Assembly: GCA_002839645.1 (NCBI GenBank) | Contig: PGYL01000038.1 | Span: forward strand, 1 to 32,024 | Reading direction: 5' to 3' | From: Methanomicrobiales archaeon HGW-Methanomicrobiales-2 | GTDB lineage: Archaea; Halobacteriota; Methanomicrobia; Methanomicrobiales; Methanoculleaceae | DNA: 32,024 bases | Shown: positions 1 through 32,024 of the stretch, in pieces | Layout: the number at the start of each line of letters is the position of its first letter | Position numbering within the stretch: position 1 is the stretch's first letter | The notes under the pieces: model-generated | The model's input: the letters and a program-made list of their open reading frames with translations, nothing else | Database searches by the model: none | Told to the model about the DNA's origin: nothing | Translations under genes and position numbers: made by a program

Positions 1-60
1 AAAAAAAAGCCAACCCCCCCGGGGCCCCCGGCCCGGGGGGGGCCAAGAGGGCCCCGCCGC
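1..60. other. Low-complexity contig-edge tract
   Basis: A run of A followed by almost pure G/C homopolymer blocks fills the first 50-60 bases. No gene can be read except the last codons of the partial MNIO frame that runs into it. The composition is the same as the tracts near 1064-1098 and 20087-20199, and all three interrupt genes, so this is probably unreliable sequence at a contig end and not a biological element. Confidence 0.75.
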
Positions 61-104
61 AAGCCGAGACCGGCTGCGTTTTCAGGCAGGGATTGGATGC
101 CCAT
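44..104 (-). CDS. hvfB: HvfB-like MNIO (DUF692) enzyme, N-terminal fragment only
   Basis: Reading the minus strand from the ATG at 104 gives about 20 residues, MGIQSLPENAAGLGLRRGPL, before the frame enters the G/C tract. The GLGLRR stretch matches the conserved start of DUF692 / multinuclear non-haem iron oxidative (MNIO) enzymes. A GGTGAG ribosome binding site lies about 7 bases upstream, and the gene starts 30 bases after the hvfA stop, which is where HvfB is expected in hvf operons. In characterised systems the family converts cysteines of HvfA EGKCG motifs to oxazolone/thioamide pairs that bind copper. Only the first residues are visible, so the call depends heavily on context. It belongs to the foreign fragment. 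Confidence 0.5.
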
Positions 105-134
105 GTGAGAACTCACCGGTCACGTGTGCGCAGC

Positions 135-440
135 TTACTTGTTGCCGCCGCACTTGCCTTCGCCGCACTTGCCTTCCTTGCCCTTGTCGGCAGCATCGCC
201 TTCGGCAGCAGCCTTGTCGGCGCCGCACTTGCCTTCGCCACATTTGCCCTCCTTCTTCTTTTCGCCCATGCTGGCGCCGCACTTGCCATCGGTCTTGGTG
301 GCATCGTTCCCGGCGAGCTGGTAGCCGCTGTCGAGCTTTTGCATGGCGAATGGATTGCCGGCAGCGAAGGCGGCGGGGGTGAAGGCGAGGGCCGTGAACG
401 CGGCACCGACGGCAAGCGACAGGGTTTTGCTGTGTTTCAT
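135..440 (-). CDS. hvfA: HvfA-type RiPP metallophore precursor (EGKCG repeats)
   Basis: A 101-residue secreted peptide. Residues 1-26 form a Sec signal peptide ending AFA/AG. The mature part is Lys/Gly/Cys-rich with five (D/E)GKCG motifs at about 51-55, 64-68, 69-73, 89-93 and 94-98. This is the arrangement of HvfA, the substrate of the HvfB/HvfC MNIO system, whose modified cysteines bind copper in Haemophilus. The start has a good AAGGAG site 7 bases upstream and overlaps the anti-sigma stop (ATGA), so the two are translationally coupled. The downstream frame looks like HvfB. What is seen: signal, repeats, gene order. Known from the family: copper-binding modification. The peptide is proteobacterial in character and sits on the chimeric piece of the contig. 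Confidence 0.82.
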   Translation of the reverse strand: MKHSKTLSLAVGAAFTALAFTPAAFAAGNPFAMQKLDSGYQLAGNDATKTDGKCGASMGEKKKEGKCGEGKCGADKAAAEGDAADKGKEGKCGEGKCGGNK

Positions 441-664
441 GGTGGTTCTCCTTGATCGTGGTTGGAGGGTGAAACGACGGGTTGTGAAACATGAGGCTCT
501 CGCCAGACCCGGGTGGCCGTTCGCAGAAACGCCAGATGCCTTTCGGTCGCGCGACAGCCGGAACAGAATATCAGATGCATAACCAGCCCGAAACGCTCGC
601 CGAACGTCAGCGGACGATCCAGGGCCTGCGACAGCAATTCCGTTTCTTCACGACAGGACAGCAT
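437..664 (-). CDS. Short zinc-finger anti-sigma factor
   Basis: A 75-residue soluble protein with Cys4, then an H-x3-C-x2-C cluster (HLIFCSGC, residues 30-37), the zinc-binding anti-sigma (zf-HC2/ZAS) signature. It lacks a membrane segment, as do the short anti-sigma proteins partnered with some ECF sigma factors. Its ATG directly follows the sigma-factor stop (TGA then ATG), and its own stop overlaps the hvfA start, so sigma, anti-sigma and RiPP precursor form one coupled unit. It presumably holds the sigma factor inactive until a metal or oxidative signal releases it. That signal is inferred from related sigma-controlled hvf/buf loci, not from this sequence. Confidence 0.75.
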   Translation of the reverse strand: MLSCREETELLSQALDRPLTFGERFGLVMHLIFCSGCRATERHLAFLRTATRVWREPHVSQPVVSPSNHDQGEPP

Positions 665-1066
665 TCAGTGTTCTCCAAACCAGCGGCGGGACAGGCAATC
701 GCGCAGCCCCAGTCGGGCCCGGTGCAAGAGCACCCAGCAGTTCGACGACGAGAGACCGAGTTCCTTACAAATTTCTTCGGTCTCCATGCCCAGGAGCTCG
801 CGCATGCCGAACACCCGGGCCGGTTTGGCCGGCAGCGCCGTCAGACAGAGATCGAAAACTTCCCAGAAACGCTTCTGTTCCAGCGAAGCCTCGGGATTCA
901 TCCAGGCGGCCGGCGTGGCGGCCCAGTGGCCGCGTTGGTCGAATTGATCTTCCACCATTTCCTCCAGTCCCTGTTCCTGCTCGACGTCGAGCTCGGCCAG
1001 GGGCAGGCGGCTTTTGCGGCGGAAATCGTCGATGATCTTGTTTTTCAGGGTGCCGGAGATCCAGGG
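665..1066 (-). CDS. ECF-type RNA polymerase sigma factor, 5' end missing
   Basis: The minus-strand frame is open from the G/C tract down to the TGA at 665. It reads [17 protein letters not shown] at its start, the end of sigma region 2 (core binding and -10 recognition helix). Region 4 follows in about the last 55 residues, with an HTH around the segment [19 protein letters not shown]. An ATG at 958 is internal and is not the real start. Everything upstream of region 2.4 is lost at the junction with archaeal DNA. It would drive expression of the downstream anti-sigma/hvfAB genes, probably including its own operon. ECF sigma factors are bacterial, which is one reason to regard this fragment as foreign to the archaeal contig. 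Confidence 0.82.
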
Positions 1067-1098
1067 GGCCCCCCCCCCGCCTCTTCATCCCCCCGCCG
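1064..1098. other. G/C homopolymer junction between bacterial and archaeal sequence
   Basis: A GGGGG/CCCCCCCCCC run at about 1064-1079 plus a further C-rich block ending near 1098. On its left a bacterial sigma factor is cut off mid-domain; on its right an EVE-domain protein lacks its N-terminal two thirds. Both genes being truncated at the same homopolymer is what a false join between unrelated reads produces. Confidence 0.8.
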
Positions 1099-1305
1099 CA
1101 GATGGGCGACGAGGTCTTCCCCTTCCGCATGAAGCTCCGGCCGGCGGCAGTCTTTGCCGAACCCCTTGAGTTCAAGCCGCTGATCGGGGATCTCAAATTC
1201 ATCAAGAACAAAACGATGTGGAGCGGCCACCTCAGGATAGCCATGCGCGAGATCCCGGAGGAGGACTACCGGCTCATCCTCAGGCGGGCCGGGCAGGAGG
1301 CCTGA
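1081..1305 (+). CDS. EVE-domain protein, C-terminal fragment
   Basis: About 75 residues in frame to the TGA at 1305, including the block [13 protein letters not shown], then a stretch about fixed-position Phe/Ile/Asn ([14 protein letters not shown]) and [13 protein letters not shown]. This is the typical C-terminal part of EVE/PUA-fold proteins (PF01878), which bind modified bases in DNA or RNA. The family is normally about 140-170 residues, so the first half or more is lost in the homopolymer junction. The ATG at 1102 is internal to the domain and unlikely to be the true start. Function beyond probable modified-nucleotide recognition cannot be stated. Confidence 0.65.
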
Positions 1306-1319
1306 ACCCTGCTCGAGTG

Positions 1320-1560
1320 AAGACCCCGGCCCGAAGGCCGGGGATGAATTGCACCCCCAGATCCGCTCACTTTCATCCCGCACGGTTATTCTTTATGCCC
1401 AGGAGAGCCCAATATGCCTGTAAAACCGGGTGTGCCCCACCCGAATCCACGCTTGCGGAGATCGGGACCGCTCCACCGCCGACCCTGGCGGTGCACATCC
1501 CGGTCAACGAACCAGGAATCTCCGGGGCTTTAGCCCGGGAGAGTGCCGGGTAGTGTATCC
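1320..1560 (+). mobile_element. Decayed IS200/IS605 (TnpB) element end
   Basis: Two GC-rich hairpins bracket this stretch: a perfect 8-bp stem with CGAA loop at 1324-1343, and an imperfect palindrome with a central TT (CTCCGGGGCT / AGCCCGGGAG) at about 1520-1541. The second is the kind of structure found at the right end of IS605-family elements. Between them the +3 frame, from about 1422 to its stop at 1553, reads PPESTLAEIGTAPPP then HIPVNEPGI. This resembles the poorly conserved C-terminal tail of archaeal TnpB after its zinc ribbon. No transposase domain remains. The call is from pattern recognition and needs a search. Confidence 0.45.
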
Positions 1561-1681
1561 GGATGTTCGGAGCTCGACTTTGAGCAGATCGTCCCGGCTT
1601 CGAATAGCCATCCCCCCCGGGTGGCGGCCGGGCCGTTAGGGGAAGGCGTTTCTCCTGGCGGATATGAACGAGGAGTGCACC

Positions 1682-1786
1682 ATGAACCGCCATAGAAGAT
1701 CCGGGGATCGCAGAAGAGAATGCCCGGCGTTCGGCAGGGTCTCCACAGTATCGTACGAGCAGTGGTGGAACTATGAGCGGAGATGA
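1682..1786 (+). CDS. Possible 34-residue leader ORF overlapping rhuM
   Basis: An ATG with a strong GAGGAG site 7 bases upstream opens a 34-codon, arginine-rich frame ending at TGA 1784-1786, 14 bases inside rhuM. The rhuM start itself has only a weak site, so translation of the small frame could deliver ribosomes to rhuM. No similarity is recognised. The case rests on the ribosome binding site and the overlap. Confidence 0.28.
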   Translation: MNRHRRSGDRRRECPAFGRVSTVSYEQWWNYERR

Positions 1787-2849
1787 GAAGAAACTGATAC
1801 GGAACAGCACGGTCGAATTTTTGCTATTTACCTCGGCCGCCGGTGAAGACTCAATCGAGGTCAGGTACGAGGACGAAACCATCTGGTTAAGCCAGAAGAT
1901 GATGGCGGCGCTCTTCGATGTGACTGTTCCGACAATAAACGTACATCTGAAAAACATCTACGAAAGCGGCGAGTTGACCCGTGATGCAACTGTTAGAAAA
2001 TATCTAACAGTTCAAATCGAGGGTGACCGTGAAGTTTCACGGACTCTTGACTACTACAACCTTGATGCCATAATCTCGGTTGGATATCGCGTAAATTCCC
2101 GAAGAGCCACCCAGTTCCGTCAGTGGGCGACTCAGGTGTTAAGAGAATTTGCCATTAAAGGATATGTACTTGATAAAAAGCGGATGGAGAACGGTACGTT
2201 CCTTGGGGAAGACTACTTCGAGCGCTTGCTGGCAGAAATTCGGGAGATACGGCTGAGTGAGAGACGATTCTATCAGAAGATCACGGACATATACGCTACA
2301 AGCCTCGACTACAACAGGAATGCACCAACAACACGCGAGTTTTTCGCAAACGTTCAGAACAAATTGCATTTTGCGATACATGGGAATACTGCGGCTGAAC
2401 TGATAATGGCGCGTGCCGGCAGCAGAAAGATGCATATGGGCCTTAGCACCTGGGAAAAAGCTCCTGACGGGAAGATACTTAAAACCGACGTATCGGTTGC
2501 GAAAAACTATCTGAACGCAACAGAACTTGAATCGCTTGGAAGAATCGTCAACGCCTGGCTTGACCTTGCTGAAGAGCGTGCCAGAAGAAAGATCCCGATG
2601 ACCATGGAGGATTGGGCAAAACGCCTTGACCGGTTCCTTGAGTTCGATGATCGTAAACTGCTTGAAGACCGTGGAAAGGTCACAAAAGAGATGGCAAAGG
2701 AGTTCGCAGAGAGTGAATTTGAGAAGTACCGGGTTGTTCAGGACAGACATTTTGAGAGTGATTTCGACCGGATGCTAAAGGAGGCCACCCCGCCCGAAGG
2801 AGAGGAACAGGATAACAAAAACAATGAGACCCCTGGAGACCTGAAATAA
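1773..2849 (+). CDS. rhuM: RhuM family protein
   Basis: A 358-residue protein of full family length (virulence RhuM family, PF13310). Residues 25-120 hold the conserved N-terminal block (IEVRYEDETIWLSQKMMAALF, then TINVHLKNI and LDYYNLDAIISVGYRVNS), followed by the Arg-rich QFRQWATQVLREF motif near 115-130. The C-terminal third is charged and helical. RhuM proteins are widespread on genomic islands and phages; the N-terminal part resembles the DNA-binding region of KilA/Bro-type proteins, but no molecular activity is established. The coding sequence is clearly less GC-rich than its neighbours (many AAA, ATA and TTT codons). That, together with the IS remnant upstream and TA genes downstream, points to horizontal acquisition. 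Confidence 0.9.
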   Translation: MSGDEKKLIRNSTVEFLLFTSAAGEDSIEVRYEDETIWLSQKMMAALFDVTVPTINVHLKNIYESGELTRDATVRKYLTVQIEGDREVSRTLDYYNLDAIISVGYRVNSRRATQFRQWATQVLREFAIKGYVLDKKRMENGTFLGEDYFERLLAEIREIRLSERRFYQKITDIYATSLDYNRNAPTTREFFANVQNKLHFAIHGNTAAELIMARAGSRKMHMGLSTWEKAPDGKILKTDVSVAKNYLNATELESLGRIVNAWLDLAEERARRKIPMTMEDWAKRLDRFLEFDDRKLLEDRGKVTKEMAKEFAESEFEKYRVVQDRHFESDFDRMLKEATPPEGEEQDNKNNETPGDLK

Positions 2850-3025
2850 AACATTCCGTGGTGGGCGGCACCAGATGGGAGGAACACTTGATGGGTTGTA
2901 TTCAGAGCGCCTGCTTCCAGAGATTAATGTCAGCGATATTGCTGGCGATCTGCATATATCCAGATATCTGCCGGCTTTTCCGTACTTGATGGGTACTTGA
3001 TCCCGGCCCATGAAATCACCCGCAT
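2850..3025. other. Intergenic DNA with one doubtful short ORF
   Basis: No recognised gene. A plus-strand frame from ATG 2875 to TGA 3000 would encode 41 residues (MGGTLDGLYSERLL...), but it has no clear ribosome binding site or similarity. It could equally be a degraded gene end. It lies between rhuM and the end of the minus-strand TA-derived pseudogene. Confidence 0.4.
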
Positions 3026-3490
3026 TCAGTTTCCGGTAAACGTTGTCGAATGATAGAGCAAGGGCATCGATGTTCTCCTCAGCCGGATGGTGAAGTCGTA
3101 TGCCTCGTGTCTCCCGACGTTACGCAGATCGGGATGTCGAATCTTACGGTAATCCCCGGTGTAGAGCACCGTGCCGTCGATCGCCGTGGCGACATAGTGG
3201 GCGTCGAGGAGCACCTCGCAGTCGTCGTAGTCGTCGATGGCCGCACTGAACCGGTTCCAGATCTCGCGGTAGGGCTCCGTTCGCGCGTGGATGGCCAGCA
3301 CCTTTCGGTCGTCGAGGGCACAGCGCCGCCGCCGGCAGAGCGCTTCATACCGTTCTTTCACCGCGAGGAGCGTCTTGTGGGCCGCTGCCGGCTGCTCGCT
3401 GCACGCGAGATCGCGGGAGATGCGCACTGCCATATCGACGAGCCGAGACCTTGCCGTCGGAATCCGGGGGAGAGAAGGTGGATAATGCGC
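3026..3490 (-). pseudogene. Rearranged copy: Panacea tail fused to PIN C-terminal half
   Basis: The minus-strand frame reads a segment like the last ~30 residues of the downstream-numbered Panacea antitoxin (MAVRISRDLACSE at its core). It then passes without a stop into the C-terminal half of the PIN toxin (AVKERYEALCRRRR, IHARTEPYREIWNRFS, LDAHYVAT, TGDYRKI). The matching intact genes are at 4762-5787 and 4101-4760. The PIN N-terminus with the first catalytic Asp and nearly all of the antitoxin are missing. Just before the conserved tail, single- and two-base deletions relative to the intact copy shift and restore the frame. An ATG at 3433 could start a 135-residue product. It is most likely non-functional, although the fused frame is open. 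Confidence 0.65.
3146..3400. repeat. Segmental duplication, copy A of PIN region
   Basis: This block is highly similar to 4196-4450 over about 250 bases, with scattered substitutions. At its right edge it joins DNA similar to 4776-4870, skipping about 335 bases. The joint lies in a CCGGC-x2/3-CTCGC motif found at both parental positions (about 4440-4450 and 4774-4784). That is consistent with deletion between short direct repeats after a tandem duplication. Confidence 0.7.
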
Positions 3491-3683
3491 CCCAGGAAAG
3501 CAGGGTGCGTCGATAGTATACCCAACAGATAATGGACATTTATCAGACATATCGGACACCCAATACCGGGAGGAATGTTTCAGATATACGGGCAGGTTAC
3601 AAAGACAGGAACAGAAATCGTGGTTAGAGAAATGCATGATTCCCGGAAGCCCGGGCGAACGCACCGCCGTGCTGCCTCCTCCC

Positions 3684-4001
3684 TCACGGGATCGCCCCCT
3701 CCGGGAGTTCCTCCGCCTCGGAGAGCAGGGGGAGATCAGTCTCCACCGACCATCCCGGGTGCAGCAGCGCCTCGGTATAGGCACACTCGGCAATCCAGTA
3801 GAGGTCGCGCTCATCCTTCATCCGGTCGAGCAGATGCACCTCCACCCCGCCCCGGATCCTGTCCAGCAGTTCCCGGTATACCGGGCCAGGGCTGCCCCGG
3901 AGATCGTAGTCGATCCGGTCGGGAGCGTGAGGGTCGTCGCCCTCGCCCCGGATGACGATCGCGGCTCCCTCCCGCTCCAGGGTTATCGTCCAGCATGCCA
4001 T
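3684..4001 (-). CDS. Uncharacterised 105-residue protein
   Basis: An acidic, soluble 105-residue protein beginning MACWTITLEREGAAIVI, with a central helical segment (VYRELLDRIRGGVEVHLLDR) and a C-terminus rich in Leu and Glu. Codon use has the GC-rich third positions of the archaeal genes, so it looks coding. It lies on the same strand between the intact Panacea-PIN pair and the rearranged copy. It could be an antitoxin or a passenger of the duplicated unit, but no family is recognised. The start has no convincing ribosome binding site; the first Met is taken. Confidence 0.55.
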   Translation of the reverse strand: MACWTITLEREGAAIVIRGEGDDPHAPDRIDYDLRGSPGPVYRELLDRIRGGVEVHLLDRMKDERDLYWIAECAYTEALLHPGWSVETDLPLLSEAEELPEGAIP

Positions 4002-4100
4002 AGATGCCTATGGCGCTGACGGGCCCATAAGCGTATGCAACTATTCCAGAGCCTTAGTGAGATCGCGAAGACAGACCTGAAATCTGATCGAGAGGTTCCT

Positions 4101-4760
4101 TCACGCCGGCGGCCGCCCGCCCGTCCGGTCGCCCAGACCCCGGACATCGTAGAGGCTGGTTTCCGAAAGAATGAGATCCCGGTTGGCGATGATGTGCCGG
4201 TAATCCCCGGTATAGAGCACCGTGCCGTCGATCGTTGCGGCGACGTGGTGGGCGTCGAGGATCACCTCGCAGTCGTCGTAGTCGTCGATGACCGCACTGA
4301 ACCGGTTCCAGATCTCGCGGTAGGGTTCCGTTCGTGCATGGATGGTCAGCACCTTCCGGTCCTCGAGGATGGAACGCCGCCGCCGGCAGAGTTCTTCATA
4401 CCGCTCTTTCACCGCTGCGAGCGTCTCCAGAGCCGCTCCCGGCGGCTCGCGAGAGAGTCCGGCAACGTTCCGGAGGAGCGGGACGATTCGCCACCCGCGG
4501 CCCTCGGCCTCGACGAGAAGGGTATCCGCCGAACCGGCCCGCTTCAGGTGCGCAACCGCCCGCCGGAACTCGCGGACGAGATTCTGCTGGATGGTGTAGC
4601 ACCGCCCTCCCGTCCCGTCCCCGAAACACTCGGCCCAGACCCCCGCGCTGGAATGGTTCGGCTCCGGGTCGTCGAAGACGTCCGTGGCCTCGGTTCCCCA
4701 GGTGTCGGCGACGTGAAAATAGTACCCGATGAGGACGTTGCTGTCGAGGAAATAGGGCAG
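4101..4760 (-). CDS. PIN-domain ribonuclease, probable toxin
   Basis: About 219 residues, starting near PYFLDSNVLIGYYF. The first PIN acidic residue is the Asp of FLDSN. The C-terminal acidic cluster is DDYDDCEVILDAHHVAA followed by TGDYRHI, the usual PIN arrangement of D...D-A...TGD around a metal site for RNA cleavage. An Arg-rich helix (ELCRRRRSI) lies between. No ATG, GTG or TTG is near the N-terminus. The frame has a CTG at 4760 very close behind a GGAGGT site, and the upstream Panacea stop (TAA at 4764-4762) overlaps that site, so translation is coupled or uses a non-standard start. Gene order (antitoxin first, short overlap) fits a type II toxin-antitoxin pair. The ATG at 4412 is internal and would remove half the fold. 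Confidence 0.72.
   Translation of the reverse strand: MPYFLDSNVLIGYYFHVADTWGTEATDVFDDPEPNHSSAGVWAECFGDGTGGRCYTIQQNLVREFRRAVAHLKRAGSADTLLVEAEGRGWRIVPLLRNVAGLSREPPGAALETLAAVKERYEELCRRRRSILEDRKVLTIHARTEPYREIWNRFSAVIDDYDDCEVILDAHHVAATIDGTVLYTGDYRHIIANRDLILSETSLYDVRGLGDRTGGRPPA
4196..4450. repeat. Segmental duplication, copy B of PIN region
   Basis: The counterpart of 3146-3400, lying inside the intact PIN gene. A second matching block, 4776-4870 (end of the Panacea gene), corresponds to 3390-3482. The two copies are in the same orientation, about 1.05 kb apart. Confidence 0.7.
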
Positions 4761-4761
4761 G

Positions 4762-5787
4762 TTACCTCCTCCCTGCCGGCGACTCGCTGCACGCGAGATC
4801 GCGGGAGATGCGCATTGCCATATCGACGAGAGCCGAGACCCTGCCGTCGGAATCCAGGGGGAGAGAAGGTGGATTATCGCGGGCGATCACGTCCCGCCTG
4901 GTGTTGAAGCGCTGCTCCGTGATATTGCAGAACTCCTGCAACTGCTCCTCTCCACACACAGCCGGGATCATATGCGTCGCGACGACGTGAGAGACGAAGC
5001 AGAGCGCATCGCAGCCTTCGGTCGCAAGTGCGGGGGCGTGTGATGGGTTGTGGCGGAGCGTCGAGCGGTATGCGTCGTCCCACGCCAGGTATGCGTCGTA
5101 GAAGATCTCAAGGGCGGGCAACGGATACGCCGCGATGAAGCGGTCTAAGACCTCCTCGACGGTGGCAATCCGCTCCGCATTCAGGGGGTGGAGCGCACCG
5201 GCAACCTCCGTGGAGAGAGGGAGGATGCCTGTACAGAACGTGCGCTCGAAGCCGTCGGCGTGCAGGCCGGACTGTTCCAGATACATTCTCTCACGGCGGT
5301 TCAACTGGAAGTACTCGAGAGGGATATCTTCTCCATCTGAAAACTCCTTCCAGAGACGGAAATAGTGGGTGATGTCACTGATGAGATCCGTTTTTTTGAA
5401 CTTCATCCACTGGAGCACCGACCAGAGGAGGACTCGCTCGCAGGGTGTAAAGATCGTGAGATCTGCCTTGCTCCGGGGCCTGTATTCGTACGACTCGTAG
5501 GTATTTCTTCGGAAAGAACCGCCCGGAGCTCTTCTTTCCGCATGCGTATTTGCTGTTGGCACCTTCACGTCGAAATATGCGTTCGATTCCGACGTTAATT
5601 GGAACGCCGCAGCCTCGGCAGGCCCTTTCGGCATGCGGATGTAGGTCGTCCCGCAGAGCGTTGTTCCTCTCTGGTTGTAGTAGATGAGGTCCACGAAGAA
5701 GATGAACTTCAAGAGCTTCGTCCGGCCGATGCGGTTGTCATGCTCTACTGCATACAGCAACGCATTGATCAACTTCTGCTTCCGCAT
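4762..5787 (-). CDS. Panacea (DUF4065/SocA-like) antitoxin-type protein
   Basis: A 341-residue protein. Residues 1-65 carry the Panacea core (KLINALLYAVE, GRTKLLKFIFFVDLIYYNQRG, then a GTTYIRMPKGP block), and residues 110-160 the second half (TPCERVLLWSVLQWMKFKKT). Panacea domains neutralise many unrelated toxins, usually from the upstream position in a two-gene operon. Here the adjacent downstream gene is a PIN nuclease. The remaining ~175 residues are an unusual helical extension of unknown role; its last 30 residues are duplicated in the rearranged copy. The start at 5787 has a GAGGTGA site 6 bases upstream. It is longer than a simple Panacea antitoxin (about 150-200 residues), so the extension may contact the toxin or bind DNA (inference). 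Confidence 0.75.
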   Translation of the reverse strand: MRKQKLINALLYAVEHDNRIGRTKLLKFIFFVDLIYYNQRGTTLCGTTYIRMPKGPAEAAAFQLTSESNAYFDVKVPTANTHAERRAPGGSFRRNTYESYEYRPRSKADLTIFTPCERVLLWSVLQWMKFKKTDLISDITHYFRLWKEFSDGEDIPLEYFQLNRRERMYLEQSGLHADGFERTFCTGILPLSTEVAGALHPLNAERIATVEEVLDRFIAAYPLPALEIFYDAYLAWDDAYRSTLRHNPSHAPALATEGCDALCFVSHVVATHMIPAVCGEEQLQEFCNITEQRFNTRRDVIARDNPPSLPLDSDGRVSALVDMAMRISRDLACSESPAGRR

Positions 5788-5814
5788 CCCATCACCTCGA
5801 CCCTGAATCTTCCG

Positions 5815-6228
5815 CTATAACCGGGAACCAAGTCTGTATGTGTGCGTATTACAGGTACTAAAAGATAACCCTTTCTGAAAGCAGCGTTCACCACCGCATC
5901 TTCGGTGCTCGAACTCCGCTCCCCTGAAGCATCGTTCCTCGCAGAGATTCGCCCGCGCCTCTCGCGAGCGGTAGACCGTCTTCCCCGTCCCGCAGACGCC
6001 GCACCGGCCGAGTTCGACCTTCATCCGCGAAAACATCCGGTGATCCAGCACGCCCGGCAGGGGCTCTTGCAGCACCGGCTCTCGCTTTGCGCCGGTTTTC
6101 AGCATGTTGTAGCAGGTGATGTCACTCAAATGGCGATTAAATGACGTTCGATCAGTGTTTCCGCCCCCTGGCGGCGAAGTCATGAGATCGGTTCCAACAT
6201 TCCGGGTTTCGCACACACCCGCACCCAC
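5815..6228 (-). CDS. Possible zinc-ribbon protein, perhaps decayed
   Basis: The frame contains a Cys cluster, GRCGVCGTGKTVYRSREA then NLCEERC (C-x2-C-x17-C-x3-C), like small zinc-ribbon proteins of archaeal mobile elements. It probably starts at the ATG at 6105 or 6183 and not at 6228; none has a strong ribosome binding site. After the last cysteine pair the sequence becomes low-similarity and Arg/Cys-rich (HRRCGGERCF), which could mean a frameshift. It lies just upstream of the TA pair on the same strand. Coding status is uncertain. Confidence 0.35.
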   Translation of the reverse strand: MGAGVCETRNVGTDLMTSPPGGGNTDRTSFNRHLSDITCYNMLKTGAKREPVLQEPLPGVLDHRMFSRMKVELGRCGVCGTGKTVYRSREARANLCEERCFRGAEFEHRRCGGERCFQKGLSFSTCNTHTYRLGSRL

Positions 6229-6612
6229 CCCGGAGCCGGTATTGGAAACCGTATGCGCATTTTGCTGTACTTTAGTACTAAGAGAGAGATGCGTCTCTCT
6301 ATCTGTACAGGTACTCTCAGATCCGGCGCCTTCCCGGGCAGTTTGATCTTCGCGGCCGGTGCAGGAATTCTGCGGTAAACCTGCTGTAATGCTGCAAGGG
6401 CCGGGGCCGGCGGAGAGGGGTGCGGGTTATGCCGAACCTACCAACCGGGTCAACGCCGTCTCGCGACCCCTCCGACCCGGGAGATTGTGCGGTTCCTCAC
6501 CCAATTTCTGGCAGAAATACTCAACCATTGCCGGGGATCACGTGAAAGATATGAGTTGACATAAATACATAAAAGCCCTTCAAAAACGTGTCAATAAAGC
6601 CGGTGATGGAAA
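6229..6612. other. Gene-free region with two small palindromes
   Basis: No gene is supported. Two short inverted repeats stand out: GTAC-TTTA-GTAC at 6267-6278 and AGAGAGA-TGCG-TCTCTCT at 6283-6300. The right end holds the promoter of the AttH/CrtC-like gene. Confidence 0.55.
6559..6575 (+). promoter_or_regulatory. TATA-type promoter for the AttH/CrtC-like gene
   Basis: An AT-rich ACATAAATACATAAAAG stretch in GC-rich surroundings lies about 45 bases before the ATG at 6613. This predicts a start site near 6590 and a leader of about 20 bases carrying a GGTGAT ribosome binding site at 6601-6606. Confidence 0.55.
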
Positions 6613-8244
6613 ATGGTGGATCTCGATCCTGATACAAAGGAGAATATTGCCCGTGCGCTGTGGATGAGCGAATACACGCCAGAATCGATCCCGCCGGACG
6701 TCATGAACCGATTGGGTGATGCGAAAAACAACCGAACGGCATTCGGGGAGCGGATGCGGCGGCGGCTTGCCGACCTGTTAGCCAACCCCGAACGGTTCAC
6801 TCCCGATTACACCGATCGTTACACTATGCTCTGCAACCATGCTCGTGAGCTCTCAGCACACCAGGCCTATGCCATGACAGGCCTCCTCGGCCAGGACAGC
6901 GTACGGGGGTACCAGGAGCTGCCTCCACAGATCGCATTCACGTTTCCGGACGACGACCGGCCGCAGTTCCCGTACCAGGTCGGATGGCACTTCTTCGTGG
7001 GAACGGCGTCCGATGTTCATGGCCGGGAGTTCGGCATCCAGTTCATGTTCTGGAGTTACTCCCTGCTCCCGCCCGATATGGCCCGGAGCGAGGGCCTGAG
7101 CGATGTAGAGAACCAGGTCGCCGAGGTCCATCTGGCCGTAACTCCGGCAGGCGATCGGCATTATCGGCCGAGGCCCGTCCTCGTGGCGGGCACCACGGGC
7201 CTGATCCAGTTTACAGAGAAGCCGTACGAGTATGCCATCGGAAAGAACACCATAACCTCGCTTGACGGCGACTCGTTCTTCCCCGTCCGCCTGCAGGCGT
7301 GGGGTATCGATGACCGGGAAGACGTCCCGGTGGAGATCGCTGTTGATATCACCCTTCACCAGACCAAAGGCTATGTCCTGAACGGGGATGAAGGCCTGGC
7401 ACCCAGTTGCGGCGGTGTCGGCACGCTCTACTACTCTGTCCCGAATCTCCGGATACAACCCGAGGAGAGCTGGCTTTCCATCGACGGAACCCGGATCCCG
7501 CTCACCAGCGGAAAGTTCTGGTACGATCACCAGTGGGGCACCGGCTTCATACCTTCAGGAAGCCCGCGAAGCGACGTGTTGCGTGCAGTCGGGCTCTTCA
7601 ATGAGCAGAATCCCGGGGGATGGGACTGGATGGAGATCCAGTTCGACGACGAGACTGAGATCGCCCTCTCCTCGCTCCATACCAACGATAAGCGAGCGTT
7701 CTATTCCCGGACCGGGGCAGAACCGCCGGGCACGATGGCTGCAGGTGCAAAAGGCCTGTATATCCGGCAGGACGGGGAGTACGAACCGATCAACGCCGGC
7801 ATCCGGGTGACCGATTGGGTCCGGAGCGTGGTAGCTGACGGTCCGTACCTGGCCACCGATACCTGGTACCCGAATCGCATGGAAGTGACGGTGCAGGAGA
7901 ACGCGGTTCCGGATGAGAAGAAGCATTTCGTGATGGTGCCGATCGTAACAACCGGGCAGCAGGGATTTTTTGCAGCGGGTCCCCAGTATTCCGAAGGCGC
8001 AGTCATCATCGAGTCTGCAGACGGGAAGAGAATGGGGGTCGGCTTTCTGGAATCTACCGGCTACGTCGATGCCCGGAGGCAGAGCCTGCTTCTCGCGGGT
8101 CTGCCCGATGCCGACGAGATGGTTCGGCTCGTCTCTCCGCCCGCGGTTCCGGATAGCATGAAGGCTGAGGCGATGGCATTGTTGAAAGAGCCGGAGAACG
8201 TCTCAAAGCTCATGGAGGAACTGGCGAAGTGCAAGGGGCTCTGA
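6613..8244 (+). CDS. AttH/CrtC-like lipocalin-domain protein
   Basis: A 543-residue protein without a signal peptide. An N-terminal helical region (1-100) precedes two tandem beta-barrel-like domains. The first (about 110-300) contains QVGWHFFVGTASDVHGREFG and a Phe/Trp-rich FMFWSYSLLP strand; the second (about 300-500) contains KFWYDHQWGTG and WMEIQFDDETEI. These are hallmarks of the AttH / CrtC (hydroxyneurosporene synthase, COG5621) superfamily. In bacteria CrtC hydrates carotenoids; most other members have no proven activity. No carotenoid gene is nearby, so carotenoid chemistry should not be assumed. It has its own TATA promoter and a hairpin after its stop, so it is probably monocistronic. 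Confidence 0.75.
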   Translation: MVDLDPDTKENIARALWMSEYTPESIPPDVMNRLGDAKNNRTAFGERMRRRLADLLANPERFTPDYTDRYTMLCNHARELSAHQAYAMTGLLGQDSVRGYQELPPQIAFTFPDDDRPQFPYQVGWHFFVGTASDVHGREFGIQFMFWSYSLLPPDMARSEGLSDVENQVAEVHLAVTPAGDRHYRPRPVLVAGTTGLIQFTEKPYEYAIGKNTITSLDGDSFFPVRLQAWGIDDREDVPVEIAVDITLHQTKGYVLNGDEGLAPSCGGVGTLYYSVPNLRIQPEESWLSIDGTRIPLTSGKFWYDHQWGTGFIPSGSPRSDVLRAVGLFNEQNPGGWDWMEIQFDDETEIALSSLHTNDKRAFYSRTGAEPPGTMAAGAKGLYIRQDGEYEPINAGIRVTDWVRSVVADGPYLATDTWYPNRMEVTVQENAVPDEKKHFVMVPIVTTGQQGFFAAGPQYSEGAVIIESADGKRMGVGFLESTGYVDARRQSLLLAGLPDADEMVRLVSPPAVPDSMKAEAMALLKEPENVSKLMEELAKCKGL

Positions 8245-8246
8245 GT

Positions 8247-8276
8247 TCATCCGGCCGGCCCTCCGGCCCGGAACTG
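8247..8276 (+). terminator. GC-rich hairpin after the lipocalin gene
   Basis: An imperfect inverted repeat, GTTCATCCGGCCGG / CCGGCCCGGAAC with a CCCT loop, starts directly after the stop. There is no T-run beyond a short TTATTTGT, so it may be an mRNA 3' stem and not a strict terminator. Confidence 0.35.
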
Positions 8277-8451
8277 CACGTTATTTGTACAACTGCTGCG
8301 GAGATCACGTTCCGTCTCCCACCCGGCGATGCAGATCCCATCCCATGAGAGGGCAGCATCAGCGAATCTTCTTGATGGAACCGGGTAGTGAGGAGGAGAG
8401 ACGTTGAGCACGCCAAAGCCGTTTCTCGGTGTGCTGCACCAGGAGGTCTTT

Positions 8452-8736
8452 TCAGGTGATCGTCCCGAAGGCCGTGGTGACCGGACCGCTGGGCCGGACT
8501 GGAAACGGTCGCCCCTCATTGTGCCGGGCCTCGATACCATCGCGAGCTGCAGGAAGGGCCAGTACCGCGCCCGTGAGACGGTTCCGGAGTACCGCATCCA
8601 CCAGACCGACGACCGGGCGGATCGAGACCTCTTCGCACCCGGTGCAACGGTCGTGCAGATCGACGGTGAACCCGGCGTTCTCCAGCAGTCTCCGCCCAAC
8701 ATCCGCACCGGATAGATGGATATGCTCCTCCGGCAT
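8452..8736 (-). CDS. Hypothetical 94-residue protein
   Basis: A frame with genome-like codon use (GC-rich third positions) encoding MPEEHIHLSGADVGRRLL, a CTGCEE segment and a C-terminal hydrophobic/Pro-rich part (LTGAVLALPAARDG). No family is recognised. The ribosome binding site is weak (GGGAG about 13 bases upstream). It is the only plausible gene in the 8245-9017 interval, which otherwise holds the usp promoter. Confidence 0.33.
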   Translation of the reverse strand: MPEEHIHLSGADVGRRLLENAGFTVDLHDRCTGCEEVSIRPVVGLVDAVLRNRLTGAVLALPAARDGIEARHNEGRPFPVRPSGPVTTAFGTIT

Positions 8737-8965
8737 CGCGCTGTTCTTCTCCCGGCCGGAGCGGGAGCACCGGTAGGAACGACTTTCCGGGGGACAGGAG
8801 CATGAGAAGATCTCTGGTCTCCGGGTAACTCTCGACGGTCAGCACCGGGGCCGGCGGGGTGGTGGCGGTGCTCGGCGGAGGGTGAGGATCGTTCTGCCTG
8901 CGAACCGCAGGACAAAAACCCGGTGCGGTGGACCGACACCCAGCTCGCCTGTAGGTTCTAAACGA

Positions 8966-8981
8966 TATCTTTTAAATATCC
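8966..8981 (+). promoter_or_regulatory. TATA-type promoter for the usp gene
   Basis: The AT-rich ATCTTTTAAATATCC stretch lies about 40-45 bases before the ATG at 9018. A GGAGTGAG ribosome binding site is at 9001-9008. Confidence 0.6.
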
Positions 8982-9017
8982 GACCCGCAGAGAGAGCACC
9001 GGAGTGAGTGCCAGAGC

Positions 9018-9491
9018 ATGTTCGAACGCATCGTCTTTCCAACGGACTTTTCAGAACCCTCGATGAAGGTGCTGGGCTACATCCCCGCACTCAAGGAGGC
9101 GGGAACCCGGGAGGTGGTCCTCGTCCACGTCATCGACTCAAAGGACGTCACGCTGATCGCCTCGGGGGGGCAGGGGTTCCTCGGGACCGTGCCCGACCAG
9201 GAGACCGAGACCCAGAGCGAGTTGCGCCAGGAGATCGAGCACCGGATCCTCGATACCCGGCGGGCGCTCGAGAAGCAGGGCGTGAAGGTGACCGTCCGGA
9301 CGCCTGTGGGCAGCCCGGGAAAAGAGGTCGTGGCTGCAGCAGACGCAGAAGGGGCCTCGCTCATCGTCATCGGTTCCCACGGCAGATCGAACCTCCGCGA
9401 CCGCCTGCTCGGGACGGTCTCGGAGTACGTGATCAAGAATGCCCATCAGCCGGTCCTGGTCATCAAGCGGGACCTGATTGCCGGGAGATAA
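9018..9491 (+). CDS. Universal stress protein (UspA family)
   Basis: A 157-residue single Usp domain. It opens with RIVFPTDFSEPS (strand 1 and the nucleotide-contacting Asp) and ends with the ATP-binding signature GSHGRSNLRDRLLGTVSEYV (G-x2-G-x9-G-[ST]), so it belongs to the ATP-binding subgroup. The usual C-terminal strand is PVLVIK. Usp proteins are cytoplasmic dimers linked to stress survival; no specific partner is visible here. It is transcribed alone from a clear TATA promoter and converges on the PH-domain gene, only 31 bases away. Confidence 0.95.
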   Translation: MFERIVFPTDFSEPSMKVLGYIPALKEAGTREVVLVHVIDSKDVTLIASGGQGFLGTVPDQETETQSELRQEIEHRILDTRRALEKQGVKVTVRTPVGSPGKEVVAAADAEGASLIVIGSHGRSNLRDRLLGTVSEYVIKNAHQPVLVIKRDLIAGR

Positions 9492-9496
9492 TTCCC

Positions 9497-9520
9497 CCCC
9501 ATTTTGCAGCAAAAATAAAG
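9497..9520. terminator. Possible bidirectional terminator
   Basis: The 31-base gap between two convergent stops holds ATTTTGC-A-GCAAAAAT, giving short T-runs on either strand. This is the usual archaeal signal between convergent genes. Confidence 0.45.
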
Positions 9521-9522
9521 GT

Positions 9523-10107
9523 CTATTTCTCCACCAGGATCTCCAGCAGCTTCCGGATCGCCCGCAGTTCTTCCACCGTCGCGTCGGCGGCCGGCAGCTC
9601 CTCCGGCTCGCCCCCGACCGCGACGGGAGTGGTCCTCCGCACGAAGTTCATGATCTTCTCCTGGAGGTCTTTTGGGTCCGCAATCCCGTTGAGGAGGATC
9701 TCCGCCTGTGCCTGGGCCGAGTAGCCGGCGGTCTGCACCCGGACCGCCGAGAAGGAGAAGAACCGCATCAGGGGGCCCTGGGCGATATCGACGTTCGTGA
9801 TCCGGTTGTAGGGGACGATCCCCGTCTGGCGGAACCAGACTCCCCGCTGCCAGGTGATCTCGGTGACAGTGAGCCGGTAGACGACGCTCCCGTAGTAGAG
9901 GGGGATCCAGTAGGCGACGAAGACGATGACGGCAAGGACGGGTAGTGCGATGGCGAGAGCGACGAAGCCCCAGGTGAAGACGACGATGGGAATCAGCCAG
10001 GGCAGGATGAGGACGACGACGGTCAGGACCAGGGACGCGTAGAGGTACGACCGGAACCGCGGCACCGGTTTGAACGCCTCGCCTATGCGGAGCGGGGTGA
10101 GGGACAT
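9523..10107 (-). CDS. Membrane PH-domain (YdbS/bPH2-like) protein
   Basis: A 194-residue protein with two transmembrane segments (about 22-42 and 46-68) followed by a bacterial-type PH domain (about 75-150: VVYRLTVTEITWQRGVWF, then the conserved IPY/VPYNRITNVDI motif). A cytoplasmic helical tail (165-194) ends in a Leu/Arg/Glu-rich segment. PF03703-type proteins occur widely in membranes without a defined reaction. It follows the GNAT gene with a 15-base gap on the same strand, so the two probably share a transcript. Confidence 0.85.
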   Translation of the reverse strand: MSLTPLRIGEAFKPVPRFRSYLYASLVLTVVVLILPWLIPIVVFTWGFVALAIALPVLAVIVFVAYWIPLYYGSVVYRLTVTEITWQRGVWFRQTGIVPYNRITNVDIAQGPLMRFFSFSAVRVQTAGYSAQAQAEILLNGIADPKDLQEKIMNFVRRTTPVAVGGEPEELPAADATVEELRAIRKLLEILVEK

Positions 10108-10122
10108 ATTATCACACCAATC

Positions 10123-10602
10123 TCAGTCCGGACAGATTAAGCCTTCCCGGCCGGCGAGATCCCTCCGGAGGATGTGGCGATCGGCGCCCTCACCGAAGTA
10201 GGCCGGGCAAAAATCCGTCTCCCGAAAACCGTGCTTCTCGTAGAGCGCACGGGCGGACCGGTTTTGCGGCGCAACCGAGAGGTAGACCTCCCCCGCCCCC
10301 CGCTCCCGGAGGCTGCCGGTGACGGCGGCAACGAGGCTCCCCCCGAGTCCGCGGCGCCGGTACCGCTCCGCCACCACCAGCCGGACGATCCATCCCGTCT
10401 CCAATCGGTGCTGCACGAGAGCACCGATGGTGTAGCCGACGACGTTTCCGTCACATTCCGCGATGAGAAACGTATCGGCAAAGAGGACGCCGGCCTGCCG
10501 GATGAAGACCTCGGGCTTGCAGTCCCCCGGGCTGTTCTCCCGCTCGAGGGCAGAGACCGAACGAAAATCCTCTTCGCGATACCCTCTGATTACCAGGTCC
10601 AT
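10123..10602 (-). CDS. GNAT family N-acetyltransferase
   Basis: A 159-residue GNAT fold. Beta-4/alpha-3 carry the acetyl-CoA binding loop VAERYRRRGLGGSL (R-x2-G-x-G type), followed by VAPQNRSARALYEKHGFRE, the classic motif B of RimI-like enzymes. The N-terminus IRGYREEDFRSV is typical. Resemblance to RimI suggests a protein N-terminus or small amine as acceptor, but the substrate cannot be read from the sequence. It is the first gene of a probable two-gene unit with the PH-domain protein. Confidence 0.9.
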   Translation of the reverse strand: MDLVIRGYREEDFRSVSALERENSPGDCKPEVFIRQAGVLFADTFLIAECDGNVVGYTIGALVQHRLETGWIVRLVVAERYRRRGLGGSLVAAVTGSLRERGAGEVYLSVAPQNRSARALYEKHGFRETDFCPAYFGEGADRHILRRDLAGREGLICPD

Positions 10603-10683
10603 ACCGGTGTATTCGCCGTAAAGGCTAAAAATAGGCAGCGGCCCCGGGCGGCTTCCATCCCGGAGCGCTCTTGATCCACAGGC

Positions 10684-10887
10684 TCACTTCTTGCCCGCTT
10701 TGAGCATGTCGCGCGCCATCTCGTACGTCTCGATCTTGTACTTCATCAACTCGAGGTGCTGCTGCTTCATCTTGATGCGGGACTCGATCATCCGAATCGT
10801 CAGCTGCCGCATCTGGTCCTCGTCAAGAAGATCGCGCATCTTCTCAAGGAGCATGCCGTGGGCGGCTCCTCCGCCGTAATGTGTCAT
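10684..10887 (-). CDS. Small coiled-coil protein, 67 residues
   Basis: Starts at the ATG at 10887 (MTHYGGGAAHGMLL), which has a GAGGAGG site 9 bases upstream; a longer frame from 10935 lacks one. After a Gly-rich start the protein is a single long charged helix (residues 15-65: MRQLTIRMIESRIKMKQQHL, then KYKIETYEMARDML), likely a coiled coil. No family is recognised and there are no cysteines or membrane segments. A TATA-like stretch at 10952-10963 suggests it has its own promoter. Confidence 0.65.
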   Translation of the reverse strand: MTHYGGGAAHGMLLEKMRDLLDEDQMRQLTIRMIESRIKMKQQHLELMKYKIETYEMARDMLKAGKK

Positions 10888-10950
10888 GCCATTAACCCTC
10901 CTCACACGGGCCGGTCCACAGGGACAGGCCGGCACCCTGTGCTCACGGGG

Positions 10951-10965
10951 TCATAAATATCTTAT
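10951..10965 (-). promoter_or_regulatory. TATA-like promoter for the coiled-coil gene
   Basis: On the minus strand the sequence CATAAGATATTTATGA stands out from GC-rich flanks, about 65 bases before the chosen ATG. Confidence 0.4.
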
Positions 10966-10980
10966 GGCAGGTACGGCTGC

Positions 10981-11349
10981 TCACCGGGAGGCCATGAATG
11001 CTCCGCCGTGTTCGGCCCAGTTCTCGACCGGCGGCTCGTAGAGGACGATACAGACGTCGTCGGGGCGAACTCCCGCATCACAGGCCAGGTGCTCCACGAT
11101 CGCCCGATAGAGCGCCTCTTTCGTCGCGGGCTCTCGCCCCGGCATGAGCGAGATCTCGATGAGGACCGCGTCGCTGGAACGACCGGGAGGCATCGGGAAG
11201 TTCTCCTCTTTTCGCTCGCAGAGCCGGATCCAGAGGGCGGCCTCCGGGGTCTGCAGGGTATCTACAAAAGCCTCACGGAGACTTTCGATAAGCAATTGCC
11301 GGTAAGCAACAGGCTTTCCGGTGCGGATCTCGATCTTGACAAGCGGCAT
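10981..11349 (-). CDS. Tautomerase (4-oxalocrotonate tautomerase-like) protein
   Basis: A 122-residue protein starting MPLVKIEIRTGKP. Removal of Met would expose the catalytic Pro1 of the tautomerase superfamily, and this decides the start over the longer frame from 11496. The ATG has a GGAGA site about 10 bases upstream. A second region (DAVLIEISLMPGREPATKEALY) matches the superfamily's repeated beta-alpha-beta, so this looks like the longer two-unit form. Its physiological substrate is unknown. It lies 91 bases downstream of the NifD-like gene and may be cotranscribed. Confidence 0.75.
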   Translation of the reverse strand: MPLVKIEIRTGKPVAYRQLLIESLREAFVDTLQTPEAALWIRLCERKEENFPMPPGRSSDAVLIEISLMPGREPATKEALYRAIVEHLACDAGVRPDDVCIVLYEPPVENWAEHGGAFMASR

Positions 11350-11440
11350 GCGGACATCTCTCCAGCGGCAGAGCGGGGATCCGGGCGAACCCCCGTTCTC
11401 CTGCAGGAGTGCTCTGGCACCGGGAGTGATAACGCTTTGC

Positions 11441-12607
11441 TCAGGAGAGGTCCAGCGGCTCGCCCTCCGGGCGCCGGTTTTTGTTGATGCAGGCATTGAG
11501 CACCTCGTCCATCAGCCAGAGCGCCCCTTCGATCCCGGCCACTGCCCGGGACGAGAGGAGGACCCTGCCCCGGAGCGGCGATGTCAGCCCGACGAATGCG
11601 GCGCCGGGGGAGATCGCCCGCTCGTAGGAGGAGCCGAGGATCAGGTCCGGTTCGGCGTCAAGGATCATCCCCCGGATGACCGAGAAGTCGGTCGTAGAGG
11701 TGACGGCATCGTTGCAGACACCGGGATCGTTCCGGGCGGCGACGCAGGCGATATCGGCACCGAGGTACCGGTCGAGGAGTTCAGCGGCAAACGCGGCATA
11801 CGAGTACCCGGCAGAGATTGCCACCCGGGGCGGGTCGAACCTCTTGAGGTACTTGTCGCAGGCCTTCTTGATCCGGGCCTCGGCCCATGCGATCTCCGCC
11901 GTGACCGGGCGGATATCGACGCCGTCGATCTCGGCGGCAAGTCTCTCGAAGGTCCCGGCGACGGCATCGAGGCCCAGGAGCGAGCCGCAGGCCGTCCCGA
12001 CGCCGCTCGCGAGGTCCGGGTTCGTGCCGACGGTGAGGGGCGCCGCACGGTGAGCCGCAGCGTAGCGGTCCAGGCAGAACGTGGTTGCGGCGGCTGTCCC
12101 GGCGAGATTAAGGAGGCGCCGCGCCTCGATGGCGTTCCCCCGGCAGAAAGGGTCGGTGCGGCAGATGCCGTCGATGTTGACGCCGGCGGCACCGGGGTCC
12201 ACCTCCGGCGCGACCCGCTCAAGCGCCCGGCGGTATCCGGCCTCGAAATCCCCGAGGAAGCCCGGGCTGTCGACGACGAGGACCTGCCCGTCGCGGGCGA
12301 AGTCGCCGATATCCTCGCCCATGATGGCGGGCACGCAGGTGTTGACCACGGCTATCCGGGTGTTTTGGCCGTCGAGTTCCCGGATCACCTCCGTGAGGCG
12401 GGACTCCGTGCCGAAGATGATCTCGTTCTCGACGAGAAACGTCCCGTAAATGGGGACCCCGACGAGCGATGCGGGGTAGAAGTAGCAGCCGCTCGAACCG
12501 TGGACGATGACGGCAAGGTCCTCGAACCCCGCGAGGCAGGCGACCGCCCCGGTCATCGCACAGGGCCAGAGCGGGTTCTCGCACGGCGTACGCTGGTTGT
12601 TTTGCAT
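11441..12607 (-). CDS. Nitrogenase component 1-like (NifD-type) oxidoreductase
   Basis: A 388-residue protein of the nitrogenase component 1 family (PF00148). The three cysteines that hold the P-cluster side of NifD have counterparts: Cys16 in NPLWPCAMTGAV, Cys41 in VHGSSGCYFYP and Cys91 in VNTCVPAIMGEDI. Later Rossmann-like segments (PRVAISAGYSYA; DLILGSSYE) fit the fold. It is about the size of CfbD (coenzyme F430 biosynthesis) but its N-terminus does not read like typical CfbD. No NifH- or NifK-like partner is in the window. It may be a homomeric enzyme using a NifH/CfbC encoded elsewhere to reduce a tetrapyrrole or other substrate (inference). A TATA box 30 bases upstream implies a nearly leaderless mRNA. 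Confidence 0.82.
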   Translation of the reverse strand: MQNNQRTPCENPLWPCAMTGAVACLAGFEDLAVIVHGSSGCYFYPASLVGVPIYGTFLVENEIIFGTESRLTEVIRELDGQNTRIAVVNTCVPAIMGEDIGDFARDGQVLVVDSPGFLGDFEAGYRRALERVAPEVDPGAAGVNIDGICRTDPFCRGNAIEARRLLNLAGTAAATTFCLDRYAAAHRAAPLTVGTNPDLASGVGTACGSLLGLDAVAGTFERLAAEIDGVDIRPVTAEIAWAEARIKKACDKYLKRFDPPRVAISAGYSYAAFAAELLDRYLGADIACVAARNDPGVCNDAVTSTTDFSVIRGMILDAEPDLILGSSYERAISPGAAFVGLTSPLRGRVLLSSRAVAGIEGALWLMDEVLNACINKNRRPEGEPLDLS

Positions 12608-12633
12608 CGGTCTAGAAGATCATGGCGGTGCGG

Positions 12634-12645
12634 GGATATAAAGGA
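12634..12645 (-). promoter_or_regulatory. TATA box of the NifD-like gene
   Basis: The minus strand reads CCTTTATATCCCC about 28-38 bases before the ATG at 12607, so the transcript would begin within a few bases of the start codon. Confidence 0.6.
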
Positions 12646-12755
12646 CGGGGAATGGCCAGATCATCAGGTACACTCGAGGAGGTGGGGGCGTAATTCTTAT
12701 AAAGCAGTCTTGAAAAAAGGAGTACTGTCACCATTCATAGCGGGAGCGACCGAGT

Positions 12756-14576
12756 TCAGGGGCTCTCGGTGGTTCCGTTGAGCACCAGCGAGCCGGGATC
12801 CGGTATGACGAAGGGTGTATCACCCATGCCCGCCAGATCGGCGTCTCTCAGGTTGTTGTCCAGCGTCAGGCTCAGAGAATGGTACTGCATTGCAAACCGC
12901 GGATTCCAGGCCGGGCTCTGCCCGTGGGAGATCCTGACGTCCACCTCGTCCGACTGCGGGAACGGAACGGTGATCTCGAACATCTGTCCGTTGCCCGGGG
13001 GTACCTGCGAGGCGGTGCCCGCGAAGACCTGCTGGCCGTTCACCTCGATGGTCATCCACCGTCCGCCGGGTACCGTCGATGCCGTCAGGAGCCCGACGAA
13101 CGTGAGAGTATTCCACCCGGTCCCCGAAGCGTCCGTGAACTGCCGCTGGACGCGAGCGGTGGTCGAACCGGCGCGAAGGTTTACATTGATCCCGTGCTCG
13201 CCGTGGTCGTCAACGATCACCGGGCCGTATTCGGAGCAGGATCCGACCACTGTTCCCGACCACGTTGCCTCGTGCGACCATCCGTCCCATCCGTCCCTCG
13301 ACCAGATCCATTCACCGGGGTCGGCCGATCTGATGACGTAATGCACGAGACCGTTGGTGTGCTTTGTCGTCTCGATGAGGCTGTCTATTGTGATGTCGCG
13401 GATCACTGGGTCCTCCTCAAGATGGAATGTCTCGTTGTGAGCGAAATAGTTCTCGGTGACCCGGAGAATGAGGGGCTCGCGGGCCCACTGGGTCTTCCAG
13501 CCGAGGAGCCGCGTCGAATAATCGGGGTTACTCCAGACCTCCGTCTCTACCGTGTCGTAGACGGTCGCGTTGAACCCGAGGGTTTCCCAGTTGGTATCGT
13601 CATTCACGTAGTCCTCATACGCACCGTGAATATTCCACCCCATGACAGTCAGGGAGCCCTGCACGAAAAAATCTCCCGTATGCATCGGGTTGCCGATATC
13701 GGTCATGAAGTGACCCGAATGCCCGAGCGACGCGAAAGCGTCGTCGAGGCGGTTATTGTAGTAGGCGGTCGTCGCATCCGTCGCGTTCATCTGGCAATTC
13801 TCGGGGGCTCTGCCGAAACCCACCGGGACACCGGGAACAGGAGGGAGAGGTGTGGGAGGGACGTAACCGTGGTTGTAGCAGCGCTGGAGAATTATCTCAA
13901 GATCCGAACCTTCATACCACCTGTCTGGATCAGGTGCATGGCCTTCTGCTATACCTGCATTTGTCTCATTAACTGAGTTATGCACGCATGCTGCCTTGAT
14001 TATCTGCCCATGAGTATTTGCATTCCACCGCACGCCGACTTCACCGTCCATGCTCGATGCCATCGCACGGCCGATCTCTTCATCAAGCTCCCGGAGTGCC
14101 GAGTTTTCAGACACTGCAAGCCGCACATCGCTCTTCTCGGGGACGATGGTCAGCGCAAGGCCGTCCTCCGTCTCTACGGCCCGGACCGGATACTTCTTCC
14201 AGAGCTCTTCGAGGCTCGATCGCCAGGCGGCCTTCTCCTCCTCCGAGGCATCGAGCCCGTCGACGAACTTCAGGATGTTTTCCTGCTGTTTCGTCGAACC
14301 GAGCATGATCAGCGTCCATTGCGGCGAGAATTCCCAGACAGCGGGGTCGATGTAGACGCCTTTCGCCATCGTGGCCCTGTCGCATTCGATCCCGAAGGCG
14401 TCGCAGAGGGCGGAGGAGACAACTGTCATATCCGGCCTCTCGATGGCTTTAACAGTCGTTGCGCTCGCCGGGGCGGGTAATTCGAACCCCGCTGCGAGGG
14501 CCGGCGATACCGGCATGAGCATGAACGTCAGGATCATGCCAAGACCAATGATTCGTACAAGAGATCTGTTCTTCAT
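12756..14576 (-). CDS. Secreted zinc-dependent phospholipase C-like protein
   Basis: A 606-residue exported protein. Residues 1-29 are a signal peptide ending ALA/AG. The zinc phospholipase C / P1-nuclease fold (PF00882) lies at about 184-400, with all expected ligands: W184/H189 (RWNANTHGQ), D216 (DPDRW), H236, H289-x3-D293, H299 and H317-x3-E321. The 10-residue H289-H299 spacing equals that of the Bacillus cereus enzyme. The last ~170 residues form a beta-rich domain, perhaps for adhesion or carbohydrate binding. Such an enzyme would cleave phosphodiester bonds outside the cell; whether archaeal ether lipids or other substrates are used is unknown. The start has a GGAGGG site 8 bases upstream and a TATA box at about 14640-14651. 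Confidence 0.82.
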   Translation of the reverse strand: MKNRSLVRIIGLGMILTFMLMPVSPALAAGFELPAPASATTVKAIERPDMTVVSSALCDAFGIECDRATMAKGVYIDPAVWEFSPQWTLIMLGSTKQQENILKFVDGLDASEEEKAAWRSSLEELWKKYPVRAVETEDGLALTIVPEKSDVRLAVSENSALRELDEEIGRAMASSMDGEVGVRWNANTHGQIIKAACVHNSVNETNAGIAEGHAPDPDRWYEGSDLEIILQRCYNHGYVPPTPLPPVPGVPVGFGRAPENCQMNATDATTAYYNNRLDDAFASLGHSGHFMTDIGNPMHTGDFFVQGSLTVMGWNIHGAYEDYVNDDTNWETLGFNATVYDTVETEVWSNPDYSTRLLGWKTQWAREPLILRVTENYFAHNETFHLEEDPVIRDITIDSLIETTKHTNGLVHYVIRSADPGEWIWSRDGWDGWSHEATWSGTVVGSCSEYGPVIVDDHGEHGINVNLRAGSTTARVQRQFTDASGTGWNTLTFVGLLTASTVPGGRWMTIEVNGQQVFAGTASQVPPGNGQMFEITVPFPQSDEVDVRISHGQSPAWNPRFAMQYHSLSLTLDNNLRDADLAGMGDTPFVIPDPGSLVLNGTTESP

Positions 14577-14638
14577 AGTCCGATTCCCTCCAGAGTCTGT
14601 GAGAGAAGTTCTGCAGGTTAAAGGGCCGTTCCAAATGG

Positions 14639-14655
14639 CTTATTTATTGTTATGA
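14639..14655 (-). promoter_or_regulatory. TATA-type promoter for the phospholipase-like gene
   Basis: The minus-strand ATAACAATAAATAAGCC is a strong AT-rich island 65-80 bases before the ATG at 14576, leaving a leader of about 40 bases. Confidence 0.5.
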
Positions 14656-14813
14656 TGAATATTCGCCGATGTGGTGAATATCCCTCGCTTCGAAGAGACC
14701 CGAAAAGATCATCGAATGCAGGGAGAGCTCGACCACGCTCAACGGCCTGAACGATCTGCCCTATGTTCGGGATCTGGCCCGAAGTGAACCGATGACCATA
14801 CAGGGAACGTCTC

Positions 14814-14869
14814 CGGGGAAATGAATGTATACCAGGAAGGAACAGATTCCTGCATGCGTTGCCGGCTCC
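14814..14869 (+). repeat. 56-bp direct repeat, copy 1 (leader of lipoprotein 1)
   Basis: Identical base for base with 15731-15786. It spans the start regions of both lipoprotein genes and contains the inverted repeat CAGGAA / TTCCTG (14833-14852, 8-base loop) directly before the second in-frame ATG. Confidence 0.85.
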
Positions 14870-15660
14870 TCGTCGTCCTCCTCGCTCTCGTCGTTGCCCA
14901 GGTCTTCCTGAGCGGCTGTCTCTCGGGGGAACCTCAAGATCTTTATACATATTTCAGATACGAACTCTCCATCAGGACAGCCACGCCCATCGAGAACGTG
15001 ACCCTCCTTGTGCCCATCCCGACCCGCGGCGACCAGCCGGCCATCGGTCCCGAACAGATTTCTGGTGAACTTTACACCGATCCCGGCAACCTCCGAAAAG
15101 GCCCCTCCGATCCCTCGACTCTTCCGGAGCACTACGATTTCGCGATCATCCCGGTCGACGGCCAGTACTACCTCCGGCTGACCACTCCCTACATGAATCC
15201 CGCAGAACCGATCGGTGTTCGCTACTATAATCGCACCTCTCTTGGTGACAAATTCCGCCCCGAGGTCGTCCCGCGGTTGATTGAAACACGGCACCCGTTC
15301 GGCAACGAGTCCCTCTTCTCCCCGAAGCAGAACCTCACGCTGACAGCAAGTTCCTCTGGAACGCCCAACGAGCGCGGTTATTACAACCCCGAAGGATACC
15401 GGTACTCCTACACCATCCCCGTCTACGCGCACTACGAGAATGGGACGCAGGTCTCAATCTCGTCGGAAATTGAGGGGTCAAACCGGTGGCTTGAAGGGTT
15501 CGATTTTGCCGGGCAAAACCGATACTCCGATGCTTACTCTCTCACGATCACCGGCGAGCCACAGGGCTGGATGCCTGCTGAAGGAAAAGTGACGGTGGGG
15601 CAGGGAGACTACCGGGAGTGGCAACTCAACCTCTCCGCCACTTCCGGTTCAGGGGGATAG
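14821..15660 (+). CDS. Uncharacterised lipoprotein, paralogue 1
   Basis: A 279-residue frame. The likely true start is the ATG at 14854, giving MRCRLLVVLLALVVAQVFLSGC, a lipoprotein signal with lipobox LSGC. The frame is open from the ATG at 14821, whose 11 extra residues are hydrophilic. The mature part is exported and beta-rich, with N-glycosylation sequons (NVT, NRT, NES, NLT, NGT) and motifs shared with its neighbour: IENVTLLVPIPT, IPVDGQYYLRLT, YSYTIPVYAHYENG, GEPQGWMPAEG. No domain family is recognised. It forms a tandem pair with the gene at 15738, so the two are recent duplicates. It probably sits on the outer face of the membrane. Confidence 0.75.
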   Translation: MNVYQEGTDSCMRCRLLVVLLALVVAQVFLSGCLSGEPQDLYTYFRYELSIRTATPIENVTLLVPIPTRGDQPAIGPEQISGELYTDPGNLRKGPSDPSTLPEHYDFAIIPVDGQYYLRLTTPYMNPAEPIGVRYYNRTSLGDKFRPEVVPRLIETRHPFGNESLFSPKQNLTLTASSSGTPNERGYYNPEGYRYSYTIPVYAHYENGTQVSISSEIEGSNRWLEGFDFAGQNRYSDAYSLTITGEPQGWMPAEGKVTVGQGDYREWQLNLSATSGSGG

Positions 15661-15730
15661 AATGGATTCCTTGGTCTGATGCAGGCACAGGTGGCTGAAA
15701 ATCAACCGATAACTGTACAGGGGCCTCTAT

Positions 15731-15786
15731 CGGGGAAATGAATGTATACCAGGAAGGAACAGATTCCTGCATGCGTTGCCGGCTCC
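15731..15786 (+). repeat. 56-bp direct repeat, copy 2 (leader of lipoprotein 2)
   Basis: The exact counterpart of 14814-14869, including the CAGGAA / TTCCTG inverted repeat at 15750-15769 just before the ATG at 15771. Identity is higher here than over most of the two genes. Confidence 0.85.
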
Positions 15787-16565
15787 CCGTTGTCCTCCTC
15801 GCTCTCCTCGTTGCCCTGGTCCTCCTCTGCGGCTGTCTCTCGGGGGGGCCTCAAGATCTCAGTATGTCCTCATCATATACTCTCCGCATTACGACGGATA
15901 CCCATATCGAGAACGTGACCCTCCTCGTCCCCATCCCGACCTGCGGCGACCGGCCTGCCATCGGCCATGACCCGATCTCCGACGCGTTTTATTCCGAAAA
16001 ACTCCGGAGATACCCCCCCTATCCCTCGACGATTCCGGAGCACTTCGCCCTCGCAGTCGTTCCGGTCGACGGTCAATATTACCTCCGGTTAACCGCCCCG
16101 TTCATGGACCCCGCAGAGCCTGTGTGGGTGAACTATGAAAACTATACCCCTCTTGCAGGTGATTTCCGGCCTGAAATCGTCTCACAGATGGTTAATACAT
16201 TGCACCCGCTTGGCAACGAGTCTCTCTTCCCCCCCAAGCAGAACCTCACCCTGACCGCAGGCTCCCCGGAGGCGGTTGAAACACACGGTATCAATCCTGG
16301 ATGCCGGTACTCCTACACCATCCCCATCTACGCGCACTATGAAAATGGAAGCCGAGTCGAGATCTCTTCGAATATTATGGGTGGGAACGGATGGGCTGAA
16401 CAGTTTGATGCATGGATGCTAAATCGATATTATGATCGTTATCATCTTGTCATCACCGGCGACCCCCAGGGCTGGATGCCTGCCGAAGGAGAAGTGACGG
16501 CGGGGGACGGAAGCTACCGGGAGGGGCAACTCAACGCCTCCCCGACTTCCGGTGCAGGGGAGTAA
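15738..16565 (+). CDS. Uncharacterised lipoprotein, paralogue 2
   Basis: A 275-residue frame; the likely start is the ATG at 15771 (MRCRLPVVLLALLVALVLLCGC, lipobox around LCGC). It matches the preceding gene along its whole length, with shared blocks IENVTLLVPIPT, VPVDGQYYLRLT, GNESLF-PKQNLTLTA, YSYTIPIYAHYENG and GDPQGWMPAEGEV. Divergence is greatest in the middle and in a DAW-x3-RYYDRYHL segment. Function is unknown. The pair suggests gene-dosage or antigenic/ligand diversification of a surface protein (inference). It converges on leuB with a 48-base gap. Confidence 0.75.
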   Translation: MNVYQEGTDSCMRCRLPVVLLALLVALVLLCGCLSGGPQDLSMSSSYTLRITTDTHIENVTLLVPIPTCGDRPAIGHDPISDAFYSEKLRRYPPYPSTIPEHFALAVVPVDGQYYLRLTAPFMDPAEPVWVNYENYTPLAGDFRPEIVSQMVNTLHPLGNESLFPPKQNLTLTAGSPEAVETHGINPGCRYSYTIPIYAHYENGSRVEISSNIMGGNGWAEQFDAWMLNRYYDRYHLVITGDPQGWMPAEGEVTAGDGSYREGQLNASPTSGAGE

Positions 16566-16613
16566 AACGGACGCACCGGGTCGATTTTCCAGAAAAAGAG
16601 AGGGACGAGAACC

Positions 16614-17735
16614 CTACACCGTCTTCACGAGCGCCGCGAGGTAGCCCCCGACCTCGCTCGTCTTCCTCGCGCCGCCCATATCCCGGGTGACGTAGCCGTC
16701 GAGGATGCTTCGCTCGATCGCCCGGAGAACCGCGGCCGCAGCATCGTGCTCGCCGATGTGGTCGAGGAGCATCGAGCCCGCCCAGATGGTGGCGAGGGGG
16801 TTTGCGACGTCCTGGCCCCGATACTTCGGCGCGGAGCCGTGGATCGGCTCGAACATCGAGGTCCCGTTCGGGTTGATGTTGCCGCCGGGGGCGAGGCCGA
16901 GTCCCCCCTGGATCATGGCGCCGAGGTCGGTGATGATGTCGCCGAACATGTTTGGCGTGACGACGACGTCGAACCATTCGGGGTTCTTGACGAACCACAT
17001 CGTGACGGCGTCGACGAAGTTAAACTCCGTCGTGACGTCCGGGTAGCCGGCGGCGACTTCGGTGAAGACGTCGCGCCAGAGGCCGTAGACGTCGGAGAGG
17101 ACGTTTGCTTTGTCGACCGAGGTGAGTTTCTTCTGCCGCCTTACGGCGAGGTCGAATGCGTAGCGGATCGCCCGCTCCGCACCCTCTCGCGTGACGACGC
17201 CGATCTGGTAGGCGAGTTCGTCGGCATCGGTCTCGACGTCCAGCCCGAATTTGACGCTGTAGAGGTCGCGGACGACCTCGAGGGTCTTTTGCTCGCGCCG
17301 ACCGGCAAACCGCGAGCCGATACCGACGTAGAAGTCCTCGGTGTTCTCCCGGACGACGACGAAGTCGATATCCTCGGGCCGCTTGTTCGCGAGCGGCGTC
17401 GTGACGCCGTCGAGGAGCTTGATCGGCCGGAGGTTGATGAACTGGTCGAAGTGGAACCGGATCGCAAGCAGGATGCCTTTCTCGAGGATCCCGGGCTTGA
17501 TCCGGTCGTCGCCGATCGCCCCGAAGTAGATTGCCCCAAACTTCGAGAGTTCGCGGATATCCTCCTCGGTGAGGAGTTCCCCGGTCGCGAGGTAGCGCTC
17601 CGCCCCGATATCGAAGTCGGTCCACGCGATGTCGAACCCGTAGCGTTCTCCTGCGGCGTCAAGGACCTCTCTTCCCGCCGCGACGATCTCGGGGCCGATC
17701 CCGTCCCCGCCGATTGCGGCTACTCGGTGCTGCAT
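16614..17735 (-). CDS. leuB: 3-Isopropylmalate dehydrogenase (isocitrate/isopropylmalate DH family)
   Basis: A 373-residue beta-decarboxylating dehydrogenase: N-terminal GGDGIGPEI, substrate-binding VVRENTEDFY, the metal-binding segment NMFGDIITDLGA, and HGSAPKYRGQDVANP near the C-terminus. The family oxidises and decarboxylates 3-isopropylmalate (leucine) or homoisocitrate (coenzyme B synthesis, AksF). With leuC and leuD directly upstream the leucine role is favoured, but the homologue pair in methanogens makes aksF possible. The ATG at 17735 has a GAGGTG site 5 bases upstream and overlaps the leuD stop by 16 bases, so the two are coupled. It is the last gene of a leuC-leuD-leuB operon. Confidence 0.88.
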   Translation of the reverse strand: MQHRVAAIGGDGIGPEIVAAGREVLDAAGERYGFDIAWTDFDIGAERYLATGELLTEEDIRELSKFGAIYFGAIGDDRIKPGILEKGILLAIRFHFDQFINLRPIKLLDGVTTPLANKRPEDIDFVVVRENTEDFYVGIGSRFAGRREQKTLEVVRDLYSVKFGLDVETDADELAYQIGVVTREGAERAIRYAFDLAVRRQKKLTSVDKANVLSDVYGLWRDVFTEVAAGYPDVTTEFNFVDAVTMWFVKNPEWFDVVVTPNMFGDIITDLGAMIQGGLGLAPGGNINPNGTSMFEPIHGSAPKYRGQDVANPLATIWAGSMLLDHIGEHDAAAAVLRAIERSILDGYVTRDMGGARKTSEVGGYLAALVKTV

Positions 17736-18211
17736 GTCTTCACCTCATCAAGGTTCTTCGCGTAGGCAACGAGGCCGCCGGCATCGACGATCTCCTTCAT
17801 GAACCCGGGAACCGGCTCGACGGCGAACCTTTTGCCGTTCGCCACGATAAAACCGCCGGCGATATCCACGCTGACGGCGTCGCCGTCCCGGATAGCGTCG
17901 GCCTCCGGGCAGACCAGCGGCAGGAGCCCGGTGTTGACGGCGTTCCGGTAGAAGATCCGCGCAAAGGACTTTGCGACCACGACCCTGATACCGGCCCCGA
18001 GGAGCGCGAGCGGTGCGTGTTCCCGGGAGGAGCCGCAGCCGAAGTTACTGCCCCCCGCCACGACGTCGCCCTCTCGCACCTCTCTCGCAAACTCATCCCT
18101 CGTCCCTTCAAACGCATGCTTCGCAAGCTCCGCCGGATCGTAGATCGTCAGGAACCTGCCCGGTATGATCGCATCCGTATCGATATCGTCGCCGAACTTC
18201 CATACTCGCAT
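17720..18211 (-). CDS. leuD: 3-Isopropylmalate dehydratase small subunit
   Basis: A 163-residue swivelling-domain subunit starting MRVWKFGDDIDTDAIIPGRFL at 18211, two bases after the leuC stop. It carries GSNFGCGSSREHAPLAL, the strictly conserved active-site loop of the family. The loop after IIPGR reads FLTIYDP. Methanogen homoaconitase (AksE) is reported to carry an Arg in the equivalent YLRT motif; its absence here leans towards isopropylmalate as substrate, but this is a weak argument without an alignment. It pairs with LeuC to isomerise 2- to 3-isopropylmalate. The longer frame running up to 18400 is antisense or overlap with leuC and is not used. Confidence 0.88.
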   Translation of the reverse strand: MRVWKFGDDIDTDAIIPGRFLTIYDPAELAKHAFEGTRDEFAREVREGDVVAGGSNFGCGSSREHAPLALLGAGIRVVVAKSFARIFYRNAVNTGLLPLVCPEADAIRDGDAVSVDIAGGFIVANGKRFAVEPVPGFMKEIVDAGGLVAYAKNLDEVKTCSTE

Positions 18212-18213
18212 GA

Positions 18214-19467
18214 TCACACCCCCCTCGGGTCGGTGATCTCGCCGTAGAGGGCGCTTGCCGCCGCCGTCGCCGGCGAGGCGAGGTAGACCGACGCCTGCGT
18301 GCTCCCCTGCCTGCCCCGGAAGTTCCGGTTCGACGTCGAGAGCGAGACCTCGCCGGGGGCGAGGAGGCCGAACGCCCCGCCCATGCAGGGGCCGCAGCAC
18401 GGTGCTTCCACAAGGGCTCCGGCCTCGACGAACCGCTCGATCAGCCCGGCCCGGAGGGCCTTGAGGTACTCGGTCCGCGAGGCCGGGATGACGATCACCC
18501 GGACACCGGTGGCGAAGCGTTCGGCGGTCCCGAGCACCTCGGCCGCCTCGGCGAGGTCCTCGTAGCGGCCGTTCGTGCAGGAGCCGATGAAGACCTGGTC
18601 GACCTTTGTCCCCGCGACGTCGCCCACGTCCACGACGTTATCCACATTGTGGGGGACGGCGACCTGCGGCGCGAGATCGGTGACGTTGTAGTTCCGGCGC
18701 TCCGCGTATACCGCATCAGCGTCGGCTGCAAGGTCGAACGGCTCGATCTCGCGGCGGGCGGTGACGTAGTCCCAGGTGGTCGCATCGGGCGGCACGATCC
18801 CCGCCTTCGCCCCCATCTCGATTGCCATGTTGGCGCAGGTCATGCGGCCCGCCATATCCATCTCGTGCATGGCCCCGCCGGTGAACTCGAGCGCCTTGTA
18901 GGTCGCACCGTCGGCGCCGATATCGCCGGCGAGGGAAAGGATCAGGTCTTTTGCCCCTACCCTCCGGCCGAAGGTGCCGTCCACCTCGAGACGGATGCTC
19001 TCGGGCACCCGGAAGTAGAGCGCCCCGAACTTCAGCACGAACCCCATATCGGTCGAGCCGATGCCGGTCGCAAACGCGCCCGCGGCGCCGTAGGTGCAGG
19101 TGTGAGAGTCGGTGCCGACGATGATCTCGCCGGGCGCCGCCCGCCCCTTCTCCATCACGACCTGGTGGCAGACGCCCTCGAGGAGGTCGTAGTTGTGGAT
19201 CCTCTGCTCCTCTGCAAACTGCCGCATGAAGACGTGATTCTCGGCAGCCGGTATGGAGTCGGCGGGGATCTGGTGGTCGAAGAGCATGATGATCCGCCGG
19301 GGATCATAGACTCGTTCTCCACCCATCTCCCCAAAGACCCGGACCGCAAGCGGGCCGGTGATGTCGTGGATCATCGCCGCATCCACCGGTGCCATCACTA
19401 CGTCTCCCGCGCGGACAGTCCTGCCGCACCGCTGCGAAAATATCTTTTCTGCGATCGTCGCTGCCAT
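18214..19467 (-). CDS. leuC: 3-Isopropylmalate dehydratase large subunit
   Basis: A 417-residue aconitase-family large subunit, the usual length for archaeal LeuC/AksD. The three 4Fe-4S ligands are Cys297 (IGSCTNGR), Cys358 and Cys361 (CCGPCMGG). Other signatures are GTDSHTCTYGAAGAFATGIGS and the DHQIPADS region. The start is the ATG at 19467 (MAATIAEKIFSQRCG); the frame stays open to 19638 but the extra 57 residues are unlike the family. It catalyses dehydration/rehydration of isopropylmalate with LeuD; homocitrate isomerisation in coenzyme B synthesis is the alternative. It heads the operon and is transcribed away from mutS. Confidence 0.9.
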   Translation of the reverse strand: MAATIAEKIFSQRCGRTVRAGDVVMAPVDAAMIHDITGPLAVRVFGEMGGERVYDPRRIIMLFDHQIPADSIPAAENHVFMRQFAEEQRIHNYDLLEGVCHQVVMEKGRAAPGEIIVGTDSHTCTYGAAGAFATGIGSTDMGFVLKFGALYFRVPESIRLEVDGTFGRRVGAKDLILSLAGDIGADGATYKALEFTGGAMHEMDMAGRMTCANMAIEMGAKAGIVPPDATTWDYVTARREIEPFDLAADADAVYAERRNYNVTDLAPQVAVPHNVDNVVDVGDVAGTKVDQVFIGSCTNGRYEDLAEAAEVLGTAERFATGVRVIVIPASRTEYLKALRAGLIERFVEAGALVEAPCCGPCMGGAFGLLAPGEVSLSTSNRNFRGRQGSTQASVYLASPATAAASALYGEITDPRGV

Positions 19468-19613
19468 AGAGTATCGTGTTCCAGGTACGCGCTTCGGACG
19501 TATGTACCTTGGCAGGGCCCGCCCGGGTGGTGCAGTGAATCGGAGCCCACTTTGCCGGATTTCCCGGGGCAGTACCCTTATGTGACTCCGTGCGGATTCT
19601 ATAGGGAGATGCG

Positions 19614-22089
19614 ATGACCGACGGACCGACCCCGGCAATGCGGCAATACTATTCAGTGAAGGCCCGATACCCCGACGCAGTCCTCTTCTTCCGGATGGGA
19701 GACTTCTTCGAGACCTTCGGTGAGGACGCCGGCGTGGTGGCCCGGGAACTCGACATCACCCTGACGGCCCGGGGCAGGGACAAGAACGGCGACCGGATGC
19801 CGCTTGCGGGCGTCCCCCACCACGCGGCCGACGGCTACATCGCCCGCCTGGTGAACAAGGGCTACAAGGTGGTGATCTGCGACCAGATCGAGGACCCAAA
19901 GACCGCGAAAGGCGTGGTCAAGCGCGACGTGACCAGGGTGATCACCCCGGGAACGCTGATCGACTCCTCGATGCTCGGCTCAGCGGGAGCCCAGTACCTG
20001 ATGGCGGTCGCCCCCGACCGGAAGGATACCTTCGGCCTCGCGTTCCTGGACGTCTCCACCGGCGAGTTCTTCGTCTCCGCGGGGAGCGGCGGGGGGGGCC
20101 ACCCCCGGCTCGTCTCCGGGGGGGGCCGGGACCGCCCCCCGGGAGGGACCGCCCCCCCAAGCCCCCCGGGCGCGCCCCCCCCCCCGCCCGCAACCCCTCC
20201 GCTACGCCCAGGAGACCCAGCAGTCGCCCCTCACCCACATCTCCGGCATCGCAACACGGATCCCGTCGGGGAACATGGTGCTCGACGCGATCACCCTCCG
20301 GAACCTGGAGATCACGACGAGCATCCGGGGCGTTGACGATGCGAGCACGCTCCTCTCCGCGCTCGACGTCACGGAGACCTCGATGGGAAGCCGGACGATG
20401 CGGTCGTTCCTGATCAGCCCGCTGCTCGGGAAGGGGACGATCGAGGGAAGGCTCGATGCGGTGGAGTGGCTTCTCGAACACGCGCTCGACCGGCAGGCGC
20501 TCCGCACGACGCTCGGCGACTTCGCCGATATCGAGCGGATTGCAGGAAGGATCGCCTACGGGAACGCCGGCCCCCGGGATCTCGGGACGCTCAGGGATTC
20601 GCTTGAAGCGATCCCGGATCTAAAGGCGCTCTTCGCCGCTGACGCCCCGGCCCTGGTACGCGAGGCCCTCGATGCGATGAGCGATCACGCCCACGTCACG
20701 GATCTTGTCGGGCGGGCGATCGTGGACGAGCCCCCGGCAGTCGCAAAGTCCGGGGGGATGATCCGCGAAGGATTCAACGAGAAACTCGACGAACTCCGGC
20801 ACCTCGCGACCTCCGGGAAGGACTGGATCGTGGAGTTCCAGCAGCAGGAGCGGGAGAGGACCTCTATCAAGTCGCTCAAGGTCGGCTACAACCGGGTCTT
20901 TGGATACTACATCGAGGTGACGAGACCGAACCTGCACCTGGTGCCGCCGGAGTACGAGCGCCGGCAGACGACCTCGAACGGCGAGCGCTACACGATACCC
21001 GACCTCCGGGAGAAGGAGGCGATGATCGCGACCGCCGAAGAGCGCCTCTCGGCCCTCGAGGCGGAGATCTACACCGAACTCGTCCGGACGCTCGCAACGG
21101 AAGTCCCCGGCCTCCAGGCGACCGCCCGGGCGGTGGGGCTGCTCGACGTCTACGCGGCCCTCGCCGAGGTCGCCGCCCGTTACGGCTACTCCCGCCCGAC
21201 GATCGAGGAGAGCGGCCGGACCATCATCCGCGACGGGCGCCACCCGGTGGTGGAGCGGCACCTCCCGGTACCGTTCGTCCCGAACGACACGGATCTCGAT
21301 GCCGCCGGCGACCAGATCATGATCATCACCGGGGCGAACATGGCGGGCAAGTCCACCTACATGCGGGCGGTGGCGCTCTGCTGCATCATGGCCCAGATGG
21401 GAAGTTTCGTCCCGGCCCGGCACGCCACCATCGGGATCGCGGACCGGGTCTTCACCCGGGTGGGAGCGTTCGACGATCTCGCCTCCGGGCAGTCGACGTT
21501 CATGGTCGAGATGCTCGAACTCGCAAATATCTTAAACAACGCGACGCCGCGAAGCCTCGTCATCCTCGACGAGATCGGGCGAGGGACGAGCACGCTCGAT
21601 GGGTGCTCGATCGCCCGGGCGGTGGTGGAGTTCCTGCACGGAAAAGCGGTTGCAGGACCACGGACCCTCTTTGCGACCCACTTCCACGACTTGATCGACC
21701 TCGAGGGGTCGCTCAAGCGGGCGAAGAACTTCCACTTCGCCGTGAAGGATACGGGGAGCGACGTCGTCTTCCTCCGAAAAATCATCCCCGGCGCAACCGA
21801 CAAGAGTTACGGTGTCCACGTGGCGCACCTCGCCGGCATCCCGAAGACCGTGACCGACCGGGCGATGGTGCTCTTGAAGGAGGCGTCGATGCGGGAGTTT
21901 TCCGGCGGCCCGCGGGCTCCCCGCTACACCCAGATGCTCCTCCTCGACCCCGGCGAAGGGGTCGTCGCGGAGAACCCGGCGGTCGAGGCATTGAAAGGCC
22001 TGAACCCGAACGAGATGACGCCGATGGAAGCCTTAAACGCTCTCTGCCGGCTCCAGAAGCTTGCAAACGGCGAGGAGGGAGATCGATGA
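19614..22089 (+). CDS. mutS: DNA mismatch repair protein MutS, interrupted in this sequence
   Basis: The N-terminal part (19614 to about 20086) has the mismatch-reading FFRMGDFFETFGEDA motif with the Phe-x-Glu that stacks on mispairs. The C-terminal part reopens in another frame at about 20200 (RYAQETQQSPLTHISGI). It holds the core and ATPase: Walker A GANMAGKSTYMR, Walker B LVILDEIGRGTST and ATHFHDL. Between them about 113 bases of G/C homopolymer replace the connector domain. Against a usual length of roughly 860-880 residues, some 80-90 residues are missing or scrambled. A gene otherwise free of defects argues for a sequence error, not a real pseudogene. It is coupled to mutL by an ATGA overlap. 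The start has a GGGAG site. Confidence 0.92.
20087..20199. other. Corrupted G/C homopolymer tract within mutS
   Basis: Runs of 6-13 G or C almost without A or T. Part of the expected protein is still recognisable at the left edge (HPRLVS), as though other bases had been replaced by G or C. It causes a net frame change and loss of sequence. The same type of tract occurs at 1-50 and 1064-1098. Confidence 0.8.
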
Positions 22090-23840
22090 CGAAGATACGG
22101 GTCCTCGACCCCGACACGGTGAACCAGATCGCCGCTGGCGAGGTCGTGGAGCGGCCTGCATCGGTGGTGAAGGAGCTCCTGGAGAACGCGATCGATGCGG
22201 GGGCAACAAGCATCCTCATCGACGTCTCTTCAGACCTCGCCGGGATCACGAAGATCCGGGTGACCGACAACGGCGAGGGGATGACACCGGAGGAGGCGGT
22301 CCTCGCCTTCCACCCTCACGCGACGAGCAAGATCCGGGATATCGCCGACCTCTCCGCCATCCACACCCTGGGGTTCCGGGGAGAGGCGCTCGCAAGCATC
22401 GCCGCCGTCGCGGAGGTGACCCTGATCACCCGCCAGAGGGGCGCCGCGGCGCTCGCCGGCACCCGGGTGCTGGTCAGGGGCGGCGAGGTGATGGAGAAGA
22501 GCGAGGTGGGGGCGCCGGAGGGGACGACAGTCACCGTGGAGCGCCTCTTCTACAACACCCCCGCCCGCCGGAAGTTCTTGAAGAGCAGGAACACCGAACT
22601 CGCCCACCTCTACGGGGTCGTGGAGAACCTGGCCCTCGCGCACGGTGAGGTCGCCTTCCGGGTGGTGCACAACGGGAAGGAACGGATGGCGACCCAGCGC
22701 TCAGGTGGGCTCTTAAACGCCATTGCCGGGCTCTACGGCGCAGACCTTGCCCGGACACTCGTCCCCGTCGAGGCGAGGCTCCCCTTCCTCCGCATCGGCG
22801 GCTACGTCTCCCGCCCGTCTGAGAGCAGGGGGAACCCCTCACAGGTCTTCATCAGCATCAACGGCAGAAGCATCACCTCCCGGCCGATCGCCGCCGCCGT
22901 CCGGGAGGGCTACGGCACCCTCCTCCCGAAAGACCGCTACCCGGTGGCGTTCATCGAACTCTCGATCGATACCGACCTCGTGGACGTCAACGTCCACCCG
23001 ACGAAACGGGAGGTCCGCCTCTCCCGGGAGCGGGAGATCCTCCCGGCGGTTTCGGCGGCCGTGGAGGAGGCACTCGCCACGCACGACCTCGCCCGCGAGG
23101 TGCCGGCCGGGCCGGTGCAGCAGCAGATCGCCCCGGCAGAGCCCCGGCAGGCACGGGCCCCGACGGCCGGCGAGCCGGAAGCCGCCTACACGGCGGGGCA
23201 CCGGGAGCTCGCCCTCTCCGATAAGCAGCTCCGGCGGACGGAGACGGAGGGCAGAGAGAACCTCCTTCCGGCCATGGAGCCGGTCGGGCAGGTGGCGGCG
23301 ACCTACATCGTGGCGGAGGGGGCCGACGGCACCCTCTACCTCGTCGACCAGCACGCCGCCCACGAGCGGATCCTCTATGACCAGGTCGTAGAGCAGCGTG
23401 ATGCCGGAGCCGGGTCGCAGGAACTGATCATGCCGGTCGTCCTCTCCCTCCCCCCTAAGGATTCCGCGGCGCTCCGTGACGCGATGCCGCTCCTTCTCGG
23501 CGAGGGGTTCGTGGTGGAGGAGTTCGGCCGGGATACCTTCGCCGTCCGGGCGGTGCCCGCTGCCCTCGGCGCAATCGAAGGCCCCGAAACAGTCCGGGAG
23601 ACGATCGCCGACCTCCTTAACGATACGTCCCGCACCACCCCCGACCGGCGCCAAGCGGTCACCTGTATCGTCGCCTGCAGGGGTGCGGTGAAGGCCGGCG
23701 CCCACCTGACGCACGACCAGCAGAAGCGCCTCCTCGCACAGCTCGCCCGGACAAAGACCCCCTGGACGTGCCCGCACGGGAGGCCGACGGTGGTGGCGTT
23801 CGACAAAAGGAAGCTCGACGGGATCTTCCGGCGGGTGTAA
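22086..23840 (+). CDS. mutL: DNA mismatch repair protein MutL
   Basis: A 584-residue GHKL ATPase/endonuclease. N-terminal ATPase motifs are ENAIDAGA (catalytic Glu, Mg-binding Asn), DNGEGM and TLGFRGEALASI. The C-terminal dimerisation/nuclease domain has DQHAAHER (421-428), an ACR motif (CIVACRGAV) and CPHGRPT. These mark the MutL type that nicks DNA itself, as expected in organisms without MutH. In the metal-binding DQHA-x2-E-x4-E motif the last Glu is Asp432 here, a conservative change. The start codon overlaps the mutS stop, so the pair is one operon. A good hairpin/T-run follows. An upstream extension of the frame into mutS is not real. Confidence 0.95.
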   Translation: MTKIRVLDPDTVNQIAAGEVVERPASVVKELLENAIDAGATSILIDVSSDLAGITKIRVTDNGEGMTPEEAVLAFHPHATSKIRDIADLSAIHTLGFRGEALASIAAVAEVTLITRQRGAAALAGTRVLVRGGEVMEKSEVGAPEGTTVTVERLFYNTPARRKFLKSRNTELAHLYGVVENLALAHGEVAFRVVHNGKERMATQRSGGLLNAIAGLYGADLARTLVPVEARLPFLRIGGYVSRPSESRGNPSQVFISINGRSITSRPIAAAVREGYGTLLPKDRYPVAFIELSIDTDLVDVNVHPTKREVRLSREREILPAVSAAVEEALATHDLAREVPAGPVQQQIAPAEPRQARAPTAGEPEAAYTAGHRELALSDKQLRRTETEGRENLLPAMEPVGQVAATYIVAEGADGTLYLVDQHAAHERILYDQVVEQRDAGAGSQELIMPVVLSLPPKDSAALRDAMPLLLGEGFVVEEFGRDTFAVRAVPAALGAIEGPETVRETIADLLNDTSRTTPDRRQAVTCIVACRGAVKAGAHLTHDQQKRLLAQLARTKTPWTCPHGRPTVVAFDKRKLDGIFRRV

Positions 23841-23866
23841 GGGACCGATCGCCCCGGACAGAAAAT

Positions 23867-23890
23867 ATAGGATATAATCATCCTATTTTT
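23867..23890 (+). terminator. Terminator after mutSL
   Basis: A perfect 7-bp stem ATAGGAT / ATCCTAT with a 6-base loop, followed by TTTT, 27 bases after the mutL stop. Confidence 0.7.
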
Positions 23891-23968
23891 GAATTCGTTG
23901 CCACATTAAGGTCGAATTGACAAAATACCGTATCGCAATGGATTTATTCTCCGGAGATCAGAACGGCT

Positions 23969-24172
23969 ATGCGTCACAGTGGGACCCGCCCGCTGCGAAC
24001 GAAAGGATTGAACCACGTGACATTACTCCAGCAGATCCGCCTCTGGATGAGGGCCAGGAGCAGAGGGAAGCAGTACCACGACTGTGAGAACGACCCGGTC
24101 ATCGAGCCGTACTTCGATATCTCTCCCGAAGTGACCCTTCCTCCAGATATACCGCTGGAAGAGACCAGGTGA
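23969..24172 (+). CDS. Doubtful small protein, up to 67 residues
   Basis: A frame ending in an acidic, proline-rich tail (VIEPYFDISPEVTLPPDIPLEE) after a basic N-terminal half (LLQQIRLWMRARSRGKQY). A GTG near 24017 may be the start, giving about 51 residues. An overlapping frame from ATG 23938 (50 residues) is equally possible. No similarity is recognised and neither start has a strong ribosome binding site. Confidence 0.35.
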   Translation: MRHSGTRPLRTKGLNHVTLLQQIRLWMRARSRGKQYHDCENDPVIEPYFDISPEVTLPPDIPLEETR

Positions 24173-24217
24173 CGGGAATCTCTCCAGACGTCCTGCCGAA
24201 CGAATCACCTCTTAACA

Positions 24218-24337
24218 TCATACTACCCGCCACCTTTTTAAAAACCCCTCGCACGCCGGGCACTGCCCCCATGGCCCGGGCATGTAGCCCATTCTTCGCG
24301 GAGTGGAGGCACCGCACAGGAAGCGCCCCGCCCCCAT
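24218..24337 (-). CDS. Possible 39-residue CPxC mini-protein
   Basis: The minus-strand frame from ATG 24337 reads MGAGRFLCGASTPRRMGYMP, then GPWGQCPACEGFLKRW to a TGA at 24218. A lone Cys plus a CPAC pair and a basic, aromatic C-terminus suggest a metal-binding micro-protein. No Shine-Dalgarno sequence is seen, and the frame overlaps an AT-rich CCTTTTTAAAAACC block that could instead be a promoter for plus-strand RNA. Coding status is weak. Confidence 0.22.
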   Translation of the reverse strand: MGAGRFLCGASTPRRMGYMPGPWGQCPACEGFLKRWRVV

Positions 24338-24380
24338 CTGCAGGCAGCACGACTGAAGCACTGCGCATGGAGACGCAGCC

Positions 24381-24387
24381 AAAAAAA
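24381..24387 (-). terminator. Oligo-T terminator of the PsbP-like gene
   Basis: Seven T on the minus strand, three bases after the TAA stop, without a hairpin: the usual archaeal intrinsic terminator. Confidence 0.6.
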
Positions 24388-24389
24388 GT

Positions 24390-24989
24390 TTAGAGGAACC
24401 GGAACGACTCCGCTATCGGAGGCACATCGGCGGAGTGGATGTCGTACTCCTCGGGGAATACCGTGTGCATGACCGAGTAGACGACGTCGTCCCTGACGGC
24501 GTAACGGATGACGAAGGTGTACCGGTCCTCCTCGACGATGGGGACCGAGAAGACCGACTCGTATGCCGGGACGCCGTCAAGGGAGGTCCTCTCCGTCGAC
24601 ACCCATTCGGCATCGATCCCGGCCTTGAGATCCTTCACATAGGTCGCGTTCAGCGCTTCGAGAACTTCCTCCTCATCGGCGGCTTCCTGGCCCGAGAGCG
24701 GGTTCGTGTTCACGCGGACCTCCTCGTGCTTCACCGGTGAGGAGAACCAGACGCTCTCGCCGGACTCGGTGTAGAACCACCCCTCCGGGCAGGTGACGGC
24801 ATAGCCGTAGGTGGCATTGATGTAGGTGCCGTTCCCGGGAACCGGCGCCGGGGTCGGGGTCGGGGTCGGAGCCGGAGTAGGCCCGGGACCGGGCGGCTGC
24901 GGGGAGGAGAGCCCCGGCAGCAGAACCGCCAGGACAACAGCCAGGGCAACCACGAAGACCCCGGCGATCAGCAGACTCTGTGACTTCAT
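24390..24989 (-). CDS. PsbP-like domain protein with membrane anchor
   Basis: A 199-residue protein: one N-terminal transmembrane anchor or uncleaved signal (residues 6-27), a Pro/Thr-rich spacer (30-52, alternating PTPAPTPTP), then a globular domain opening YINATYGYAVTCPEGWFY. That opening is the signature of PsbP-related/DUF1795-type domains common in methanogen exported proteins. The domain would lie outside the cytoplasmic membrane. No catalytic function is established for archaeal members. The promoter and ATG are about 30 bases apart. It follows the S16 protease gene on the same strand after a 168-base gap with its own TATA box. Confidence 0.72.
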   Translation of the reverse strand: MKSQSLLIAGVFVVALAVVLAVLLPGLSSPQPPGPGPTPAPTPTPTPAPVPGNGTYINATYGYAVTCPEGWFYTESGESVWFSSPVKHEEVRVNTNPLSGQEAADEEEVLEALNATYVKDLKAGIDAEWVSTERTSLDGVPAYESVFSVPIVEEDRYTFVIRYAVRDDVVYSVMHTVFPEEYDIHSADVPPIAESFRFL

Positions 24990-25014
24990 ACTATCCGGGT
25001 ACGTGGCCCGAGCG

Positions 25015-25027
25015 AGGATAAATACTC
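25015..25027 (-). promoter_or_regulatory. TATA box of the PsbP-like gene
   Basis: The minus-strand AGTATTTATCC lies 26-38 bases before the ATG at 24989, predicting a very short leader. Confidence 0.55.
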
Positions 25028-25090
25028 TCCAGTCAGGTCCTGGTGGCGATCGCGATCCTTCCTTCGATCGCCGGGGAACCCTTGCGCTGG

Positions 25091-25107
25091 TACCCCGCGA
25101 CGGGGTA
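25091..25107 (-). terminator. Hairpin after the S16 protease gene
   Basis: A perfect 7-bp stem TACCCCG / CGGGGTA with a CGA loop, 51 bases beyond the stop. It has no T-run, so its role as a terminator is uncertain. Confidence 0.35.
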
Positions 25108-25157
25108 TCGTAGGCATCGTCCCGGCCACGACAGGATACTTCAGAGCGTGGCGGCCT

Positions 25158-26024
25158 TCAGAAAGCCGCAACGACCCCGGGACCCGGGGGAGCGCGGACG
25201 TCCGCGAGCAGCTCGTCGAGCGTGTCCACGTATTTCACCTGGATGCCGAGGTTCTCCTCGATATACTCTTTCGCATCAGTGACGACCGGCCGCTGCCTTG
25301 CTATCTTCAGTCCGCCGAACGACCGGCCCTCCTCCTGATAATCGATCACCTGGTCGTTCTCGTCGGAGAGGATCAGGAGCGTCTTCCCGCTTGCTGCTGC
25401 AGCCTCGGCCTTCTCGAGGATTCCCCCGACCGGGCCGATGCTCCCGCTCTCATCGATGGACCCCGTCACCGTCACGCTCTGGTTGAGCTCGAACCCCTCC
25501 AGCACCGAGATGAGCAGCGTGGCCATCAGCGCCCCGGCACTGGGGCCGTCGATCTCCGAGACCTCCTCCGGGCCCTGGATGCTGAAGATGATGTCGCTAC
25601 CTGCAAAGTCCACGCGGGAGTGGTTGGCGGCGACAACGACCGCAAGGTTCGCGGCATCCTGGAAGGCTATCCCCATCAGGGGTGTTGTCTGGACGAGCAC
25701 CCTTCCTTTTCCGGGCACGATCTCAACCGAGACATTCACCATCGCCCCCTCTTCGGTCACCTCCTCATAGAGGAGCGGGCTCCCCCGCTCAACCTCGACC
25801 ATCTGGAGGATGACCGGCACCTGCATCGAGGCCACACTCCCGTTCCCTGCTCCCTCGGGAGGGAGAGGGCTCAGGGTCGCCGTCGGGATCGCATCAGCCC
25901 CTCCGGGCCTGGAGAGGGGCGGGGAGAGACCACTTTGCGGCATGAGAACGACGGCCAGAAAGAAGACGTTCGCGACAAGCGATAAAACAAGCAGAACCGT
26001 CAGGGTCTTCTCCCGTATACGCAT
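25158..26024 (-). CDS. Membrane-anchored Lon-type (S16) serine protease without ATPase
   Basis: A 288-residue protein: a transmembrane anchor at 8-29, a linker rich in Pro/Ser, and an S16 protease domain at about 95-235. The catalytic dyad is Ser162 (EIDGPSAGAL) and Lys205 (GGILEKAEAA), 43 residues apart as in bacterial Lon. There is no AAA+ ATPase domain. The anchor followed by the protease places the active site outside the cytoplasm (inference), so unfolding power would be absent and the substrate probably exported or peptide-like. The start at 26024 (MRIREKTL) is chosen because a TATA box lies only about 25-35 bases upstream; longer frames would pass through it. It shares orientation with the PsbP-like gene. 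Confidence 0.85.
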   Translation of the reverse strand: MRIREKTLTVLLVLSLVANVFFLAVVLMPQSGLSPPLSRPGGADAIPTATLSPLPPEGAGNGSVASMQVPVILQMVEVERGSPLLYEEVTEEGAMVNVSVEIVPGKGRVLVQTTPLMGIAFQDAANLAVVVAANHSRVDFAGSDIIFSIQGPEEVSEIDGPSAGALMATLLISVLEGFELNQSVTVTGSIDESGSIGPVGGILEKAEAAAASGKTLLILSDENDQVIDYQEEGRSFGGLKIARQRPVVTDAKEYIEENLGIQVKYVDTLDELLADVRAPPGPGVVAAF

Positions 26025-26048
26025 ATGCTGCCCGAATACCATGCATTT

Positions 26049-26060
26049 GGATATATACCT
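26049..26060 (-). promoter_or_regulatory. TATA box of the S16 protease gene
   Basis: The minus-strand AGGTATATATCC lies 25-36 bases before the ATG at 26024, giving an almost leaderless transcript. Confidence 0.6.
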
Positions 26061-26069
26061 TTCCGAGCG

Positions 26070-26200
26070 CGATGTTCCGAAGGAACGGAGCGGGAGCACC
26101 GCGAGATGCGACTTGCGACTGGCGCGAGCATTGCGAGCGGCAGGAGCTTGAGAAGACCGAAGGTCTTCGAGTGGCGACGGGACGAATGCGGCTGCCGGGT
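26070..26200. repeat. Intergenic element with two GAA-loop hairpins
   Basis: No gene. Two perfect hairpins share the same GAA loop: GTTCC-GAA-GGAAC at 26074-26086 and GAAGACC-GAA-GGTCTTC at 26152-26168. Between them GCGAG/GAGC words recur (GCGAGATGCGAC, GCGCGAGCATTGCGAGCGG). This resembles a dispersed structured intergenic repeat; the hairpin at 1324-1343 has a similar C-GAA loop. Only a genome-wide search can say whether it is repeated. Confidence 0.4.
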
Positions 26201-26297
26201 ACGCTCAGGATAGTGTCCCCGGTTCAGTGTTTGCACGATGATACGCCCGTACGGGGATCCATCGCGGCACCGTAAAGGAAACCTAGTTAACACCGAT

Positions 26298-26340
26298 GCG
26301 AAAGAAAATCATTTTCTTCGCCGGGATGAAAACGTTCATC
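26298..26340 (+). promoter_or_regulatory. Paired inverted repeats upstream of the importer operon
   Basis: Two adjacent dyads: a long one at 26298-26321 with the perfect 13-base core GAAAATCATTTTC extended by GCGAA / TTCGC, and GATGAA-AACG-TTCATC at 26325-26340. They lie 65-105 bases before the first gene. The core is Fur/DtxR-operator-like in size and composition, which suits an iron or cofactor uptake operon, but the regulator is not identified. Confidence 0.5.
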
Positions 26341-26404
26341 ATTCTGCAGGGCTGCCCGGAAATCCGGCCATTTTCCGCTGCATGAACAGAATACAGGTGT
26401 TAAC

Positions 26405-27526
26405 ATGACCAGAACCAGTTACGTGCTCTGTGCACTCATCATCGCAGCCGGCATGCTCTGTTGCGGCTGCACGACTACGACCGGGACGCCGGACGATCCG
26501 GCTGCCCCGGCAGGAACCCGGACGATCACCGATATGGAGGGTCACCAGATCGTGCTCCCCGCCAGCGGAGCAACCTTCGGTATCTTCGGCGGCCCCATCA
26601 GCCAGGTGCCCTACCTCCTTGGAGCGAACGAGAGCATCACCGCAGTCACGAAAGGACCGCAGATGATGGAGATGATGCAGCAGATGGACCCGGGCATTGC
26701 CAGCAAACCAGCGCCGCGGACGACAAACGGCAACGTGAACATTGAGCAACTCCTGGTTACCAACCCCGACTGCGTCATTGCCTTCGACGTCGACGGCGAG
26801 ATCGTGGAGTCGCAAACAGACATCCCGGTCATCTACCTCTCCGGGACCATGAGCGACGGGTTTGAAGAGATACGGCAGGAGATCGTCTTCATGGGCGAGG
26901 TCTTCCAGAGACCTGAACGGGCACAGGCCTACATCGATTACCTGGATGAGACCCTCGCGTTCCTCGAGAATCGTACCGCGGACATCCCCGACGATGAGCG
27001 AGTCACCGTCTTCCTGGGCGAAGGCGTAAGCCACCTCCAGACGCTCGGGGGCGACACGTTCTTCACCGAGTGGACCGAGGCCGCGGGATGCAGAAACGCC
27101 GTCGCTGCCATCGAGACCACCCAGGGACAGCAGGAAGGGATGCACACCGGCATCAATGAGGTTTCGATGGAGCAGGTCCTTGCCGTCGATCCCGGCCTCA
27201 TCATCATCGATGCCAGCAACCCCGCCGATCTCGCGAAGGACAACCGCTGGAAGGAACTCACCGCCGTCAAAGAAGGCAGAATCTACAAGCAGCCGACCGG
27301 GCTCTTCCTCTGGAGCCGCCCGTCCGCCGAGTCCGCCGTTCTCTACCCGGTCTGGATTGCATATATGGCCTATCCCGACCGCTTCGCCGACGTCCCGCTC
27401 ACCGACCGGGTGAAGGACTTCTACACCGAAGTCTTCGAGTTCCCCATCACTGATGCGCAGGCGCAGAAGGTCATCGACGGCGCCTACGGAAGCGTAACGT
27501 TCGGTCAGGTGCAGCAGTCCAGATGA
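26405..27526 (+). CDS. Iron/cobalamin-type ABC importer, substrate-binding lipoprotein
   Basis: A 373-residue exported lipoprotein. The signal ends in a Cys-rich lipobox (GMLCCGC, modified Cys probably 22). The mature part is a class III (PF01497, FecB/BtuF/TroA-like) binding protein: RTITDMEGHQIVLP at its start, a first lobe with VNIEQLLVTNPDCVIAF, a connecting helix (AYIDYLDETLAFLENRT) and a second lobe with EQVLAVDPGLIIIDAS. The fold binds ferric chelates, haem, cobalamin or related tetrapyrroles; the ligand cannot be told. The last gene of the operon carries a domain similar to its C-terminal ~250 residues. Its stop overlaps the permease start (ATGA). Confidence 0.9.
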   Translation: MTRTSYVLCALIIAAGMLCCGCTTTTGTPDDPAAPAGTRTITDMEGHQIVLPASGATFGIFGGPISQVPYLLGANESITAVTKGPQMMEMMQQMDPGIASKPAPRTTNGNVNIEQLLVTNPDCVIAFDVDGEIVESQTDIPVIYLSGTMSDGFEEIRQEIVFMGEVFQRPERAQAYIDYLDETLAFLENRTADIPDDERVTVFLGEGVSHLQTLGGDTFFTEWTEAAGCRNAVAAIETTQGQQEGMHTGINEVSMEQVLAVDPGLIIIDASNPADLAKDNRWKELTAVKEGRIYKQPTGLFLWSRPSAESAVLYPVWIAYMAYPDRFADVPLTDRVKDFYTEVFEFPITDAQAQKVIDGAYGSVTFGQVQQSR

Positions 27527-28638
27527 GACCGAAGACAATAGGCGCCAAGAGTGCGTATGTTGACGTTGGAGGAGCACCGGCGGCCAGGACGGCAACGACC
27601 GAACCGGGTCAGGCTGACGACCGGGGCTGGGGAGAGCGGCACCCGGGCACCGTCCTGGTCTTCCTCCTCGCCGTGCTCGGGATCGTTGCGTTTGCCGCCC
27701 TGATGCTCGGGCGGTATATCATCCCGCCAGAGACGGTGGCAGCGGTGATCCTGGGTTCTGTCCTCCCGATCGAGGAAACCTGGTCGTCAACGGCAGCCAG
27801 TGCCGTCGTGAATGTCCGGATCCCCCGGATCATCGCCGGACTGCTCGTCGGAGCCGGCCTCGCCATCAGCGGAGCCTCGTTCCAGGGGATGTTCCGAAAC
27901 CCCCTGGTCTCTTCGCAGATCCTTGGCGTGGCCGCCGGAGCGGGTTTCGGGGCGGCGATCGGCATCCTTCTCTTCGACAGCCTTGCCGTCGTCCAGATCC
28001 TCTCGTTCGTCTTCGGCCTCCTCGCCGTGGGGATGGCCTACGGCCTCAGCCGGGTCAGGAGCTCGACCCCGATCCTGATGCTCGTTCTCTCAGGCATCGT
28101 GATCGCGTCGCTCTTCTCGGCCCTCACCTCGATGGTGAAGTACGTGGCCGACCCGATGAACAAGATGCCGGCGATTGTCTTCTGGCTGCTGGGGTCGCTC
28201 AACCACGTCTCGACATCGGACCTGCTGGTCCTCGGTCCGATCATAGCGGTCTCGATCCTGGGGCTACTTGCCGTTCGGTGGCGGATAAACGTCCTCACCA
28301 TGGGCGATGAAGAGGCGCGGGCGCTCGGGGTGAACACCGAGCGCCTGAAAGTCATAATCATCCTCCTCGCGACGGTGATCACCGCGGCGGCGGTCTGCAT
28401 GAGCGGGATCATAGGATGGATCGGGCTCGTCATCCCGCATATGGGGCGGATGCTTGTCGGGCCGGACAACCGCTACCTCCTGCCGATCTCAGTGCTCCTT
28501 GGCGGAGCATTCCTGATCGCCGTCGACACCGTTGCGAGGACGGCAGCTCCCGCCGAGATACCCATCGGCATCCTGACCGCGATCATTGGAGCGCCGATCT
28601 TCGCGATACTCCTCCGGCGCAACAACCCGGGGTGGTGA
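27523..28638 (+). CDS. FecCD/BtuC-type ABC importer permease
   Basis: A 371-residue polytopic protein with about ten hydrophobic segments beginning near residue 45 and a hydrophilic N-terminal stretch before them. Family motifs include NVRIPRIIAGLLVGAGLAIS-G, FQGMFRNPL, the cytoplasmic coupling region around GDEEARALGV (contact with the ATPase), and VCMSGIIGWIGLVIPHMGR. These identify the FecCD family (PF01032), which imports siderophores, haem or cobalamin as a dimer. The start overlaps the binding-protein stop; the stop is followed after two bases by the ATPase start. Confidence 0.94.
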   Translation: MRPKTIGAKSAYVDVGGAPAARTATTEPGQADDRGWGERHPGTVLVFLLAVLGIVAFAALMLGRYIIPPETVAAVILGSVLPIEETWSSTAASAVVNVRIPRIIAGLLVGAGLAISGASFQGMFRNPLVSSQILGVAAGAGFGAAIGILLFDSLAVVQILSFVFGLLAVGMAYGLSRVRSSTPILMLVLSGIVIASLFSALTSMVKYVADPMNKMPAIVFWLLGSLNHVSTSDLLVLGPIIAVSILGLLAVRWRINVLTMGDEEARALGVNTERLKVIIILLATVITAAAVCMSGIIGWIGLVIPHMGRMLVGPDNRYLLPISVLLGGAFLIAVDTVARTAAPAEIPIGILTAIIGAPIFAILLRRNNPGW

Positions 28639-28640
28639 GC

Positions 28641-29444
28641 ATGCGCAGCATCAGCGTAGAAGGTATAACATTCAATTATCCAGGCAGAAGAGCAGTCTTT
28701 ACGGAGATCACGCTTGCGGTGGAGGAAGGGGACGTATACTCCCTTCTCGGCCCGAACGGCACCGGAAAGTCCACGCTCCTCAAGTGCATGGCCGGGCTCA
28801 TCTCTCCCTCGCAAGGCCGCATCCTCCTCGATGGGAGGGAGATCACCGGGATGCAGCCATACGAGATAGCCCGGCGGGTTGGGTTCGTTCCCCAGACACA
28901 GGTCTCGCCGTTCCCGTTCCGGGTCAGGGATATCGTCCTGATGGGCAGGGCATCGCACCTCAATGCCTTTGCAACCCCATCGGCAAAAGACGATGCCATC
29001 GCTGCCGACGCCCTTGCGCACGTCGGGATCTCTCACCTTGCCGACCGGCCATGCACCGCGATCAGCGGGGGCGAGTGGCAACTGGTCCTGATCGCCCGGG
29101 CAATTGCACAGCGCCCAAGAACCCTTCTCCTCGACGAACCGACGTCGCACCTGGACCTCGGCAACCAGATGCGGGTGCTCGACGTAATCAGGGGGCTCGC
29201 AGAAGAAGGAATGACCATTGTTGTTGCGACACATTTCCCCGATCATGCGCTTTTGACGTCAAGCAGGGTCGCAATCCTGAAAGATCAAAGAATCATCGCC
29301 ATGGGGTCCCCCGATGTGGTTATCCGCGAAGACACCATGCGCCAGGCCTATGGGACGGACGTCAGGATCATGCACCTCGGCGACCCGATCAACCGGCGGA
29401 TCTGCGTGCCGGTGGCTGAGGCGTTCCAGAGAGGAGAACTATGA
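28641..29444 (+). CDS. FepC/BtuD-type ABC importer ATPase
   Basis: A 267-residue nucleotide-binding subunit: Walker A GPNGTGKSTLL, Q-loop VPQTQVSPFPF, signature ISGGEWQL (Trp in place of the usual charged/Gln position), Walker B TLLLDEPTSHLD and H-loop VATHFPDHA. It ends with the long C-terminal tail usual for this subfamily. It powers the permease encoded just upstream. The start is the ATG at 28641; a longer open frame upstream lies inside the permease gene. Its end overlaps the methyltransferase start by four bases (ATGA). Confidence 0.94.
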   Translation: MRSISVEGITFNYPGRRAVFTEITLAVEEGDVYSLLGPNGTGKSTLLKCMAGLISPSQGRILLDGREITGMQPYEIARRVGFVPQTQVSPFPFRVRDIVLMGRASHLNAFATPSAKDDAIAADALAHVGISHLADRPCTAISGGEWQLVLIARAIAQRPRTLLLDEPTSHLDLGNQMRVLDVIRGLAEEGMTIVVATHFPDHALLTSSRVAILKDQRIIAMGSPDVVIREDTMRQAYGTDVRIMHLGDPINRRICVPVAEAFQRGEL

Positions 29445-30082
29445 CAGAACAATCACACGACCAGTTTACCGGCAAAGGAGCCGGAAGTATGGATGCCATC
29501 GCAAAAGGGCCGTTTGCACCGATATATCCGGTCATCGCCCGGCAGGCCATCGATACCTGCGACATTACCGAGGGCAGATGCGTCGATATCGGGTGCGGGC
29601 CCGGACATCTTGCAATGGCGCTCGGCGCCGCAAGCAACCTCAGTATCGATGCTCTTGACTCATCAAACGACATGCTTGCCATTGCACGGCAGAATATCCA
29701 GGAAGCCGGGCTCACCGACCAGATACACCCGGTCTGCGGCGACGTTCACGACCTCCCCTACGATGACAACTCCATTGACCTGGTCGTGAGCCGTGGCTCA
29801 TTCTTCTTCTGGGATGACCGCGTTCGGGCATTCCAGGAGATCTACCGGGTGCTCCGGCCCGGTGGGAGGACGTTCGTCGGCGGCGGGTTCGGGACTCCGG
29901 CTCTGAAGGCGGAGATCACGGAGAAGATGCGGGTCATCGACCCGGAGTGGGAGGTGAAGGCCGCAGGGCGGCTTGCCCCGAAGAACAAGGACGCTATACG
30001 CCGTGACCTGGAGAAGACGGGAATCTCGCCCTATGAGATCCACGAGGACGGGGCCGGATTCTGGGTCATCATGCGGAAGTGA
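29441..30082 (+). CDS. Class I SAM-dependent methyltransferase
   Basis: A 213-residue cytoplasmic enzyme with the Rossmann SAM site: motif I VDIGCGPGHLA (about 48-58), the acidic end of strand 2 (DALDSSNDML), motif II/III around CGDVHDLPYDDNSIDLV, and post-III IYRVLRPGGRTFVGGG (type 11 methyltransferase family, PF08241). The N-terminus is polar (QFTGKGAGSMDAI) and could form the acceptor pocket. Because it is translationally coupled to the importer ATPase and followed 7 bases later by a radical SAM gene, its substrate is probably the imported compound or a ligand made for it (inference). The exact acceptor is unknown. Confidence 0.9.
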   Translation: MTEQSHDQFTGKGAGSMDAIAKGPFAPIYPVIARQAIDTCDITEGRCVDIGCGPGHLAMALGAASNLSIDALDSSNDMLAIARQNIQEAGLTDQIHPVCGDVHDLPYDDNSIDLVVSRGSFFFWDDRVRAFQEIYRVLRPGGRTFVGGGFGTPALKAEITEKMRVIDPEWEVKAAGRLAPKNKDAIRRDLEKTGISPYEIHEDGAGFWVIMRK

Positions 30083-30089
30083 TCGAAGG

Positions 30090-31841
30090 ATGCGATGCAC
30101 CATATGTGAGGTAGGGTGCGAGATCCCACCCGGAGGAACGGGGAGATGCCGGATGTACCGAAACGACGGGACCTTCCTCGTCGAACGGTTCCCGGATGCC
30201 TTTCTCGCCGCCTTCCCCGTCGCCGTCGAAACGCTCCCGGTGCTGCACTTCTACCCCGGCGCGAAGTTCCTCCAGGTCTGCACGGTCGGCTGCAACCTCG
30301 CATGCGGCGGGTGCGTCTCGGAGATCCTCGTCGGGCATGCCGATTCGCTTGCAGCCACCGGGGAGGCCCTCGGCCCCGACGACCTGCTCCGCCTTGCGGC
30401 CGAGAACGCCTGTACCGGGATCGCCTTCGCCCTGAACGACCCGATCGCCTCCTTCCCGACGTTCTGCCGTCTCGCAGAGAGGGCAAGAGAAGAAGGCCTC
30501 CTCGTCGGTTGCTCCACGAACGGCTACATGACCGAATCGTCCGCCCTGCACCTCCGTGACCGGATAGACTTCGTCAATATCGGGCTCAAGGGTGCGACCG
30601 ACGCGAGTTACCGTGCCTGTGGGGCAAAGAGCGCCGGACCGGTCTTCCGGACGGTCCGGCTGCTTCATGAGGGAGGGGTGCACGTCGAGGCCTCCGTCGT
30701 CTACCGGCGGAGTGGTGAAGATGAGGTGATCGACGCGGCACGGATGCTCGCGGCAATCTCCCCCGATATCCCCCTGCAGGTGATGCGGTTCGTTCCCTTC
30801 GGCGACGCGGGGCTCGGCGAGGAGCCGACGATCTACGCGAGCGAGGAACTCTGCGACCGCCTTCGCGGCATCCTCCCCTGGGTCTACCTCTTCAACTCAC
30901 CGGGGACAACGCACCTGACGACCTTCTGCCCGGCCTGCGGGAAGCCCTGTATCGAGCGTGAGTTCTTCGGCCCGATGGGCTCCCACCTCTCCGGGCAGGC
31001 GCAGGCAGTCTGTACGTGCGGCCATGCCCTCCCGGTCCGGGGTGCCGTGAGCCCCACGGTCTTTTACGAACCCGGGATGATGGGCGGGTACCGGGTCACC
31101 CGGGGGCTCGAGATGGTCTGGGCAATCCTCGCCTGCCTCGGCGTGGAGGAACAGGCGGTCCTCGCCCGCACCTGGGGCGAAGTTCTCCGGACCGGGATGC
31201 TCGGGAAGGAGCTGCACGACCGGATGAACAACATCGATGCCTACCTCGATCTCATCACGGACTTCGCGCACCGGACGGGCCGCGAGGAGGCCGGACGGGA
31301 CCTCTGCACCTACATCCGGAAACGGCTGGACTTCATCCGGGGACAGGTGGCGGGTGCGCCACGGCCCCGGGTCTACTACGCCATGGGCCACCCGCTCTTT
31401 GCCATCAATCCCGGCCGGTTCGAGGGAAAACTCGTAGAGGCTGCCGGCGGCACCTACGTCAACCTGGCCATAGGCCGGGAGGGGAAACCGGGCGTCAGCA
31501 TACCCCGTGAGGAGTTCCTTGCGCTCGCGCCCGAGTATCTCTTCACGTCGGGGTTCCTCACCTCCACGGTGGAGGACACCCTCCGTTACTGCACGGAGCA
31601 CGACCTCGATGTGCCGGCGGTCCAGAACGGGCGGGTCTACTCGATGCACCCATCCTGGGACTTCGGGAGCCCCCGGGGGATCCTCGGCCTGATGACGATC
31701 GCAAACGTCCTCCACCCCGACCTCTTCGCCTTTGAGATCGAGAAGGAGGCGGAGATCTTCTACCGTCGCTTTTACGGGGTGCCGTACCGGGCCGCCGACG
31801 CCAACCGTTCGTTTGCCCACCCGGGAACGGAGTGGCGGTAG
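30090..31841 (+). CDS. Radical SAM enzyme fused to a binding-protein-like domain
   Basis: A 583-residue fusion. Residues 1-25 hold an accessory Cys cluster (C3, C6, C10, C20; ICEVGCEIPPGGTGRC). PVLHFYPGAKFLQ then leads to the radical SAM motif C68-x3-C72-x2-C75 (CNLACGGC), all as in PflA/AmmeMemoRadiSam-type enzymes. A zinc-ribbon-like region (FCPACGKPC near 278, CTCGH near 308) follows. Residues about 325-583 resemble the operon's own binding protein: RVYYAMGHPLFAINPGRFEG, EFLALAPEYLFTSG, VQNGRVYSMHPSWDF and DLFAFEIEKEAEIFYRRFYG align with its second half. There is no signal peptide, so the domain acts in the cytoplasm, perhaps holding the imported cofactor for radical chemistry. The start is the ATG at 30090, 7 bases after the methyltransferase stop. 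Confidence 0.88.
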   Translation: MRCTICEVGCEIPPGGTGRCRMYRNDGTFLVERFPDAFLAAFPVAVETLPVLHFYPGAKFLQVCTVGCNLACGGCVSEILVGHADSLAATGEALGPDDLLRLAAENACTGIAFALNDPIASFPTFCRLAERAREEGLLVGCSTNGYMTESSALHLRDRIDFVNIGLKGATDASYRACGAKSAGPVFRTVRLLHEGGVHVEASVVYRRSGEDEVIDAARMLAAISPDIPLQVMRFVPFGDAGLGEEPTIYASEELCDRLRGILPWVYLFNSPGTTHLTTFCPACGKPCIEREFFGPMGSHLSGQAQAVCTCGHALPVRGAVSPTVFYEPGMMGGYRVTRGLEMVWAILACLGVEEQAVLARTWGEVLRTGMLGKELHDRMNNIDAYLDLITDFAHRTGREEAGRDLCTYIRKRLDFIRGQVAGAPRPRVYYAMGHPLFAINPGRFEGKLVEAAGGTYVNLAIGREGKPGVSIPREEFLALAPEYLFTSGFLTSTVEDTLRYCTEHDLDVPAVQNGRVYSMHPSWDFGSPRGILGLMTIANVLHPDLFAFEIEKEAEIFYRRFYGVPYRAADANRSFAHPGTEWR

Positions 31842-31859
31842 CGGGGAGCCCGAACCCCT

Positions 31860-32024
31860 TCACTCCGGCTTTTTGGCCGCTTCGACCTCGAGGTGCACCA
31901 TGGGAACGTGAGCGCGTCTGTCGGATGACGGATACCGCTCCACGTAGCGATTCGCCAGTTCGGCGACGAACGCCGGCCGGGCCCCTTCGGGCAGCGGCTC
32001 CAGGTACAGGTGCCAGGTTGTCCG
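31860..32024 (-). CDS. SAM-dependent methyltransferase, C-terminal end (runs off window)
   Basis: The last 54 residues of a gene entering from the right edge: TTWHLYLEPLPEGARPAFV, then NRYVERYPSSDRRAHVPMVHLEVEA to a TGA at 31860. This is the tail typical of trans-aconitate-like class I methyltransferases (a C-terminal Tyr/Pro segment followed by a VxMVxLEVxA strand). The SAM site lies outside the window. It converges on the radical SAM gene with an 18-base gap and so is not part of that operon. Confidence 0.6.
   Translation of the reverse strand, partial: RTTWHLYLEPLPEGARPAFVAELANRYVERYPSSDRRAHVPMVHLEVEAAKKPE

Follow-up and report, generated by a model that had tools for sequence, protein, structure and literature searches.

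A protein of 583 residues encoded by a methanogen-type archaeon joins a radical SAM enzyme to half of a class III substrate-binding protein (SBP). The binding-protein half lacks the N-lobe and has altered pocket residues, and the fused proteins form one well-supported clade, spread over methanogen-type archaea and Desulfosarcina-type (sulfate-reducer-type) bacteria, in which the fusion is kept together with an importer and a methyltransferase. Class III binding proteins are usually regarded as extracytoplasmic ligand carriers, and we found no description of this architecture in the open-access literature searched. The window, meaning the whole stretch of DNA analysed, comprises 32,024 nucleotides of Methanomicrobiales archaeon HGW-Methanomicrobiales-2. 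In it the fusion is the last gene of a five-gene run ordered SBP, FecCD permease, ATPase, methyltransferase, fusion:

26405..27526, + strand: class III substrate-binding lipoprotein of the importer, 373 aa (PF01497, E 1.7e-19)
27523..28638, + strand: permease, FecCD/BtuC type (PF01032, E 2.1e-84)
28641..29444, + strand: ATPase of the importer, FecE/BtuD type (PF00005, E 8e-33), with its start set at the ATG at 28641; the longer open reading frame is 28416-29444
29441..30082, + strand: class I SAM-dependent methyltransferase, UbiE-like, 213 aa (PF08241, E 2.7e-25)
30090..31841, + strand: radical SAM/binding-protein fusion, 583 aa, ATG at 30090 (PF04055 and PF01497)

Upstream, on the - strand at 25158-26099, lies a gene judged by eye to encode a Lon/S16-protease-like protein with a membrane anchor.

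A radical SAM enzyme joined to half a binding protein

Intact fused open reading frames are present in many unrelated genomes, which rules out an assembly or annotation artefact as the source of the fusion. Its parts are as follows:

30096..30149, + strand: N-terminal Cys cluster C3-C6-C10-C20, invariant in 35 relatives
30279..30743, + strand: radical SAM core, residues 64-218 (PF04055, E 2.3e-9)
30291..30314, + strand: CX3CX2C cluster motif C68-C72-C75, invariant in 35 relatives
30927..31019, + strand: Cys knuckles C280, C283 ... C310, C-terminal in the radical SAM part, invariant in 35 relatives
31092..31220, + strand: helical connector, residues 335-377, where the binding-protein N-lobe would be (AlphaFold2 secondary structure)
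31221..31805, + strand: SBP-derived backbone helix and C-lobe, residues about 378-572 (hhalign, Foldseek and HMM search of PDB sequences)

By its sequence, with a CX3CX2C motif inside a PF04055 domain, the fusion belongs to the radical SAM superfamily, and a Radical_SAM Pfam match was obtained for 34 of 35 aligned relatives. The sequence-only reading of this DNA had proposed such a domain, carrying C68-C72-C75 and an extra Cys cluster, and the family match and the invariance of these cysteines bear it out. Foldseek comparison of the N-terminal part with the PDB returned pyruvate formate-lyase activase (8fo0, E 8.5e-7) and NifB (7jma, E 3e-6). Among curated families the best NCBIfam match is AmrS (AmmeMemoRadiSam, TIGR04337). 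As in AmrS, Cys clusters flank the barrel at both ends, the CPxCG...CxxCG knuckle pattern recurs in the AmrS paralogue of the same genome and other AmmeMemoRadiSam enzymes, and identity is about 28-30%. However, the match reaches 100.8 bits against a cut-off of 220, and the fusions tested score 79-113 bits compared to 339 for the true AmrS paralogue of the host, which served as a positive control. The fusion also differs from AmrS in falling in a separate 100/100 clade, in its additional C-terminal binding-protein domain and in its linkage to an importer. The curated cut-off and the tree placement rule out that the fusion is itself AmrS. The TrsS/TrsM cassette found no match either: NF045646 was absent among the NCBIfam matches of the fusion, and the neighbouring methyltransferase scored 56 bits with NF045667 (TrsM), below the cut-off of 155.

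The C-terminal half matches Peripla_BP_2 (PF01497) at residues 383-521 (E 4.9e-8, 33.1 bits, cut-off 27.5), as do 28 of 35 relatives independently. Because the match covers profile positions 93-233 of 235, it represents the second part of the family only. When the profile of the fusion C-termini was aligned with that of the operon SBPs using hhalign, the two matched with a probability of 99.6% (E 5e-24, 189 columns), pairing residues of about 378-572 in the fusion with residues 148-354 of the SBP in the window. An AlphaFold2 model of the whole fusion, built from a 35-sequence alignment, has a pLDDT of 90.5 and a pTM of 0.90, and its Foldseek matches in the PDB include the class III binding proteins 4hn9 (E 7e-12), 4pag, 4ovk and 3psa. 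Modelled alone, the C-terminal part still matches 4hn9 (E 1e-11), with an rmsd of 2.0-2.1 A over about 190 residues and a TM-score by target of about 0.5, which upholds the expectation that this region would match class III binding proteins in structure. Chance likeness is ruled out by Pfam, hhalign and Foldseek together with the 28 of 35 relatives.

The likeness ends at the backbone helix. Residues 335-377 are predicted to be all-helical, lie outside the hhalign match and are not homologous to the N-lobe. A complete binding-protein fold is ruled out since the N-lobe is absent. Two lobes joined by a backbone helix were not found in the fusion, whose match begins at position 93 of 235 in the profile and at residue 148 in the SBP, and membership of the class III SBPs holds for the backbone helix and C-lobe only. 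The proposal that the C-terminal ~260 residues run parallel to the second half of the SBP encoded four genes upstream therefore stands for about 195 residues and not for the whole fold. The export signal expected of a class III SBP is likewise missing by inspection, as had been noticed from the sequence alone: the protein begins with a Cys cluster (MRCTICEVGC), unlike the SBP in the window, which carries a lipoprotein-type leader. The fusion resembles class III SBPs (BtuF/MolA/YiuA-type, PF01497) in its backbone helix and C-lobe by HMM, profile-profile and structural comparison, but differs from them in the missing signal peptide, the missing N-lobe and the residues of the pocket.

The pocket was compared in a merged alignment of 24 operon SBPs and 35 fusions. 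Residues invariant in the SBPs are replaced in the fusions: Glu206 by Met432 (35/35), Thr213 by Ala438 (29/35) and Arg305 by Ser or Asn527 (34/35), and Asn231 is lost. Glu256 in the C-lobe of the SBPs, which we take to be the permease-docking residue from its place in an SxEQ motif, has a Glu equivalent in just 17 of the 35 fusions. The conserved set peculiar to the fusions includes Met432, Ala438, Ser/Asn527, Asp524 and Arg529; invariant among them are Y430, M432, P435, F437, R443, E445, N458, G465, P467 and G468 and, further on, C501, W523-D524-F525-G526, P528-R529, N572 and F575. Judged from these alignments, the pocket of the fusion differs from that of the SBP and is not a copy of it. Given the replacement of SBP-invariant residues, a shared fold does not imply the same recognition chemistry.

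Distribution and genomic neighbourhood

Genomes were sampled from two phyla, the archaeal phylum of the host and the phylum of Desulfosarcina. A fusion with both domains is present in 32 of 247 genomes of an even sample of the former and in seven of 297 sampled genomes of the latter; named relatives recovered by the search for related loci are Methanoculleus, Methanolinea, Methanocalculus, Methanofollis and Desulfosarcina. A search of plasmids found AmrS alone and no fusion. In a maximum-likelihood tree built from the radical SAM portions, all fused sequences lie on one side of a 100/100 branch, and importer-linked unfused enzymes (100/98) and AmrS (100/100) form separate groups. The simplest reading of these sequences is a single origin of the fusion. 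When 60 genomes were searched with the profile of the fusion C-terminus, matches above about 105 bits were all fusions or fragments of them, followed by ordinary SBPs. Derivation of the domain from the operon's own SBP was first suggested by scores of 92-99 bits compared to at most 48 elsewhere. This idea was dropped when a wider search gave 94-98 bits outside fusion clusters (G037:C1, G017), and because of these similar scores we claim no such origin.

Several apparent disruptions of the gene were inspected. In-frame TAG codons were reported in some relatives of the same genus; the three loci checked (L079, L080 and L083) hold intact fusion open reading frames of 578 aa, so the reported stop sits at the end of the match. 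In genome G033 the fusion is truly interrupted, near residue 353, and separate radical SAM and binding-protein pieces in G159 (locus L060) look like the result of a frameshift in the Cys-knuckle region. At L060, two fusion genes face each other (8190-9927 and 9915-11642), the first broken by the apparent frameshift.

We compared 52 fusion loci with 40 control windows placed at round coordinates in the same genomes; the fusion loci are not independent, as several come from closely related genomes, and in some cases the contig stops a short way from the gene. A methyltransferase gene was found near the fusion at 45 of 52 loci compared to none of 40 control windows, and is a near-constant partner of the fusion. 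A FecCD permease was found at 36 of 52 compared to one of 40, and any importer component at 38 of 52. A fusion lying mostly apart from any importer, which the sequence-only reading had named as counting against its model, is thus not what these loci show, but no class III importer component lies within about 10 kb in 14 of 52. Among the unfused relatives in their separate clade, five of six loci have a class III importer alongside, which indicates that the link between enzyme and importer is not merely a by-product of fusion. At three AmrS-type loci (L064-L066), neither an importer permease nor an SBP was seen. Bacterial fusion loci of the Desulfosarcina phylum contain genes for TonB-dependent outer-membrane receptors (L101, L102, L103 and L108), and a TonB protein gene is present at another bacterial locus (L099). 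In the clusters with receptors, the pathway therefore begins with an external ligand that requires TonB.

The enzyme and the SBP are not evolving in step. Pairwise identities of the binding-protein domain correlate better with radical SAM identities (r = 0.95) than with SBP identities (0.59), and between the window and other operons (e.g., L069) the enzyme is about 70% identical compared to about 28% for the SBP. One interpretation is that the specificity of the importer may have changed while the enzyme stayed the same. The SBP at 26405-27526, about 28% identical to its counterparts where the enzymes are about 70% identical, points to a binding protein that has changed fast or been replaced.

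Other genes recur around these systems. A conserved protein of ~370-390 aa is encoded 3' of the radical SAM gene in the unfused, importer-linked systems, archaeal as well as bacterial (L061:9599-10915, L063:7422-8699, L105:9900-11060 and L106:7751-8914); the two copies scanned (L061 and L105) had no Pfam match, and the protein may be a functional counterpart of the fused domain. Tandem SBPs of about 670-770 aa, with two PF01497-type domains per exported chain, occur mainly in unfused systems, with one in a fused system (L061:6390-8672, L063:9634-11928, L062:12780-15104 and L076:248-2248). XRE-type regulators with a PBP_like domain (PF12727), together with ModA/ModB-type genes, stand beside bacterial fusions (L108:5349-6452, L101:11566-12678). 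Small P-loop proteins are encoded near other fusions (L101:8031-8732, L059:4715-5581 and L015:9411-10004); in Pfam searches, the one at L101 matched CobW/HypB and the one at L059 had no match.

Possible functions and ligands

We tentatively favor, at a little less than even probability, a model in which the fusion and the methyltransferase act in the cytoplasm as a SAM-dependent pair, modifying or stripping a metal chelate after its import, and in which the radical SAM barrel stands in for the missing lobe. The pair would work behind the class III importer, which in bacteria would be TonB-fed and whose cargo would be a metal chelate in short supply, resembling a siderophore, molybdophore or corrinoid. 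An AmmeMemoRadiSam/PflA-like radical SAM domain would then work in the cytoplasm with the helix and C-lobe of a MolA/YiuA-like class III protein: the half domain would present the whole ligand, or the part that bears the metal, to the barrel, which, in place of the N-lobe, would form the other wall of a putative composite pocket, an arrangement made attractive by the missing lobe. Finally, 5'-deoxyadenosyl radical chemistry and methylation by the partner would modify the organic ligand or break it, making the metal or cofactor available for use. Processing of a chelate after import would fit the importer linkage, the bacterial TonB receptors, the cytoplasmic location and the presence of two SAM-dependent enzymes, and both the order of the steps and the kind of ligand are presumptive. 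A more specific version, in which the barrel has replaced one lobe of the SBP and the protein holds the ligand between the radical site and the C-lobe, so that anaerobes would have an undescribed means of stripping a molybdenum or tungsten (or other rare-metal) chelate by radical chemistry after import, is doubtful. The model offered by the sequence-only reading, in which the enzyme would capture what the importer brings by the same fold, is plausible, as the fold match and the importer linkage agree with it. On the other hand, only half the fold is present, SBP-invariant residues are lost, enzyme and SBP diverge out of step, and at 14 of 52 loci an importer component is missing nearby.

Known systems offer partial parallels. 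In haem degradation by ChuW/HutW, an importer is paired with a radical SAM enzyme of the cytoplasm, which opens the chelate anaerobically once it has entered the cell, but these enzymes are of the HemN type and carry no binding-protein domain. Nitrogenase-like proteins (PF00148), which share the SCOP 'helical backbone metal receptor' superfamily with class III SBPs and work with NifB, provide a case of a cytoplasmic SBP-related fold acting with a radical SAM enzyme; in contrast, the domain described here is fused and derived from PF01497 by sequence, and no nitrogenase-like gene is constant in its loci. The MolBC-A molybdate importer (H. influenzae HI1470-1472) has a FecCD-type permease and an SBP related to those of the operons (3psa, E 3e-46), although we know of no radical SAM or methyltransferase partner for it.

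Alternatively, the radical SAM enzyme and the methyltransferase(s) could build a metallophore or the precursor of a metal-binding cofactor, with the half domain recognizing the product, either as such or complexed with metal, and the importer returning it in loaded form. We regard this as rather unlikely. The same clusters could serve it, and additional O-methyltransferase (PF00891) and DUF364 genes occur in six and eight of the 52 fusion loci, respectively, DUF364 being a family for which synthesis of flavin-, pterin- or siderophore-like chelators has been proposed (PMC2954201). However, no peptide synthetase, ligase or exporter recurs among the cluster families, and most loci consist of the methyltransferase, fusion and importer only, which is thin for a pathway.

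The identity of the ligand cuts across these models. Release of a molybdenum or tungsten compound by the pair for cofactor assembly is suggested by genes of ModA/ModB type, MoeA or formylmethanofuran dehydrogenase within about 10 kb of nine of 52 fusion loci compared to none of 40 random windows, mostly at loci without a class III permease (L013, L014, L015, L048, L086 and L108). This count is post hoc, since the marker profiles were built from loci where the genes had been noticed, two of the families (MoeA and formylmethanofuran dehydrogenase) were identified by eye rather than by family search, and the loci are not independent; it is therefore a lead and not a test, and the context points only weakly to these metals. 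A NifE/N-like gene pair lies near L059, and DUF364 co-occurs with iron, tungstate, vanadium and molybdate transporters (PMC2954201). The solved structures nearest the SBPs of the window and other operons are 4ovk (E 1e-26 with the SBP of the window) and 4pag, followed by 3psa and YiuA; 3psa, the third best, is H. influenzae HI1472, the molybdate-binding MolA. To our knowledge, 4pag and 4ovk, which are closer to the SBPs than MolA, have no known ligand. Moreover, bare molybdate would call for neither TonB nor a radical enzyme's chemistry, and handling of molybdenum or tungsten seems unlikely overall.

It is less probable still that a cobamide is imported and its ligands changed by the pair. The importer is BtuCDF-like with matches to BtuF, and at L104 a cobalamin riboswitch is accompanied by a CbiK/cobalamin synthesis operon (cobalt chelatase) downstream of the fusion, yet none of the other seven bacterial loci scanned has the riboswitch (one of eight positive), and as a relative BtuF ranks below 4hn9, 4pag, 4ovk and 3psa. 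Haem and F430, which had been suggested as ligands, find no specific support in the context data, where the weak hints are of molybdenum or tungsten (nine loci) and of cobalamin (one). That the substrate is a protein, such as a glycyl radical enzyme, and the half-lobe a docking module only has little probability: the radical SAM domain does match PflA and glycyl-radical activases, but the host genome has no PF02901 match and hence no PFL-type target for such an activase (control genomes were positive), the SBP is extracytoplasmic, and the AmrS paralogue is encoded separately and scores above the TIGR04337 cut-off, which the fusion does not reach.

The adjacency of the fusion to an importer suggests an undescribed anaerobic step in which a scarce metal compound is processed once it has been taken up. 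Should the enzyme act on the cargo of the importer, the ligand of the SBP would be the leading candidate for its substrate, and these archaea and bacteria would possess an undescribed anaerobic route of metal or cofactor acquisition.
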